A stretch of DNA of 64,000 bases from an uncultured Pseudodesulfovibrio sp. (GTDB lineage: Bacteria > Desulfobacterota > Desulfovibrionia > Desulfovibrionales > Desulfovibrionaceae): assembly GCF_963675635.1 (NCBI RefSeq), contig NZ_OY776488.1, positions 347,740 to 411,739 on the forward strand, read 5' to 3'. Both the position numbers and the translations under genes were made by a program. Positions 1 through 64,000 of this stretch are shown here, piece after piece. Every line of letters begins with the position of its first letter. The first letter of the stretch is position 1. The notes beneath the pieces were generated by a model. The model saw only the letters and a program-made list of their open reading frames with translations. It made no database searches and was not told the origin of the DNA.

Positions 1-1
1 C

Positions 2-163
2 GAAGACCGTGAAACCGGTCGCCCGCGCGGCTTTGGTTTTGTCGAGATGGATGACGATTCCGGTGCTCTGGAAGCTATCGAAGCTCTGGACGGCAAGGAT
101 TTCGGCGGCCGTAACATCAAGGTCAACGAAGCCAAACCTCGCGTGGAGCGTCCCCGCTGGTAG
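2..163 (+). CDS. RNA-binding protein with RRM domain (3' end only)
   Basis: This is the C-terminal part of an RNA recognition motif protein; the 5' end lies outside the window. The visible 53 codons hold the RNP1 octamer RGFGFVEM followed by the last helix and strand of an RRM (ALEAIEALDGKDFGGRNIKV) and a short basic tail ending in PRW. Single-RRM proteins of about 90 residues are common in Desulfovibrio and cyanobacteria and bind single-stranded RNA. A rho-independent terminator follows closely, so the gene ends its transcript here. Confidence 0.88.
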   Translation, partial: EDRETGRPRGFGFVEMDDDSGALEAIEALDGKDFGGRNIKVNEAKPRVERPRW

Positions 164-198
164 TTTTCCGCTTTCAAGCGTAAGCTAGGCTATGAAAG

Positions 199-235
199 CC
201 CGTCTCTCTTTAGGGAGGGACGGGTTCTTTTTTCC
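199..235 (+). terminator. Rho-independent terminator after the RRM gene
   Basis: A stem beginning CCCGTC and closing with GACGGG encloses a short inner helix and is followed directly by a T-rich run (TTCTTTTTTCC). It lies 35 nt after the RRM stop codon. Confidence 0.8.
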
Positions 236-276
236 GATTCTTTCAGGGTCGGATACACTTTTGTAAGGAGATCGAA

Positions 277-474
277 TTGGCAAAGCCCAATTACAAGTTC
301 GCGAAGCGTCAGAAGGAATTGGCAAAGAAAAAGAAGAAAGAAGAAAAAAAACAGCGTAAATTGTTCAAGGCGCAGGACGGGTTCGATCCTGCTGAAGATG
401 GCGATGAAAACGACGAAGTCGTTGAGGGTGCCGTCGAGGATGCCGCTGAAGAGAAGACGGAAGCTGCTTCCTAG
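277..474 (+). CDS. Small lysine-rich/acidic conserved protein
   Basis: A 65-residue protein that starts at TTG, supported by the Shine-Dalgarno sequence AAGGAG about 7 nt upstream; no ATG is available in frame. The first 30 residues are extremely basic (runs of Lys, KKKKKEEKKQRK) and the rest is strongly acidic (Asp/Glu and Ala), so it is probably disordered and could bind nucleic acid or ribosomes. I do not recognise a named family. It stands alone between the RRM gene and a cold-shock gene, which makes an RNA-related role plausible but unproven. Confidence 0.7.
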   Translation: MAKPNYKFAKRQKELAKKKKKEEKKQRKLFKAQDGFDPAEDGDENDEVVEGAVEDAAEEKTEAAS

Positions 475-567
475 CAGTTTTTAGTCCTTCCGGCACAAAG
501 CGCCAATCACGTTGCAAATATGCTGATCAATGGGTAATGTTTGTGCATCAACTCATGGGAGGCTGCT

Positions 568-798
568 GTGCGGTGTGAAGGCGAAGTGACTTGGTTCAAT
601 GAACAGAAGGGGTTCGGATTCATCACGAGTGAAGACGGACAGGATGTTTTTGTTCACTATACCGAAATTGTTCGCGATGGGTTTCAAACCCTGGAACCGG
701 GCGAACAAGTGACTTTCGGTCTTATCGACGAGGAAACCGGCCCCAAGGCGGTCGATGTCCACCTCAAGAACGACGGCCCCCCGTCGACATTGCTCTAA
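568..798 (+). CDS. Cold-shock domain protein (CspA family)
   Basis: A 76-residue single cold-shock domain that binds single-stranded nucleic acid. The RNP1-like motif KGFGFI and RNP2-like DVFVHY are both present after an opening G-E-V-T-W-F. The upstream in-frame TTG at 541 would add nine residues, but GTG at 568 is preceded by GGGAGG with a 5-nt spacer and gives the usual N-terminus, so I choose it. The C-terminus deviates somewhat from CspA (AVDVHLKN instead of AVNV). The gene converges with the MoeA-like gene, with only 2 nt between the stop codons. Confidence 0.85.
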   Translation: MRCEGEVTWFNEQKGFGFITSEDGQDVFVHYTEIVRDGFQTLEPGEQVTFGLIDEETGPKAVDVHLKNDGPPSTLL

Positions 799-800
799 AA

Positions 801-2756
801 CTATCCCAACCCGATGCCCGGCGTCATTTCAAGGCCGGTCAAATCCGTTTCATACCCGCCGAGATCTTTGATCTTTGCTTTGACCTCATCTGTGCGGATC
901 GTGGCTATGAGCGTCTGAATGCGTTCGTCGCTTATGGATGCCGTGGGAATGACTAGATCATATCGTTCATGGGCCAGCGGCACGAAGTCGAGGTCCAGCG
1001 CTTTTGCTGCGGCAAAGATACCCAGACCGCAGGATGCCGCGCCGGTCAGGACGTTCACAGCCACGGCCATGTGCGTGAATTCTTCGTTGTCATATCCATG
1101 AACATCACGCGGGTTGATGGCTGCTTCCTTGAGGTGGTGGTCCAGAAGAATTCTGGTCCCGGCTCCGCGCTGACGGTTGATGAAGATAATGTCCTCACGG
1201 GTCAGGTCTGTTACGCCACGGATACCGAGTGGGTTGCCCTTGCTTACAATGAGTCCCTGATGTCGGATGGCGAGGTTGACCACGGTCATAGGCATATCCG
1301 GCAGATAGCGGGCAATGAACGGGAAGTTGAAATCTCCAGTCGCCGGGTCGAACAGGTGCGCGCCAGCGAACAGGGCGGAGCCTGCCTTCAATGCAGTCAG
1401 GCCGCCCATGGACCCGGCATGGCTGGATACAAGGTGCATGGGAACGGCTAACCCCATAAGTTCGTTTGCGAGCAGGTCGAGTGTGTTGTCGTGGCTTCCT
1501 ACATGAACCAGAACCCTGTTCAGGTCGTCTTTTGGTACGAGCAGTTCAGCGTTCAGCGAATCCCCTTGTTCCACGCCTTCCACCTCTTCTGGGATATAGG
1601 CCACGGCCTGTGCCTTGGTCATGGTGGTAATCATGCCTGCGCCGCGAGCGAGCGGTGCCGCGACAATCTTGTTTCCGATTCGACCTGCGGCCAGCCGGAT
1701 GGCTTCGCGCATGCCTGCTTTCGACGGCGTTTTGCGAGCCAGTGTTATTTCAGCCATATGCCGTGCAGGCAAAGCCTTGCCCATGAGCCAATGGAGAATC
1801 GGGGCGAGAATTTTTTCATGACAGACGATGGCGGATACCGGATATCCCGGTGCGCCCACGAGCAAACGGCCCGGATAGCCACTGCGTTCATCTGTTACGG
1901 CGAGCAGGGTGGGTTTACCCGGCATGACCGAGATGCCGTGCACTAATACCGAGCCGATGGATTCGAAGACCTTTTTTGAGTAATCCTTGCTGCCTGCACT
2001 GGAACCGGCACCAACTATCACGACATGACACCCGCTTTCGAGGCCACCCATGACAGCTGTACGGAGTGTGTCCTCATTGTCAGGGACCGGCGATGACCAT
2101 GAAGCTTCAATACCCCATGAGTTCGCATAGGCTTTGAACACTTGAGAGTTTGATTCAATGACCTGTCCAGCCTGCGGTTCGGGTTTGTCCAGAAAATTGA
2201 GCACCTCATCGCCCGTTGGCAGAAATACAGCCTTGACCTTTTCCCTGACTTCTATCTCATAAATACCAGCCGAAAGCAGTGCTCCGATGTCAGAGGGTGT
2301 GAGTTCGCGGTTTTGCGGAATGAGCAGCTCAGTGGCAACAATGTCTTCACCTATGCGTCGGACGTGCTGCCAGGGGAAGGCCGGAGTGTCGACAAGAACC
2401 GTGACTTCATCTTTTTGCACGACGTTTTCGATCATGATGACCGCATTGGTTCCGTCAGGCATCGGGTTGCCTGTGTTCACGAATTGAAATTGATTCGGGT
2501 GACTCAGATGGACAGGTTTGTCATCTCGGGCGGCAAAGGTGGATTCCGCCTGAATGGCAATTCCGTCCATGGCAGCGGCGTGAAAAGTCGGGGAAGAGCA
2601 TCTGGCAAAAATCGGCCCGGCCGTTACCCGTCCGGCAGCTTCGTGCGTGGGTATTATTTCGTTTCCCATAAGGGCCGTCCGATCCAGTGCCCCCTTGGCA
2701 CGTTTGACAGCCACCTCGGGCGGAATCGTTTCCAAGTAAATATTTCGTTTCGTCAT
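801..2756 (-). CDS. MoeA-like molybdopterin molybdenumtransferase fused to a substrate-binding-like domain
   Basis: A 651-residue protein. Residues about 1-410 match MoeA, which inserts molybdate into adenylylated molybdopterin: the linker AAMDGIA near the N-terminus and a molybdopterin-binding core with GAGSSAGSKDY, MPGKPTLLA and GAPGYPVSA are visible. Residues about 415-651 form a periplasmic-binding-protein-like domain without a signal peptide (GNPLGIRG, FINRQRGAGTR, GYDNEEFTHMAVA), the type found fused to MoeA or to ModE-like proteins and thought to sense molybdate or tungstate. ATG at 2756 has AAGGAG upstream. It probably supports molybdo- or tungsto-enzymes such as formate dehydrogenase. 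MoeA alone is about 400 residues, so the extra domain is real and not read-through. Confidence 0.85.
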   Translation of the reverse strand: MTKRNIYLETIPPEVAVKRAKGALDRTALMGNEIIPTHEAAGRVTAGPIFARCSSPTFHAAAMDGIAIQAESTFAARDDKPVHLSHPNQFQFVNTGNPMPDGTNAVIMIENVVQKDEVTVLVDTPAFPWQHVRRIGEDIVATELLIPQNRELTPSDIGALLSAGIYEIEVREKVKAVFLPTGDEVLNFLDKPEPQAGQVIESNSQVFKAYANSWGIEASWSSPVPDNEDTLRTAVMGGLESGCHVVIVGAGSSAGSKDYSKKVFESIGSVLVHGISVMPGKPTLLAVTDERSGYPGRLLVGAPGYPVSAIVCHEKILAPILHWLMGKALPARHMAEITLARKTPSKAGMREAIRLAAGRIGNKIVAAPLARGAGMITTMTKAQAVAYIPEEVEGVEQGDSLNAELLVPKDDLNRVLVHVGSHDNTLDLLANELMGLAVPMHLVSSHAGSMGGLTALKAGSALFAGAHLFDPATGDFNFPFIARYLPDMPMTVVNLAIRHQGLIVSKGNPLGIRGVTDLTREDIIFINRQRGAGTRILLDHHLKEAAINPRDVHGYDNEEFTHMAVAVNVLTGAASCGLGIFAAAKALDLDFVPLAHERYDLVIPTASISDERIQTLIATIRTDEVKAKIKDLGGYETDLTGLEMTPGIGLG

Positions 2757-2954
2757 TCTCGATAACTCCTTGCATCAACCCGGAACACTTCCCTCAAAGA
2801 TCCCGAATAATACCGCCCTGTATTTGACCGGCAACAACACAAATCGCATAAAAAAGTTCAGGAAAGAGAAGGGGCGGGCGGCTGGTGAAAGAGGAAAAAC
2901 TCCCTTTTTGAAGGGGCCATCTCTTCCCCCAGTCGCCGGAGGCATCCCCATTGT

Positions 2955-4157
2955 TTAATCGTGCTGGAACTGACCGTCTTTGTAGATGACGAGTTCTTCG
3001 CCGCCTTTGAGAGTGGCTGTGACCGTTTTCTGTTCGGTATTGACCAGATCCCAATGCAAAGCGGAATCGTTGAATCCAAATTCCTTTTTCTTTGCTTCAT
3101 CCAGAGTGGATTGGTCACCTGCATACGTGTCTGCGTAGGATGCGCCCACCGCGACGTGGCAGTTGCCCTGGTCTCCGCCAAAGTTCTCATCAAACAGCGT
3201 GTTCGCCATGAACGCACTGATCTTGGAGAACCGACGGTCAGTCAGGGAAAATTCGCCGAGTCGGTTGGCTCCTTCGTCCAGGGTCAACTGCTTGGCGACG
3301 AATTCACCGCCGGTTTTGGCTTCGGTCTTGACTGCAATGCCTTTCTCGAAGGTCAGCTTGACGCCTTCCACGAAGTTGCCGGAACGGAACGAGGGCTGGT
3401 CTGCATAGTAAATGCCTTCGGTGCCGCGCCAGTCCGGGGAAAGGAAAATTTCGAAAGAGGGGATATTGTGACCGGATACGCCGAGCCAGCGGCGCTCTTT
3501 ACCCGGCACCACGATGAGGTCCGTGTTCTTGCTTTTGACATTGACGTGTTCAATGTCAAGGCTGTTGAGCCATCCCTTGACCTTTTCGGCCTGCTCAAAG
3601 ATTTCTTCCCATCTGGCAGGTGGATTCTCGTCGTCGAGGAAGCAAGCCTTGACCACCTGGGCTTTGAATTCGTCCATGGACAATCCTGCGGCCTCGGCCA
3701 GAGCCTTGGTCGGGTAGATGCAGAGCGTCCAGCCAAAATCGCCGGTCTGCTCACGTTTTTCCATGATGTCGCGCATGAATTTACGAGCTACGGCGGCCTG
3801 ACCGATTCGTTTGGGGTCCACGTTCTGGAGGTGTGTCAGCGAAGACGGAGCAATAAGCGAAATCAGTCCGTTCAGGTTGCCGACGAATTCCCTGTCTCCG
3901 GCGGGGATGCCTGTAAGCTGGGCTTCGGTCCCCTTGCCATAAAAGGACAACTCCATGTTGGAGGTCATATTCTGGCGCGGAACGGGGTTGATGCCTTTTT
4001 CCATGAGAAGGTCGAACATGGTCTCAGCCAGGGGCAGGGCTTCGGTGTCGAAACGAAGCAGCACGAAATCACCCGGCTGGTACGGCTCTGTGCGAGCGGT
4101 TGAAAGACCCCACCACAGGGTTTCTGCGTACTTTCTGAGTTCTTTTTGCGTAAACAT
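2955..4157 (-). CDS. M29-family aminopeptidase
   Basis: A 400-residue cytosolic metallo-aminopeptidase of the thermophilic aminopeptidase family (AmpS/PepS), which removes N-terminal residues using two divalent metals. Family signatures include VKSKNTDLIVVPG, GHNIPSFEIFLSPD, the metal-binding GGDQGNCHVAVGASY segment and a His-Trp-Asp near the C-terminus (SALHWDLV). An upstream ATG at 4211 would add 18 residues of poor character; ATG 4157 has AAGGAT upstream and gives the family N-terminus (FTQKELRKYAETL). It stands alone between the MoeA fusion and a long upstream region. Confidence 0.88.
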   Translation of the reverse strand: MFTQKELRKYAETLWWGLSTARTEPYQPGDFVLLRFDTEALPLAETMFDLLMEKGINPVPRQNMTSNMELSFYGKGTEAQLTGIPAGDREFVGNLNGLISLIAPSSLTHLQNVDPKRIGQAAVARKFMRDIMEKREQTGDFGWTLCIYPTKALAEAAGLSMDEFKAQVVKACFLDDENPPARWEEIFEQAEKVKGWLNSLDIEHVNVKSKNTDLIVVPGKERRWLGVSGHNIPSFEIFLSPDWRGTEGIYYADQPSFRSGNFVEGVKLTFEKGIAVKTEAKTGGEFVAKQLTLDEGANRLGEFSLTDRRFSKISAFMANTLFDENFGGDQGNCHVAVGASYADTYAGDQSTLDEAKKKEFGFNDSALHWDLVNTEQKTVTATLKGGEELVIYKDGQFQHD

Positions 4158-4282
4158 ATATATCCTTTTTCGTTTGACGGTGATGTGCTTTTGTTGGTGA
4201 AGGATAAACAAGTATGAAGAGTATCACAACCTTATTGAACTCTCAGTAGATTTGATACTCATCTGAAAAGCGGTTTCATGTC

Positions 4283-4309
4283 TTGACACAGGGCGACCTT
4301 GGTTATATC
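4283..4309 (+). promoter_or_regulatory. Candidate sigma-70 promoter for the ferredoxin gene
   Basis: A perfect -35 TTGACA at 4283-4288 is followed after 15 nt by TATATC. The spacer is short, so this is tentative. The ferredoxin start lies about 120 nt downstream. Confidence 0.35.
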
Positions 4310-4439
4310 AGCAATTCGTGTCCGGCTTTTTTGACCGGATAAAAAATGAATGAGTGTGTTGATGACCGTTTTGCATGGCTGACGACACACAAGAACAGGC
4401 CCGCAAAATGGGCGTCCCAAATTATTTCTGGAGGAAAAA

Positions 4440-4628
4440 ATGGGCTACACTATCACTATCGACACTGACAAATGCACCGGCGACGGCGAATGCGTGGACG
4501 TTTGCCCCGTAGAAGTTTACGAGCTTCAGGACGGCAAAGCCGTTGCAGTCAACGAAGACGAATGTCTCGGTTGTGAGTCCTGCGTCGAGGTTTGTGAATC
4601 CGACGCTATCACCATCGAAGAAAACTAG
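4440..4628 (+). CDS. Ferredoxin of the D. africanus Fd III type ([3Fe-4S]/[4Fe-4S] + [4Fe-4S])
   Basis: A 62-residue two-cluster ferredoxin, a soluble low-potential electron carrier. The first cluster motif is C12-x2-D15-x2-C18-x3-C22-P, with Asp15 where a Cys would normally stand; the second is the complete C42-x2-C45-x2-C48-x3-C52. The Asp replacement is the hallmark of D. africanus ferredoxin III, in which the first cluster is isolated as [3Fe-4S] and reversibly takes up a fourth metal. SD GGAGG precedes the ATG by 6 nt. It is monocistronic and probably highly expressed. Confidence 0.95.
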   Translation: MGYTITIDTDKCTGDGECVDVCPVEVYELQDGKAVAVNEDECLGCESCVEVCESDAITIEEN

Positions 4629-4873
4629 TCTTTATTGTTCCGAATATGGTTCGGGAGCGGCAGCTTTTGCTGTTGCTCCCTTCCATTATATTCCATTAGG
4701 CATGTCATGCCGTCTCATCGCCTTCGGGCGTCTTTTTTTATCTTCCGGGCCTGCTGTATTGTTTTTCTTCCCTCGGCACGGTTGACGGCCTCAATTCACG
4801 ACTTAACTAACTGGACACTATACCGCTACGGTCCACCAACGACTTGTGCAGATCTGACGAGGAGCATACTAGA

Positions 4874-5710
4874 ATGGCGCTTGATTTTACCGAGTATTTC
4901 GAAAAGTACGAAGCCGTCGTGGCCGAGGTTGATGCCGTTTTCAAGAAATTCGAAAACGAGATGGGCGACCTGGTCAAATGCGGCAAAGGGTGTAGCGACT
5001 GTTGTTACGCCCTGTTTGATGTCACACTGGTTGAGGCCATGTACATCAACGCTAAATTCAACGAAAAATTTTCCGGCCTTGAACGATCTGTCATTCTGAC
5101 GCGTGCCGACAAGGCCGACCGCCAGATTCACAAGCTCAAACGAAAGGTCTACAAAGCAAGTCAGGCGGGACAGCCTACCAACGACATCCTCTTGGAAGTT
5201 GCCAAGGCTCGAGTTCGGTGTCCCATGCTGGACGACAATGACTTGTGTTCCATTTACGAGAATCGTCCCCTTACCTGTAGACTGTATGGTGTGCCTACCT
5301 CCATTGGCGGCGTGGCGCATACCTGCAACAAGACAGGGTTCAAGGGCGGCGAAAAGTACCCCACAGTCAACATGGACATCGTTCTCGACAAACTGCTCGG
5401 CATCGGTAAGGAGTTGCAGGAGGGCATTGGTAGCCGATTCAAGGAATTGAGTGAAATGTTGCTGCCGTTGTCCATGGCTCTGGTGACAGACTATGACGAG
5501 CAGTATCTGGGCGTTGGCGAGAGAGTCAATCTGACTGTCCCCAAGGCGCGGGTCGACGAATTGGAGCAGGCTGCACCCAAAGCCGCACCTGAAGAAATCG
5601 TCGCTCCTGATGCTCCCAAGTCCGAAGCGTGTTCAACCTGTACCCAGTCCAAGTCCGCGTGCGAGAGTTGTGGTGAAACCATAGTTCTCGGTGGCGGCGG
5701 GAAGGAATAA
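4874..5710 (+). CDS. YkgJ-family cysteine-cluster protein
   Basis: A 278-residue protein with the cysteine-cluster fold of the YkgJ/UPF0153 type, predicted to bind zinc or an iron-sulfur centre. Visible clusters are C-x3-C-x2-CC near residue 37 (CGKGCSDCC) and, after about 90 residues, RCPMLDDNDLCSIYENRP with TCRLYG. The C-terminal 60 residues are Ala/Pro-rich and end in a further Cys motif (CSTC, ACESC) that the family usually lacks. ATG 4874 has GAGGAG upstream; a longer reading from 4844 is out of character. It overlaps the next start by one base (TAATG), so it heads a translationally coupled four-gene run. Confidence 0.8.
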   Translation: MALDFTEYFEKYEAVVAEVDAVFKKFENEMGDLVKCGKGCSDCCYALFDVTLVEAMYINAKFNEKFSGLERSVILTRADKADRQIHKLKRKVYKASQAGQPTNDILLEVAKARVRCPMLDDNDLCSIYENRPLTCRLYGVPTSIGGVAHTCNKTGFKGGEKYPTVNMDIVLDKLLGIGKELQEGIGSRFKELSEMLLPLSMALVTDYDEQYLGVGERVNLTVPKARVDELEQAAPKAAPEEIVAPDAPKSEACSTCTQSKSACESCGETIVLGGGGKE

Positions 5711-6075
5711 TGACCAAGACGCTTAATTATGAGGAAATGTCCGATACGGACATCGAAGCCCGCAAGAAGTTCATGTATGAAAAGATGTCGCCAAGACGTC
5801 GCAAGTTCGTGGACCGTATGGGATATGAAAATTGGGATCCCTTTGCAGCTCCGTTCGATCCCATTGATATCCGTCAGGACAAGACCGGATACACTTCAGC
5901 TGACCTTTCCATGCTTTTTATTCGGGAATCAGGGAAGCACGGAAATCAGGAGTATATCGATCAGGTCAATGAATTCAACGTCATGATGGTCATGAACTTT
6001 GAGAAAGTCCGCCCGATTTATGATTTCTGTCTCTGGTATGCGGAGCACTGTAAAAAACACGGCCTTGTGCCATAA
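5710..6075 (+). CDS. Conserved protein of unknown function
   Basis: A 121-residue soluble protein, coupled by a one-base overlap to the YkgJ-type gene. It is acidic/basic mixed, with MSPRRRKFVDRMGYENWDPF near residue 25 and an aromatic C-terminal helix. There is no signal peptide, membrane segment or cysteine cluster. I do not recognise a named domain; the tight arrangement with the upstream cysteine-cluster gene and downstream TPR gene suggests they act together. Confidence 0.75.
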   Translation: MTKTLNYEEMSDTDIEARKKFMYEKMSPRRRKFVDRMGYENWDPFAAPFDPIDIRQDKTGYTSADLSMLFIRESGKHGNQEYIDQVNEFNVMMVMNFEKVRPIYDFCLWYAEHCKKHGLVP

Positions 6076-6090
6076 GAAGGATACTACGCC

Positions 6091-6714
6091 ATGGAAAAAT
6101 TCAATAATCTTGACGAGTACATTGCCGATCTCAAGGCCAAGCTGGAAGCCAATCCCACTTGCGGCAACACCCATTATAATCTTGGGGTAGCCTATCTGTC
6201 CCGTCGGGACTTCATGGAGGCTGAGCGTGAGTTTCTCGACGCTATTGCCCATTCCCCGCGCATGGCTGAAGGCTACGTGCAGCTCGGTGGTATAGCCTTG
6301 CAGCGCGATGACATGGAATCCTGTCTGAATTACAATATTCAGGCCACCCAGCAGCGTCCGTTTTTTGCCGTGCCCTGGGGCAATATCGGATTCATCCTCA
6401 TGCAGCAGGGAGATTTGGACAAAGCGCACAAGGCTTTGAAAAAAGCACTCAAACTTGATCCCGAGTTCGCTCAGGCTCAGGCTACCATGTCTTCCTTGTT
6501 CATCGCCATGGGTGATTATGAAGAAGCTGACAAACTGCTCAAGAAGATCTTGGAAAAGCAGACCCATTTCGGTCCTGCCTGGAATAACAAGGCCATTGTG
6601 GACGCTCATTTCGGTAAATGGGATGATGCAGCCAAATGCATTGTAAAGGCCGAAGAATCCGGCTTTGAAGTTCCGGAAGCCTTCAAGGCGGAAGTTGCTG
6701 AAAATAATAAATAG
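6091..6714 (+). CDS. Tetratricopeptide-repeat protein
   Basis: A 207-residue protein made of about five TPR units (for example THYNLGVAYLSRRDFMEAE, VPWGNIGFILMQQGDLDKA, AQATMSSLFIAMGDYEEAD, AWNNKAIVDAHFGKWDDA), which form a protein-binding superhelix. It has no signal peptide, so it acts in the cytoplasm. It lies 15 nt after the preceding gene and continues the same operon. The partner is not identifiable from sequence. Confidence 0.85.
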   Translation: MEKFNNLDEYIADLKAKLEANPTCGNTHYNLGVAYLSRRDFMEAEREFLDAIAHSPRMAEGYVQLGGIALQRDDMESCLNYNIQATQQRPFFAVPWGNIGFILMQQGDLDKAHKALKKALKLDPEFAQAQATMSSLFIAMGDYEEADKLLKKILEKQTHFGPAWNNKAIVDAHFGKWDDAAKCIVKAEESGFEVPEAFKAEVAENNK

Positions 6715-6802
6715 GAATTATTCCTGTTGCCTGCATCAAAAAGATGATTATATACAGGGGACCGTTGAATTGACGGTCCCCTTTTTCTTTGCAGGAGATA
6801 CT

Positions 6803-7492
6803 ATGTCAAAGTTTCGCAATACCAAGAAAACTGTTCGTGAAATACTCATAGATGATAATTGGCAGGAGCGTCTGGTTGAGTTGGACGACTTCCGTCCAGG
6901 AGAGTTGATGCCGCCGTTGCTGAGCCTGCGACTTGATCGCGATGAAGCGGTTCGCTGGCACACAGTTCCGGCATTTGGCAGGGCGGCGTCTCGTATGGCT
7001 GACGCTTCTATGGAAAAGATGCGCACCCTCATGAGGACGCTCATGTGGTATATGAACGAAGAATCCGGTAATCTGGGATGGGGGATTCCGCATTTCATGG
7101 CTGAGGCCATGGTGCAGAATGAAAAGATTGCCAATGAGTTCCATAAGATTCTGGCCTCATATATTTTCTGTGATGCCGAATGTGACGGAAATTTCCTGGA
7201 CCACCCGGAGTTGCGACGTGATGTTTACTGGGGCTTGGCTCGACTGGCCAGTGTACGCCCTGAACTGGTTTCCCATGGTGAGCGTTTTCTGATTGTCGGT
7301 CTTGATGATGCAGATGCCTATAATCGAGGGTATGCAGCCTGGGTGCTCGGTCTGATTAAGGCCAACGTGGCTACAGGGAAGCTGGAAAGCCTCAAGAATG
7401 ACGAAGCCGAGCTAAGGACATTCAAAGACGGCGTGATAAAGGATATGACTGTGGGGGCCATGGCGCGCGAGGCGCTGACTTGTATGGAATAG
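6803..7492 (+). CDS. Conserved protein, HEAT-like helical repeats
   Basis: A 229-residue all-helical protein. A longer ORF begins inside the TPR gene, but ATG 6803 has GCAGGAG upstream and begins MSKFRNTKKTVREIL, so I use it. The middle (LPPLLSLRLDRDEAVRWHTV-like segment and RDVYWGLARLA, YAAWVLGLIKA) resembles HEAT/PBS-type repeats, as in phycobilisome-lyase-like scaffold proteins. It is the last gene of the YkgJ-unknown-TPR run and is followed by a strong terminator. Function unknown. Confidence 0.7.
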   Translation: MSKFRNTKKTVREILIDDNWQERLVELDDFRPGELMPPLLSLRLDRDEAVRWHTVPAFGRAASRMADASMEKMRTLMRTLMWYMNEESGNLGWGIPHFMAEAMVQNEKIANEFHKILASYIFCDAECDGNFLDHPELRRDVYWGLARLASVRPELVSHGERFLIVGLDDADAYNRGYAAWVLGLIKANVATGKLESLKNDEAELRTFKDGVIKDMTVGAMAREALTCME

Positions 7493-7511
7493 CTGACAGA
7501 TGAATTGAAAT

Positions 7512-7550
7512 GAAAAGGCCCGGTCCGCGTACGCGGACCGGGCCTTTTTG
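7512..7550. terminator. Strong bidirectional terminator
   Basis: A perfect inverted repeat (AAAAGGCCCGGTCCGCG and its complement around a two-base centre) with A and T runs on either side. It separates two convergent genes and can serve both. Confidence 0.9.
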
Positions 7551-7624
7551 CTGGAATCTCCTGATGGTGTCCGCCGGTTTCACCGTACTATGGATAACCG
7601 GCATGAGGGGCGGCAGGTCGGTGT

Positions 7625-9319
7625 TCAGCCCGTAACCGTCTGTCCTATTTCCCTATCGAGCACCTTCAGCAGTCCTTCAAGGCTCACGGGTTTTGCCAGA
7701 TAGTCGTTCATGCCGGCCTGAATGAACCGCTTCCTGTCATCGGCTATGCTGTATGTCGTTATGGCGATAATGGGAATGTTCGTCTTGTCGATTCCGGCTC
7801 CGCCTTCCCGTATTGCCTGTGTGGCTTGCATGCCGTCCATGACGGGCATCTGAATGTCCATAAAAATGAGTTGATGGTTATCGTTGCGAACCTTGCTCAA
7901 AGCTTCTCTGCCGTTCTTGGCGATGTCGACATGCAGTCCCTGCTTGCGCAAGAGCGTGCCTATGGCTGTTTGGTTGATGGCGTCGTCTTCGACCAGCAGG
8001 ACTTTACGCCCGGCAGATGGACATTTGCATTCCTGTTGGGGAGGGCGCGGATAAGATATGTCGGCGTCGGCGGATTCGAGAGGCAGGCTAAGGAATATTT
8101 TAGTGCCGACTTCTTCTTCCGTGGATATGGTCAATGAACCGCACATGAGCTTTGTCAGTCCCTGAACGATGGATAGTCCCAGTCCGGCTCCTCCGTGTTT
8201 TCGGACGCTCACATCTGTCGCTTGTGTGAAAGACTCATGGATCATGTGCAATATGTCGTCGGGAATGCCGGGGCCGGTATCAATGATGGTAAACAACACA
8301 GTCATTTTCCCCTCAAAACTACCGGAAAGCATGACTACATTGATGGATACGGAACCTTGGTCCGTGAACTTCACCGCATTGCCGATGAGGTTGAAGAGGA
8401 CGTGGCGCAGACGGACTTCGTCGCCCATCAGCAGGGTGGGAATGTCGCTGCTTATGTGTAATTGAAGGAGTATCCCTTTTTGTGCCGCCTTGTTGGAAAA
8501 TATGTCAACGATGTCGGACACTGTGTTGTGGAAATTGAAGAGTTCCCGTCCGAGTTTGATTCTGTCCGTTTCAAGCTCGGTGAGTTCGAGAATGTCGCAA
8601 AGGAGATCGGATAACCGTTCTGAAGAAGTGATTGCCAGAGACACATATTCGTCCTGCTCCTGGTCGAGGGGGGTGGTCGTTAATAATTGGAGCATGCCGA
8701 GTATCCCGTTGAGAGGTGTGCGTATTTCGTGGCTCATGGTCGCGAGAAATGCACTTTTGGTCCGGGTTGCCGCTTCGGCCTTATATTTGGCCTGTCGTAA
8801 TTCGTTCTTGGTGACTTCCTGTTCCGTAACGTCCTGAATGGTTCCCAGCGAACGTGTCGCGTTTCCTCTTTTGTCAAAAAAAGTCTGACAATGCTCTCGA
8901 ACATAAATAGTCTCTCCGTTCTTGCGAATGATCCGATGAATGCCTTCATAGTCTTCATGGTTCTGTATTGCATGGGCATACTGAGTATGGATGGCATGAC
9001 GGTCATCGGGCGGAATAAGGTCGAAAAAACTATCCAATGTGTTGTCGAATTCATGCTTTTCAATGGCGAATATGCGATAGACCTCATCCGACCATATGAG
9101 ATGATTGTCGTGGATGGAGTATTCCCAGTGTCCTATGTGGGCTAGGCGCTGGGCATCTTTGTACTGTTTGTCTGCGTCTGCATCATACGTCCTGCGGGTT
9201 GCTTTTCTCCAGAGCAGGTGTATCCAGAGGCATATGAGAGCCGTCAAGGCTGCGACGAAAAGAGGGCTTTCGACGAAAACGGTCAAGTCGTTCATGAATT
9301 TTACCGTGATGTCAGTCAT
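7625..9319 (-). CDS. Hybrid sensor histidine kinase (TM-PAS-HisKA-HATPase-REC)
   Basis: A 564-residue signal-transduction protein. One membrane segment (residues about 19-37) is followed by a PAS domain (about 58-168), a HisKA dimerisation domain with the phospho-acceptor H197 in MSHEIRTPLNG, an HATPase with DTGPGIP and GGAGLGLSIV, and a C-terminal receiver with FMDIQMPVMDG. ATG 9319 is preceded by GGAGG. No periplasmic domain is present, so the signal is likely sensed by the PAS domain inside the cell. No response regulator gene is adjacent; the three receiver-only proteins near the right end of the window are possible but unproven partners. Confidence 0.92.
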   Translation of the reverse strand: MTDITVKFMNDLTVFVESPLFVAALTALICLWIHLLWRKATRRTYDADADKQYKDAQRLAHIGHWEYSIHDNHLIWSDEVYRIFAIEKHEFDNTLDSFFDLIPPDDRHAIHTQYAHAIQNHEDYEGIHRIIRKNGETIYVREHCQTFFDKRGNATRSLGTIQDVTEQEVTKNELRQAKYKAEAATRTKSAFLATMSHEIRTPLNGILGMLQLLTTTPLDQEQDEYVSLAITSSERLSDLLCDILELTELETDRIKLGRELFNFHNTVSDIVDIFSNKAAQKGILLQLHISSDIPTLLMGDEVRLRHVLFNLIGNAVKFTDQGSVSINVVMLSGSFEGKMTVLFTIIDTGPGIPDDILHMIHESFTQATDVSVRKHGGAGLGLSIVQGLTKLMCGSLTISTEEEVGTKIFLSLPLESADADISYPRPPQQECKCPSAGRKVLLVEDDAINQTAIGTLLRKQGLHVDIAKNGREALSKVRNDNHQLIFMDIQMPVMDGMQATQAIREGGAGIDKTNIPIIAITTYSIADDRKRFIQAGMNDYLAKPVSLEGLLKVLDREIGQTVTG

Positions 9320-9557
9320 GGGTTAAGACCTCCGTTGACCACTTGAGAGCTGATTGTTTGCGACGACAAGGCTGTCTGGTTCACAGAGAAAGCACATTTA
9401 CCAAAGAATACATGATGGACGTCTTTGGGCAATTAGAATTGGAGAAACACAGGGGTGATAACCGGTCATGCCCAGAGGGTGAGATCCATGATTTCGGTGT
9501 GTATGATTGGTTCTGTCGGGTGACTTCAAAATAAATGAAAAAACTTCAAGATTGCGC

Positions 9558-9586
9558 TTGACAACAAACGGCCTCACGGATAGTTT
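9558..9586 (+). promoter_or_regulatory. Probable sigma-70 promoter of tRNA-Val
   Basis: A perfect -35 TTGACA and a weaker -10 TAGTTT are separated by exactly 17 nt and lie about 20 nt before the tRNA. The rest of the 9320-9605 interval shows no supported gene; a 63-codon reading at 9343 has no ribosome-binding site. Confidence 0.6.
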
Positions 9587-9605
9587 CCGTCTCGCTTCAA
9601 CGAGA

Positions 9606-9680
9606 AGGCGCGTAGCTCAGGGGGAGAGCATTTGCTTGACGTGCAAAGGGTCGTGGGTTCAAATCCCTCCGCGCCTACCA
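9606..9680 (+). tRNA. tRNA-Val (anticodon GAC), CCA encoded
   Basis: A complete cloverleaf: acceptor AGGCGCG/CGCGCCT with discriminator A and encoded CCA, D arm GCTC...GAGC, anticodon stem TTTGC/GCAAA enclosing TTGACGT (anticodon GAC, Val), and T loop TTCAAAT. The T stem has one T-T mismatch. Confidence 0.95.
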
Positions 9681-9691
9681 GAACATCCCCG

Positions 9692-9721
9692 GAAGGGAGG
9701 CCTTAGGCCTCCCTTTCTTCG
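9692..9721 (+). terminator. Terminator after tRNA-Val
   Basis: An inverted repeat AAGGGAGGCC / GGCCTCCCTT around TTA, followed by TTCTTCG. It lies 12 nt after the tRNA and upstream of thrS, so it may also attenuate read-through into the translation operon. Confidence 0.75.
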
Positions 9722-9765
9722 TTAACAGCTCCCGGCATTTATTGTCGGGCCAAGGAGAATAAGAA

Positions 9766-11697
9766 GTGCAGATCGAAGTCGCTGGCAATCCTGTTGAATT
9801 GGCCGAAGGTGCATCGTGTGCCGATGCCCTGCAAAAGGGCCTGTCCAAGAAACAGTTCAAGATGGTCGTCGCCGCCAAGTGCGAAGATACCATTCTCGAC
9901 ATGTCTACTGCCGTGCCGACTCCCTGTACTACCATTGAGCCCGTCTTTGCTGACAGCGAAGAGGGGCTTGGTGTTATCCGTCACTCCGCGGCTCACCTCA
10001 TGGCTGAAGCTGTCAAAAAATTGTTCCCCACCGCCAAGGTGACCATAGGCCCGGCCATTCAGGACGGGTTCTACTATGATTTTGATTACGAGCGCCCGTT
10101 TACTCCTGAAGATCTGGAAGCCATCGAAAAAGAGATGCTCAGTTCCGTGGGTGCAAATAAGGATTTTGTTCGGTCCACCATGTCCAAGGATGAGGCAAAG
10201 AAACTTTTTTCCGACATGGGTGAGGACTACAAGCCAGAAATCATGGATGACCTTGGTGTCGACGAATTTTCCATTTACACCCAAGGTGATTTCGCTGACT
10301 TGTGCCGTGGGCCTCATGTAGCGCGTACCGGCATGATAAAGGCCTTCAAACTTCTGTCCGTGGCTGGTGCTTACTGGCGCGGCGATGAGAAGAACAAGCA
10401 GCTCCAGCGTATTTACGGGACTGCATGGCAGGACCCTAAGGCGCTCAAGAAGTACCTGCATCGTCTGGAAGAAGCCAAGAAGCGTGACCACCGCAAGCTC
10501 GGCAAGCAGCTTGACCTTTTCTCCTTCAATGATGAAGTCGGCCCGGGTATGTCCCTGTGGCATCCTAAAGGCATGTTGCTTCGCGCGATCCTTGAGGATT
10601 TCGAGCGCAAGGAACACCTGAAGCGCGGCTATGATCTGGTTCAGGGACCGCTTATTCTCAAACGTGAGATGTGGGAAAAGTCAGGTCACTATGAGAATTA
10701 TCGTGAAAACATGTATTTCACGGAAATTGACGATCAGGCTTACGGCATCAAGCCCATGAACTGCTTGGCGCACATGATCATCTACAAGCGGAAGACCATG
10801 AGCTACCGCGATCTGCCTCAGCGGTACTTTGAGCTGGGAGTCGTGCATCGCCATGAGAAGTCCGGGGTGTTGCACGGCCTGATGCGTGTGCGTACCTTTA
10901 CGCAGGATGATGCGCATCTTATCTGTCGTCCGGATCAGATCTCCAAGGAGATCATAGACCTTATTAAATTTTATCAGGACATCTATTCCCTGTTCGACTA
11001 CGAGTTCGATGTGGAGCTGTCCACTCGTCCGGAAAAGTCCATTGGTTCAGACGAGGACTGGGAAGTTGCTACTGAAGCATTACGCGAGGCTTTGAACGAA
11101 TCCGGCATGGAATACGCCATTAATGAAGGTGATGGAGCCTTTTACGGTCCCAAGATCGACTTCCATCTGCGTGATTCCATCGGACGGTCCTGGCAGTGCG
11201 GTACGATTCAGGTCGATTTCACCTTGCCAGAGCGGTTTGACATAGTATATGTCGGCGAAGATGGTGAAAAGCACAGACCTGTTATGATCCATCGTGCCAT
11301 GCTTGGTTCCATTGAACGTTTCATCGGCGTCTTGACGGAACACTGTGCAGGTGCGTATCCTGTATGGCTGGCTCCGGTTCAGGCGCGTCTTTTGAACGTC
11401 ACGGATGCTCAGCTTGATTTTGTTAATGAAGCCAAAACATTGTTTGCAAGTAAAGGAATCCGTATTGAAGCGGATACTCGCAACGAGAAGCTTGGCTACA
11501 AGATTCGGGAAGCTCAGGTTGAGAAAATCCCGTATATGTTGGTAATCGGTGATAAAGAGGTTGAGGCCGGGTGTGTTAATATCCGTTCACGAGACGGAGA
11601 AGACCCCGGGTTGGTTTCACTGGAGGAAGCCGCGCAGTTGATACTTGATGCTGCAAAGGCGCCTTTCGAAACAGGAGGAATGAGCTATAGCTTTTAG
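9766..11697 (+). CDS. thrS: Threonyl-tRNA synthetase
   Basis: A 643-residue class II synthetase charging tRNA-Thr. Domains in order: TGS (1-62), the editing domain with [10 protein letters not shown] and a GPHVA-type segment (about 63-240), the catalytic core with motif 2 ([30 protein letters not shown]) and motif 3 ([17 protein letters not shown]), and the anticodon-binding domain from PVWLAP onward. Start is GTG 9766 with AAGGAG upstream. It heads the thrS-infC-rpmI-rplT-pheS-pheT block, and its 3' end overlaps the probable infC start. Confidence 0.97.
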
Positions 11698-12232
11698 GGG
11701 TAACTACCGTCGGGACCAGGATAAAGACGAGGTCCGGCGTAATGACAGAATTCGCATCCCCAAGGTGCGGGTCGTAGATGATGACGGCGAGCAGTTGGGC
11801 GTCCTTGCAACCCGCGACGCTTTAGAGCGCGCTCGAGAGAAAGGGCTTGATCTTGTGGAGGTCGCGCCGAATGCCGACCCGCCTGTCTGTAAGATCATGG
11901 ATTACGGTAAGTTTAAGTACCAGCAGCAGAAAAAGTTGCAGGAAGCAAAGAAGAAACAGACCGTTATCAAGATCAAGGAAGTCAAGTTCCGGCCCAAAAC
12001 CGATGAGCACGATTACCAGACCAAGCTCAAAAAAATTGTTAAGTTCCTTGATGCAGGAGATCGCTGTAAAGTGACCATCTTCTTCCGGGGACGCGAAATC
12101 GTCCATAAAGACCGCGGGCTCATGATGCTCGACAGGGTTGTGGAGGATACGCAGGATATCGCTAAAGTCGAGAGCAAGCCAATGTCAGAAGGACGGACCA
12201 TGACAATGATGCTTGCTCCCGTGAAAAAATAG
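11687..12232 (+). CDS. infC: Translation initiation factor IF-3, probable AUA start
   Basis: IF-3 binds the 30S subunit and proofreads initiation. The protein has the N-domain ([39 protein letters not shown]), linker (KFKYQQQKK) and C-domain ([20 protein letters not shown]). The first canonical in-frame start, GTG 11765, would cut off the conserved [10 protein letters not shown] segment. The frame stays open back to 11684 with no ATG, GTG or TTG, and ATA at 11687 sits 7 nt after GGAGGA. That start gives 181 residues, the normal length. IF-3 genes commonly use rare start codons (AUU in E. coli) for autoregulation. The gene overlaps thrS by 11 nt. Confidence 0.9.
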
Positions 12233-12272
12233 AGACTCATAGGGGAGCATTTCCCTTCTGGAGGATACTACT

Positions 12273-12470
12273 ATGCCTAAGATCAAAACTCGCCGTGCAG
12301 CAGCGAAGCGGTTTTCCAAGACCGCTACTGGCAAGTTCAAGCGTCGCCGTAAAAACCTCAGGCACATTCTGACCAAGAAGAATGCCAAGAGAAAGCGTCG
12401 CCTGGGCCAGTCCACCACAGTGGACTCCGCCAACATGAAGGCTGTTCGTCGTCAGTTGCCCAACGGCTAG
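12273..12470 (+). CDS. rpmI: 50S ribosomal protein L35
   Basis: A 65-residue strongly basic protein with the L35 pattern: [14 protein letters not shown] at the start, [13 protein letters not shown] in the middle and VRRQLPNG near the end. GGAGG precedes the ATG. It follows infC by 40 nt and precedes rplT, the usual order; in E. coli this pair is autoregulated by L20. Confidence 0.97.
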
Positions 12471-12508
12471 CAATCCGCCTGATAAACCTGCTGGCCGCGT
12501 TCAAAGAG

Positions 12509-12530
12509 AGCCGGGGAGTGGCCCCGGTTC
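12509..12530 (+). promoter_or_regulatory. Hairpin in the long rpmI-rplT spacer
   Basis: CCGGGG and CCCCGG flank AGTGG in a 180-nt spacer that is much longer than usual between these two genes. No T-run follows, so it is not a plain terminator; an L20-binding or processing element is possible but not shown. Confidence 0.35.
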
Positions 12531-12650
12531 GCACGTAGAGTCAGTTCGGTTCAGTCGAATGCCCGTTGATTCCATTAACATTTAAAGCAATCCGCCTCGT
12601 CGGGGGAGTCCGTCCGGCCCGGGAGGTAAATAAGCGATGGAGGTTTTACC

Positions 12651-13004
12651 ATGAGAGTAAAGCGTGGAGTGCCCGCCAAGAGGCGTCACAAAAAGTATTT
12701 GAAGATGGCCAAAGGCTATCGTGGAGCAGGCAGCCGCCTGTATCGTACCGCTCGTGAGCGCGTTGAAAAAGCCCTTTGCAACGCATATCGCGACCGTAAG
12801 CGTAAGAAACGCGAGTTCCGCAAATTGTGGATCATTCGCATCAATGCCGCCGCCCGTCTCAATGGACTGTCTTACAGTCGTTTGATGAACGGTCTCAAGC
12901 TGGCCGGCATCGAGCTGAACCGTAAGGTTCTGGCTGATATGGCAGTGCGCGATCCTCAAGTGTTCGCCAAAATCGCAGAGGCAGCAAAAGCCAAAGTGAG
13001 CTAA
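12651..13004 (+). CDS. rplT: 50S ribosomal protein L20
   Basis: A 117-residue protein required for early 50S assembly. It begins [15 protein letters not shown] and contains the conserved [19 protein letters not shown] segment. SD GGAGG is 7 nt before ATG. pheS begins 3 nt after its stop, so the two are probably translationally coupled. Confidence 0.97.
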
Positions 13005-13007
13005 ATT

Positions 13008-14060
13008 GTGAGTAATGAATTGAAGTCCTTCCTGGAAGGACTCGACAGCCTGGCCCAGGATTGCGATTCTCGCAAGGGCCAGGCTTGTTCGTTAAAGGAA
13101 CTGGAGGAACTCCGTATCGAGTTCCTGGGGCGCAAAGGCAAACTTGCTGGTCTTATGGGCCAGCTTGGCAAGCTCGATAATTCAGAAAAGCCTGAGGCGG
13201 GTCAGAAGGCTAATCAGGTCAAACAGCGCATCACTGCGCTGATTGATTCCTGGGAAGCTGAACTGCAGAAGGCTGAAACTTCCGAGGCTTTGTCCAAGTT
13301 TGATCCTTCCATGCCGGGTCGTAAGCCGTGGGCAGGTTCCCTGCATCCGGTGACGCTCGTTATGGATGAGGTGTGCAACGTTCTGACCGGGCTTGGTTTC
13401 GAGCATGCGGCCGGGCCTGAAGTCGAAAATGACTGGCACAACTTTGAGGCTCTCAATATGCCGCCTGAGCATCCGGCTCGCGACATGCAGGATACTCTTT
13501 ATGTGTCGGACAAGATTGTGCTTCGTACGCACACTTCCGGTATGCAGATCCGTTCCATGCTTAAGCAGCAACCTCCGGTGGCCGTCATTGCTCCCGGTAA
13601 GGTGTACCGCCGCGATTCTGACTTGACCCACACCCCCATGTTTCATCAGATTGAAGGGCTGTTGGTCGACAAGAACGTGTCCATGGCTGATCTGCGTGGT
13701 ACTCTCACCGTGTTTGTGCGCCAGATATTCGGTTCTCAGACCGATGTCCGCTTCCGTCCAAGCTTCTTCCCCTTTACCGAACCGTCTGCAGAGGTTGATA
13801 TCTCCTGCGTCATGTGCGGCGGCAAAGGCGAAAAAGACGGCTCGACCTGTCGTATCTGTAAAGGTACCGGCTGGGTGGAGATCTTGGGGTGCGGCATGGT
13901 TGATCCCAACGTCTTCAAATCTGTTGGGTACGACCCTGAAGTCTATACCGGCTTCGCATTCGGGTTGGGCATTGAGCGTATTGCCATGCTGAAATACGGC
14001 ATTGGTGATCTGCGCATGTTCTTTGAGAATGATGTCCGGTTCCTGGAACAATTCGCTTAG
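13008..14060 (+). CDS. pheS: Phenylalanyl-tRNA synthetase alpha subunit
   Basis: A 350-residue class II catalytic subunit of the alpha2-beta2 enzyme. The N-terminal coiled coil (1-90) is followed by the catalytic core with [55 protein letters not shown] and [14 protein letters not shown]. Between strands of the core it carries a four-Cys insert (CVMCGGKG and CRICKGTGW) resembling a small zinc knuckle, absent from E. coli PheS. GTG 13008 lies 3 nt after the rplT stop with no strong SD, which points to coupling. Confidence 0.97.
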
Positions 14061-14069
14061 AGATTCTGT

Positions 14070-14114
14070 GCGGCTCGAATAGTCCCGTGAGGATTATTCG
14101 GGCCGCTTTTTATA
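14070..14114 (+). terminator. Terminator-like hairpin between pheS and pheT
   Basis: A 16-bp imperfect stem (GCGGCTCGAATAGTCC against GGATTATTCGGGCCGC, loop CGTGA) is followed by TTTTTAT. It has all the marks of an intrinsic terminator but lies inside an operon whose two products form one enzyme, so partial termination or attenuation is implied. Confidence 0.8.
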
Positions 14115-14139
14115 ACTTTTCACCGATTACGGTAGTGCA

Positions 14140-16539
14140 ATGTTAGTCAGTCTTAATTGGTTGCGTGAGTTCGTTCCTTACGAGGGCGACATTCAGGTTC
14201 TGGGTGACAAGCTCACCATGCTGGGCCTTGAGTTGGAAGGGATCGAGGATCCTTTCGAGAACATCAAGGACATCGTGGTCGGCCACGTTGTGGAGTGTGA
14301 AAGCCATCCCGAGGCCGAAAAACTGTCGGTCTGCACCGTGGATGTCGGCGGTCCCGAGACCCTGACCATCGTGTGCGGCGCACCCAACGTGGGCAAGGGG
14401 CAGAAAGTCCCGGTAGCCACGGTCGGCACCGCCATGCCTGACGGCATGAAAATCAAGAAGGCCAAACTGCGCGGTATCAAGTCGTTCGGCATGATTTGTT
14501 CCGAACGTGAACTCGGTTTTTCCGATGACCATGAAGGCATCTGGGTTCTTGATGACGCATTCACGGTCGGCGACAAGCTAGTCGACGCCATGAATCTGGA
14601 GCGGGTGGTTTTCGATTTCGATATTACACCAAACCGCGCTGACTGCCTGTCCATTCTCGGTTTTGCCCGTGAAACAGCATTGGCATTTGACCTGCCGCTG
14701 ACCATGCCGGAGTTGAATCTGGTGGAGTGCGGAGGCAACGCAGCTGATGAACTGAAAATTTTGATCGACGATCCGACACTGTGTCCGGCATACCACGCCC
14801 GCATTCTTCGCGGAGTGGAAACGCGTAAGTCCCCTGACTGGATGCGTTTCAAGCTGCTCGCAATGGGTCAGCGTCCCATCTCCAACATTGTCGACGTGAC
14901 CAACTACATCATGTTTGAGTTGGGTCAGCCCCTGCACGCCTTTGATCTTGATCTGATTGAAGATGCGACTATTCGTGTGGCCCCGGCAACTGATGGCATG
15001 AAATTTACCACATTGGATGAAGTCGAGCGTACTTTGACCGTTAATGACCTGCTCATCTGGGACGGCAAAAAGCCCGTCGCTCTCGCAGGCGTTATGGGCG
15101 GCGCCAATTCCGAGATGCATGCCGGTTCTACCAATGTCCTGTTGGAAGCCGCTGTTTTCCGTCCTGGTACGGTCCGCAAGACCGCTCGACGCCTGTCTCT
15201 GCCGTCTGATGCATCCTATCGCTTTGAGCGTGGCGTGGATCAGCAGTTGACCCGCTTCTGTCAGGATCGCGCGGCCCAGCTTATGGCTGAAACTTCCGGT
15301 GGTTCCGTGGTGTCCGGTGTGGCAAGCAATGAGCCGACCCCGTGGCAGGACCGCACGCATGGCTACCGTCATGCGCGGTGCATGTCTCTGCTCGGCCTCG
15401 ATCTGGAACCGGAGTTCGCCAAGAAGGTTCTTGAGGGCGAAGGGTGCTCCATTGATGATACCAATGCGGATAATTGGGTCGTGTCCTCACCGTCTCACCG
15501 TTTGGATCTTGAGCGTGAAGTTGATCTGTATGAGGAAGTGGGCCGTGTGTTTGGCCTCGATCAGATTCCGGCAGTGCTGCCTCGGGTTTCCAAATCACTG
15601 GATACCGTGTCCGGGGGAACAGAATATGCTTTTATCAAGAATATTAAAGTGTGGGGTGCTGGTATTGGACTGAATGAAGCTGTGAACTACAGCTTTGTCG
15701 GGTCTGAGGATCTTGATCGCCTCAACCTCCCTGAAGAAGGGCGGGTTTTTATCGCCAACCCGCTGAGCGAAGATCAGAACGTCATGCGGACTGATCTGGC
15801 GCCCGGCTTGCTGAATACCCTCAAGAATAACCTTGCACAGGGCAACAATCATATTCGCATTTTCGAAGTGGCTAAAAAGTTCGTTGCCGATGCCCATTCC
15901 GAAACCGAGACATCTGAACACACTCGCCTGGGTGTTATGCTCTACGGACCCCGTCATGCCAATGAGTGGCCGTGGGGAGTAGATGATGCAGATTATCTCG
16001 ATATCAAAGGCCATATGGAACATCTTATTGTGGATCACCTCAAGCTTGAGGGGCCGGAGTTCAGCCTGGTCGAAGACCATGCGTATCTGGAACCCTGCGT
16101 TCAGGTGACAGTTAGCGAGATGCCGATCGGTCTTATCGGTCGCGTCAAGGAAGAGATTGCGGACTATTATCACGCTCGCAAAGAAACGTGGTTGGCTGAT
16201 TTCGACCTCGACGCTTTGCGTACAATGACTGAAGAACATGCGATAGAGTTTGAACCATTGCCCGTGTTCCCGCCCAGTCGACGTGACGTGACCGTTATTG
16301 GGCCGGTTTCCCTCGGTGCGGATGCCATTCTCACGGTTATTGAAGATGCTGACGTCAGTATTCTGGAATCCGTTGAACTGGTTGCAGAGTATGTACCTGA
16401 TGGTCAGAGCGAGGAACGGAATCTGTCTTTCCGCCTGACCTACCGCTCTCCCACCAAGACGCTCAAGGACAAGCAGGTGGACAAGGAACATAAGAAGGTT
16501 CTGGAAGCCCTTGAGAAGAGTTTGCCGATACGGTTTTAG
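14140..16539 (+). CDS. pheT: Phenylalanyl-tRNA synthetase beta subunit
   Basis: A 799-residue subunit with the expected order: N-terminal tRNA-binding (EMAP-like) domain (about 40-150, with GAPNVGKGQKVPVATVG), B3/B4 editing domain (RADCLSILGFARE, RPISNIVDVTNYIM, GQPLHAFD, LAGVMGG), B5 domain, catalytic-like core (NPLSEDQNVMRTDLAPGLL) and C-terminal ferredoxin-fold anticodon-binding domain (FPPSRRDVTVI). Full length. It lies 79 nt after pheS, beyond a terminator-like hairpin, and is closed by a strong terminator. Confidence 0.97.
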   Translation: MLVSLNWLREFVPYEGDIQVLGDKLTMLGLELEGIEDPFENIKDIVVGHVVECESHPEAEKLSVCTVDVGGPETLTIVCGAPNVGKGQKVPVATVGTAMPDGMKIKKAKLRGIKSFGMICSERELGFSDDHEGIWVLDDAFTVGDKLVDAMNLERVVFDFDITPNRADCLSILGFARETALAFDLPLTMPELNLVECGGNAADELKILIDDPTLCPAYHARILRGVETRKSPDWMRFKLLAMGQRPISNIVDVTNYIMFELGQPLHAFDLDLIEDATIRVAPATDGMKFTTLDEVERTLTVNDLLIWDGKKPVALAGVMGGANSEMHAGSTNVLLEAAVFRPGTVRKTARRLSLPSDASYRFERGVDQQLTRFCQDRAAQLMAETSGGSVVSGVASNEPTPWQDRTHGYRHARCMSLLGLDLEPEFAKKVLEGEGCSIDDTNADNWVVSSPSHRLDLEREVDLYEEVGRVFGLDQIPAVLPRVSKSLDTVSGGTEYAFIKNIKVWGAGIGLNEAVNYSFVGSEDLDRLNLPEEGRVFIANPLSEDQNVMRTDLAPGLLNTLKNNLAQGNNHIRIFEVAKKFVADAHSETETSEHTRLGVMLYGPRHANEWPWGVDDADYLDIKGHMEHLIVDHLKLEGPEFSLVEDHAYLEPCVQVTVSEMPIGLIGRVKEEIADYYHARKETWLADFDLDALRTMTEEHAIEFEPLPVFPPSRRDVTVIGPVSLGADAILTVIEDADVSILESVELVAEYVPDGQSEERNLSFRLTYRSPTKTLKDKQVDKEHKKVLEALEKSLPIRF

Positions 16540-16554
16540 ATCAAAGTAAATTAT

Positions 16555-16593
16555 TGAAAAACCCCCGTTCCTTAAAAGGAGCGGGGGTTTTTG
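16555..16593 (+). terminator. Terminator after pheT
   Basis: A perfect GC-rich stem AACCCCCG...CGGGGGTT with loop sequence between and a T-run (TTTTTGC). Confidence 0.9.
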
Positions 16594-16655
16594 CATTTTG
16601 CAACCATCTTCGTAAACGTATTGATGGGAGCGACCCGATTTGTTAGAAAAAAAGG

Positions 16656-16964
16656 ATGGAAGATTTACAGGACTTCAAGACATACCGAATAGGTGAGGCT
16701 GCCCGTGAACTCGGCGTCAAGACGTATGTGCTGCGCTTTTGGGAAGGGGAGTTTGATGAAATTACTCCCATCAGAACCGAAAGCGGCCAACGTCTTTACA
16801 CCGAAGAGAACCTTGTGGTCATTCGTGAAATCAAGCGGTTGCTTTATGATGAGGGGCTGACCATAGACGGCGCCAAACGGAAATTGCACAGCAGCGAACA
16901 GGTCGACATTCTGTTGGAAATTCAAAGTGAACTTCTTGTTATCAAACAGCTTCTGAACAAATAA
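16656..16964 (+). CDS. MerR-family transcriptional regulator
   Basis: A 102-residue protein with the MerR winged helix: YRIGEAARELGVKTYVLRFWE, then TESGQRLYTEENLVVIREIKRLL and a short C-terminal coiled coil. There is no metal- or drug-binding C-terminal domain, so the ligand is not evident. A MerR protein of this short form commonly follows the pheT/ihfA block in Proteobacteria. ATG 16656 is the first start after an in-frame stop at 16644; its ribosome-binding site is poor. Confidence 0.9.
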   Translation: MEDLQDFKTYRIGEAARELGVKTYVLRFWEGEFDEITPIRTESGQRLYTEENLVVIREIKRLLYDEGLTIDGAKRKLHSSEQVDILLEIQSELLVIKQLLNK

Positions 16965-16991
16965 AGGGCAACGTCCCGACTGGGGTTTCAG

Positions 16992-19142
16992 ATGAACAAG
17001 GCAGCGAAATACGGTATCTTTTTCATAGGAACCTGCGCGGTTTTATTTGTTGTGGCCCTGTTGGTCTTCTCTTCCGTTGTCGATCCCAACGACTACAAGG
17101 ACCGCATCTCGCGGATTGTGCTTGAGGAAACAGGGCGTACCCTGACTTTCGATGGCGACCTCGCTCTATTACTATTCCCGAACCTTGGCATCAAAATGGG
17201 TGCGGTCAGCCTGAGTAACAACATTGACTTTGGCCCTGATCCAATGATTGAGGTTTCTTCAGCCACTGTCTCTGTTCGTGTTCTGCCTCTGCTGCTGGGC
17301 AAGGTGAAATTCGGCAAGCTCATTTTGGATGATCTGGTCCTTAATATGGGCCGTGCAGCTGATGGAACTACCAACTGGGCTGACATTGTTGGTCGTCAGG
17401 TGACAACTGGGACCGAGGCGTCAAATGATGAACCGTTTTCTTTGGAGGTGGAAGGTGTGTCCATTTCCAATGGCAGTATGCTGTGGGATGACCGGCAGAC
17501 AGCAACACGCTTTATACTTCGTGGCATTGATCTGACGACCGGAAAAATTGCGGAAGGTGCTCTTTTCCCTGTTAACGTATCATTGAAGTTCGAATGCTCC
17601 CAACCTGATGCGCGGGGGATCTTGAAGATATCGGGCAAGTCCTCCATGAATCTTGCAAACCGTGAATACGGTCATATGGATATGCAGCTGAGTTTGAACG
17701 CAGAGGGGAAATCCCTGCCCGGCGGTACAGTGGAAGCAAAGGCGGCTTTCAATTTCCTGGCCCTCGATTTTCACAAGGAACGCGCTCAGATTACCGGCTT
17801 GGATGTATCTGCCTACGGCGCGACAATTCATTTGGATGGGACACTTGAGGGGATAACAAATGAATTGAAAGCTGCGGCAGGTGTACTCACCATCGACCCG
17901 TTTGATGTGAAGAAAACCATGACTGCCATGGGAGAGAAACCGCTTGAAACGGCCGACTCGAAGGCTCTGACCAGCGTTGGCGGCATGGCTGAGTTCTCTT
18001 TTGTCCCGGGGCGAATTGAGGTGAAGACATTGAAAGCGGATGTGGATGACGCCCGCATTGTTGGCAGCGTGCGTGTAGATCGGGGTGATGTCCTGCCTAC
18101 CTGTTTTGGTCGTCTGGACGTGGGGACGTTGGATTTGGATAGATACCTCCCTCCAGAACATGAGACTCAAACCACAGTGTCAAAAGATGCCGTGACTTCT
18201 GGCGACTCTGATGATTTTGTATTTTCCGGTACTGTTCTTCGCCAGCTTGATTTGGACATTGAAGCCAATGTGGCTGAGTTGAAATTGGCTGGTGCGCGGT
18301 TTCAGGAGTTGACGGCACATCTTACAGCGCAGCAGGGGCTGGTTAAATTGTCGCCCGTTAGGGCAAAGGCTTACGGCGGTTCTGTTGCTTTGGATGCCAT
18401 TGTCTCGGCTGTCGAGAAGATACCGAAAACGGATGTCACCATGCAGGTCAAATCGCTGGATATCGGTGCGCTCAGTCGTGATATTGACGCGGATTCAAAA
18501 TATGCCGGTATCGCTGACTTTGACGCCACGCTTATGTGTCGGGGGGAACGGGTACGGACTATGCGCAACACCTTGAATGGCAAGGTTTCCTTTCATTTGG
18601 CCGACGGAGTGTTTCCTGGGGTGAATGTCGTAAAGATGGCGCGTGAGACTCACCGTCGTCAATCAAAAGATGGTAAGGTTGAAGGAGATAGGGCCGATTC
18701 TACCCGTTTCGGTGTCATTCAAGGGTCCGGGGTGATTGTTAACGGCGTTTTGAAAAATGATGATCTGGAAGTCATGGCCCCGGGGCTGCGAGCGAATGGG
18801 CATGGGGCAATTTCGTTGGTTAACAACAAAATAGATTATATGGTCAAAGCAAAGCTGGTGCCGCAGGCCAGTGGGCAGGGCGGCAAGTCTTCGGATGAGC
18901 TCTTTGGTGTTTTGGTGCCGATTCATGTGACCGGGACTGTGGATAATCCGCAGTACTGGGTGTCGGTGACAGAATATGTTAAGGCTTTGGGTGGAGCTGT
19001 TGTTGGTGTCGTCGGAAGCGTACTCGGCGGTGTGACCGGTGCTATCAAGGGCGTTGGTTCCGCCTTGGATGATAGTTGTTGTGAGGACCAGCCTGTAGGC
19101 AAGGATGCGCCTCAAAAGAAGAAGTTTCTGGGGATATTCTGA
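16992..19142 (+). CDS. AsmA-family protein
   Basis: A 716-residue envelope protein. Residues 5-29 form an N-terminal membrane anchor (IFFIGTCAVLFVVALLVF), followed by the AsmA N-terminal domain (DPNDYKDRISRIVLEETGRTLTF is diagnostic) and a long beta-rich region ending in the AsmA C-terminal module (SFHLADGVFPGVNVVKMA, NNKIDYMVKAKLV). AsmA proteins are inner-membrane bridge-like lipid transporters or outer-membrane biogenesis factors facing the periplasm. A Gly-rich segment and a Cys-Cys pair close the protein. It follows the MerR gene by 27 nt and converges on fliI. Confidence 0.9.
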   Translation: MNKAAKYGIFFIGTCAVLFVVALLVFSSVVDPNDYKDRISRIVLEETGRTLTFDGDLALLLFPNLGIKMGAVSLSNNIDFGPDPMIEVSSATVSVRVLPLLLGKVKFGKLILDDLVLNMGRAADGTTNWADIVGRQVTTGTEASNDEPFSLEVEGVSISNGSMLWDDRQTATRFILRGIDLTTGKIAEGALFPVNVSLKFECSQPDARGILKISGKSSMNLANREYGHMDMQLSLNAEGKSLPGGTVEAKAAFNFLALDFHKERAQITGLDVSAYGATIHLDGTLEGITNELKAAAGVLTIDPFDVKKTMTAMGEKPLETADSKALTSVGGMAEFSFVPGRIEVKTLKADVDDARIVGSVRVDRGDVLPTCFGRLDVGTLDLDRYLPPEHETQTTVSKDAVTSGDSDDFVFSGTVLRQLDLDIEANVAELKLAGARFQELTAHLTAQQGLVKLSPVRAKAYGGSVALDAIVSAVEKIPKTDVTMQVKSLDIGALSRDIDADSKYAGIADFDATLMCRGERVRTMRNTLNGKVSFHLADGVFPGVNVVKMARETHRRQSKDGKVEGDRADSTRFGVIQGSGVIVNGVLKNDDLEVMAPGLRANGHGAISLVNNKIDYMVKAKLVPQASGQGGKSSDELFGVLVPIHVTGTVDNPQYWVSVTEYVKALGGAVVGVVGSVLGGVTGAIKGVGSALDDSCCEDQPVGKDAPQKKKFLGIF

Positions 19143-19178
19143 TCTGCGTGTGCTTATTCCGTTCTGTGAGCCGGGAAA

Positions 19179-20504
19179 CTACTGAGCCGGTTTTCCGCCA
19201 CTTCCACTGACCAGTTCGTGCATGGTCTTGAATGCACTTGCCAGGGATTCTTGTTCCGTCACCAGTTGCCGCAGAAACTGATTGATCGGACCGACCATGG
19301 CAATCGCCTTGTCCACTTCTGCGTTGGCGCCTTTCTGATACGCGCCGATATTCACCATATCTTCTACTTTTTTGAATGTCGCCATATGCCGCAGCAGGGT
19401 GCGACCATCGGCCTGAACTTCCTTGGTGGTGATGTCGCTTCGCAGACGGCTGATGGATTTGAGCACATCAATAGCTGGGTAGTGGCCGAGGTCTGCCAAT
19501 TCGCGTGTCAGGACGATGTGACCGTCAAGAATGGAACGGGTGGAGTCGGCAATGGGTTCGGTGAAATCGTCGCCGTCAACGAGCACGGTGTAGATGCCGG
19601 TGATGGAACCTTTCCGGCTTTTGCCTGCGCGTTCCAGAAGCTGGGGGAGGTGGGCGAAAACGCTTGGTGTATAGCCGCCTCGGGTCGGCGGTTCGCCTGC
19701 GGCCAGTCCGACTTCTCGGCCTGCCATGGCAAAACGGGTCACCGAGTCCATCATAAGAAGAACGTCCTTGCCCTGGTCACGGAAAAATTCTGCTACAGCC
19801 GTGGCTGCGTAGGCCGCCCGCATACGAATAAGCGGACTTTTGTCAGAGGTTGCCACAACCAGGACACTGCGGGCCATGCCTTCAGGCCCAAGGTCGCGCT
19901 CCATGAATTCCACGACTTCCCTGCCGCGTTCGCCCACCAGGGCGATGACATTGATGTCTGCTTTTGTATAGCGGGCCATCATACCGAGTGTTGTGGATTT
20001 GCCGACGCCGGAACCGGCCATGATGCCCACGCGCTGGCCTTTGCCAAGGGTGAGCAGAGAATTGACAGATCGGATGCCCACATCAAGCGGTTCGTTGATA
20101 CGGGGGCGTTCCAGCGGGTTTGGTGGTTCGCGGTGCAGTGGGGCAAACGTGTCTGCATTGATGACACCCTTGCCGTCCATTGGCTCGCCAAAGGCATCTA
20201 CTGCGCGACCAAGCATGGCATTGCCTACAGGGATGTGTGGCGGGGTGGCTGCGTTCTGGATGAGCGAACCGGGACCGATGCCTCGCATGTCCGAGTAGGG
20301 CATGAACAGACAGGCGCCGTCTCGGAAACCGACCACTTCTGCGGGGATGGGTTTGCTTCCTGGCGGCATGAGATAACAGACGGATCCGAGCGGAGCCTTG
20401 ATGCCGTGACCTTCGGCAATGAGGCCGACCACCTTGGTCACCTTGCCAAAAGTCTGACAGGGATCGAGGTCTTCAAGCAATCCGAGTCTCGATTCCTGAG
20501 TCAT
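19179..20504 (-). CDS. fliI: Flagellar protein export ATPase FliI
   Basis: A 441-residue F1-beta-like ATPase of the flagellar type III export apparatus. Walker A is GSGVGKSTT within GIMAGSGVGKSTTLGMM, Walker B lies at DVLLMMDSVTRFA, and GEPPTRGGYTPSVFAHLP is characteristic. It energises unfolding and export of rod, hook and filament subunits together with FliH. It is the last gene of the flgB-fliI run; no fliJ follows before the convergent asmA. Confidence 0.97.
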   Translation of the reverse strand: MTQESRLGLLEDLDPCQTFGKVTKVVGLIAEGHGIKAPLGSVCYLMPPGSKPIPAEVVGFRDGACLFMPYSDMRGIGPGSLIQNAATPPHIPVGNAMLGRAVDAFGEPMDGKGVINADTFAPLHREPPNPLERPRINEPLDVGIRSVNSLLTLGKGQRVGIMAGSGVGKSTTLGMMARYTKADINVIALVGERGREVVEFMERDLGPEGMARSVLVVATSDKSPLIRMRAAYAATAVAEFFRDQGKDVLLMMDSVTRFAMAGREVGLAAGEPPTRGGYTPSVFAHLPQLLERAGKSRKGSITGIYTVLVDGDDFTEPIADSTRSILDGHIVLTRELADLGHYPAIDVLKSISRLRSDITTKEVQADGRTLLRHMATFKKVEDMVNIGAYQKGANAEVDKAIAMVGPINQFLRQLVTEQESLASAFKTMHELVSGSGGKPAQ

Positions 20505-20507
20505 GAA

Positions 20508-21263
20508 TTACCCTTCGCTGTCACCGGCAGTGATCTGCGCGGCCAGTTGGTCAAAAATCGGTTCAACACTTTGCCAGCGGGTGTCGATGGTATTGTCCAC
20601 CTTGCCGCCGGCCCCTTCGATAACCACACCGCCGGATTCAATCGAGGCATCACCTTTGACGGACCAGTATTCGAGGGATGGGTTGCGATCCTGTATTGTA
20701 TGAAGATATTCTTCAAGACCAACGATGTCGTCCGGGTGGCATTTGATGGTAAGTTGGCGTTGTGATTCGATCCGTTCAAGTGCCTCACGCATTAATGCTT
20801 CAAGTGAGGCCATGCGCTTTTCATCCAGTTCTACCTTGAGTGTCTTCTCGACAGCCAACCTGATAAGGTTGAGTATGTCTTGACGGCGTTCCTCGAAAAG
20901 AGTGGCACCATGCGCACCGAGCTTTGCGAGCAGGGCTTCACCCTGCGTCGAAACTTCCTGAATATGATGGTTTATATCTTCCTGGGCCAGGGCCAAACCT
21001 TCGGCGTAACCTTCGTGCCGGGCAGTGGCTCTGAGGGCTTCTGCCTCCAATTCAGCCAATACTTTTATTTCTTTGGCTGCTTCCATGGCCTTTTTTTTGA
21101 CGCGGTCGAGATATTCCTCGTTGGTGGCGTCATCCCAGAGGAGTTGCCGTTTGCCTTCGAGTTCCTGAATGGTCACCTGATCCGGACCCGGAGAGTCCAT
21201 GCCGATGATCACCTTGCCCGTCAAATGCGGACTGTTGGCATGCGCGCTTTTAGATAAAGACAT
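20508..21263 (-). CDS. fliH: Flagellar export regulator FliH
   Basis: A 251-residue protein that binds and restrains FliI and links it to the C ring. A long central Ala/Glu-rich coiled coil (about 55-130) precedes the conserved C-terminal domain (LNLIRLAVEKTLKVEL and ISLIESGGVVIEGAGGKVD-like: ASIESGGVVIEG). The upstream GTG at 21272 is possible, but ATG 21263 has GAGG at good spacing. It overlaps the fliG stop and lies 3 nt from fliI. Confidence 0.9.
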   Translation of the reverse strand: MSLSKSAHANSPHLTGKVIIGMDSPGPDQVTIQELEGKRQLLWDDATNEEYLDRVKKKAMEAAKEIKVLAELEAEALRATARHEGYAEGLALAQEDINHHIQEVSTQGEALLAKLGAHGATLFEERRQDILNLIRLAVEKTLKVELDEKRMASLEALMREALERIESQRQLTIKCHPDDIVGLEEYLHTIQDRNPSLEYWSVKGDASIESGGVVIEGAGGKVDNTIDTRWQSVEPIFDQLAAQITAGDSEG

Positions 21264-22248
21264 CACTGCCACCTCGGCTGATAACGATCTTGCCCTCGTC
21301 TTCCAGACGGCGGACGGTCTTGACGATAGACTGCTGTGCAGCTTCGACTTCGGACAGCTTCTTGGGCGGCATGATTTCCAGGTCTTCCTTGATCATTGCG
21401 GAAGCGCGTTCCGACAGGTTCTTGAAGAACTTGTCGCGCAGGTCTTCTGATGCGCCCTTGAGTGCCACTGTGAGGTCTTCGTTGGAGACCTCTTTGAGCA
21501 GTTCGCGGATGGCGATATCGTCCACACCCTTGACGTCTTCGAAAACGAACATGAGGTTGCGGATGTCTTCTGCCATCTGGGTGGATTCCTCTTCGATCTC
21601 GGAGAGAACTTCTTCCTCGGTGTTGCGGTCCACTGCGTTGAGAATTTCTGCCACGGAATTGACGCCGCCGACCTTCTTGCCTTCCTTGCCGCCCATGGCG
21701 ATAAGCTGGCTCTGCAGGACCTTGTCCACTTCCATGAGCATCTCCTCGGCCACGGCTTCGAGCTTTGCCAGGCGCATGAGCACCTCGGCGCGAACGCCTG
21801 CCGGGAGGTTCTGGATGAGTTCGGCAGCCTGATCCGGGTGCAGATGCCCGAGAATGAGTGCCAATGTCTGGGGATGCTCGTTTCTCAGAATCTGTGCCAG
21901 GATACGCGGACTGACGTTTTCCAGTTCCTGGAAAGGCGTGGGGCCGGTATCCAGGTCAAGGGAATCCATAATGTATTTAGCAGTTTCCGCATCCAGAGAT
22001 TTGGTCAGGAGACGTTTGACCTGTTCAGGTCCACCCACCAGAAGTTCAGCGCCGTAGGCCAGAGCCTCGTTGTACTCCTTGAGCACGTCGAGCACTTCCT
22101 CCTTGGGTACGGAATCGGTATCGAGCATAGCCTTTGACACGGCCGCGATCTCGTTGCGCTCCATCCGCTTGAATACTTCTGCCGTGAACTTTTCGCCAAG
22201 GGCGAGCAGTACGATGGCCGTTTTCTGGGGTCCGGAGAAGTCTGCCAT
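21250..22248 (-). CDS. fliG: Flagellar motor switch protein FliG
   Basis: A 332-residue C-ring protein that couples stator ion flow to rotation. The N-terminal domain binds FliF; the middle domain carries the EHPQT motif (NEHPQTLALILGHL); the C-terminal charged helix that meets MotA is seen as SERASAMIKEDLEIM. Length is standard. It overlaps fliH by 14 nt and follows fliF by 3 nt. Confidence 0.97.
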   Translation of the reverse strand: MADFSGPQKTAIVLLALGEKFTAEVFKRMERNEIAAVSKAMLDTDSVPKEEVLDVLKEYNEALAYGAELLVGGPEQVKRLLTKSLDAETAKYIMDSLDLDTGPTPFQELENVSPRILAQILRNEHPQTLALILGHLHPDQAAELIQNLPAGVRAEVLMRLAKLEAVAEEMLMEVDKVLQSQLIAMGGKEGKKVGGVNSVAEILNAVDRNTEEEVLSEIEEESTQMAEDIRNLMFVFEDVKGVDDIAIRELLKEVSNEDLTVALKGASEDLRDKFFKNLSERASAMIKEDLEIMPPKKLSEVEAAQQSIVKTVRRLEDEGKIVISRGGSDVFI

Positions 22249-22251
22249 GGT

Positions 22252-23847
22252 CTATGCCTCCTGGGTAAGCCAGGTTTTGAGCAGATGAACTGCCTGGTCA
22301 AGATTGTCGTCGGACAACTGGATAGCGTGATTCTTCGCATTTTCCAAGCGCCGAGTTGTATCCATGGCCTCTTCGTCGATGTCCTCTTCTTCGAGGGCCA
22401 GACGTTCAGATCCGGGCAGACCTGCCATTTCCTCGATTTCCTGTTCGGCAACACGGGGCCGAATCAGGGCCATGATTACCGGACGGACGACCAGAATGAG
22501 GAAGAGGAAGATCAACAGGCCGTTCAGGAATGGCTTACCCAAACGCTGTGCGTATTCGAGCATGGTCCGTGTCAGGGAGTCGCTGCCAAACAGTTCCGGC
22601 TCACCGAAGGAGATGTTGCTGACTTCGATAGTGTCACCGCGGGCTTCATCGAATCCGACGGCGTTGGAAATCAGGGTCTGGATGCGGGCGAGTTCTTCGG
22701 CTGAGCGCGGGGTGTATGTAGATTCACCTGTTTCAGCGTTTGTCTCCCATGTTCCATCTACGATAACCGCAACGGTCAGTCGTTTCAACTCCCCGACGGG
22801 AGTTACGATATTTTCTTCCTGCTTGTTGATTTCGAAGTTGGTTGTTCTGGTTTCACGGGTGGAATCCTGGGTTGTCCGTGTACCGGAGAAACCATCGCCA
22901 CGGAAGTTGGCATCAGGCTCGCCACCAGCGAGTGATGCGGCGCCGGCAGTGGATTCTTCGCTCCGAGTTTCAGAGCGGACAACCGCACCATCCGGGTCGT
23001 AGACTTCCTTGCGCACCGTGCGCTGGCTGAAATCGAGATCGGCGTTGACGCGGGCAATAACCTTGTCCGGGCCGACAGCCGGGCCGAGTAGTTCGATGAT
23101 GCGGCGTTGCATATGGGCTTCAACGTCAGCCTTGTGCAGCATCTGCGCGCTGGACAGGGACAGACCGGAGGATTCGTCGCTCGGCGTATAAAGGGGCCGG
23201 CCCTTCATGTCTGTGACGGTGATGTATTTTGGGTCCAGGCCTTCTACGGCCATGGAAACGAGATTGACAATTCCCTGTGTTTCTTCGGAGCCGAGCTTGC
23301 CTTCATCCTTCAACTGAAGGACAATGGATGCTGATGGTGCGACCTGATCTTCAATGAACAGAGATTTCTGCGGAATGACAAGGTGAACACGGGCCTTGAG
23401 CACCATGGGAAATTCGGTGATAGTGCGGGCGAGTTCGCCCTGGAGAGCACGCTGGTAATTGATATGCTGGACGAAGTCGGTCTGTCCGATCTGGACTTCA
23501 TCGAAAATTTCAAAGCCGATGCCCTGACCGTGCAGGTTGCCTTCACCGGCAACTTTGAGCCTGAGTTCGTATACGCGATCAACAGGAACCAAGATTGTCT
23601 TGCCGTTGTTCTCAAGGACATACTTTTCCTTGGCTGCCTGCAGCATCCCAACGACCCTGGACGCATCCTCGGGGTAGAGATTGGTCATCAGAATCCGGTA
23701 GTCCGGTTTGTTCATCCAGTAGATCATGAGCGCAAAGGCAATAACCACTGACACGGACAGACCGGTGATGAGAATACGTTGGGACATGGAACGATCTGTC
23801 CAGAGCCCATGAATCTTAGACCAATATTCGGCGACGAACGGAGGCAT
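22252..23847 (-). CDS. fliF: Flagellar MS-ring protein FliF
   Basis: A 531-residue inner-membrane ring protein. There are two membrane segments (about 24-43 and 448-468), with the periplasmic YscJ/FliF-type ring-building motifs between (NKPDYRILMTNLYPEDASRVV, ARVHLVIPQKSLFIEDQ, ASIVLQLK) and the cytoplasmic FliG-binding tail at the C-terminus. Length and order are normal. Confidence 0.97.
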   Translation of the reverse strand: MPPFVAEYWSKIHGLWTDRSMSQRILITGLSVSVVIAFALMIYWMNKPDYRILMTNLYPEDASRVVGMLQAAKEKYVLENNGKTILVPVDRVYELRLKVAGEGNLHGQGIGFEIFDEVQIGQTDFVQHINYQRALQGELARTITEFPMVLKARVHLVIPQKSLFIEDQVAPSASIVLQLKDEGKLGSEETQGIVNLVSMAVEGLDPKYITVTDMKGRPLYTPSDESSGLSLSSAQMLHKADVEAHMQRRIIELLGPAVGPDKVIARVNADLDFSQRTVRKEVYDPDGAVVRSETRSEESTAGAASLAGGEPDANFRGDGFSGTRTTQDSTRETRTTNFEINKQEENIVTPVGELKRLTVAVIVDGTWETNAETGESTYTPRSAEELARIQTLISNAVGFDEARGDTIEVSNISFGEPELFGSDSLTRTMLEYAQRLGKPFLNGLLIFLFLILVVRPVIMALIRPRVAEQEIEEMAGLPGSERLALEEEDIDEEAMDTTRRLENAKNHAIQLSDDNLDQAVHLLKTWLTQEA

Positions 23848-23901
23848 TTTCTCTCTCCCGCAGATTGAACGTTTCGCGTTTTATCTTAGTTGATGCGAGC
23901 C

Positions 23902-24231
23902 TTAGAAAGGCATCTGCATGATTTCTTTGTAAGACTGCATGATCTTGCTGCGCACTGCACCGGTCATCTGAATGGCCATACTGGCTTTCTGCATGGAGAT
24001 CATCAATTCATGCACATTCTGGGCTTTTCCGGTTGCGAATTCCTCGATCATCGTCGTTTTGGTTGCTTGAAGCTCATTGACCTTGTTCAGGGAGTTTTTC
24101 AGTGTGTCATTGAACCCCTGGACCGGTTCTTGAGGTTTTTTCAGACTGTCTGCAACTTTGGTGTTGATAGCCTTGCTACGGTTGCCCATAGCACTCTGAT
24201 ATGCATTGATTGCGACGCTTTTGACGACCAT
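23902..24231 (-). CDS. fliE: Flagellar hook-basal body protein FliE
   Basis: A 109-residue rod/MS-ring junction protein. The conserved C-terminal half is clear (ALQATKTTMIEEFATG-like and ISMQKASMAIQMTGAVRSKIMQSYKEIMQMPF). AAGGAG lies 8 nt before the ATG. It sits in the standard flgB-flgC-fliE order. Confidence 0.95.
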   Translation of the reverse strand: MVVKSVAINAYQSAMGNRSKAINTKVADSLKKPQEPVQGFNDTLKNSLNKVNELQATKTTMIEEFATGKAQNVHELMISMQKASMAIQMTGAVRSKIMQSYKEIMQMPF

Positions 24232-24250
24232 CTTTCTTTCTCCTTAGGGC

Positions 24251-24691
24251 TTAGCCCATGCCTATCATCAGGGCTTTCTGGAACATACGCTTGGCGGCCT
24301 GGATGGTCTGCACGTTGGCTTCATATCCTCGCATTGCCTGCATCATGTTGGTCATTTCCTCGACAACGTTGATGTCAGGGTAGGTGACATATCCCTGGTC
24401 ATTGGCATCCGGGTGATGCGGTTCGAAAACTTGTTTGAATGGACGTTGGTCCGCTGTTACGCCGAGAACTTTGACGCCGTGCAGGTCCCGGTTGAGCTGG
24501 TCGTGCATTTCCTGGGCGAAAGGGGAGTACACGGGTGTGGACTCGAAAGACACGGACTTACGCTGGTAAGGGCCACCGTCTTCAGTCTTGGTGGTCCTGA
24601 TATTGGCCATGTTCATTGAGATGACATTCAGCTGGGCACGCTGGGCCTTGAGGCCGGATGCGCTGATGTCCATTGCTGTCATGAAATCCAT
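24251..24691 (-). CDS. flgC: Flagellar basal-body rod protein FlgC
   Basis: A 146-residue proximal rod protein: N-terminal rod motif ISASGLKAQRAQLNVISMNMAN, the GVKV-type segment (HGVKVLGV) and the C-terminal ATRGYEANV equivalent (MMQAMRGYEANVQTIQAAKRM). Its start lies 1 nt after the flgB stop. Confidence 0.96.
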   Translation of the reverse strand: MDFMTAMDISASGLKAQRAQLNVISMNMANIRTTKTEDGGPYQRKSVSFESTPVYSPFAQEMHDQLNRDLHGVKVLGVTADQRPFKQVFEPHHPDANDQGYVTYPDINVVEEMTNMMQAMRGYEANVQTIQAAKRMFQKALMIGMG

Positions 24692-24692
24692 A

Positions 24693-25103
24693 TTATTTCG
24701 CTCCGTCCATTATGACTTTGCCCATGCCTGTAAAATTCTTTTTGATGATCATGGCAAGTGCGTTGTACATCATGGTGTTTTTGGCATTGGTTGCCATTTC
24801 CTTATCCAGATCAACCGAATCCTGACCGTATATCTCCCTGGCCTTGAAATCTTGCAGGCCATCGCCGGAAAATCCGTTAGGATTGAATGTTGAAGGAAGG
24901 TGCGCTTGGGAGGTGCGGGTCATCTTGCCCAGGCCGTCCTGATTGAGTGCTTTTTGCAGCTTATCCTCAAATTCAATGGACCGCGCTTTGTATCCCGGCG
25001 TGTTAATGTTGGCGATGTTGCCCGTGACGATATTTTGACGTTGCAGTCGAAGGTCCATGACCTTCCCCGTCAATTGAATGTGTCGTCCGAAAAGCTCTCT
25101 CAT
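24693..25103 (-). CDS. flgB: Flagellar basal-body rod protein FlgB
   Basis: A 136-residue proximal rod protein with RQNIVTGNIANINTPGYKARSIEFEDKL near residue 20. A longer reading up to 25286 exists, but ATG 25103 has AGGAGG at 8 nt and gives the standard N-terminus. It is the first gene of the seven-gene flagellar operon and lies about 80 nt from a sigma-54 promoter. Confidence 0.95.
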   Translation of the reverse strand: MRELFGRHIQLTGKVMDLRLQRQNIVTGNIANINTPGYKARSIEFEDKLQKALNQDGLGKMTRTSQAHLPSTFNPNGFSGDGLQDFKAREIYGQDSVDLDKEMATNAKNTMMYNALAMIIKKNFTGMGKVIMDGAK

Positions 25104-25181
25104 GCCTTGATCCTCCTGCATTCGCTGCGATGTTCGACTTCCTGACAGGCATGTTTTTCCGTCAGGTTCGCAGAAGGTTAA

Positions 25182-25196
25182 GCAACTCTCGTTCCA
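25182..25196 (-). promoter_or_regulatory. Sigma-54 promoter for the flgB-fliI operon
   Basis: On the minus strand the sequence reads TGGAACGAGAGTTGC, with GG and GC exactly 10 nt apart as required at -24/-12. Predicted transcription start is near 25171, about 70 nt before flgB. Basal-body operons in many Deltaproteobacteria depend on sigma-54. Confidence 0.8.
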
Positions 25197-25442
25197 AATA
25201 AATAACATCTTGAAATAAATGAATAATAATTGTAGTTCAGATTTTCTACGAATCAGCATGCTGTCTGCTCGAGGTGTAAGCGTCATTTTTAATGATGAAT
25301 ATGAGGGCAGAATCTTCCGTATTTATGCTGACTCGGTTCCTCGCGATAGAGAGTTGAGTGCTGTGGAATGCATAAAAAGATCTTTATTATTAGCGTGTTG
25401 AATGTTCTAATCGATATGCTTCTGTCTGGGAATATTTGGCTT

Positions 25443-25457
25443 TGGCATGGCCATTGC
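25443..25457 (+). promoter_or_regulatory. Sigma-54 promoter for the TPR gene
   Basis: TGGCATGGCCATTGC matches the -24/-12 consensus (TGGCAC-N5-TTGC) with GG-N10-GC spacing. Start is predicted near 25469, with the TPR gene beginning at 25537. The 25104-25536 interval otherwise holds only weak readings, such as 25219-25401, with no ribosome-binding site. Confidence 0.78.
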
Positions 25458-25536
25458 TAGGTTTAGTGCGGTCAACTGTGACCGTGGAGATTTTTTCAAC
25501 CCGGCTTCCGGGTAAAGGAGAAATGGAGGGGACATT

Positions 25537-26100
25537 ATGAGTGGTCATCTGGATTACGAAATCAACAAAGAACTCGGTGAATGCTACCTGTTTATGGGTG
25601 AGCTCGACAAAGCTGAAGAGTATTACAAGAAAGCTGTCAGTTCCAATGGCATTCATCCTGACCCGTATCTCGGCCTGGCGACGGTTGCCGTTCAGCGCGG
25701 CCAACTGGAAGACGCCATGGTTATGTATGAGAAGGCCCATAAAATTGAGCCTTCCGACAAAAGTCTTTCCGGGATTGGGCTCATTCGGCTGGAAAACGGT
25801 GAAACTGAGGAAGCATATTCCCTTTTCACTGAAGCCATAACCCTGAATCCCGAAAACATGGTGGCCCTGTTCAGTCTGATCAGGCTCGGCCATGAACTGG
25901 ACCGTTTGGATGATATTATTCCACACCTCGAAGCCTACCTTGAGATTGATCCTGACAAACATGAAGTGCGGTATTCCCTGGCGGGAAGCCTTGTCTGTCT
26001 CGATCAAAAAGATGCGGCTCGGGCACAGCTTGAGATTATTCTCGAAGCCAACCCGAATCATGAAGCCGCCAAGGAAATGCTCGAGCAGTTCCAGTCCTAA
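25537..26100 (+). CDS. TPR-repeat protein, sigma-54-linked
   Basis: A 187-residue soluble protein of about five TPR units (INKELGECYLFMGELDKAEE, PYLGLATVAVQRGQLEDAM, SGIGLIRLENGETEEAYSLF, HEVRYSLAGSLVCLDQKDAA). GGAG precedes the ATG. It is divergent from the flagellar operon and has its own sigma-54 promoter, so it may be made together with the flagellum. No further domain is visible. Confidence 0.85.
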   Translation: MSGHLDYEINKELGECYLFMGELDKAEEYYKKAVSSNGIHPDPYLGLATVAVQRGQLEDAMVMYEKAHKIEPSDKSLSGIGLIRLENGETEEAYSLFTEAITLNPENMVALFSLIRLGHELDRLDDIIPHLEAYLEIDPDKHEVRYSLAGSLVCLDQKDAARAQLEIILEANPNHEAAKEMLEQFQS

Positions 26101-26490
26101 CCACGGTCTCCCCTCCCCGTTGGTTTCCCGCTCTGTTTACTTCGGTAGATGGAGCGGGGAGCCAGCCTCTGAGGACAACCGTCTATACGCACACGGCTGG
26201 TGTGTCGCTTCCAAAAGCCTGAACCTCGCGTAACTTACTACGCGTTGGTCTTATGGTTTTCCTGTGAACGGTGTTCCGCTGTTTCTGCTTAATCGGCACG
26301 TCGCTTTGCATACGCGTACTCTTATTCGGATGAGATAGAGTCTCCTTGTCTGGAGGTGATATTTTTACAGTGTAAAAGGCGTGTTTTTTGGCGTTCTGTA
26401 GCCTTTTCCTCGACTTCTTGCTGCCTCTATTTACTTGCCTTTGCGGCGTGAATCTGGCACAGCCTCTCAAAACATGAAGAGAGGTCTGTG
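26101..26490. other. Intergenic stretch with no supported gene
   Basis: 390 nt lie between the TPR gene and the IMP cyclohydrolase gene. A hairpin CCCGCTC...GAGCGGG (26128-26158) could end the TPR transcript although no T-run follows; small palindromes CGCGTA...TACGCG and TTTTACAGTGTAAAA are also present. Short readings here lack start signals. A small RNA cannot be excluded. Confidence 0.4.
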
Positions 26491-27087
26491 ATGAAATTGT
26501 TGCCCGTCAAACGAGCCATATTGTCTGTAACCGATAAATCAGGTCTTGCCGAGTTCGGAAAATTTCTGACCGACAAAGGCTGCGAACTGGTGTCCACTGG
26601 TGGCACCAAGAAAATGCTGCAAGAAGCCGGATTGACCGTCACGTCCGTTTCTGATGTCACCGATTTTCCGGAGATCCTCGGTGGTCGTGTCAAAACACTG
26701 CACCCGAACATTCATGGCGGCATTCTGGCTGACAAGGATGACGAAGGGCATATGGAAACTCTGCGTGATTTCGGTATCGAGCCTTTTGATCTTATCTGCG
26801 TCAATCTTTATAATTTTGCTGACGCCGTGGCCAAGGGATTGGATCTCAAGGCTGCTGTCGAGCAGATCGACATCGGCGGTCCGACCATGTTGCGGGCGAC
26901 TGCCAAGAATTTTCATTCCATTTGCGTGATTCCTGATCCCGAGTACTATCCGATCGTTCAGAAGGAAATCGAGGAGAACGGTGGTATTTCTTTGGAATTC
27001 CGTAAGAAAATGGCCGCACTGACTTTCAAACTGGTCAGTGAATATGATGCCATGATTACCAAGTATTTGAATGAGAACGAAGCATAG
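26491..27087 (+). CDS. IMP cyclohydrolase, stand-alone (PurH N-terminal half)
   Basis: A 198-residue enzyme with the MGS-like fold that closes FAICAR to IMP, the last step of purine synthesis. Signatures are KRAILSVTDKSGL at the start, STGGTKKML, GGRVKTLHPNIHGGIL, CVNLYNF and IDIGGPTMLRATAKN. Bifunctional PurH is about 520 residues; here only the cyclohydrolase part is present and ends cleanly. The matching AICAR transformylase lies at 33165-34439 on the other strand. ATG 26491 is preceded by GAGAGG; GTG at 26488 is a less likely start. Confidence 0.93.
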   Translation: MKLLPVKRAILSVTDKSGLAEFGKFLTDKGCELVSTGGTKKMLQEAGLTVTSVSDVTDFPEILGGRVKTLHPNIHGGILADKDDEGHMETLRDFGIEPFDLICVNLYNFADAVAKGLDLKAAVEQIDIGGPTMLRATAKNFHSICVIPDPEYYPIVQKEIEENGGISLEFRKKMAALTFKLVSEYDAMITKYLNENEA

Positions 27088-27368
27088 CTTCATTCTCTGA
27101 TTCGGCTTGCGATAGCGGGCCATCTGCACATTTTTCCGGTACTGTCCGATCATTCGCATCGTTGCTGCCTACCGATCGGTCAGTGCCGGAGAAAATGCAC
27201 AGCCGACCCACTCTCCCAAGCCGTACGGTGTCGGGGGAGTTTGTTTTTTCATGATAATCGCTTGATTTTCCGTGTTTTTTCCTTGAGCGAAACTTGTCGA
27301 GTTTCTCATAATAATACTATAAACTTCTCCGATTCTCGTGTTTAGATCGGCTACAGGATTTCATCGGG

Positions 27369-29072
27369 ATGCACCCTTTGGCACCTGTGGCCGGGTCGTT
27401 GAAGGATTTTTCTTATCAAAGGAGTATGGGTATCGCACAGAAACCCGAGGGCAACCTGCAAGGGTTGAAGCCCAATCAGATAAAGCGTCTTTCCCGGTTG
27501 TATCAGCGTCAGTTTCCCACTGATGACTGCTACACGAATGAACAGGCTCGTGAACTGGCGGAACTGACCGCAGACACGGGCCGTCAACTGGGATTGCTGA
27601 TCGATCGTCAAGGCAAGGTCGGCATGGTGCTGGTGGGTGACAACCGTTCCATCTATATCCCTGAATTACCACGTAAACGGCTCTCTGCAGGGCGACTTCG
27701 TGGATTGCGCCTTCTTCATACACACCTTTCGGGTGAATCTCTGTCGCAGGAAGACCTTATGGATATGGTTTTTCTTCGCTTAGATTCGGTGTCTGCCCTG
27801 AATGTCAGCAGTGGCTTTCCAGAAACTGTTCAGACAGCGCATTTGCTGCCGCCTAATCCTGAGGAAAAGAGCTACGAAATTTTCGAGCCCATGCGTTGGG
27901 ACAGATTCGATCTTGATCTGGGCGGGATTGTCGAAGCGCTGGAAGATGAATTCAGCCGTCAGATGGATGGACTGGGGACGGAATCAGACGAGAATCGGGT
28001 GCTGTTGGTCAGTGTGGACAAGACACCGCGTCCCGTGCAGGAACTTTCTTTGGAAGAACTTGCTGAATTGGCTGATACTGCGGGGCTTGTTGCTGCAGGA
28101 ACCATGATTCAGAGGGTGAGCAAACACAACCCCAAGTTCATTATGGGAAAGGGTAAACTGGCTGAGTTGGAAGTACGGGCTCTTCAGGCCAACGCGTCTG
28201 TCATCATTTTCGATCAGGAGTTGTCTCCAACCCAGATTCGCAACCTTGCCAAAGTGACTGAACGGAAGATTCTTGATCGTACACAGCTTATTCTCGATAT
28301 TTTTGCCCAGCACGCCACAAGCAGTTCCGGCAAATTGCAGGTCGAAATGGCACAGCTCAAGTATACCTTGCCGCGTCTGGTCGGAAAGAACCGGGCCATG
28401 TCCCGGCTCATGGGTGGTATCGGCGGCCGTGGCCCCGGTGAAACCAAACTGGAAATTGACCGTCGGCGTGCCAATGACCGGCTGACACGGCTGAAAAAGG
28501 AACTGAAAGACGTACGCAAGCGGCGTACTCAGACCCGTGAACGCCGTGCCAAGGCTGGACTGCCCATTGTCTCGCTGGTGGGATACACCAACGCGGGCAA
28601 GTCAACGCTGCTCAACACGTTGACGCAATCCAAGGTCATTGCCGAAGACAAGCTTTTCGCTACCCTTGATCCTACCAGCCGCCGTATTCGGTTCCCACAG
28701 GAAAGAGAAGTCGTGCTGACCGATACCGTTGGGTTTATACGTCGTTTACCACCGGATCTCAAAGAAGCTTTTCGGGCCACATTGGAAGAATTGGAATCAG
28801 CTGATTTGCTCGTGCTGGTCTGTGATGCGTCCCATCCCGAAGTCGAAGAGCAGGTGGATGCTGTGCGTTCCATTTTGCACGATATGGAATTGGATGATAT
28901 CCCGTCCATTCTCGTGCTCAACAAGTGGGATAAGTTGGACGCTGAAGGGCGTGAGGCCATGCAGAACGTGTACCCGGACGGCATACCTGCCGTGGCTGTG
29001 AAACGTGCAAGTCTGGAGCCGGTCGTGGACGCCATGCTGCGCGGAATCCCTTGGGAGAAACGGGGCGTCTAG
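27369..29072 (+). CDS. hflX: GTPase HflX with long N-terminal extension
   Basis: A 567-residue ribosome-associated GTPase that rescues or splits stalled 70S ribosomes. The HflX domain (about 235-400) has GKGKLAELE, IIFDQELSPTQIRNLAK, GGIGGRGPGETKLE and a basic coiled coil; the G domain has P-loop GYTNAGKST, DTVGFI and NKWD. The first 200 residues are extra relative to E. coli HflX (426 residues) and contain a metal-hydrolase-like HTHLSGESLSQEDL motif. Start 27369 has a weak ribosome-binding site; ATG 27426 is an alternative. Its TAG overlaps the stop of the convergent transporter gene. Confidence 0.92.
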   Translation: MHPLAPVAGSLKDFSYQRSMGIAQKPEGNLQGLKPNQIKRLSRLYQRQFPTDDCYTNEQARELAELTADTGRQLGLLIDRQGKVGMVLVGDNRSIYIPELPRKRLSAGRLRGLRLLHTHLSGESLSQEDLMDMVFLRLDSVSALNVSSGFPETVQTAHLLPPNPEEKSYEIFEPMRWDRFDLDLGGIVEALEDEFSRQMDGLGTESDENRVLLVSVDKTPRPVQELSLEELAELADTAGLVAAGTMIQRVSKHNPKFIMGKGKLAELEVRALQANASVIIFDQELSPTQIRNLAKVTERKILDRTQLILDIFAQHATSSSGKLQVEMAQLKYTLPRLVGKNRAMSRLMGGIGGRGPGETKLEIDRRRANDRLTRLKKELKDVRKRRTQTRERRAKAGLPIVSLVGYTNAGKSTLLNTLTQSKVIAEDKLFATLDPTSRRIRFPQEREVVLTDTVGFIRRLPPDLKEAFRATLEELESADLLVLVCDASHPEVEEQVDAVRSILHDMELDDIPSILVLNKWDKLDAEGREAMQNVYPDGIPAVAVKRASLEPVVDAMLRGIPWEKRGV

Positions 29073-30004
29073 TTTTTGGAGTCTTTTACTTTTTCGGCAC
29101 AGGTGCCACCGATTTTCCATCCATCGTAGGATGATTCGCATTCCAGTGGTTCCACATGGATTGTGACTTCAGCGCGTGACAGTTTCGACTTAATTAAATC
29201 TTCAATGAGTCCACAAAGGTCATGGGAAGCCTTAACTGACATGTCACCCTGTACGAGTAAGTGAAAGTCAATGAACCGCTTTGGACCTGACTTGCGGGTG
29301 CGCAATCCGTGAAAACTCGCATCGCTGTCTGTATAACTGCGAATTGCGTTAACGATGGTCATCAATTCTTCTTCCGGCAGAGCGTCATCCATGAGGCCAG
29401 CTACTGACCGTTTGAGCAGGCTGACACCTGTGAAAACGATATTCACGGCCATGATGGCAGCAATAATCGGGTCCAGAATCTTCCACTCCGGCATGGCGAT
29501 TATTATAGCTAACCCGGCCACCAGGCCGATGGACGTCCAGACATCTGTCAGTAGGTGCTTTGCATCTGCCTCCAGTGTTATGGAATCGAAACGATGTGCG
29601 GCGTTGAGCATGACCTTGGCGACCACGTAATTGACCACGGAGGACAGCAGGGCGAGAATGAGGCCGGGGCCGAGATTGGTCAGTGGTTGTGGAGAGAGGA
29701 AACGGCTGATGGCGGCATACCCTATGGCGAATGCAGCCACGATGATGAGCACACCTTCAATGCCACTGGAAAAGTATTCGGCTTTGCCGTGTCCGTAAGT
29801 GTGATCATCGTCCGCCGGACGCATGGCTATGGTGATCGCTGTGAGCGCGAGTACGCCTGCCGTGAGATTGACGAGCGATTCAGTGGCGTCTGAGAGCAAT
29901 CCCACAGAATCAGTCATGGCCCACGCTCCGAACTTGAGAGCCAGGGTCAGAATAGACGCCCCGATGGAGTATATGGCGTACCGCTTGGGGGAGTCGGCGA
30001 ACAT
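29069..30004 (-). CDS. Cation diffusion facilitator family transporter
   Basis: A 311-residue inner-membrane divalent-metal/proton antiporter with six predicted helices and a C-terminal cytoplasmic domain (FHGLRTRKSGPKRFIDFHLLV). The transport site is E-x3-N in helix 2 (ESLVN) and H-x3-D in helix 5 (HLLTD), so the usual DD of zinc exporters is replaced in helix 2 and the metal is uncertain (Zn, Fe, Mn or Co). HTYGHGKAEYF is the conserved loop. The stop codon overlaps that of hflX, and plsY lies upstream on the same strand. Confidence 0.92.
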   Translation of the reverse strand: MFADSPKRYAIYSIGASILTLALKFGAWAMTDSVGLLSDATESLVNLTAGVLALTAITIAMRPADDDHTYGHGKAEYFSSGIEGVLIIVAAFAIGYAAISRFLSPQPLTNLGPGLILALLSSVVNYVVAKVMLNAAHRFDSITLEADAKHLLTDVWTSIGLVAGLAIIIAMPEWKILDPIIAAIMAVNIVFTGVSLLKRSVAGLMDDALPEEELMTIVNAIRSYTDSDASFHGLRTRKSGPKRFIDFHLLVQGDMSVKASHDLCGLIEDLIKSKLSRAEVTIHVEPLECESSYDGWKIGGTCAEKVKDSKN

Positions 30005-30006
30005 GC

Positions 30007-30597
30007 TTATTCCTTTGGTTTTATCCAGGGGTTCTCTTCGCCGCGAGCCAGTCTGCGAATATTTTCCTTGTGCCGCCAGAAGAGGATGACCATGACTATC
30101 AGGGCCACAGGAACATAGCTAAAATTGCCGCTCAGGGCCATGAGTACCGGCAGGGCCAGGGCAAATGTCAGGGAGCCCATGGAGACGTGCCCGGTCAGCG
30201 CGACCATGAGGAGGCACAGGACGGCGCAAATGATGGTAGCCCACGGAGCCAATGCGAAAAACGCACCTACGGTAGTAGCGACTGCCTTGCCACCCTTAAA
30301 GCCCATGAAGCAGGAGAACACATGTCCGAGAATGGCAGCCAGCGCCACAACGCTCAGGGCCATGTGAGATTCGATCCAGGTCGCTGCGAACAGCACCGGG
30401 AGCATACCCTTGAGAACGTCCAGAACAAGAGTCAGAATGCCGAACTTGGTACCGCATAAACGGGCTACATTGGTCGCGCCGGTGTTCTTGCTGCCGTCTT
30501 CCCGAGGATCGATACTGCAAAAAGTTTTGGCAATAACCAGTCCGAAAGGAATGGAACCGAGGATATATGCGATCAAAGATCCTAAAATTAAAGCCAT
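30007..30597 (-). CDS. plsY: Acyl-phosphate glycerol-3-phosphate acyltransferase PlsY
   Basis: A 196-residue integral membrane enzyme making lysophosphatidic acid from acyl-phosphate and glycerol-3-phosphate. Conserved loops are GSIPFGLVIAK, GSKNTGATNVAR and GFKGGKAVATTVG. Five to six helices. It lies 2 nt from the CDF gene, so the two are co-transcribed. Confidence 0.95.
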   Translation of the reverse strand: MALILGSLIAYILGSIPFGLVIAKTFCSIDPREDGSKNTGATNVARLCGTKFGILTLVLDVLKGMLPVLFAATWIESHMALSVVALAAILGHVFSCFMGFKGGKAVATTVGAFFALAPWATIICAVLCLLMVALTGHVSMGSLTFALALPVLMALSGNFSYVPVALIVMVILFWRHKENIRRLARGEENPWIKPKE

Positions 30598-30666
30598 GTG
30601 GAGTTCTCCTGAAATTTCACTGTGTGCAATGGTTGTAACTATTTTGTCGGTGGATGAAAAGCGCGT

Positions 30667-32721
30667 CTATTCCTCGAGCGCTTCACCCAGTCTGATTTCA
30701 TTGGTCAGCGGGTCTATTCGTGAGAAGTTTACCTGAAACCGTTGTCCGGGGTAGAGCTTGTCGCCAAGCATTTTCTTGGGCGCGCGTACATTGACCTGCA
30801 GGTGCGGCATGGCCAGTGTCGCCATGGGACCGGCTTCTTCGACGAGTACGGCTGATTGAAATTGCTTCCGTTGTTTGGCGAGGTACACGAGCTTCCAGTA
30901 TCGAGGCCGGAACCTTTGGACAGCACTGACTGCCTGAATTCGCATCCTCAGGTGGATGGCGAGCTGGTTCAACGTTTCTTTGTCCAGTCGGGGAGTGCCA
31001 TCGGATAAGTACGTGCACACCTGCGCCATGTTGATGAAGTCCGTGTAACGGCGCAGAGGAGAGGTGATCGGGGCATAGGCCGGAACACCAAGGGCTGCAT
31101 GTCGTTTAGGATTCGTCTCCAGCGTTGGAGGCAGCAGCAGCTTGACCGTGCGGAGGATTGCGGCTGGTTCTGTGAAAATGCCGGCGGATTCCTGCGGAAG
31201 GGCGATATCCTGTGTGCGGTGCAGGAGCGGCACGTCGTGTTCCTTGGCCCACAGGGCAAGGCCGGAATTTGCCAGAACCATGAATTCGCTAATGACCAGT
31301 TCCGAACGGGGGCTTGGCTCCTTGAGTGATATTTCTACTGAGGACTGTGCGCCTTCTCCAGATACCGTGACGATTGGTTCAGGCTTGCGAATGACACACG
31401 CCCCGGATGCAATACGGTGTTTGATGAGCTTTTCGGCCAACTGATGCGCCAGGACGAGTGACTCATCGGTGCCGTTTTTAATGGCAGCGTCGGCGTTCTC
31501 ATATGTGATATTGGCCTTGACCGTGATCCAGGCTGTACGAGGTGTGACTGAGAGCAGCCGTCCTTCGTTGTCCAAAGAAAAATCTGCAATCATGACAGGA
31601 CGAGTCTCGCTTGCGATCAGACTGTAGAGGCCTGTTCCCAACTGTTCTGGCATCATGTGACTGGTGCCTTCAGGCAGGTAGAGACTGGTGGCTCGATACA
31701 TTACCGCCCTGTCCAGCGGGGAGCCGAACTCCCAGTGGATGTCGGGACGGGCCAGCGCGATAGAGAGGGTGTACCCTGATTCACTCTTCTCGATACGGAA
31801 GGCATCGTCGATATCGCGAGTTGTGATGGCATCAATGGAGATAAATTCGTCACATTCCGATGCTGCGGCCTGATTGGTAAAGTGGTCTTTTAAGACACTA
31901 ATTTCATTTGAAAATAATTCTGACCAGCTGTTGCCCCAGGCAAAATCAGCCTCGTCCAGGTGATAGTTGTGGTGGCGTGGGATAATGCCCCAGGTCTGGG
32001 ACAGAAGCAGGGCAAGGTGCGGCTGATCAGGCAGCCCCTTGCTGATGGCAGTCCATATTTTACTCTCGGTATCGTCCAGCGATTCGGCGATCTTGTGCCT
32101 GAGTATCTGTTCGAGGCTGGCAGAAAGCTCTGGGGCCATGACAGGAATCTGGGGTGTGCGGCCCTGACTGTACGCCGACCAAAGGTTCTGGAGTAGCGTC
32201 AGACCTGCGGAAGTGACGGCTTCACGCGCTTTTTCCTCGGCCTTTTGCTGCATTTTCAATGCAACCTTTTCCGCAGACCATATCTCGAAATTCGGAGGCC
32301 GGAACTTGAAGTGTGTCTTGGCTTGGAGCATGGCGCAGCCCAATGCGGCCAACTGGTCCGGGCTGGCTTCTTCCCATAGCAAGTCAGCGAACCAGGAAAG
32401 CGGGGCAGCTTCCATTTCACCCTGAGCAAGTTCCCATAACTCCATGACATCAAGACCCGCCAGTATTTCGCCACGGACTGCCTGATGCTCATTGAGCGTG
32501 TTTTGGATGTCCTGTCGGGACAGGTCGGCAGACAACGATGGTCCATGCCATGGGAGCAGGCGGGCTGTCGGGAGTTTCATTTCCCGTTTGTTGATCGTCA
32601 ACAAACGGAGTTTGCCGGATGCTTCTTCAAGCACCCAAGCGAGTTGCGGCTGGTCGCCGTGCATGAATTCTACCACTGTACCGGGTCGGACTGCTGGGCT
32701 GAAGGTCGTTTTTTTTACCAT
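30667..32721 (-). CDS. RNase II family exoribonuclease (RNB domain)
   Basis: A 684-residue protein. The RNB catalytic motif appears as ISIDAITTRDIDDAF, carrying the acidic residues that bind magnesium; later family segments are PEGTSHMMPEQLGTGLYSL and APITSPLRRYTDFINMAQ. The N-terminal half lacks obvious cold-shock domains and is helical, and a small C-terminal S1-like region closes the protein. This matches the short RNase II-like proteins of cyanobacteria and Deltaproteobacteria rather than RNase R. Likely cytoplasmic 3'-5' RNA decay. Confidence 0.9.
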   Translation of the reverse strand: MVKKTTFSPAVRPGTVVEFMHGDQPQLAWVLEEASGKLRLLTINKREMKLPTARLLPWHGPSLSADLSRQDIQNTLNEHQAVRGEILAGLDVMELWELAQGEMEAAPLSWFADLLWEEASPDQLAALGCAMLQAKTHFKFRPPNFEIWSAEKVALKMQQKAEEKAREAVTSAGLTLLQNLWSAYSQGRTPQIPVMAPELSASLEQILRHKIAESLDDTESKIWTAISKGLPDQPHLALLLSQTWGIIPRHHNYHLDEADFAWGNSWSELFSNEISVLKDHFTNQAAASECDEFISIDAITTRDIDDAFRIEKSESGYTLSIALARPDIHWEFGSPLDRAVMYRATSLYLPEGTSHMMPEQLGTGLYSLIASETRPVMIADFSLDNEGRLLSVTPRTAWITVKANITYENADAAIKNGTDESLVLAHQLAEKLIKHRIASGACVIRKPEPIVTVSGEGAQSSVEISLKEPSPRSELVISEFMVLANSGLALWAKEHDVPLLHRTQDIALPQESAGIFTEPAAILRTVKLLLPPTLETNPKRHAALGVPAYAPITSPLRRYTDFINMAQVCTYLSDGTPRLDKETLNQLAIHLRMRIQAVSAVQRFRPRYWKLVYLAKQRKQFQSAVLVEEAGPMATLAMPHLQVNVRAPKKMLGDKLYPGQRFQVNFSRIDPLTNEIRLGEALEE

Positions 32722-32811
32722 ATGTCTATTGTATGAGTTTTTTCGTCATTGTAACGGCTTGGATATCATGAAATGGTTGTCAGTGTAAGAGTGTGCGCGT
32801 AAGGGTGACGC

Positions 32812-33087
32812 ATGAATATCACTCCCATAGAAATAATTGGCCTGATAGCCGGTTTTTGTACCACGTTTTCATTTTTGCCGCAGGTTGTTCGAACCTGGAG
32901 AACAAAATCCGTGGATGATATATCCTTGCGAATGTACCTGTTGCTCTGTTTCGGCATCTTGCTGTGGCTGTATTACGGCATCAGCATGCAGTCGTTGGCC
33001 CTGATCCTGACCAACGGGGTCAGTCTTGTCCTGACGTTCACCATCCTTGTCATGAAAGTCCTGTATGGTAAACGGGCGCGACAGTAG
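32812..33087 (+). CDS. SemiSWEET-type sugar transporter
   Basis: A 91-residue protein with three membrane helices and the PQ motif in the first (TTFSFLPQVVRTWRTKS), followed by DISLRMYLL. SemiSWEETs dimerise to give a six-helix sugar facilitator. Monocistronic, between two minus-strand genes; substrate not predictable. Confidence 0.92.
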   Translation: MNITPIEIIGLIAGFCTTFSFLPQVVRTWRTKSVDDISLRMYLLLCFGILLWLYYGISMQSLALILTNGVSLVLTFTILVMKVLYGKRARQ

Positions 33088-33103
33088 CCGTCCTGTTTAT
33101 CGC

Positions 33104-33144
33104 GAAAAAGGCTTCGCCGAACCTCTTGTCCGACGAAGCCAGAT
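33104..33144. terminator. Hairpin between SemiSWEET and AICAR transformylase
   Basis: GGCTTCG and CGAAGCC flank a 17-nt interior in the gap between two convergent genes. T-runs are poor on both sides, so termination efficiency is uncertain. Confidence 0.5.
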
Positions 33145-33164
33145 GTCACAGTGTGCTTTCTTGA

Positions 33165-34439
33165 CTAGTGCTTGAATGAACGCTGTCCTGTGAAAACCAT
33201 GGCCACCTGTGGGCTGGCTTCGTTCACGGCGGTGATAACTTCGTTGTCGCGAATGGAACCGCCGGGTTGAGCTATAGCGGTTACACCCTGATCTATGCAG
33301 AGGTCTACACCGTCACGGAACGGGAAAAATCCGTCTGAAACAACGACTGATCCGGGCAGCCCGCCACGGGCTTCTTCTGTGCGCTTCTCAATGTCTTCCA
33401 GCTTGGCCTTCATCTCGGGGTCTTTGATGGCTGCCAGTTTCAATTCAAAGAGCGACATGCCGAGTTCCTTGGAAGACAGCAGGTCTGAATACTTGATGTA
33501 TGCTTTGGTCACGGCTAGGAGTACACAGCCGACGCGATCCTGTTCACCTGTTCCGATGGCGGTGGTTACGCCGTCTCTGACGAACAGAACGGAATTGGAG
33601 GTCACACCGGCTTCAACAGCCCAGGCGAAAAGCAGGTCTTCTGCTTCCTGTTTGCTCGGGGCGCGGGCGACAAACTGGTTTCCGTCTTTTTCAGCAGTGG
33701 CCGGAATGAAATCATCTGTCTTGAGGATAGCATTGCGGAAGGAAAACTGAACGACCATGCCGCCGTCAGACAGGGACTTGATGTCGAGAAATGGTGTTTG
33801 AGCCAGACTTTTCAATTCGGTAATGCCGGGAATCTGCAGGATGCGCAGGTTCTTCTTCTTTTTGAGTTCGGTCAGGGCGTCTTCATCGAATTCAGGGGCG
33901 GCAACCACTTCAAAATATACGGAATTAATGAGTTCCGCGGTGGCAAGGTCGAGCTTGCGGTTGACCACTACTGCTCCACCAAATGCGGCAATACGGTCTG
34001 CTTCAAAGGCGCGCTTCAAGGCAACATATACGCCTTCATCGGTCCAGGCTGCGCCGCAGGGGTTGTTGTGCTTGAGAATGAGCGCAGCTGGTTTGTCTGA
34101 TAAATACTGCAAAATATTCAGCGCGTTATCCACGTCAGTCAGATTGGTCTTTCCGGGGTGTTTTCCTGCCTGGAGCATATGCTCTTCGGTCAGTGCGGAG
34201 ACCAGGCCCTGTCCTTGTCCAATGAATTTTACACCGCCGATTTCGAGCTGCCCCTTGGCCAGTTCGTACAGTGCAGCAGGTTGATCTGGATTTTCTCCAT
34301 ATCGTAACCCTTTGGTTTCTCCGTCGATCTCCCAGGTACGTTTTTTGAAAACCAGTTCCTGATCACCCAGAGTCAGTTTCATGTCCGCGGGGAAAGGGTC
34401 CTGTTGCAAGGTGCGGTACATTTTCTTCAAATCGCTCAT
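33165..34439 (-). CDS. AICAR transformylase, stand-alone (PurH C-terminal half type)
   Basis: A 424-residue enzyme that transfers a formyl group from 10-formyl-THF to AICAR. Family signatures are LRYGENPDQPAALY, the catalytic LKHNNPCGAAW, RAFEADRIAAFGGAVVVNR, FVRDGVTTAIGTGEQDRVG and DGFFPFRDGVDLC near the C-terminus. No cyclohydrolase domain is attached; that activity is encoded at 26491-27087. It ends in GQRSFKH as PurH does. A 12-nt palindrome GCCCATATGGGC lies upstream at 34508-34519. Confidence 0.95.
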   Translation of the reverse strand: MSDLKKMYRTLQQDPFPADMKLTLGDQELVFKKRTWEIDGETKGLRYGENPDQPAALYELAKGQLEIGGVKFIGQGQGLVSALTEEHMLQAGKHPGKTNLTDVDNALNILQYLSDKPAALILKHNNPCGAAWTDEGVYVALKRAFEADRIAAFGGAVVVNRKLDLATAELINSVYFEVVAAPEFDEDALTELKKKKNLRILQIPGITELKSLAQTPFLDIKSLSDGGMVVQFSFRNAILKTDDFIPATAEKDGNQFVARAPSKQEAEDLLFAWAVEAGVTSNSVLFVRDGVTTAIGTGEQDRVGCVLLAVTKAYIKYSDLLSSKELGMSLFELKLAAIKDPEMKAKLEDIEKRTEEARGGLPGSVVVSDGFFPFRDGVDLCIDQGVTAIAQPGGSIRDNEVITAVNEASPQVAMVFTGQRSFKH

Positions 34440-34672
34440 TTCATCAACTCCCTGTTGTGCTCATGTGAGGTGGCGGTCATATCACAGCTTATTCCGGCGG
34501 GCAATAATGCCCATATGGGCCTGGTGAAAATATATAATCCCCCAATGCGTTATATTGCTACTTCTCTTGTTTGAAACAGTGTATTGTTCAGTTGAAGAAA
34601 ATTGATGAGCAATGTGGCAAGAATATTCCTTACTCATCGAATTTTCGGTAACTTTCCAGCTTTGGAGGGGTT

Positions 34673-36346
34673 ATGACAATACTGCGATTCCGTGACTGGA
34701 GTATGCGAAGCAAGATTCTCAGCATCTTTTTGGGAGCGATCCTTCTGGTTGTCCTCGGTTTGTTGGGGTATTTTTTACCCGTAGTTGGGGATTCCCTGAT
34801 GGAAGAGAAGCGGGTTGCTACGCAGAGTGTCGTTGATGTGGCTTATAGCTCAATCGAATACTGGGCCGAGCAGGCGTCTTCCGGCGCATTGTCTAAGGAA
34901 GAGGCTCAAAAGGCCGCTATCGCGGAGATTACGCGGTCCAGATATAAGGGAACTGAGTATTTCTGGATTAACGATATGGACCCGGTTGTCGTGGCCCATG
35001 GTTCTAATGCATCCCTCGTCGGCAAGAATGTTGGCGAAATCAAGGATGAGAACGGCGTGTACCTCTTCCGGGAAATGGTTGAAGTCAGCCGTAAGAACGG
35101 TGAAGGCTTTGTTAATTACTCTTGGCCAAAGCAGGGAGCATCCAAGGCTGTACCCAAGATATCCTATGTCAGATTGTTCAAGCCGTGGGGCTGGATTGTA
35201 GGCAGTGGTATTTATGTTGATGACGTTGAAGCTCAGGTTTCATCTCTGCGTTGGCAGATTCTTATTCCGACTATTGTAGCCATGGGACTCCTGATTCTTG
35301 TTGTCATGTTTGTCATCAGAAGTATGACGGTTCCTTTGAATGAAGCTGTAGAAGCTTCAAATCGTATGGCTCACGGTGATCTGAGTACGGATATTGTCGT
35401 CCGCAGCAAGGATGAAGTTGGGCAGTTGGCTTCGGCCATGGCAAATATGCTCCGAGAATTGCGTCGAGTGGTCACTGATGTCCGAACTGCTACCGAGCAG
35501 GTCACGGCTGGCAGTCAGGAGTTGGCATCTTCGTCTGTGCAATTGTCGCAAGGCGCCACGGAGCAGGCTTCCTCGATCGAAGAAGTTTCGGCATCCATGG
35601 AGCAGATGACTTCTTCAATTGGTCAGAATGCCGACAATGCTCAGACCACCAACACAATGACTAATCAGGCCGCATCCGACACAGAAAAGGGCGGGCAGGC
35701 GGTTGCCAAGACTGTTGGAGCCATGAAGCAGATTGCGGAAAAGATATCCATCATTGAGGATATTGCACGTCAAACCAATTTGTTGGCGCTGAATGCAGCC
35801 ATTGAGGCCGCACGTGCCGGTGAGCACGGTAAGGGCTTTGCCGTTGTCGCTGCCGAGGTGCGTAAGCTGGCCGAGCGCAGTGGAGCATCCGCTTCCGAAA
35901 TCAGTGAATTGTCCTCCTCCAGTGTGCAGGTGGCTGAAGAGGCCGGGGAATTGTTGTCAAAGATCGTCCCGGATATTCAGAAGACTGCAGAGTTGGTGCA
36001 GGAGATTTCGTCTGCTACCAACGAGCAGAATGAAGGTGGCACACAGGTAACCTCTGCCATTCATGAAATGGATAAGGTTATTCAGCAAAATGCTGCCGCC
36101 TCGGAAGAGCTTGCCTCTACCGCCGAAGAACTGTCCGCTCAGGCTGTGCAGTTGCAAAACGCCATGCAGTTCTTCACTCTTGGTGGGCATGAGCCTTTCA
36201 GCAATGCCACGGAGTCTGTCGCTCAGAGGCCCGCTCCCCGGGTTCAGTCTGTAAAGCCTCGACCGCTCGCTCAGGCTGCTCCGACCAGAAGTGGCGGGGT
36301 CGATATGAATATGGCTGACGATGATGAAGGTTTTGAAAAGTTCTGA
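34673..36346 (+). CDS. Methyl-accepting chemotaxis protein (sCache-HAMP-MA)
   Basis: A 557-residue chemoreceptor. Transmembrane helix 1 (about 15-37) is followed by a periplasmic single Cache domain ([49 protein letters not shown]), helix 2 (about 200-218), HAMP, and the signalling domain whose hairpin tip is [20 protein letters not shown]. This Cache type typically binds small organic acids. There is no C-terminal CheR-tethering pentapeptide. GGAGG precedes the ATG. Confidence 0.95.
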
Positions 36347-36370
36347 TGTAGTGTGTACTACACCATTCCG

Positions 36371-36455
36371 TGCGGGCCGTCAGCTGACGGCCCGCAACTG
36401 ACTGATGTGACACGGTAGTTTAAGGCCATTCGTGCGATACGTGCGAATGGTCTTT
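36371..36455 (+). terminator. Double hairpin after the chemoreceptor gene
   Basis: A perfect 26-nt palindrome (36371-36396, arms TGCGGGCCGTCAG) is followed by a second stem CCATTCG...CGAATGG (36426-36450) with a run of ten T. The second is a clear intrinsic terminator; the first lacks a T-run. Confidence 0.85.
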
Positions 36456-36557
36456 TTTTTTTGGGAAAACCTGAGCGATTTTGCCTTGGCGGGGTGGCGG
36501 GATGTTTGGTATGGAGGAGATCCCGACTATTGCTGTTGTTTAAATTAAGGATACTCA

Positions 36558-36950
36558 ATGTCTGAAAGTTACATGGAAAAGGCACTCTTGAAGCTGGCTC
36601 GTCAAATCAATGCTTTTGACGAGGCGTCGCTCATGAGTCTGTGGGAGAAATATTCGGAAAAGGTCCGTCATTTCGAGCCCACCAAACGGTGGGAGGAGTC
36701 CGTACTGGTCTTTAATCTCATCCAGTCTACCCGCCTGAAAAATCAACTTTTCAATTATAATTGGGCGCAGTCTCGTATGCCGGATGCTTCGCCGAACGAA
36801 ATAGATCTGGCGGCTTTGACCGCCCCGGAAAAGCGCGTCACAAATCCCGACTCGGGTTCGCGTATTACAGGTCCGGAGCTTGTCGCCGATGAGCAGAAAA
36901 AGGATCGCAGGGGGAAATTACTGACATTGACCCCGAAAAATACCAAATAA
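36558..36950 (+). CDS. Conserved hypothetical protein upstream of purA
   Basis: A 130-residue soluble protein with a helical N-terminal half (FDEASLMSLWEKYSEKV, WEESVLVFNLIQS) and a polar, probably disordered C-terminus. An AAGGA-type ribosome-binding site precedes the ATG. It lies 110 nt before purA on the same strand. I do not recognise a family. Confidence 0.7.
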   Translation: MSESYMEKALLKLARQINAFDEASLMSLWEKYSEKVRHFEPTKRWEESVLVFNLIQSTRLKNQLFNYNWAQSRMPDASPNEIDLAALTAPEKRVTNPDSGSRITGPELVADEQKKDRRGKLLTLTPKNTK

Positions 36951-37060
36951 CTGCTGTCTCTGTCAGTTGACATATGCCCGCATTTATACTTACGGAAGAT
37001 AACCGTTTGTGCGCGCAATTTACGCCGGTCCGATAAATCCGGCTATTCAAGGAGCAATTC

Positions 37061-38326
37061 ATGGCCAATATAGTGGTTTTCGGTTCCCAGTGGGGGGACG
37101 AGGGAAAAGGCAAGATCGTCGATATGCTCGCCGAGAAGTCGGACGCGATTGTCCGTTTTCAGGGTGGCAACAATGCAGGGCACACCCTTGTCGTCGACGG
37201 AGAGCAGTGCATTCTGCATCTGATCCCTTCCGGCGTACTGCATCCCGGCAAGAAATGCCTTATCGGCAACGGTGTAGTGCTGGACCCGTTTGTTTTCTGT
37301 AAAGAACTGGACAAGCTTGATGCCAAGGGGCTGGATGTTTCAGCTTCCCGCATGATGATCAGTAAAAAGACCCACGTCATTCTGCCGTACCATTGTCAGA
37401 TGGACGCAGCTCGTGAAGCTGCCAAATCTGATGACGGCAAGATCGGCACCACGGGTCGAGGCATCGGTCCTTGTTATGAAGATAAAATGAACCGTTGCGG
37501 TGTCCGCGCCGGGGATTTTGCCGACCCGGAGCTGCTCAAGGCCAAGATTGTCAAGGCACTTGAGGAGAAGAACGTTCTTTTCAAGCACCTGTATGGTGCG
37601 GAGCCCATGGACGCCGAGTCTGTTTTCAATGAGGTTCTGCCTGTGGCTGAGCGACTGACCCCGTATCTGGGTGATGTCTCTACCGCTATTCAGGAAGCAC
37701 AGGGCAACGTCCTTTTTGAAGGTGCTCAGGGTACACATCTGGATATTGATCACGGGACGTATCCGTTCGTGACCTCTTCCAATACGGTGACCGCCAACGC
37801 CGCATCCGGTTCCGGCTGTTCTCCTCGGGATCTGGAGCGTATTATCGCTATCGTCAAAGCCTACACCACTCGTGTCGGCTCTGGTCCGTTCCCCACTGAG
37901 CAGATTAACGCTGACGGTGATTTTCTGCAGGCGCAGGGACATGAATTCGGTGCGACTACCGGGCGCAAGCGTCGTTGCGGCTGGCTTGATCTGGTGGTGC
38001 TGAAGGAGTCTGTTCGTCTGAATGGGCCAACCGAATTGGCCATTACCAAGCTCGATGTGCTGTCCGGTCTGAAAGACATCAAACTCTGCGTTGCCTATGA
38101 CTATAAGGGGGAGCAGGTTGCCTATCCGCCTCAAGAACAGAACGGTATGGCTCATGTTACGCCTGTTTACGAGACTATGCCCGGATGGGATGAGGACATC
38201 ACCGGCGCGCGGAGCTGGGACGACCTTCCGGCCAACGCCGTGGCGTATCTGAAACGGATCGAGGAAATATCCGGTGTTAAAATCGGTATTGTTTCTGTCG
38301 GCCCTGACCGGGTTCAGACCTTTTAA
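37061..38326 (+). CDS. purA: Adenylosuccinate synthetase
   Basis: A 421-residue GTP-dependent enzyme joining IMP and aspartate on the way to [17 protein letters not shown] is the P-loop and catalytic Asp, with [47 protein letters not shown] and [10 protein letters not shown]. Full length. SD AAGGAG. It uses the IMP made by the cyclohydrolase and transformylase encoded nearby. Confidence 0.97.
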
Positions 38327-38340
38327 TATAGGGGTCGGTA

Positions 38341-39180
38341 ATGTCATTGAATGCTGATCCGCTGGCAGCCCTCGCAGGGCATGAGCATGCGGTGAAACGC
38401 CTTAATGCCATTGCTCATGATCCTCCCCAATCAATAGTTATTGAAGGTGGCGACGCGGACTCCCGCGTCGCCCTCGCCTTGTATTGGGCCATGCGGCTCA
38501 ATTGCGCGTCCGGTTCTGTCCCATGTGGACAGTGCCCGGCCTGTCGGCAGATAGGGGATCTCGCCTTTAATGACCTTCTTTTCTTTGATGGCCGAGAGGG
38601 CCTTATCAAGGTCGATCCGGTACGGCAGTTGCGTTCGACCTGGGGACAGCCGCCCAATGGTGACGGCTATCGTGTGACCATCTTTGCCGAGGCCCAGATG
38701 TTCATGACCGAGGCAGCCAATGCGTTACTCAAGTCTCTTGAGGAACCCCGTCCCGGTAACGTTTTTATTCTTGCTGCCCCACAACGCGAACGGCTGTTGG
38801 AGACGCTGGTCTCCCGTTCCTGGGTTGTGACTCTGGCCTGGCCCGATGTACGGCAGAATTCTCCCGAAGTTACGGAATGGGCACAGGCTCTTGTTTCATT
38901 TTGGAAGACAGGACGCGGCTGGTTTGCACGGACGTCGTCCAAGGGGGCTGTGGACAAGCATCTCGCAATGCAGGTGGTGCTTGGCATGCAACGGGAATTG
39001 CGTGAGGCCATGTCCGGTTCGTGCGGTACTCCCCTTTCAGCGACGCTTGCCAACAATCACGACCTTGTGGAACTCAGGCGTATTGGTCTTGTTCTGGAAA
39101 AGGCTCAAGATGCTCTCAATACGCAAGTGCCCGTCAATCCGGCCATGGTTCTGGATTGGGTTGCAACGAGGATGCGTTAG
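38341..39180 (+). CDS. holB: DNA polymerase III delta' subunit
   Basis: A 279-residue clamp-loader subunit of the AAA+ fold. The zinc module is C-x7-C-x2-C-x2-C (CASGSVPCGQCPAC); the P-loop is degenerate (EGGDADSRVA), as expected for delta', which does not bind ATP; AEAQMFMTEAANALLKSLEEPRPGN is the typical box. The SRC motif reads SRS. It lies 14 nt after purA and 4 nt before the GNAT gene. Confidence 0.88.
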   Translation: MSLNADPLAALAGHEHAVKRLNAIAHDPPQSIVIEGGDADSRVALALYWAMRLNCASGSVPCGQCPACRQIGDLAFNDLLFFDGREGLIKVDPVRQLRSTWGQPPNGDGYRVTIFAEAQMFMTEAANALLKSLEEPRPGNVFILAAPQRERLLETLVSRSWVVTLAWPDVRQNSPEVTEWAQALVSFWKTGRGWFARTSSKGAVDKHLAMQVVLGMQRELREAMSGSCGTPLSATLANNHDLVELRRIGLVLEKAQDALNTQVPVNPAMVLDWVATRMR

Positions 39181-39184
39181 TCCC

Positions 39185-39664
39185 ATGCGTATCATGCCTT
39201 TTTCCGGTCACGACACCGATGCGATTATTGACCTCATTACCACGATTCAGATTAAAGAATTCGGTGTGCAGACGTCCGTAGAACAACAACCGGACCTGAG
39301 AACTATCCCTGATTTCTATCAGCAGGGTGTGGGCAATTTCTGGCTTGCATTCGAGGGTGACGAATTGGTGGGGACCATCGCGCTTTTGGATACCGGAGAT
39401 GGGGTTTGCGCCTTGCGCAAGATGTTTGTGAAAAAAGAGTATCGCGGCAGCGAACGTGGCATCGGCAACGCACTGATGCAAACATTGATTGAGTGGTCAC
39501 GTGAAAGAGGCGTGCGGGAAATATATCTCGGCACTGTTGATGTTTATCATGCTGCCCACCGTTTCTATGAAAAGAGTGGTTTTGTTGAGATCTCCAAAGC
39601 GGAGTTGCCTGAGAGGGTTCCTGTTATGTGCGTGGATGTGAAATACTATCGCTATTCTTTTTGA
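39185..39664 (+). CDS. GNAT-family N-acetyltransferase
   Basis: A 159-residue acetyl-CoA-dependent transferase. The acetyl-CoA-binding loop is VKKEYRGSERGIGNALM, followed by GVREIYLGTVDVYHAAHRFYEKSGF. ATG 39185 is chosen because the longer reading from 38846 overlaps holB in another frame. Substrate unknown; co-transcribed with holB. Confidence 0.9.
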   Translation: MRIMPFSGHDTDAIIDLITTIQIKEFGVQTSVEQQPDLRTIPDFYQQGVGNFWLAFEGDELVGTIALLDTGDGVCALRKMFVKKEYRGSERGIGNALMQTLIEWSRERGVREIYLGTVDVYHAAHRFYEKSGFVEISKAELPERVPVMCVDVKYYRYSF

Positions 39665-39689
39665 TTTTATTTTGTTTGATAAAACAAAG

Positions 39690-39730
39690 AAACCGCCCGA
39701 CCAGTCATGCTGGTCGGGCGGTTTTTTTGT
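39690..39730. terminator. Bidirectional terminator
   Basis: A perfect stem AAACCGCCCGACCAG / CTGGTCGGGCGGTTT with loop TCATG, followed by TTTTTTG. It separates the GNAT gene from the convergent NhaC gene. Confidence 0.93.
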
Positions 39731-39747
39731 TGGTGTTCCGGTCTGCG

Positions 39748-41448
39748 CTATGCGTCGACCTTTTTGCCCAGGAAGCGGACAGCGAGACCTGTGGCGGTAA
39801 TGCCTATGGGCAGTGTGATGTATACGGGGATACCGAGTCCCGCTGGGATATATCCGGCGAAGATGGCGATGAGGGCCACGGTGACAGCATAGGCGAGCTG
39901 CGTCTTGACGTGGTCGATGTGGTCACACGCGGATCCCATTGAGGACAGAATGGTTGTGTCCGAAATGGGGGAGCAGTGGTCACCGAAGATCGCTCCGGTC
40001 AGGACAGCACCGATGTTCAGGATGACGTAGTTCGGGTCGGCCTGGAGTGCGTATGCCAGGGGAATGGCCAGCGGCATGAGGATACCCATGGTACCGTAGG
40101 AGGTTCCGGTTGCAAACGAGATGATGGAACCGAGGATGAATATGATGGATGGCAGCAGGAAGACCGGCAGCGTGTCAGAGAGCACGTTGACCAGATATGT
40201 TGCTGTGCCGAGTTCCTTGATGACGCCAGACAGGGACCAGGCGAGCAGCAGAATGACGGCGGTGATGTTCATGGATTTGACGCCGGTGACCCAGGTTTCG
40301 ATGGCTTCCTTGATGGGCAGGATCTTTCTGAACACGGCCATACCCATGGCGACCATGCTGGCAATGAGTGCAGCCTGGAACAGAACCACGGAGGCATCGG
40401 ATGCACCGAAACAGTCGCGCATGGAAGCGAAGCTGAGTGGGGAGGCGTTGATGGAGTCCAGAAGAGCCTGATCGTCAATGGCGCCATAGCCGTTGAAGTA
40501 GAAGCCGAGGAAGGCTGCCACGATCAACGTGCCGATGGGAATGATTGCATTCCAGATGGAGAGTTTGATGCCATGCACGGGTTCGAGACTGGACGATTCC
40601 TCGGCCGCCATGGGGGTGGCATCGTCAGCAATGACTTTCCCCTGAGTGCGGGCGCGGACTTCTGCTTTATGCATGGGACCGAATTCACGCATGAACCAGA
40701 TGGTGAAAAGGATGAACAGCAGAATGAAGATATTGTAGAAGCGGAAGGGGATGGTTTCGACAAACACGCCGTAGGCGTTGGCGTCAAGGGGGATCATCTG
40801 ATAGCCGTCGCGGATCAGGCCGACTTCATAGGCGACCCATGTGGAAATCAGGGCGATACCGGCGATGGGGGCGGCAGTCGCGTCAATGATGAAGGCGAGT
40901 TTCTCGCGGGAAACCTTCATGCGGTCGGTGACCGGGCGCATGATCGGGCCGACAGTCAGGGAGTTGGCGTAGTCATCGAAGAAGATGAATAGGCCCATGA
41001 GCCATGTGACGAACTGGGAGCTGCGCGGGGTCCGTGCCCGCTTGACCAATGCGTCGGCGATGGCTTTTGCTCCACCCATTTTGGACACCAGAGCGATAAG
41101 GCCGCCGATGGCAAGGCACTGGAGAACGATGCCTGCGTTCCAACTGTCTGCCAGAGAACCGAGCACTTCGCCGGAAAAACGAAGAAAAGCGTTAATAAGA
41201 GCGTGGTAAATGTCCCAGCCTTTGAGGTCGAGCATGAAACAACCGGAGAAAACGCCGAGGAACAGGGAAAGAACGACGTTCTTTGTGATAAAGGCGAGAA
41301 CAATGGCTACCACTGGCGGGATCAGTGTGAGTAGACCAAAAATTTCGGCGTTGGCTGCACCTTTGGATGAATCAGCCGCCATGGCGGGGTCGGCGAGGAA
41401 AGCGACGACAGCGAGGCAGGCTAAAGTAAGAGTCATAAACTTTTTCAT
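39748..41448 (-). CDS. NhaC-family Na+/H+ antiporter
   Basis: A 566-residue inner-membrane protein with about 12 helices. A cleavable-looking N-terminus (MTLTLACLAVVAFLADPAMAADS) precedes the NhaC core (GLIALVSKMGGAKA, FIFFDDYANSLTVGPIMRP, FATGTSYGTMGILMPLAIPLA, GDHCSPISDTTILSSMGSACD). Its close relatives exchange Na+ for H+ or carry organic acids with Na+. Monocistronic. Confidence 0.92.
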   Translation of the reverse strand: MKKFMTLTLACLAVVAFLADPAMAADSSKGAANAEIFGLLTLIPPVVAIVLAFITKNVVLSLFLGVFSGCFMLDLKGWDIYHALINAFLRFSGEVLGSLADSWNAGIVLQCLAIGGLIALVSKMGGAKAIADALVKRARTPRSSQFVTWLMGLFIFFDDYANSLTVGPIMRPVTDRMKVSREKLAFIIDATAAPIAGIALISTWVAYEVGLIRDGYQMIPLDANAYGVFVETIPFRFYNIFILLFILFTIWFMREFGPMHKAEVRARTQGKVIADDATPMAAEESSSLEPVHGIKLSIWNAIIPIGTLIVAAFLGFYFNGYGAIDDQALLDSINASPLSFASMRDCFGASDASVVLFQAALIASMVAMGMAVFRKILPIKEAIETWVTGVKSMNITAVILLLAWSLSGVIKELGTATYLVNVLSDTLPVFLLPSIIFILGSIISFATGTSYGTMGILMPLAIPLAYALQADPNYVILNIGAVLTGAIFGDHCSPISDTTILSSMGSACDHIDHVKTQLAYAVTVALIAIFAGYIPAGLGIPVYITLPIGITATGLAVRFLGKKVDA

Positions 41449-41651
41449 TGAGAATCCTTTCCTTGAAAAGCAGTTAAACAGAAAAACGATCGGGTATTGT
41501 GCGTGTCGACGAAATATTGTTCTTGAAACGCGCGCATTTGTTTAGACTATATAACGAGTTTTGTCGACAATAAGGCCGGTGGGAGTGATTGGTCAGGAAT
41601 GATGGGGGGATAGGAGGGGGCTGTCCTACAGTGCTTTGTAGGGAGTTGAGG

Positions 41652-44600
41652 TTATGACTGAATGATTCTCCTGCACTGGGCCCCTTTGGGCATGAACACC
41701 GATATCTCAAGTGCATCTGTGACCTGCTGGTCAAGTTTCTGTGTCAGAAAGAGTGTCGGGTTGCTGTCGAACATCTGGCCGGGGCGGAGGAATGTCCGAC
41801 AATACATTTCTCCCCAGTTGGTGGCGTAGATGACGGAGGCTTGTTCCACCCGCCTGGTGTCATGCGGGGTGGTCAGGTTGAGAATGAAGAAGGCGCGAGT
41901 GACATGTTCCGGGTTGAGGCCTTCGTTGATATCTCGTTCAAACGTGGTGGCAAAAGGGAAAAAACCATGCAGGGCAGGCATGAGCTTTTGCAGGTCTGTG
42001 ACGGCGATGGGGGCAATGGATCGATCGGCCTGGAGCAGGCTTCTGGGCTGGTATATGCGATTGGCGAGCAGCCATGCAAGAAGTTGAACAGGGTCCAGAC
42101 TGCGATGCAGGGGTTGCAGAGTCTCAACTGATTGTTTGGCCTCAATTGCAGATCCTCCTCGAATAATCCAGACTGGGGCTTTCGTGGAATTCCTGTCAGC
42201 GGAAAAGTGAAGGATGGGGAATCCCGCTCCGGTTGGGTCCATGAACGGAACCCGCATGACTTTATGCGCTTTCTGCGAAAAATTGGCTCCGATACGGCGT
42301 CCCATGCGAGTCAGATCTTCTGCGTTGATATGTGCCTTGGTCATCCCGTCTTCCGAGAGTGTGGACTGGATGCGTTGGTAGGTATCGACCATGTACTGGC
42401 GGACGCGAGACCCCATACTGAGGGATTTTGCAAAGGACCATGATCGGTTGATTCCGGCAATGCGGTCCGGTTCCACATATCCTGTTCCGAACAGGACGGA
42501 AATGAGGCTTTCGTCTTCGGGTCTGGTGGGCAGGTTCATGAAGAACGACACATCCGAAAGGTTTGCCTTGAGTCGGAAGGACTCCTTGAGCAGGGCGGCT
42601 GCGTTGGTTTGGTTTCGTTTGGTGTAATAGTCGTACAGGGTGGAGAACAGAGCTGTGTATGGGTCGGTGTCCAGTTTGCCTCGTCGGTTGCTGACAAGGC
42701 TGTGTTTGATCCGTTCGCAGAGTGGCAGCGATAAGACTCCTGGCGTGGCGTAAGTTTCGAGCAGCCCCAGTTTGAGCACTGATTTGAACGGAGCGTGGAC
42801 TGCCTTGACCATCTGCCATAGGGAACCGCCGAAGTATTCCTCAGGCGGTACCGGGGCGAGATACCCGAAGTCTTCCAGTCGCGGTTTGCCGCACACCGGA
42901 TATCGTCTGGATGCACAGATACAGGCTTCATAAGTTTTCTGGTTAGCACCGGCCGGTGTTATCCACCACGCTAGGTTCTTGCCGGCTATTCTGAGTGCAG
43001 TGCGGTAAAATTCTTCTTTGAGAAGGAGTACCTGAGCCGAACCGGAACTTTCTTCATCCCCGGACAGGAAGCGGTTATCGCGCACGTCGTCCATACGCAT
43101 TGGATAGAAATGTGTTTCCAGGCCGAATTCGCTTTCTGCCCACAGGGCAATGGCTTCCAGTTTACGCTTGAGACCATTCTCCATGGCAATGGTCAAGTCG
43201 CCGTCATAGCACACCCAACAGTCAAAATCGGACTGGGTGGTTTGAGCGACGGTGCCTGTGCTTCCCATGGCATAGATGGCAAGGATGCGTATGTCGGGTG
43301 CTGTTGGGCGAAGCCGGAGCCTGTTCATGTGTTGTCGGGCTAGCTCTATAGAACTGAGCGTTGGGTAGTATCCCCAGACTCGGCATGTCGGTGTTTCTCC
43401 AAAGTTGAACTTTCGCTCGAAATTGTCAGTGTCCAGAAGAAGGGGGAGTATACGGATAAATTCCTGCCGAGTACGCCCCATGGTGGCGAAAGCTCTCGAA
43501 ATCCGCGCGCGATTGTTGTCGAGCATGCGCCGTTCTCGTCGCATAAAAGTCAGTTCCTGCGACCATGCGGTTAAAGCTTTTTGGGCCTGAAATGGGTCGG
43601 TTTCACGTGTTTTCGGGATGGTTCCTTTATCCGCTTCTCTGGCGAACAGAGTCATCTGGCGGATGCGATTGGCCAGAAACAGAGGGTGAGCCGCATCGGA
43701 GTTCTTGATAATTGAGCGGGTTACCGTTGTTCTTGGCATTTCCAGAGAAGCGAGGGTGCAGTCCCTGATGTAAACGGCATGCAAGACCGAGTTGATGAAT
43801 TCCACGCCGCGCAGGTCGTTGCTTATGAACTCGCTGAACGTCAGGTCTATGGCTTCAAACCGGGTCGTGTGTATACTACAGTCGTGAATGGTTGCCCCGG
43901 CAAGAGAGCCTGCGACAAAATCACTCATGCGTATTTTCATGCGCTGGAAAGAGGCGTCACCAAAAGAGCAGTTGCGAAAACGACATTCCAGAAAAGTGCA
44001 GTCGTCAAAGGTCGTGGCAGTAAAGGTGCAATCCGTAAATGTGCATCCGCTGAATGTGGTTTTGGCGAATTGTGTGTCTGTGAAGTCTATGTCCGTGAAG
44101 ACTGCGGCCGTACACTGGCACAGGAAGAAGACTGTGTCGTTTAGTGTGGAACCTGTCATTTTGGTGCGGATGAATCGGGTCTTGGAAAACATGGATCTGC
44201 TGAGTATCAGTCCGGTCAGTTCTCGGCCGTCCAGATCTTCATCTTCGACCTGAGAGCCGGTAAGATCCATATCCCGGATGGTGTGGTGTTTCGGAAGAAT
44301 GAATTCCAGCGTTTTTGGTTTGCTCTTGAAAATCTTTGAAAAGAACCCCTGCTTCGGGCTGGGGATTTCATTTTTGGGATTTGGGGCGACTGCCAACTGA
44401 TGAGGAGGGGCATTCGTATGAAGATGTTGGCCGCGAGGCATACATTGCCGGGTGACGTTGCGGACGAAATCCGGGGCAATGGCTTCCAGCACGCCGAGGG
44501 CTTCCAGGTGTGCGTCCATTTGTCGATCTTCGGGTAAGCTTTGTATGTAGCTGGCATAGCCTGCGGAACCAAGGAGTGGCGCGCGGGAGATAGCACTTTT

Positions 44601-45488
44601 TTGCAGACCCGGCATCTTGGTGCGAACCGAGGCGAGGAGTTTTCCGACCCCTGGATGGTCTTGTGCAATGATGGCGTCGAGACATGCTCCGGCCAGTCCG
44701 TTTGAGGCATCGGAAAGGGTCTTGAAAAGCATGGTCAGTATGGTCTTGTTTCCGGCTTCACCAACCGCAGCTATGGCACGAAGAACCTCTACGTCGACTT
44801 TGATATGTTTGAGCTCAACGGATTTAGCCAGAACTTCACCGTATGAAGCCTCGCCCAGAGCTTTAATAATCAGACATATCTGATGCAGTTCCGCACCTTC
44901 GGTTCCATTGGACAATTTTGTGTTGACCCATCGCCCCAGTAGTCCTCCCATGACAGCCTGTCTGACAGGAAATGCGAGTATTTCTCCTCTTTCGCCCAAT
45001 TCAGCCACAAAGGGTATCAGCTCCATCGGGTCTGTAGCCATGAGCGGTTTGAGTATGCTTTCCAGCCAGGCCAGGGTTTCCTTGTCATTGTCTCCTGGAA
45101 AATCACTCAGCATTTCGTGGGTAATTGCCAGTCTGTCGCGTACGGGCCAGCCAGTGATTTTGGCATCCAGTTTCTGGAGGGAAACTGCCTTGGCGAGGAT
45201 AAAACGACTGGTCATGATACGACCAAAACGACCTGAGTGGACCATGGCCTGCAAACAGTTCTGAATTGTCTGTATGTCGTTGGTCTTTTTTGCTATATCG
45301 TTGAGTGCGAGGACTATTTCTGCACGAAGGGCTGCGTCGTTCTGGAGAGGCTGTGGTGCATGGTCGCACCAACTCATGAATTCAATGGCTAGTCCGCCTA
45401 TGCTCGGACCGTTCGCAAGCATGGAATTGGTAGCGAACTCCCGGATGGCTTGTGCCGTGGTGCGTATGGAATTACGTTTGTCGTCCAT
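41652..45488 (-). CDS. Class I adenylate cyclase fused to helical and pentapeptide repeats
   Basis: A protein of 1278 residues; a longer reading to 45695 lacks a ribosome-binding site, while ATG 45488 has AGGTGG. Residues about 1-400 are helical HEAT/armadillo-like repeats. Residues about 408-596 are pentapeptide repeats (for example CTFTDCTFTATTF), which fold as a beta helix. From about 660 the sequence matches class I adenylate cyclase (CyaA of Enterobacteria): YAMGSTGTVAQ, QSDFDCWVC with the catalytic Asp pair, SAQVLLLKEEFYRTALRIAGK. The enzyme makes cAMP from ATP. E. coli CyaA is 848 residues and has no repeats, so this architecture is expanded. Soluble; no membrane segments. Confidence 0.87.
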   Translation of the reverse strand: MDDKRNSIRTTAQAIREFATNSMLANGPSIGGLAIEFMSWCDHAPQPLQNDAALRAEIVLALNDIAKKTNDIQTIQNCLQAMVHSGRFGRIMTSRFILAKAVSLQKLDAKITGWPVRDRLAITHEMLSDFPGDNDKETLAWLESILKPLMATDPMELIPFVAELGERGEILAFPVRQAVMGGLLGRWVNTKLSNGTEGAELHQICLIIKALGEASYGEVLAKSVELKHIKVDVEVLRAIAAVGEAGNKTILTMLFKTLSDASNGLAGACLDAIIAQDHPGVGKLLASVRTKMPGLQKSAISRAPLLGSAGYASYIQSLPEDRQMDAHLEALGVLEAIAPDFVRNVTRQCMPRGQHLHTNAPPHQLAVAPNPKNEIPSPKQGFFSKIFKSKPKTLEFILPKHHTIRDMDLTGSQVEDEDLDGRELTGLILSRSMFSKTRFIRTKMTGSTLNDTVFFLCQCTAAVFTDIDFTDTQFAKTTFSGCTFTDCTFTATTFDDCTFLECRFRNCSFGDASFQRMKIRMSDFVAGSLAGATIHDCSIHTTRFEAIDLTFSEFISNDLRGVEFINSVLHAVYIRDCTLASLEMPRTTVTRSIIKNSDAAHPLFLANRIRQMTLFAREADKGTIPKTRETDPFQAQKALTAWSQELTFMRRERRMLDNNRARISRAFATMGRTRQEFIRILPLLLDTDNFERKFNFGETPTCRVWGYYPTLSSIELARQHMNRLRLRPTAPDIRILAIYAMGSTGTVAQTTQSDFDCWVCYDGDLTIAMENGLKRKLEAIALWAESEFGLETHFYPMRMDDVRDNRFLSGDEESSGSAQVLLLKEEFYRTALRIAGKNLAWWITPAGANQKTYEACICASRRYPVCGKPRLEDFGYLAPVPPEEYFGGSLWQMVKAVHAPFKSVLKLGLLETYATPGVLSLPLCERIKHSLVSNRRGKLDTDPYTALFSTLYDYYTKRNQTNAAALLKESFRLKANLSDVSFFMNLPTRPEDESLISVLFGTGYVEPDRIAGINRSWSFAKSLSMGSRVRQYMVDTYQRIQSTLSEDGMTKAHINAEDLTRMGRRIGANFSQKAHKVMRVPFMDPTGAGFPILHFSADRNSTKAPVWIIRGGSAIEAKQSVETLQPLHRSLDPVQLLAWLLANRIYQPRSLLQADRSIAPIAVTDLQKLMPALHGFFPFATTFERDINEGLNPEHVTRAFFILNLTTPHDTRRVEQASVIYATNWGEMYCRTFLRPGQMFDSNPTLFLTQKLDQQVTDALEISVFMPKGAQCRRIIQS

Positions 45489-45766
45489 TGAGTAAATACC
45501 ACCTAGTGATGAATATATAATATTGCAGTGATTTGGCTGTGATGTCAAAATAATCGGTGCTGTCAATTCGTGGGGATCTGGAAGATCCCTATCCCGTAAA
45601 GCCCTGTCATTGTCCGCATGCTTGGATAGGGAAGGCCGGGAAGCCGCTGAAACACTCGTTTTAAACCCAAAAAGACTTTGACTCGCATATGACAATGGCC
45701 TATCGTCGCCGACTATTACTAATCACCATAATATAGCATTCAATCAACTTTTCAGGAAAGATACTT

Positions 45767-47878
45767 ATGTACACACTGCGTACTCTTCCGGGAGATGACG
45801 TCCGTCAGATCATGTGGCGTTTTGCCGAGCGTTTCGACCTTCAGATGTCGGTGCAGTCCGCCCGTGCCATTGCTCGAAGCACCGTTGCCAAACTTGTGGC
45901 CGAAGGTGCGCGTAATACACACGAGTGGACCGAACAGAAAAATGATCTTCTGACTGCATTCGATCAGTCCGGCCTGACCGCACTGTTCATGGACCCCCAT
46001 CAGGGCGGTTTCATCGAAGGTCCGAAAAATTTTGCTCTCGCTCTGGTCGCCTTTGAACTGGCCTGGGTCGATGCCGGTGCTGCGACTTCTTCGCTGGCTT
46101 CCAATCTGGCTTTGGCTCCCATTCATGAGAAGGGCACTCCCGAACAGCGCGATTATTATATGTCCAAGTGCGTTCCTCCCCAGCCGGGTGAGGATCGTCA
46201 AATCTGGCGTGGCGCATTCGCCTTGACCGAGCCGTTGCCTTACGTCGGCGTGGATACCGGCGTGCTGTGCGGCAAAGCTTCCGTGGCCGACTGGTCCGAG
46301 GGCGAAGAGCCCATGCTCCAGATCGATAAGCGCGGCCGGTTTATCACCAACATGGACTTCGCCAACTTCGTGACTGCTGCCGTGGAATCCAAAGACGACC
46401 GCATCAAGGGAACCTTCATGGTCATCCTTGAAGATACTGACGAAGGTGTTTTTGATCGTGGCGCGCCGACATTGAAAATGGTTCACCAGCTTTCTTCCAC
46501 CCGTGATCCGGTTCTGAATCTCAAGGTTCCAGCTTCCCGTATTATCGGTGGCTACGACGTAGTCGACGGCGTGATCGTTCCCAAATACAATCATTCCGAG
46601 ATCATCGGCGCGGTTTTTCACCGCACCCGTATCCCCGTGGGGCTGATGACTTCTGCCAAGCTTATTTCCGCTGTTGAGCCGGTTATTCGGTATCATCGCA
46701 ACCGTTTCCGCGGTGGCGACGCCTGTACTGAAGGTTCTCCCCGTTTCGACAAGGGGCTCCAAATCAACGAGGACGCACTCCAGCGTCTGGCTGATGTCTG
46801 GGCATCCGGTGAAGCTGGGTGTTCTCTGGCTTTCGGCGCATCCCGTCTGGCAGACCGTTTCGATCCTATCGAAAAGGCCAAGGAAGCCCATTTCGAGGCA
46901 GAGGGCGTGCCTTCTGTCCGCAAGCAGATGGCTGTCCTGCGCAAGCTCAAGGATCAGGTCTGCGAATTCATCGATCTGGAATACACCCCGGAAGCCGAAC
47001 GCGATCAGGCCCGCTATGCGGAATTGCAGAGCGATACGCTGGTCCAGTATGCCTACATGGAAGCACTGGCCGGTGTCCTCAATCCGGGCGTCAAGCTCTG
47101 GAATACCGGCGAAGGCGCCAACAAGATGCGCGAGGCCGTGGCTCTGGTCGGCGGATATGGCATCACTGAAGACTGCCCCGGTTTCCTCATGCAGAAGTGG
47201 ACGGACTGTCAGCTTGAGGCCACCTATGAAGGCCCGGAAGCCGTTCAACGTCGCCACCTGACAATGACCATGACTTCGGAAATCTTCCAGCACATCATGG
47301 ACAACTGGGTGAAGCAGATGCAGGCTGCCGGAAAGAACGTGCCGGGTCTGGGCGGATACGTCCTGGCTTCCGCCATGGAACTCTGGCAGTGGACGCTCAA
47401 TCATCTCAAGGACGCCAAGGACGACGACGGTCGCAAGCTCTATCACAACAAGCGGCAGGGAGTGACTTTCCCGCTGGCTGATGCGCTGGGCTGGCTGCTC
47501 GGACCGTATTATCTGGCCACGGACGTCATGGAGCTTATCGAAAAAGGCCCCATGTCCCCGACTTTGGCCGAGGGCCTCGACGATCTGACCGGGTTCTACA
47601 AGGATCTCTGTCATGTTCAGGCTGCCCGTGCTGCCGGTGAAGTCGCTCGAATCTGTACCGAACTGGTCTACGGCTTCAACTCTTGTTGCTGCAACGAACC
47701 CTCCTCTGAGCCGGGCGTTCGGGCCGAATGCACTGGTCGCGAAGACCTGGCTCAGTTCCGTGAACTCAAGGCTCAGGTTGACTTGTGCATGGCCGGTTCC
47801 CGTATGGCAAAAGATCGTGCGGGCAACGCTCTGGCTGGTGTCATGATTCCGGAAGCCCTTGATTATCCCATTGGTTAA
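45767..47878 (+). CDS. Acyl-CoA dehydrogenase family protein
   Basis: A 703-residue FAD enzyme, longer than classical acyl-CoA dehydrogenases (about 380-600) because of a C-terminal helical extension. Seen features: the FAD/substrate-contact region ARGAFALTEP (here WRGAFALTEPLPYVG), GGYGITEDCPGFLMQKW and the catalytic YEG (E488). A tail cysteine cluster (SCCCNEP) follows near residue 640. It begins an electron-transfer block with an ETF-QO-like gene and etfBA, so it probably oxidises an acyl-CoA-like substrate and passes electrons to the ETF. Substrate unknown. Confidence 0.88.
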   Translation: MYTLRTLPGDDVRQIMWRFAERFDLQMSVQSARAIARSTVAKLVAEGARNTHEWTEQKNDLLTAFDQSGLTALFMDPHQGGFIEGPKNFALALVAFELAWVDAGAATSSLASNLALAPIHEKGTPEQRDYYMSKCVPPQPGEDRQIWRGAFALTEPLPYVGVDTGVLCGKASVADWSEGEEPMLQIDKRGRFITNMDFANFVTAAVESKDDRIKGTFMVILEDTDEGVFDRGAPTLKMVHQLSSTRDPVLNLKVPASRIIGGYDVVDGVIVPKYNHSEIIGAVFHRTRIPVGLMTSAKLISAVEPVIRYHRNRFRGGDACTEGSPRFDKGLQINEDALQRLADVWASGEAGCSLAFGASRLADRFDPIEKAKEAHFEAEGVPSVRKQMAVLRKLKDQVCEFIDLEYTPEAERDQARYAELQSDTLVQYAYMEALAGVLNPGVKLWNTGEGANKMREAVALVGGYGITEDCPGFLMQKWTDCQLEATYEGPEAVQRRHLTMTMTSEIFQHIMDNWVKQMQAAGKNVPGLGGYVLASAMELWQWTLNHLKDAKDDDGRKLYHNKRQGVTFPLADALGWLLGPYYLATDVMELIEKGPMSPTLAEGLDDLTGFYKDLCHVQAARAAGEVARICTELVYGFNSCCCNEPSSEPGVRAECTGREDLAQFRELKAQVDLCMAGSRMAKDRAGNALAGVMIPEALDYPIG

Positions 47879-47886
47879 TAATTCTT

Positions 47887-47921
47887 GTGAGGGGGAAACG
47901 TATTGATACGTTCCCCCCTCG
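47887..47921 (+). terminator. Hairpin after the acyl-CoA dehydrogenase gene
   Basis: A long stem GAGGGGGAAACGTA / TACGTTCCCCCCTC around TTGA. The downstream T content is low (GCGTCTTTC), so it may be an mRNA-stability or partial termination element. Confidence 0.6.
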
Positions 47922-48128
47922 CGTCTTTCGTTGAAAACCATTGAATGTAATCAGTCGTTTTCAAGAGAGCAGACTTGTGATTACTATTTTTTTGACGACA
48001 ACGAACCGAGACGCCGCAGTAGAGAGAAATGAACTTACAGATTCTTTCGGCGGCGTTTTATACACAAAGTTTAGGAGATTCTTAAGAACCCTTATCAAAG
48101 GGGACTTAAGCCGCCGGAGGCATTTCTT

Positions 48129-49970
48129 ATGAGTGACGAGACTCCCAGAGCAGCAATGGAGACTGATATTGTCTGTGTTGGTTTCGGCCCGGCAGCAGGT
48201 GGTTTCCTGACCACCTTGACCCGCGGTCTCATGAACGAAGACGGTACGCCCGTGGCTGAATCCAAGGCCATGCCAGGTATGCCGCCTCAGGTGATCTGTT
48301 ACGAACGCGCTGATGATATTGGGTTTGGCGTGTCCGGCGTGGTTACCAAGGGACGCGCCATCAAGGCGAGTTTCCCTGATCTCGATCTTTCGCAGATTCC
48401 CATGGCCCATGAGGTCACCAGCGAGAAAGTCCTGTATCTCAAAGACCCGGTGGGTGCGAGTCGCAGGCCGTCCGCATTCAAGATGGCGGATAAAATGCTT
48501 TCCCGCTGGATGAAGGATGACGCTTTCGAACTGCCGTACATTCCCCCGTTTCTTGAAAAACATCCCGGCATGCTGTTTTCTATCGGCCAACTCAACCAGT
48601 GGGTTGGCGGGAATCTGATGGGTACCGGCCTTGCGCAGATCTGGCCTTCCAGCCCTGTGGCTGAGCCGCTCATGGAAGGCAAGGCCGTCAAGGGCGTGCG
48701 TATGGTCGATCAGGGCGTGGAAAAGGACGGCACCCCCAATGCCGGATTCATGCCCGGTATGGACATGAAAGCGGCGCTGACCGTTGTGGCTGATGGCCCT
48801 GTTGGTCCTGTGGGCCAGCAGCTTGATCGCAATCTCGGCCTGCCCGAAGGGAACCACCAGCGTGAGTGGGCCGTGGGCATGAAATGTGTTGTCGATCTGC
48901 CCGAAGGGTGTGACTGGGAACCCGGCACCGTGCTCCACACCATTGGGTATCCCGAACCTGAAATTTTCGGTTTTCTGTATGTCTATCCCGGCAACGTGGC
49001 CTCGCTTGGCATTTTTGTGCCTTCCTGGTTCGATAACCCAGTGCGGACCGCTTATCGCTATATGCAGCACTGGATGATGCATCCGTATTTGTGGAAGCGG
49101 CTTGAAGGCGGCACCATGCGTTCATGGGGCGCAAAGTCTCTGAACGAGTCCGGCAGACGTGGCGAACCGATTCTGTGCGGTGACGGTTTTGCCCGTATCG
49201 GTGAGGGGTCCGGTTCCACCAACATTCTGTCCGGTTCTGGCGTTGACGAAGCGTGGGCAACCGGCGTTCAGCTCGGCGAATCCGTGTTGGAGCTGCTCAG
49301 GGATGGTAAGGAATTCACCAAGGAAAATCTTGAAGCCACCTATGTTGCAAGGCGGCGTGATTCATGGGTGGAAGAAGAAGCCAAGGTCGCTGAAAAGGCC
49401 CGTGAAGGTTTCACTAAGTCCGTGGTGCGCGGCTTCATCGGCATGGGTATGACCGGTTTGACCAACGGACTGCTCAACATGCCCGGCAAGCAGATCAAGC
49501 CGCAAGATCGTATCCCGACAATTGAAGAATATTATAAAGGGTACATTACAGAGGGCGAGATTCAGGAAATTCGCGCTGAATGTGCCAAGAAAGGCTCTAG
49601 TCTGCATGATGCGCTCATGGATCGTGTCGGCTGGCCTGAAATCCCGCTGGACGGTACTTTGCTCGTGTCCCATCAGGATGCATTGCTCATGGGCGGCAAG
49701 GTGCAGGCCAATCCCGGGTATGCCGATCATGTCCGGTTCGCTGATCCGGCCACCTGTGCAACGTGTCGTGAACAGGTGTGCATCGAGGCGTGTTCCGGTC
49801 AGGCTATTTATACCAATCCGGAAAGCGGCACTCCGTTGTTTGACAGAGAAAAATGTGTGCACTGCGGCGCCTGCATGTGGAATTGCAGCAAGTCCAATTA
49901 CAAAGACCCGGAACGGACGAACGTCTCGTTCAACGGTGGTTCTGGTGGGCTGCATTCCGCAGAGAATTAG
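48129..49970 (+). CDS. ETF:quinone oxidoreductase-like flavoprotein with C-terminal Fe-S domain
   Basis: A 613-residue protein. It opens with a dinucleotide-binding fold (VCVGFGPAAGGF), carries the GFAR-type FAD region (CGDGFARIGEGSGST) and ends in an iron-sulfur module with two cysteine groups, C-x2-C-x4-C-x3-C and C-x2-C-x2-C-x3-C (KCVHCGACMWNC). Classical ETF-QO has only the second group. The role is transfer of electrons from reduced ETF to quinone or another membrane acceptor. GGAGG precedes the ATG. It lies between the dehydrogenase and etfBA. Confidence 0.88.
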   Translation: MSDETPRAAMETDIVCVGFGPAAGGFLTTLTRGLMNEDGTPVAESKAMPGMPPQVICYERADDIGFGVSGVVTKGRAIKASFPDLDLSQIPMAHEVTSEKVLYLKDPVGASRRPSAFKMADKMLSRWMKDDAFELPYIPPFLEKHPGMLFSIGQLNQWVGGNLMGTGLAQIWPSSPVAEPLMEGKAVKGVRMVDQGVEKDGTPNAGFMPGMDMKAALTVVADGPVGPVGQQLDRNLGLPEGNHQREWAVGMKCVVDLPEGCDWEPGTVLHTIGYPEPEIFGFLYVYPGNVASLGIFVPSWFDNPVRTAYRYMQHWMMHPYLWKRLEGGTMRSWGAKSLNESGRRGEPILCGDGFARIGEGSGSTNILSGSGVDEAWATGVQLGESVLELLRDGKEFTKENLEATYVARRRDSWVEEEAKVAEKAREGFTKSVVRGFIGMGMTGLTNGLLNMPGKQIKPQDRIPTIEEYYKGYITEGEIQEIRAECAKKGSSLHDALMDRVGWPEIPLDGTLLVSHQDALLMGGKVQANPGYADHVRFADPATCATCREQVCIEACSGQAIYTNPESGTPLFDREKCVHCGACMWNCSKSNYKDPERTNVSFNGGSGGLHSAEN

Positions 49971-50010
49971 GATAAAGGCAGGATGTGATGTCGCTTTGCG
50001 GCGATGTCGA

Positions 50011-50043
50011 GTGATTTTGTTTCCGGCGATGTGTGTATAATAC
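50011..50043 (+). promoter_or_regulatory. Candidate promoter upstream of etfB
   Basis: A consensus -10 TATAAT at 50036-50041 lies about 180 nt before etfB; no good -35 is found at 17 nt. Tentative. Confidence 0.3.
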
Positions 50044-50223
50044 GGAGTTTTTTTACGAACGACATAAAGCGTTTTGGAGAGTCCAGAGAAACTTTTCAAT
50101 AAGATCTTTGGTCCCGCCAAAGGCATAGACTGAATCCAAGGGGTGGCGTGGTAATAGCCGCGTCATTGTTGAATGGCTGACATGAGAAATACGAATGTCA
50201 CCTCTACATCAAGGAGAAACTGA

Positions 50224-51033
50224 ATGAGCAATGAATTCCACATAGTGGTCTGCGGTTCCATAGTACCGGACCCGCTCCAGACGCTCGCACCTCAGGTCGG
50301 TCCCAATGGACCTGTCCTGCAAAATGAAATGATGCTTCCTGCCGTACTCGACCCATGGGCCGGGCATGCGCTGTATGAAGCCGCCAATCTGGCTGCTAAA
50401 AATCCCGGAAGTCAGGTCTGGCTTGTGAGTCTCGGTCCCAAAGCCAAGCTCCAGCAGGTTATGATGTCCGTATCTCAGAAAGCTCCCTTCCAGTTGGTCG
50501 TTGCCGATGGCTCCGCCTCCGGTTTCGTGGATAGCTTCGAGACAGCCAAGGTTCTGGCTGACACCATTGACGGTATCGCTGGTTTGGATAAATCAAAGAT
50601 GCTGCTGTTTGGCGGCTGGCAGTCTGCATCTCGCGGCTCCGGTGCCGTTATGCAGATGGTTGGTGAACTGCTTGGCGTTACCGAACAGTTCCAGGGTGTT
50701 GACAAACTCACCGTTGGCGATGACGGTTCCCTTGAGGTGCTGGAACGCGTTGAAGGCGGTGCGTATCAGAAATCCGTAGTGGACGGTGCTCCTGCCGTCA
50801 TGGGTTGGGCCACTGGTGAACTGCCTGAGCCTCCCAACAATCCCCAGATTGGTATGCAGAACATGCAGAAGAACATGCCTGCTCTGCAACAGGCCAAGCC
50901 TGCTGATCTGTCCGGCACCAGTCTGAGCTTTGCCTCTGTTGAAGTGCCGCAGCAGCGTCGTGAGACCCGTGTGGTCAAGGACGCTTCCGTTGAAGAAATG
51001 GCGAAAGAAATCGTCGAATGGATTAAGGGTTAG
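50224..51033 (+). CDS. Electron transfer flavoprotein beta subunit
   Basis: A 269-residue EtfB-type protein. The N-terminal Rossmann-like start VVCGSIVPDP corresponds to VKQVPD of the family, and the DPWAGHALYEAANLA segment to the DPxxxxALEEA region. The usual AMP-binding motif GxQAxDGDTGQVGP is replaced by GGWQSASRGSGAVMQMV, so nucleotide binding may differ. AAGGAG precedes the ATG. It pairs with etfA 9 nt downstream. Confidence 0.87.
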   Translation: MSNEFHIVVCGSIVPDPLQTLAPQVGPNGPVLQNEMMLPAVLDPWAGHALYEAANLAAKNPGSQVWLVSLGPKAKLQQVMMSVSQKAPFQLVVADGSASGFVDSFETAKVLADTIDGIAGLDKSKMLLFGGWQSASRGSGAVMQMVGELLGVTEQFQGVDKLTVGDDGSLEVLERVEGGAYQKSVVDGAPAVMGWATGELPEPPNNPQIGMQNMQKNMPALQQAKPADLSGTSLSFASVEVPQQRRETRVVKDASVEEMAKEIVEWIKG

Positions 51034-51042
51034 GGGGTTGAT

Positions 51043-52053
51043 ATGACAGTATTATATCTTGCACACACAGAATGTGACAACACCCTGCACAAGTCTGCCC
51101 TTGAAGCCCTGACCGCTGCCAAGACATTGGCGGAAGGCATGGGAGCCGAGTTGGCTGTAGGTATCATTGGTGCGGATATTTCCGCTGCCGCTGATTCCGT
51201 GGCTGGTTGCGGTGCAAAGTTTTACGGCGTAGCCGGCCCCGAATTTGCGGATGCCCGTTATTCTTCCGACCTGACTGCCGCCGAAGCCATTGCCAAGGCG
51301 TGCGGTGCTGAGATTGTGATCGCTCCGGCTACTTCCCGTTTCAGCCGCGCTCTGCCCGGTCTGGCTATCCGTCTGGATGGTCGCGTTGATACGCACCTGT
51401 CCGGTCTGGAATCCGTTGACGGCAAGCCTGTCGCCAAGCGGTGGTTCTACCGCCAGCGCATGGAAGGCACGTTGACGCGTGACGAACGTCCCTGGATTCT
51501 GACTCTGGACTCCGGTTGTGCCGAAGCCTTTGTCGGTGCCGGTTCCGCTGATGTGGAAGCCGTATCCGCAGATGTGTCCGGCGTACGTACTCGGAATGCC
51601 GGCATGGAATGCGTGTCCGAAGACGAGCAAACCATTCGCCCGGATGCTGCAATGCTGCTCGTGGCCGGTGCCGGTTGGACCAAGAAGCAGGCTGACGGCG
51701 CGACCCATGTGGATGTAGCCGAAGAGACCATCATGCGCTTCCTGACCACTACCAAGTGTTCGCTCGGCTCCTCCAAGTCTTTGGTGGATATCTCGGGCGA
51801 GGGTGGTGCAGTTATTTCCTTCCTGACACATATGCATCAGGTCGGTCAGACCGGCTCCACACCGCGTCATGCCAAGGGGTTGTCGACGTGCTGTCATGGT
51901 GAAGAACCGCATGTTGTCGGCTGGCGTTTCGTCAAGGAACGTCGCGCTATCAATACTGATGGCAGTTGTGGATGGGCACAGGGCAAATGCGATGTCCTGT
52001 ACGTTGGCGACGCCTTTGAGATCATGAAGAAGGTCAACGAGCTGCTTGGTTAG
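51043..52053 (+). CDS. Electron transfer flavoprotein alpha subunit
   Basis: A 336-residue EtfA-type protein with the FAD-site QVGQTG motif. The following ISGAIQH segment is replaced by LSTCCHGEEPHVVGW, and the tail INTDGSCGWAQGKCDVLYVGD keeps the INxD and VGD features. It therefore binds FAD, but in a diverged pocket. It ends the four-gene electron-transfer block and is followed by a terminator. Confidence 0.87.
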   Translation: MTVLYLAHTECDNTLHKSALEALTAAKTLAEGMGAELAVGIIGADISAAADSVAGCGAKFYGVAGPEFADARYSSDLTAAEAIAKACGAEIVIAPATSRFSRALPGLAIRLDGRVDTHLSGLESVDGKPVAKRWFYRQRMEGTLTRDERPWILTLDSGCAEAFVGAGSADVEAVSADVSGVRTRNAGMECVSEDEQTIRPDAAMLLVAGAGWTKKQADGATHVDVAEETIMRFLTTTKCSLGSSKSLVDISGEGGAVISFLTHMHQVGQTGSTPRHAKGLSTCCHGEEPHVVGWRFVKERRAINTDGSCGWAQGKCDVLYVGDAFEIMKKVNELLG

Positions 52054-52078
52054 TTCAGACAAACAATGCTATATGATA

Positions 52079-52110
52079 AGCCGTATCCGTTCATCGGGTA
52101 CGGCTTTTTC
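52079..52110 (+). terminator. Terminator after etfA
   Basis: The stem AGCCGTA / TACGGCT with an inner CCG/CGG pair is followed by TTTTTCC. Confidence 0.85.
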
Positions 52111-52144
52111 CGTGTAATCGACATGCAGTGATGAGGACTGTGCC

Positions 52145-52552
52145 ATGAAAACCAAGACTATTGTTCCCATAATCATTTGTATTGCCGCGGCCTTTTTATT
52201 GTATATGAACCTCAATGTTTCCGTGCCGGAAGGGTATGTGGATCTTGACGCTGTCGCCGCTCAGTCGCAGCTTGCCCAGTCTTCTGATGTGCAGATCATT
52301 GATGTTCGTACTCCGGCAGAGTTCTTGGGTGGGCATATAGAAGGCGCGAGGAATATTGATTTTTATGGAAAGGACTTTGAGGGGGAATTGAAAGAGCTGG
52401 ATCGAAACGCGCAGTATTTTATCTATTGCAGGACCGGGAATCGAAGCTCTTCAGCCTTGAAGTTGATGCACCGCCTTGGGTTTACCAAGGTCTGGCATCT
52501 GCATAGGGGAATTGTGGACTGGAAGGGGAGCGGATTGCCGTTGGTGAAATAG
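52145..52552 (+). CDS. Membrane-anchored rhodanese-like protein
   Basis: A 135-residue protein: an N-terminal anchor or signal (IVPIIICIAAAFLLYMNL) followed by one rhodanese domain with IIDVRTPAEF, the active-site loop CRTGNRS and a closing HLHRGIVDWKGSGLPL. Rhodaneses carry sulfane sulfur on the catalytic Cys. The anchor places the domain in the periplasm, which suits sulfur handling in a sulfate reducer. Confidence 0.9.
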   Translation: MKTKTIVPIIICIAAAFLLYMNLNVSVPEGYVDLDAVAAQSQLAQSSDVQIIDVRTPAEFLGGHIEGARNIDFYGKDFEGELKELDRNAQYFIYCRTGNRSSSALKLMHRLGFTKVWHLHRGIVDWKGSGLPLVK

Positions 52553-52556
52553 GCGG

Positions 52557-52976
52557 CTATCCGTGTGTCAGGCGAGCCACACAGTTGAGCAGCGCTTTTT
52601 TCCTGATTGGCTTGGGCAGAAAGTCCGTGCAGCCAGCCTCAAGAGATTTCTGTCTGTCTTCTTCAAAGGCGTTGGCGGTGACAGCAACAATCGGAGAGGG
52701 GGGCAATCCTTTTTCCGCTTCAAAAGAACGGATGGCCCGGGTGGTCTGCCAACCGTCCATGATCGGCATGAGAATGTCCATGAGTACAAGGTCGTAGGGG
52801 GTTGATTTGAACTTTTCCAATGCCAACTGACCATTGCTTGCAAAATCCAGAGTGTATGGAGAGCCTTTGAAGTATAGAGAAAAAAGCATGGCATTGCTTT
52901 CGGAATCCTCGGCGATCAGGATTGACCTAGGATGTTTGGAAAAGACGGCTGTCGGTTTTTTTTCATTGAATGGCAT
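52557..52976 (-). CDS. Receiver-only response regulator
   Basis: A 139-residue CheY-like receiver: ILIAEDSESNAML (acidic pair), LVLMDILMPIMDG (phospho-acceptor Asp), VAVTANAF and FLPKPIRK. There is no output domain. ATG 52976 has GGGAG upstream; a longer reading to 53096 is not supported. It lies 113 nt downstream of hgcB on the same strand. Confidence 0.88.
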   Translation of the reverse strand: MPFNEKKPTAVFSKHPRSILIAEDSESNAMLFSLYFKGSPYTLDFASNGQLALEKFKSTPYDLVLMDILMPIMDGWQTTRAIRSFEAEKGLPPSPIVAVTANAFEEDRQKSLEAGCTDFLPKPIRKKALLNCVARLTHG

Positions 52977-53089
52977 GTCATGGTGCTCCCTATTTACAAT
53001 CGGGATAATACTTCGCACATACCGGGAAAAAAATCCACAATGGGAAATCAATTGCTCAAACAAATTGATAGCAATGGTTTTCGCGTCTT

Positions 53090-53377
53090 TTAACAACAGC
53101 CGGATTTGATCTTTCTGCCGGTCAATTCATGAAGCCATGTGGTGATAATGAGTGAAGCGCATCCAACGCCCGGTGTGACAGTGACAGCTTCCACCGGACA
53201 GTTCTGCGCGCAGGCTCCGCATTCCATGCAGCCGTCGAAATCGAGGATGACCGCTTTTCTGTCGTGAACGGTGAGGACGCGATGGGGACAGACATTCGTG
53301 CACATGCCGCACCCGATGCAGGCGTCATTATCAATTGTGAGCGTCGATACACCGTTAATATAACGAAAATCTTTCAT
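53090..53377 (-). CDS. hgcB: Mercury-methylation ferredoxin HgcB
   Basis: A 95-residue ferredoxin that reduces the corrinoid of HgcA. It has two complete clusters, C20-x2-C23-x2-C26-x3-C30-P and C50-x2-C53-x2-C56-x3-C60-P, an extra C73 and the terminal pair C94-C95. C73 and C94/C95 match in position the residues studied in Pseudodesulfovibrio mercurii ND132 HgcB. SD AAGGGA. It starts 10 nt after the hgcA stop, so the two are co-transcribed. Confidence 0.95.
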   Translation of the reverse strand: MKDFRYINGVSTLTIDNDACIGCGMCTNVCPHRVLTVHDRKAVILDFDGCMECGACAQNCPVEAVTVTPGVGCASLIITTWLHELTGRKIKSGCC

Positions 53378-53387
53378 GGCGAATCCC

Positions 53388-54560
53388 TTATGATAAGAAT
53401 GGAGAAATCAGCCACATGGTAATACCCGCCAGTGCCATGCCTGCCTGTATGGGAATGCCCCGTCGCATCTCCGCTTCAACCCCCGAGGGTGATGTGAAAG
53501 GGGTTGAGCCGGTGAAGTTCATTGCCAGATAGGCCGATACAGTCGTGGTCCATACGACAAGCGCCGTGAGGGACAGCCAGTGTAATGATCCGGAAAAGAT
53601 CAGTGTGCAGACCAAGCCGCCAGCCAGTCCTGCGAGAGCTCCCTTGGGCCAAAACTGCCTCCACGGGAGTTGATTCAGAAAGAGCGGAACGATGAAACAG
53701 CCGGTCAGGATGCCGAACAGCGTTGCCGTAGCGGCTGCCACTCCTCGGGTCCACACCGCAGACAGAGAAAAAATATTCGGGCCGAATCCAGACAGGATAA
53801 AACCGGCCAGAAGGATGATCACTAGCGGTTTGCCCAAAAGGAAAATTTCCACGGGTATGAGTTCCGCCCGTTCCTTGAGAGAAAACGTGACCGTGCGCAT
53901 CGTGTCGTCAGCCTTGTTCCCCGCTTCAATGAAACGCGGGAGATCCTTTGCGTAGACCGGACCGTAACTTACCGAAAAACCGCAGCCCTTTTTGACCTTG
54001 TGCGCGGCAACCCCGGTGGCGCCGAGTTGAGGGAGAATCAATTCCCTGTGAGCAACTATCTCCGGCAGTCGGGCAGAGACGACGCTGCATATGATTTCTT
54101 CGGTGGAGAAGAGCCCTTTTCCTGCGGCGCACCAGACGTTGATGCCGCGAGTGTCCGCCACGAGAATCCACGCGTCGAGGTTGTCCAGTTCCTTTCGGAG
54201 CGCGTCAAAGGAGAGTTTGTAGTTGGCTGTGACCAATACAGGGGAGTCGGCAGTGGGGGTGCCGACGCAATAGAGGCCGGGTACGACCCGGTAGTTGCTT
54301 CTGATGGTGCCGGTCCGGGCACCGATGGTCCCGAGATGGTCTCTTGCCGACAGGGTTGTTCGTATTCGTGGAACATCGCCTGCCGGAGTTTTCACGAAAC
54401 CGTCCACATAGGGTTCCATGGCATAGCCGGGTTTTTCGAAGACCCCTGCACGGGGGTCGGGCTTGGGTCCTCAACAGGGCTGATCGCTGTCCGTCTGGGG
54501 AGGACATTCGGGCGCCATCATGCCGAGAGGTTCAAGCTTGAGTGAATCATTGGGGGACAT
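53388..54560 (-). CDS. hgcA: Mercury-methylation corrinoid protein HgcA, probable selenocysteine at residue 30
   Basis: HgcA carries a methyl group on a corrinoid and transfers it to Hg(II). The cap-helix motif NVWCAAGK is present with its Cys, and about five C-terminal membrane helices follow the soluble corrinoid domain. The uninterrupted ORF starts at ATG 54419 (343 residues), but that ATG has no ribosome-binding site and no alternative start exists. The frame runs on upstream through one TGA (54471-54473) to ATG 54560, with AAGGAG 11 nt before it, giving 390 residues. The TGA is in a Cys-TGA-Gly-Pro context, and a loop-G hairpin follows it. I read it as selenocysteine. Counted from the long start, the cap-helix Cys is residue 144 (97 from the short start). 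Confidence 0.9.
54441..54458 (-). promoter_or_regulatory. SECIS-like hairpin after the hgcA TGA
   Basis: In the mRNA, GACCCC pairs with GGGGUC around the loop CGUGCA. The loop guanine at position 2 is 20 nt after the UGA, within the 16-37 nt range of the bacterial SECIS consensus, which asks for a G among the first two loop bases. Confidence 0.55.
54471..54473 (-). other. In-frame TGA codon in hgcA (probable Sec)
   Basis: Reading the minus strand: CAG CCC TGT TGA GGA CCC AAG. The frame is identical on both sides, so no frameshift is involved. From memory, many HgcA proteins have Cys-Cys-Gly-Pro near the N-terminus, which this would match as Cys-Sec-Gly-Pro. Confidence 0.6.
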
Positions 54561-54571
54561 GGTTGTAATCT

Positions 54572-54586
54572 CTCCTTCTTCAGGAG
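54572..54586 (-). promoter_or_regulatory. Hairpin covering the hgcA Shine-Dalgarno
   Basis: CTCCT and AGGAG pair around GAAGA, and the 3' arm is the SD of the long hgcA start. It could reduce translation of hgcA. Only 5 bp, so tentative. Confidence 0.4.
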
Positions 54587-54620
54587 GATATGTCATGTCA
54601 GAGCCATGGGCAAGGGGCGT

Positions 54621-55535
54621 CTATTGCTTTCGGGTCTGTCGCCGGTGTTGACGCAAGGTCCAGATGGATTCACCTGTGTATACGGCAAGGCCTGACCATA
54701 TCAGCGCGAAGGTTACCAGATGACTTGCGGTGAACGGTTCCTTGTAGACAAAAACACCGAGGAGAAAAGCGATGGAAGGCGCGACGTATTGCAGAATGCC
54801 AAGCGTAGACAGGCGCAGGCGACGTGCGCCGAAAGCAAAGCCAATGAGCGGTGTCGCCGTGGCGGCCCCGGCTCCGATCAGCAACAGGTCGATGGTTGGG
54901 CTGACAGTGAACAGAGCGGACGTACCATTCAGTTGCAGTTTAACCAGATAGCCCAGTGCAAGGGGTGCAAGAACCATGGTTTCCAGAAAAAGTCCGGGCA
55001 GAGATTCGACTGAGGCGACCTTTCGAAGCAGGCCATAGAAGGCAAAGGAAATTGCAAGGGTCAGGGATATCCAGGGAAGCTCACCGTAACTGAATATGGA
55101 GTTGATGACGCCAAGGGTTGCAAGCCCGATGGCGACGATCTGCAACGGTTTCATTCGTTCGCGGTAGAAAATGAAGCCCAGCAGCATGGTGACGAGTGGG
55201 TTGATGTAATAGCCAAGACTGGTTTCCAGAACATGGTTGGTGTTCACTGCCCATATGTAGAGCAGCCAGTTGCCGCCGATCATAAGGCTGCTCAGGATGA
55301 GTATGCCGATATCCCTGGGGGAGCGCATGGAGGCAAAGGTTTCCTTCCATCCCTTGAGAATGGTCAGGATGATGGCGATGAAGACCAGTGACCAGATGAT
55401 GCGATGGCAGAGGATTTCAAACGGATTCACTACAATGAGCGACTTCCAGTATATGGGCAGCAGTCCCCACATGAGAAAGGCTGTGAAAGCTGCAAAGAAA
55501 CCGTATGTTCTTTGCTTGGAATCGAGGTTCGGCAT
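54621..55535 (-). CDS. rarD: RarD / EamA-family transporter
   Basis: A 304-residue inner-membrane protein of about ten helices with paired EamA repeats. Signatures are FLMWGLLPIYWKSL at the start, NWLLYIWAVNTNHVLETSLGYYINPL and QYVAPSIAFLLGVFVYKEPF. RarD proteins are drug/metabolite-superfamily exporters linked to chloramphenicol in some hosts; the natural substrate is unknown. It lies 60 nt upstream of the long hgcA start on the same strand. Confidence 0.93.
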   Translation of the reverse strand: MPNLDSKQRTYGFFAAFTAFLMWGLLPIYWKSLIVVNPFEILCHRIIWSLVFIAIILTILKGWKETFASMRSPRDIGILILSSLMIGGNWLLYIWAVNTNHVLETSLGYYINPLVTMLLGFIFYRERMKPLQIVAIGLATLGVINSIFSYGELPWISLTLAISFAFYGLLRKVASVESLPGLFLETMVLAPLALGYLVKLQLNGTSALFTVSPTIDLLLIGAGAATATPLIGFAFGARRLRLSTLGILQYVAPSIAFLLGVFVYKEPFTASHLVTFALIWSGLAVYTGESIWTLRQHRRQTRKQ

Positions 55536-55617
55536 GGTATGTCCTTGTGGGGCAGATTGCCCGGAAAGGACGCTACTCTTGTTGACCTGTCAGGTAAAGA
55601 ACGAAAAGAGGATGTGA

Positions 55618-57042
55618 TTATTCCTGATTCATCTGGTTCGCCAAGGTGCCCAGTGTTTCGATTCCGGTCTGCACATCATTAGTCCATGGAATGCCGTAAC
55701 TAAGACGGATATAATTGGAAAATTTGTCCTGGGTGGTGAACACAGCGCCGGGAGCGATGCCCACACCGTTGTTGCGTGCCTGAAAAAACAGTTCCACGGC
55801 ATTGATGGTATGAGGAAGTTCCAACCACAGTACTGCACCGCCTGTGGGGTGCGTGACTCGGGTGCCTTTCGGAAAGTGCTGTTCAAGGTGCATCTGCATG
55901 GTGTCCATCTGTTTTTCCAGAGATGTCCTGAGCTTTTTCAGGTGCCTTTCCATTCTTCCCTGACGAAGATATTCGGCAATGGCCATCTGTGAGAGTGTGG
56001 CGCACGAGACATTTGTCGTTGCTTTGATCTCCAGCGCTTTTTGTCGGAAACGTCCCGGGAGCATCCAACCGACCCGATAGCCTGGGGCTATGGTTTTGGA
56101 AAAGGATGAACACAGCAGAACCAGCCCCTTTGTATCAAATTGCTTGAAGGTGCCGGGGCGTTTGGGGTCGAAATGGAGATCTGTTGAAACATCATCTTCG
56201 ATCAACGGGATGTTGCGGGCGGCGAGGGTGGCTACGATTTCCTTTTTCCGTGCATCTGAAGTCAAACTGGAATCGGGATTGTTGAAATTAGGCGCAAGTA
56301 CACAGGCAGAAATATCAAATGTGTTCAGGGCATGATGCAAGGCTTCAGGCAAAACACCGTTCTGGGGGCAAGAGGGAACTTCGATAGCGCGAAGTCCGAG
56401 TGTTTCAAGCAGTTGGAGAAAACAATAATAGGTGGGGGACTGGATAAGGACCGTGTCACCTCGACGACACACCGAACGTAATGCAATGTAGAGTGCTTCC
56501 AGACATCCGGCTGTGATGATCGGATCGTCCGGTGTAACGGGAATGCCATGCTCCATTGAGCGGTAGGCGATCTGGTGAATAAGGCGTGGGTCGCCGGGGA
56601 TGGGGGCATAGTCCATTGCACGTCCTGGCTCGTCGCGGACTATGGCGGCAGTGATACGTCCAAGTTCCTTGAGAGGGAGCAGTTCACGGCCAGGGGCCAC
56701 AACGGCCAGAGAAACTGCGCCTTCGCTCCCAACGGATTCCAATACTGTTTGTATCAGGCCTATGCGCGTCACCGGGCGGGGGCGGTCCATGGGCGATGTC
56801 TTTTTCTCTGTAAGGGGTAGTCGGGAGGACTCTCGACGAACAAAGAAGCCGGAACGGGGTCGGGATTCGATGACTCCCTTGCGTTCCAGTTCAAGATACG
56901 CCTGATTCACGGTCGAAATGGATACGCCGATGTTGCTGCTCAGTGAACGCAGGGAAGGAAGCCTGTCGCTCAACCCGAGTACACCGGATTCGATCATCGA
57001 CATGATATGCTTTTCAACGGCTTGGTATCGGTATGTTTCCAT
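55618..57042 (-). CDS. MocR-type regulator (GntR wHTH + aminotransferase-like domain)
   Basis: A 474-residue protein. Residues 1-70 are a GntR winged helix (RLPSLRSLSSNIGVSISTV), and the rest is a fold-type I aminotransferase domain with DYAPIPGDPRLI, NFNNPDSSL, IEDDVSTDL and the PLP lysine K316 in SSFSKTIAPGYRVGW. MocR proteins sense PLP-linked metabolites and usually regulate a neighbouring gene. It is divergent from azlCD, the likely target. Confidence 0.92.
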   Translation of the reverse strand: METYRYQAVEKHIMSMIESGVLGLSDRLPSLRSLSSNIGVSISTVNQAYLELERKGVIESRPRSGFFVRRESSRLPLTEKKTSPMDRPRPVTRIGLIQTVLESVGSEGAVSLAVVAPGRELLPLKELGRITAAIVRDEPGRAMDYAPIPGDPRLIHQIAYRSMEHGIPVTPDDPIITAGCLEALYIALRSVCRRGDTVLIQSPTYYCFLQLLETLGLRAIEVPSCPQNGVLPEALHHALNTFDISACVLAPNFNNPDSSLTSDARKKEIVATLAARNIPLIEDDVSTDLHFDPKRPGTFKQFDTKGLVLLCSSFSKTIAPGYRVGWMLPGRFRQKALEIKATTNVSCATLSQMAIAEYLRQGRMERHLKKLRTSLEKQMDTMQMHLEQHFPKGTRVTHPTGGAVLWLELPHTINAVELFFQARNNGVGIAPGAVFTTQDKFSNYIRLSYGIPWTNDVQTGIETLGTLANQMNQE

Positions 57043-57180
57043 GACTTTCTCAAACTGTTATGTATTGTTTTTGCAAGATCTGTGTCTGTACTGATTACAG
57101 CTTTTCCGCTTTACTGCAACCCACGGATGAATCAGATTAACCGGGTTATGACCCGAAAGACACTCAGAGAGAAACTCATA

Positions 57181-57891
57181 ATGACTATTGATGCCGTTGC
57201 CGGAGAACAAACCGACTCCCCCTTGATGTCGGCCATCAAACAGGTTGCCCCTATTGTCATGGGATATGCGCCTGTCGGCGCTGCGTATGGTGTCTTGGCC
57301 CATCAGGCCGGACTGTCCATGCTCAACACAGTGCTTATGTCCATTTTGGTCTATGCCGGTTCTGCCCAATTGATAGCGGTGGGTATGTTCGCCGTCGGGA
57401 TGCCGCCTCTTTCCATCATTGCCACAACGTTTGTAGTCAATCTGCGCCATCTGCTCATGAGCGCATCGCTCGCCCCGAATCTCAAGACCTGGAAGAAGTG
57501 GGAATTGGCGCTTTTCGCCTATGAAGTCACGGACGAATCTTTTGCCGTACATTCGGTGCGATTCGCACGCGGTGATCTGAACAAAGCCACCTGTTTTGGT
57601 ATTAATTGTATCGCGCAGGTGTCTTGGATTCTGGCTTCCTGGGTTGGGTTTGTGGCCGGGGCATCCATACCTGACGTGGAGCCGCTGGGCATAGATTACG
57701 CCTTGCCTGCCATGTTCATCGCCCTGCTGATAATGCAGACCAAAAACAAGATGCATATACTGGTGGCCGGGTTTTCCGGTTTGATGGCTATTATTCTTGT
57801 CCAGGCCGGCGCTGACCAGTGGAGCGTGATTTTGGCGACGGTTATCGGTGCAACCTTTGGTGCGGGAGTGGAATCATGGACCAAAAAGTAG
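57181..57891 (+). CDS. azlC: Branched-chain amino-acid exporter large subunit AzlC
   Basis: A 236-residue membrane protein with the AzlC pattern: VAPIVMGYAPVGAAYGVLAHQAG, ILVYAGSAQLIAVGMF, TFVVNLRHLLMSASLAP and YEVTDESFAV. With AzlD it exports branched-chain amino acids or related compounds. The start is uncertain: ATG 57181 gives a standard length; 57148, 57127 and 57007 are in-frame alternatives without clear SDs. It overlaps azlD by 16 nt. Confidence 0.9.
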   Translation: MTIDAVAGEQTDSPLMSAIKQVAPIVMGYAPVGAAYGVLAHQAGLSMLNTVLMSILVYAGSAQLIAVGMFAVGMPPLSIIATTFVVNLRHLLMSASLAPNLKTWKKWELALFAYEVTDESFAVHSVRFARGDLNKATCFGINCIAQVSWILASWVGFVAGASIPDVEPLGIDYALPAMFIALLIMQTKNKMHILVAGFSGLMAIILVQAGADQWSVILATVIGATFGAGVESWTKK

Positions 57892-58202
57892 TTTTTCTGA
57901 CTTTTCTCGGCATGCTGGCTGTAACATATATTCCGCGTGCACTGCCTCTGCTGGCTCTGGCTTCTCGAACGCTTCCCGACCCTGTGGTTCGCTGGCTCTC
58001 TTACGTCCCTGTGGCGGTGTTGTCGGCCATGCTGTTCCCGTCCTTGTTGCTCAAGGATGCGAGTTTTAATTTTGAACCGGATAACTATTACCTCTGGGCA
58101 GCTATTCCCGCATTTATTCTGGCGTGGCGCACCCGAAGCTTCTTTGGCACCGTAGCTCTTGGCATGGCTCTGGTGGCCGGTGCTCGATATCTTTTCGGAT
58201 AG
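57876..58202 (+). CDS. azlD: Branched-chain amino-acid exporter small subunit AzlD
   Basis: A 108-residue protein with four membrane helices: LGMLAVTYIPRALPLLAL, VRWLSYVPVAVLSAMLFPSLL and YYLWAAIPAFILAWRTRSFFGTV. The start at ATG 57876 overlaps azlC, as is usual for this pair. The racemase gene follows by 11 nt. Confidence 0.92.
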   Translation: MDQKVVFLTFLGMLAVTYIPRALPLLALASRTLPDPVVRWLSYVPVAVLSAMLFPSLLLKDASFNFEPDNYYLWAAIPAFILAWRTRSFFGTVALGMALVAGARYLFG

Positions 58203-58213
58203 GAGTTGTTCGC

Positions 58214-58903
58214 ATGAAAACTATCGGTCTGCTTGGTGGGATGAGTTGGGAATCCACAGTCGGGTATTATCAGGTCATGAATGAAGAACTGAACGCTCGT
58301 CTCGGCGGGCTGCACTCGGCTAAAATCATTATGCACAGTGTTGATTTCGAACCGTTGCGCCAACAGATGCTGGACTGTGATTGGGACACAATAGGCGAGC
58401 ATCTGGCTAGTGTAGCACGGATACTGGAGCAGGGTGGGGCTGACATGATCGTTATCGGTACGAACACCATGCACAAAGTTGCTCCGCAGATTCAGGCGGC
58501 TGTGTCTGTTCCGGTCATACATATTGTTGATGCCACGGGTGAAGAGGCGCGGGCAGCCGGTTTTTTTAAAGTTGGTCTGCTCGGCACCATCTTCACCATG
58601 GAAGATGGATTTTACGCTGATCGGCTGCGAGAGCAGGGAGTTGACGTCGTTGTCCCTTCCGCCGAGGACCGAAAAATAGTGGACCGGGTGGTTTTCAACG
58701 AGTTGTGCAAGGGCGTGCTGAATGGAGACTCTCGAAGCGAGTACCTTCGCATCATAGAAGATATGGTGGAACACGGTGCGCAGGCTGTCATTCTTGGCTG
58801 CACTGAGATTGGTTTGCTGGTTCGACCCGGTGATACGGCCGTTCCCATGCTGGATACCTGCAGGATTCATGCGCTCAAAGCCGTGGATACAGCGCTGACC
58901 TAG
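58214..58903 (+). CDS. YgeA-like amino-acid racemase
   Basis: A 229-residue protein closely following E. coli YgeA (KTIGLLGGMSWEST, RLGGLHSAKI, GCTEIGLL). The second catalytic Cys is C196, but the first is Thr83 (GTNTMHK), as in YgeA itself. Members racemise homoserine and several neutral amino acids. ATG 58214 has TAGGAG upstream. It lies 11 nt after azlD, so export and racemisation are probably coupled. Confidence 0.9.
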   Translation: MKTIGLLGGMSWESTVGYYQVMNEELNARLGGLHSAKIIMHSVDFEPLRQQMLDCDWDTIGEHLASVARILEQGGADMIVIGTNTMHKVAPQIQAAVSVPVIHIVDATGEEARAAGFFKVGLLGTIFTMEDGFYADRLREQGVDVVVPSAEDRKIVDRVVFNELCKGVLNGDSRSEYLRIIEDMVEHGAQAVILGCTEIGLLVRPGDTAVPMLDTCRIHALKAVDTALT

Positions 58904-59012
58904 CGCACCCCCATATTCAATAATCACATGCTTGACCCCGTTCTGTAACGTGATATTCAATGCGTGGCGTACGTGCGGTGCGTTTTGTCGCGTTTTGTCA
59001 TCGGGAGGATGT

Positions 59013-60944
59013 GTGAGCGATCAAGTTACAACATTGAAGGAACTTCTGGATTCGTCTGTCGAGAAGCATTCCGAGAGAGTGGCATTGAGTTTCGTTGATG
59101 GCGAAGCCATTACATATGCACAATATGGCGAGCGTGTGCACGATTTGCAGACGGTGTTCCGGGATTTGAGCATCAAGCCGGGGGACAAGATCGCAATTCT
59201 CAGCGAAAACATGCCCAACTGGGCTATCGCATATTATGCCATCACGACCATGGGAGCCATCGCGGTTCCTATCCTGCAGGAATTTCATCCCAGCGCAATA
59301 CATCACATCCTGCGCCACTCGGAATCAAAAATGGTGGTGGCGTCCCGACGATATATCCATAAAGTTGAAGAAGAGAGTTTTGCCGCTCTCAAGTACACCA
59401 TAGTTATGGATGATTTTTCCATCGAGAACGAAGAAGGTGAAGTCACTCCGTATAAAGACGCACTGGAAACGGCCAGAGAGCGTGTTGAGCACTTCAGTGA
59501 AGCGGCTCGAGAACGTATGGAGAAGTTCAGTAAGGCTGCACGGCACAAGATGAGCGATTCCACCAAAGAAAAGATGGACAAGCTCAGTGATTCGGCCAGA
59601 GAGCTCGGCGAGTCGGCAAAAGAAATGGGTGATTCAGCCCTGGAGCGCGTTGAGAAATTGAGTGAAACCGCCCTTGAACGTGTGGAAAAAATGGGTGGCT
59701 CGGCTTGGGAACGTTTGGAAAGACTCACGGGGACTGCCAGGAATTTCATTGATCGCAGAACCGGCAAGGTCTTCGAGTTGACCGAGGACCACGTGGCGGC
59801 AATCCTCTACACTTCAGGCACAACTGGGCATTCCAAGGGCGTTGTCCTCACGCACAAGAATTTGGTGAGCAACTGTATTAACGGCGTCAAGACCATCCCC
59901 ATTCACGAAACCGACCGTTTCCTGTCGGTCCTGCCCATGTCCCATACCTATGAATGCTCCTTGGGAGTGATTATCCCGGTATATTGCGGTAGCTCAGTAT
60001 ATTACCTCCAGAAGCCGCCCACTCCGACGACATTGCTTCCAGCCATGCAGAAGATCAAACCCACGGTCATGAACGTGGTCCCGTTGATCATAGAAAAAGT
60101 TTACAAAAAGCGTATCAAACCAAAGTTGACAGGATCGGGTGTGACGCGTGGCCTGATGAAGCTCGGTCTTACGCGTCGAAAAATATCACAGGTTGCAGGC
60201 AAGAAGCTCATAGACGCTTTTGGCGGAGAACTGCGGTGCATGTGCATTGGCGGCGCACCGTTGTCTCCCGAGGTTGAAGACTTCCTGACCGATGCGGGTT
60301 TTCCTTATGCTATCGGGTACGGAATGACTGAAGCCAGTCCGTTGCTGGCAGGGACTGACCCGGCTCATCAGCGTCCGAGAGCAATAGGTCCGGCTATTCA
60401 TAATGTGAAGCTCATGATTGAAGATCCCGATCCAGTGACTGGTGAGGGTGAGATCTTGGCAAAAGGTCCGAACATCATGCGTGAATACTACAAGGCTCCA
60501 GTTGATACGCAGGAAGTTTTCACAGAAGACGGGTGGTTCAGAACCGGCGACCTCGGCAAGTTCGAGGATGGCTATCTGTATATCAAGGGGCGCCTCAAAA
60601 ATATGATCCTTGGCCCCAGTGGGGAAAATATTTATCCAGAAGAGATAGAATCCTTCATCAATAGTTGCGATCATGTGTCGGAGTCCATGGTATATGAAGT
60701 GGACGGTAAAGTTGTCGCCAGGATTCATCTGAATCATGAATCGCTCGATGAGACGTTTGGCGTGAACAAGTTGATCGAGTCCGAAGTTCGGGTCAAGGTG
60801 CTGAAGCTGCTCGAAGATATCCGCAAGGAAGTGAATTCCAAAGTTTCCACTTTTGCTCGTCTGAATAGGGTTATCGAACAGATGGAACCTTTTGAAAAGA
60901 CGCCCACCCAGAAGATCAAGCGATTCATTTATCTTGATCGCTAG
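59013..60944 (+). CDS. Long-chain acyl-CoA synthetase (AMP-forming) with amphipathic repeat insertion
   Basis: A 643-residue adenylate-forming enzyme that activates fatty acids to acyl-CoA. The N-terminal subdomain (1-150) contains NWAIAYYAITTMGAI, the P-loop is YTSGTTGHSKGVV, and later motifs are GYGMTEASPLL, GWFRTGDLG and the C-terminal lysine region TQKIKRF. Between the first subdomain and the P-loop lie eight 11-residue repeats (156-243, for example ERVEHFSEAAR and ERVEKLSETAL) forming a likely amphipathic helix. GTG 59013 has GGGAGG upstream. Typical family members lack this insert. Confidence 0.92.
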   Translation: MSDQVTTLKELLDSSVEKHSERVALSFVDGEAITYAQYGERVHDLQTVFRDLSIKPGDKIAILSENMPNWAIAYYAITTMGAIAVPILQEFHPSAIHHILRHSESKMVVASRRYIHKVEEESFAALKYTIVMDDFSIENEEGEVTPYKDALETARERVEHFSEAARERMEKFSKAARHKMSDSTKEKMDKLSDSARELGESAKEMGDSALERVEKLSETALERVEKMGGSAWERLERLTGTARNFIDRRTGKVFELTEDHVAAILYTSGTTGHSKGVVLTHKNLVSNCINGVKTIPIHETDRFLSVLPMSHTYECSLGVIIPVYCGSSVYYLQKPPTPTTLLPAMQKIKPTVMNVVPLIIEKVYKKRIKPKLTGSGVTRGLMKLGLTRRKISQVAGKKLIDAFGGELRCMCIGGAPLSPEVEDFLTDAGFPYAIGYGMTEASPLLAGTDPAHQRPRAIGPAIHNVKLMIEDPDPVTGEGEILAKGPNIMREYYKAPVDTQEVFTEDGWFRTGDLGKFEDGYLYIKGRLKNMILGPSGENIYPEEIESFINSCDHVSESMVYEVDGKVVARIHLNHESLDETFGVNKLIESEVRVKVLKLLEDIRKEVNSKVSTFARLNRVIEQMEPFEKTPTQKIKRFIYLDR

Positions 60945-60953
60945 AGTGAACGC

Positions 60954-60991
60954 AAAAAAGGCGCATCTCATAGGGATGCGCCTTTTTTTGA
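60954..60991. terminator. Bidirectional terminator
   Basis: A stem AAAAAAGGCGCATC / GATGCGCCTTTTTTT around TCATAGG, flanked by A and T runs, between two convergent genes. Confidence 0.92.
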
Positions 60992-61033
60992 TTTCGAGTG
61001 AGAAGCCGAAGGCTTCTTATTTGTTTGAAATGA

Positions 61034-61579
61034 TTATTGAACGTCAGCAGCAATCTGCATGCGGACAATGGCGTCCGGGTCTTGAACTGCGCCGCTGCGG
61101 CCAGCACCTTTCTTGATCTTGTCTACAAGGTCCATTCCGCTCGTGACCTGTCCGAAAACCGTATACTGACCGTTGAGGAATGGAGCGGGTGCAAAGCAGA
61201 TGAAGAACTGGCTGTCTGCACTGTCCGGGCTTTGTGCGCGGGCCATGCCGACAGTGCCCCGTTCAAAAGGAGCGTCAGTGAATTCCGCAGGCAGATTTTC
61301 GCCGGAACCGCCCCTGCCTGTGCCTGTGGGATCGCCGGTCTGAGCCATGAAGCCTGAAATGACGCGATGGAAGACAATGCCGTCATAGAATTTCATTCGG
61401 GTCAGTTCCTTGATGCGGTCCACATGCTGTGGCGCGAGATCGGGGCGCAATTCAATGACGACTCGACCATCTTTGAGGTCAAGATATACTGTGTTTTCCA
61501 AGTCAGCCGCTTGTGCAGCGGACAGGGTGAGCAGGGAAAACAGGGCAAATGCAAATAATGCCTTCAAAGTGATTTTCAT
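61034..61579 (-). CDS. Periplasmic cyclophilin-type peptidyl-prolyl isomerase
   Basis: A 181-residue protein with a signal peptide (LFAFALFSLLTLSAAQA) followed by a cyclophilin domain (YDGIVFHRVISGFMAQTGDPTG, FFICFAPAPFLNGQYTVFGQV, RARGMARAQSPDSADSQ-type loop). It catalyses proline cis-trans isomerisation in the periplasm. Its ATG overlaps the stop of the glycosyltransferase gene (ATGA). Confidence 0.93.
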   Translation of the reverse strand: MKITLKALFAFALFSLLTLSAAQAADLENTVYLDLKDGRVVIELRPDLAPQHVDRIKELTRMKFYDGIVFHRVISGFMAQTGDPTGTGRGGSGENLPAEFTDAPFERGTVGMARAQSPDSADSQFFICFAPAPFLNGQYTVFGQVTSGMDLVDKIKKGAGRSGAVQDPDAIVRMQIAADVQ

Positions 61580-62847
61580 GTTTTTTCCGTTGTCGGGTTA
61601 GGGGTTGTGAAACGATCCGATCCCTTCTGAGCTGTTTGATTCAGAAGATCGAGATGAACCGGGAGACATTTGCTCAGGCAATATCTTTCGAGAACAGTGT
61701 TTCGCGCATTCCGTCTGAGTTCGACGAGTTCTTCCTGTTTGGCAAGAGCGTTAACTGTGGAGATAGCGATTTTTTCTGAGGAATGGAAGTCTGTGAAAAG
61801 TCCGTTTTTTTCGTGACTGATGACTTCGCGGACCGGTTCCGTGTCCGATGCTACGACCAGACAGCCGCAGGACATGGCTTCAAGCAGTGACCATGACAGT
61901 ACAAAGGGCCAAGTCAGATACACATGAACTGTGGAAGCCTGAAGTACCTGCTTATATTTACCGTATGGCAGGAGTCCGGTAAAATGAACGCGACTTTCGT
62001 CGACCTTCACTTTTTCCTGCATGATTTGCTTGTATGTTTGCCCTTTCGGGAGTCGAGGACTGTAACAGGTTCGATCCGTGCCCACGATGAGTATGTGGCA
62101 TTTTGGACGAGCTTCAAGAATAGCCGGAAGAGCCTCGTAAAATTGAGGAAAACCACGATAAGGTTCCATCCCCCGGGCGCTGTAAGTAACCAGTTCTTCT
62201 GCACCGCTCAGGTCGGCGTTCGGAAGGGACAGAGTGGATATATCGAGTTTCCCGTTTGATGCGGGTGCAAAATAGCGGGTGTCGATGCCGTCATGAGCCT
62301 GGAGCAATTTGGACTGAAACTCAATGGGAAATTGTGTGTGCTGCCAAGCTGTGGGAGTTATGCCTGCGCAACAGGATGCCAGGTCTTGCAGAATGGGCGC
62401 GTTACGCGTTCTGAGCATGGCTTTTTGCGCTAGAGATATTTCTGTATCGTCAAAAAGGACTTCCGCGCTGTTTGCGCTGTAATACCATTCAAAGTAGCCG
62501 ATAAAGGGCGTGTCGGGAAAAACGTCCCGTAAAAACATGGTCTGCCCCCATCCTGAGTGGCCCAGAATGACGTCGGGAGTAAAGCCCCCTTTTTTCAGCT
62601 TATTGCAGAGGTCGAGCATGGCGTGGCCATGGCGGACACCTTCGTCGAACGCCTGAGCAAGTATGTGGGTGTCTTTGGTGGTTGTTTCCGGCGAGGAATA
62701 GATGGCTTTGATTACCCCCGGGATGTTCCAGTCATTGCGAGGAGTCTTGGTAGCGAAGATGATCTGGTGTTCTCCTGAACGACCAAGGTATTCAGCTATA
62801 TGTCTGAACTGTGCCGGGAAATTGTTGTGGGTTATGAGTATTCGCAT
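61576..62847 (-). CDS. Family 4 glycosyltransferase
   Basis: A 423-residue GT-B glycosyltransferase. The N-terminal domain has ITHNNFPAQFRHIA and HSGWGQTMFLRDVFPDTPFIGYFEWYY; the donor-binding C-terminal domain has YSARGMEPYRGFPQF, VHFTGLLPYGKYKQVL and LEAMSCGCLVVASDTEPVREVI. ATG 62847 gives the standard MRILITH start; 62880 is also open. Likely acts on a lipid or cell-surface glycan. Confidence 0.9.
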   Translation of the reverse strand: MRILITHNNFPAQFRHIAEYLGRSGEHQIIFATKTPRNDWNIPGVIKAIYSSPETTTKDTHILAQAFDEGVRHGHAMLDLCNKLKKGGFTPDVILGHSGWGQTMFLRDVFPDTPFIGYFEWYYSANSAEVLFDDTEISLAQKAMLRTRNAPILQDLASCCAGITPTAWQHTQFPIEFQSKLLQAHDGIDTRYFAPASNGKLDISTLSLPNADLSGAEELVTYSARGMEPYRGFPQFYEALPAILEARPKCHILIVGTDRTCYSPRLPKGQTYKQIMQEKVKVDESRVHFTGLLPYGKYKQVLQASTVHVYLTWPFVLSWSLLEAMSCGCLVVASDTEPVREVISHEKNGLFTDFHSSEKIAISTVNALAKQEELVELRRNARNTVLERYCLSKCLPVHLDLLNQTAQKGSDRFTTPNPTTEKT

Positions 62848-62889
62848 AGGTGCAGTAGGACCGAGACAGATACTCTGCATCTGGATGGT

Positions 62890-63267
62890 TTAGGAGCAGG
62901 CTTTTCCTGCAAGACATCGAGAAATATATGATTGAAGTTCTTCTCTGTTGAGGGGCTTTGCAAGAAACAGTGTTGCTCCAAGCTTGAGAAGATTGGAGAT
63001 GTCGTTGATTCCGACAACGGCGGACATGATGACAATGGGGAGATCGGCGAATTTCTGGTCGCCGCGCAGTGTCTTGATAAGCTGCTGCCCATCCATTTCC
63101 GGCATCATGATGTCGGTCAGGAGCATGTCGACATCGTTGTTCATGAGTGTCTCATATGCGTGTTTGCCATGCGGACTGACAAGGGCGGTGTGTCCCAATT
63201 CTTCCACGATTCTGACAGCAAGTTTTTGGGAAATTCTATCGTCTTCGGCAATGAGTATTCTGGCCAT
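62890..63267 (-). CDS. Receiver-only response regulator
   Basis: A 125-residue CheY-like protein: RILIAEDDRISQKL, LLTDIMMPEMDGQQL with the phospho-acceptor Asp, VIMSAVVG and FLAKPLNREEL. AAGGAG lies 7 nt before the ATG. There is no output domain, so the phosphoryl target is another protein. Confidence 0.92.
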   Translation of the reverse strand: MARILIAEDDRISQKLAVRIVEELGHTALVSPHGKHAYETLMNNDVDMLLTDIMMPEMDGQQLIKTLRGDQKFADLPIVIMSAVVGINDISNLLKLGATLFLAKPLNREELQSYISRCLAGKACS

Positions 63268-63421
63268 GGGATCTCCTTGTCTCTCTCAACGCTCCGAGGC
63301 TGCGGCTGAATTCGTGTACGTGATCTGACAATAGTCAAATCACCTTACGACTTTAGCAGGTCGTTAGGAAAAGTAAAGAGATTGATTCCGATAAGGGGAC
63401 CAATCCTTGACATAAGAAGTC

Positions 63422-63447
63422 GCGCCCGAATGTGACCATTCGGGCGC
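63422..63447 (-). terminator. Hairpin downstream of the small Cys protein gene
   Basis: A perfect 11-bp stem GCGCCCGAATG / CATTCGGGCGC with loop TGAC lies 9 nt after the stop codon of the minus-strand gene. The T-run is weak (ACTTCTTATG). Confidence 0.7.
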
Positions 63448-63456
63448 TGCCGTTAC

Positions 63457-63696
63457 CTAAAGTTTCTTGATGTGCATGCAGTCGCCGAACTCGCAGCTTA
63501 CATGGTAGTTTCCACCACTGGTTTCCACGGTATATTCACAACCGGGGAACAATGTGCATGCGGGTTCAAATCCGTCATTGACCATGATGTTTTTTGCTTC
63601 ACCATTGGACTCAAATCGGACCGTGGTACCGTCTCCAAGTGTAATCATTTCTCCATGGCCAACGTCCATGGGCAGATCAGCCTCAGTATAAGACAT
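63457..63696 (-). CDS. Small four-cysteine protein of unknown function
   Basis: A 79-residue protein with four Cys in the C-terminal half (ACTLFPGC and CEFGDC), which could bind a metal. ATG 63696 has AAGGAGG at 5 nt; a longer reading to 63747 is not supported. Monocistronic. No family recognised. Confidence 0.75.
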   Translation of the reverse strand: MSYTEADLPMDVGHGEMITLGDGTTVRFESNGEAKNIMVNDGFEPACTLFPGCEYTVETSGGNYHVSCEFGDCMHIKKL

Positions 63697-63846
63697 ATAC
63701 GCCTCCTTGTTGCCGTAACAGGAATCCTCCACACTGTTTCTATACACAGTGAAACAGGAAATGAACAGAGGAAAACTACCTGACGGGGATGTGGGACTGG
63801 TTTTCGCTACTCAACTAATGTATGAGTCATGTCTAGGAGATATATA

Positions 63847-64000
63847 GTGAGTTCGACCATTCTTGTTGCTGAAGACGACGCCTTCATGCGCACGTTGATC
63901 CGGGACATTCTTGTTGCCGGTGGATATCATGTGGAAACCGCCTCAGGTCTGGCCTCGGCTTCTGCGCTCATGGCCCGAAAAGAGCCGGATGTTCTCTTTG
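63847..64000 (+). CDS. Response regulator receiver domain (5' end only)
   Basis: The first 51 codons of a receiver protein cut by the window edge: ILVAEDDAFMRTLIRDIL carries the acidic pair, and DVLF precedes the phospho-acceptor. Start is GTG 63847 with AGGAG at 7 nt. Any output domain lies beyond the window. Confidence 0.85.
   Translation, partial: MSSTILVAEDDAFMRTLIRDILVAGGYHVETASGLASASALMARKEPDVLF

Follow-up and report, generated by a model that had tools for sequence, protein, structure and literature searches.

The window, which is the whole stretch of 64,000 nucleotides analysed here (positions 347,740 to 411,739 of contig NZ_OY776488.1, from an uncultured Pseudodesulfovibrio sp.), carries the gene pair hgcAB on its minus strand. 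The protein encoded at 53388..54560 was identified as HgcA by its match to the NCBIfam family NF040863 (432.5 bits, cut-off 275; profile positions 1–324 of 325). It contains the cap-helix motif NVWCAAGK at residues 141–148, with the corrinoid-ligating Cys144 (codon at 54129..54131, minus strand) as the equivalent of Cys93 in Pseudodesulfovibrio mercurii ND132, whose role is described in the parts of PMC7305189 available to us. The adjoining hgcB (53090..53377, minus strand; NF040864, 124.5 bits, cut-off 99) is intact and codes for a dicluster ferredoxin with an ordinary Cys at the GVGC site and a Cys-Cys pair at the C-terminus. Directly 3' of hgcB, and on the same strand, lies a response-regulator ORF (PF00072, 52557–53096). 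Two adjoining ORFs at 50224–52053, on the plus strand and thus opposite to the nearby hgcAB, presumably encode proteins resembling the subunits of an electron transfer flavoprotein.

The hgcA frame runs on the minus strand from an ATG at 54560–54558 to a stop at 53390–53388 and comprises 390 residues, with a single TGA as residue 30. This codon (54471..54473, minus strand) is preceded by TGT (Cys29) and followed by GGA CCC (Gly-Pro), so that the predicted reading is Cys29-Sec30-Gly-Pro; the coordinates and the sequence context given in the preliminary description are both confirmed. A conventional ORF search instead places the start at ATG 54419, leaving 343 codons. The same description had held that only the upstream ATG is well placed for initiation, and this was borne out: an AAGGAG motif (54572..54577, minus strand) lies 11 nt 5' of ATG 54560, and pairing of the anti-Shine-Dalgarno tail with the 20 nt 5' of the start amounts to -8.8 kcal/mol for ATG 54560, against -1.7 for ATG 54419 and -3.3 for GTG 54407. 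Were the TGA a true stop, the locus would code for a 29-codon leader followed by an HgcA translated from one of these two internal starts, both of which have weak ribosome-binding sites. The codons 5' of 54419, for which a comparison with homologues had been suggested, also speak against a true stop, as the residues they encode can be aligned with HgcA N-termini that are open, and carry Cys, in other species.

The TGA column was read in two sets of loci. Sample 1 consists of the best 80 of at least 575 confirmed loci from a scan of named genomes, while the genus search covered 36 genomes including the window's own, of which 22 had a match and 21 were over the cut-off, the 22nd having fragments only. 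The resulting 101 rows include two duplicates (L002 = L100 and L003 = L113, identical at 960/960 bases each), which leaves 99 non-duplicate loci. These have TGA in 39 cases, Cys in 52 (35 TGC and 17 TGT), another residue in 6 and a gap in 2, the column being placed with less certainty where the tails are most diverged and rich in Cys. The column thus holds TGA in relatives and Cys in a good number of other homologues, the point that the preliminary description had proposed to check, and an in-frame UGA that aligns with the Cys of homologues and is conserved as UGA in relatives is the pattern of a selenoprotein gene. From 15 columns upstream through the last aligned column, the 101 rows (two duplicates) contain a TGA 41 times in this column and only twice elsewhere, a concentration beyond what chance would give. 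Within the genus Pseudodesulfovibrio, TGA is found in 20 of the 20 readable genes among 21 (L118, truncated at the end of its locus, was left out), 19 of them reading CUGP and one (L119) CUDP. In alignment A1, made up of 44 rows picked for having Cys or Sec at the TGA column, the Cys preceding this column is conserved in at least 90% of the rows. The base 3' of the column codon is G in 39/39 TGA loci, and also in 40/52 Cys loci. Two side observations concern TGA or TAG codons in other contexts: L011, which has a Cys-type HgcA, carries an in-frame TGA in the corrinoid domain (GKPUNDSP) that could be a sequencing error or a second Sec, and the genus genome G023 (L120, L121) contains HgcA fragments only, one with an internal TAG, perhaps from a decaying hgcA.

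Beyond the genus, 395 genomes were drawn evenly from the phylum, 114 of which have an HgcA over the cut-off; 110 loci other than the window's own were read, five partial matches over the cut-off being left aside. By a position rule, 45 of the 110 have a TGA in the tail, and 42 after removal of three (L182, L183 and L229) which, judging by their context, are probable ordinary stops. A Cys stands directly 5' of the TGA in 33 of the 42, and the context varies (CUGP, CUPP, TUCP, GUSP). One genome (G320) has two hgcA copies (L181 and L193), one with a tail TGA and the other without. On an HgcA tree of 205 loci, 198 of which were scored (81 Sec, 117 not), the distribution of Sec and not-Sec requires 13 changes. 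Seen in isolation, a gene intact but for a lone TGA would resemble a case of sequencing error or of decay. However, the same TGA occurs in 39/99 loci from many assemblies, so that the relatives already refute this explanation, and neither the 13 changes among the 198 scored genes nor the intact state of the hgcA frame and of hgcB agrees with it; we regard its probability as negligible.

In bacteria, a SECIS element is a hairpin directly 3' of the UGA whose loop begins with a G. A candidate for the apical part of such an element, as claimed in the preliminary description, is the 18-nt hairpin GACCCC-CGTGCA-GGGGTC (54441..54458, minus strand), which occupies nt 13–30 after the TGA and has its first loop G as the 20th nt. 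Read in this fixed register, all six pairs can form in 21/39 TGA loci and in 0/52 Cys loci. Summed over the 39 TGA loci, 199 of 234 pairs are present, against a mean of 140.7 (sd 5.2, maximum 157, 1000 draws) under a synonymous-codon null; the 20 genus loci contribute 119/120 pairs (null 82.4) and the other 19 loci 80/114 (null 58.4). Since related sequences are not independent, these statistics overstate the number of events. The hairpin is kept despite amino-acid changes on both arms, with L114 reading PVPRAGD in place of PDPRAGV, and L103 PAPRAGG. With the register left free, the longest stem of the TGA loci averages 5.7 pairs, against 3.9 for synonymously redrawn codons, and exceeds that of the Cys loci (p 6.5e-11), with exceptions on both sides: 13/52 Cys loci have a stem of at least 5 pairs (two of them 7), and 2/39 TGA loci have only 2 pairs.

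The claim of a SECIS hairpin therefore holds as regards the hairpin itself, its loop G and its conservation beyond coding constraint, and fares less well in the folding of the window's own RNA. When the 48 nt from the TGA are folded alone, another, stronger fold is obtained, in which the UGA region pairs with the 3' arm of the hairpin and the pair probability of the hairpin is about 0; started 9 nt after the TGA, folding yields the hairpin as the best structure. Treated as a conserved element, the competing fold has 165/234 pairs against a null of 131.0, yet all six of its pairs are present in only 2/39 loci. Folding without constraints distinguishes TGA loci from Cys loci to a modest degree only (mean z -0.59 versus 0.15; Mann-Whitney p 1e-4, mononucleotide shuffles), and the fixed-register and synonymous-codon tests are the stronger evidence. 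An Rfam search of the region gave three matches, all under their gathering scores and none to a SECIS family. That a fixed-register hairpin accompanies the TGA codon is a further point against a true stop.

The selenocysteine genes which it had been proposed to look for are all present in the genome, searched as one contig of 3,519,027 bases: selA (609 bits), selB (383 bits) and a tRNA-Sec with a TCA anticodon (81.8 bits). Three formate dehydrogenase genes of the same genome each contain a single in-frame TGA, and the 48 nt from these three TGAs fold alike, with a hairpin. All 36 genus genomes have selA. Among the hgcA genomes tested, it is found in 42/42 of the Sec type and in 35/38 of the others, the three without it being 62–81% complete; selA is thus nearly universal in this set, and its presence does not discriminate between the two types.

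Altogether, the gene in the window very probably encodes HgcA, the mercury-methylating corrinoid methyltransferase, as a selenoprotein with Sec beside Cys29. The frame, the start, the conservation of the column and of the hairpin and the Sec machinery, all of them features of the sequence, support this assignment, and from them we infer that Sec is actually inserted at the UGA. Translation would begin at ATG 54560; at the UGA of codon 30, the hairpin just 3' of it would recruit the SelB-tRNA-Sec complex and Sec would be inserted next to Cys29, after which translation would proceed through the corrinoid and membrane domains. Selenolates bind Hg(II) strongly. The vicinal Cys-Sec pair of the N-terminal tail (Cys-Cys elsewhere) could accordingly be imagined as a high-affinity Hg(II) ligand, which would take up mercury or hold it in place for the corrinoid and for the cysteines of HgcB, although binding and hand-on of Hg(II) by this pair is speculative. 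HgcAB is the maker of methylmercury in nature, and if a model methylator genus has a selenoprotein as its native HgcA, the supply of selenium could affect mercury methylation. The function of the N-terminal Cys-Sec (or Cys-Cys) pair becomes a directly testable question.

The partner protein shows a related variation. Of the 205 tree loci, 32 lack an HgcB that could be scored; among the other 173, the GVGC/U site of HgcB has a TGA in 18, all of them from sample 1 with its best 80 of at least 575 loci: L024, L046, L049, L050, L051, L052, L055, L059, L061, L062, L064, L069, L071, L073, L076, L077, L080 and L081. The HgcA proteins of these 18 loci have no Sec at the tail column, and several have a degenerate Cys pair. 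For the 166 loci scored for both proteins, Sec is predicted in HgcA only for 72, in HgcB only for 18, in neither for 76 and in both for none (0/166), which is suggestive of Sec occurring in one or the other and never in both; this exclusivity is weak because Sec-HgcB corresponds to one change on the tree.

The preliminary description knew of no account of HgcA as a selenoprotein, which proved not to be the case. A 2026 review (PMC13188914), in the part available to us, lists HgcA as a predicted selenoprotein in a table (NF040863, motif CU; refs 61 and 63), together with HgcB (NF040864, motif GVGU; ref. 63), reference 63 being Haft & Gwadz 2023 (J Bacteriol 205:e0025922). The accessible portion of PMC11588087 also cites the latter for HgcA as a predicted selenoprotein. 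Reference 61 is, according to the same part of the review, an ocean-sampling paper from 2008 (PMC2398784), in the main text of which the terms acetyl-CoA, CO dehydrogenase, corrinoid and gamma subunit were not found; its supplement may hold an earlier mention. No further literature linking HgcA or mercury methylation with selenium appeared, by title and abstract, among the matches listed, most subscription journals being outside the scope, and PMC12013277 mentions methylmercury only in its reference list. The idea is therefore in print, and the gene described here is a well-supported further example. What this analysis adds is the genus-wide TGA pattern, the tail TGAs in 42/110 phylum loci and the position of the annotated start of ND132 relative to the Sec column.

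In the excerpts of PMC5038027 available to us, a GTG regarded as the putative start of ND132 hgcA is numbered position 1, and the gene's primers are located by this numbering. With the primers placed on relatives, position 1 falls at the Val52 column, which in the eight readable genus loci listed lies 66 nt from the first base of the TGA, on its 3' side; in the window this is the GTG at 54405..54407 (minus strand), 22 codons past the Sec codon. The residue numbering agrees, as Cys144 minus 51 gives 93, the number of the conserved Cys in ND132. No locus of sample 1 matches both published ND132 primers exactly, and the Sec codon of ND132 is for this reason deduced from the 20/20 genus members. 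With its GTG 22 codons past the Sec column, ND132 constructs may be devoid of the Cys-Sec tail, if their start follows the annotation. As far as the consulted sections go, PMC7305189 reports the expression in E. coli of 'full-length' ND132 HgcA, together with a model that omits the first nine residues, and PMC11588087 reports ND132 HgcAB made in E. coli that yields methylmercury in the lysate. Should the annotated GTG be the start of this HgcA, basic catalysis does not depend on the tail. Both the annotation and the active lysate would fit a TGA that is a true stop, which we nevertheless hold to be highly improbable in light of the aligned upstream residues, the weak internal ribosome-binding sites and the hairpin. 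The lysate result also bears on a scheme in which both forms are made, by Sec read-through when selenium is at hand and otherwise as a short, possibly functional HgcA (PMC11588087, in the part seen) from an internal start, the UGA acting as a selenium-sensitive switch. An in-frame GTG at the Val52 column in 9/15 rows listed (one duplicate) favours such a scheme, but the codon is not conserved (GTT in L003/L113, GTC in L119) and the window has no good ribosome-binding site at the GTG, which makes a switch unlikely, if less so than a true stop.

Returning to the selenoprotein reading, we give about even chances to a wider form of it, in which throughout the genus, ND132 included, native HgcA has the Cys-Sec pair and begins some 51 codons upstream of where it is annotated. 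The ND132 protein on which numbering, structural models and heterologous assays are based would then be without the tail, whose role with mercury would be unexamined with that protein, and Sec would be placed in HgcA or in HgcB, not both, as if serving one shared function. If so, the reference protein has been annotated too short. Compared with known systems, the HgcA of the window belongs to the same family (NF040863) and has the same 'CU' motif as the selenoprotein HgcA predicted by Haft & Gwadz 2023, as cited in the sources above, and no difference between the two was found. The predicted selenoprotein HgcB (GVGU) resembles it in placing Sec in a protein of the same reaction, whereas the window's own HgcB has Cys (GVGC). 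With ND132, the window shares the cap-helix Cys (Cys144, corresponding to Cys93) and the HgcB residues Cys73, Cys94 and Cys95; according to the passages of PMC7305189 at hand, Cys73 and at least one Cys of the C-terminal pair are required for full activity in ND132, and this pair is likened to the C-terminal Cys pair of mercuric reductase, which acquires Hg(II). Unlike the HgcA of the window, that of ND132 as numbered has no Cys-Sec tail, a comparison made by the annotated start and the primers.
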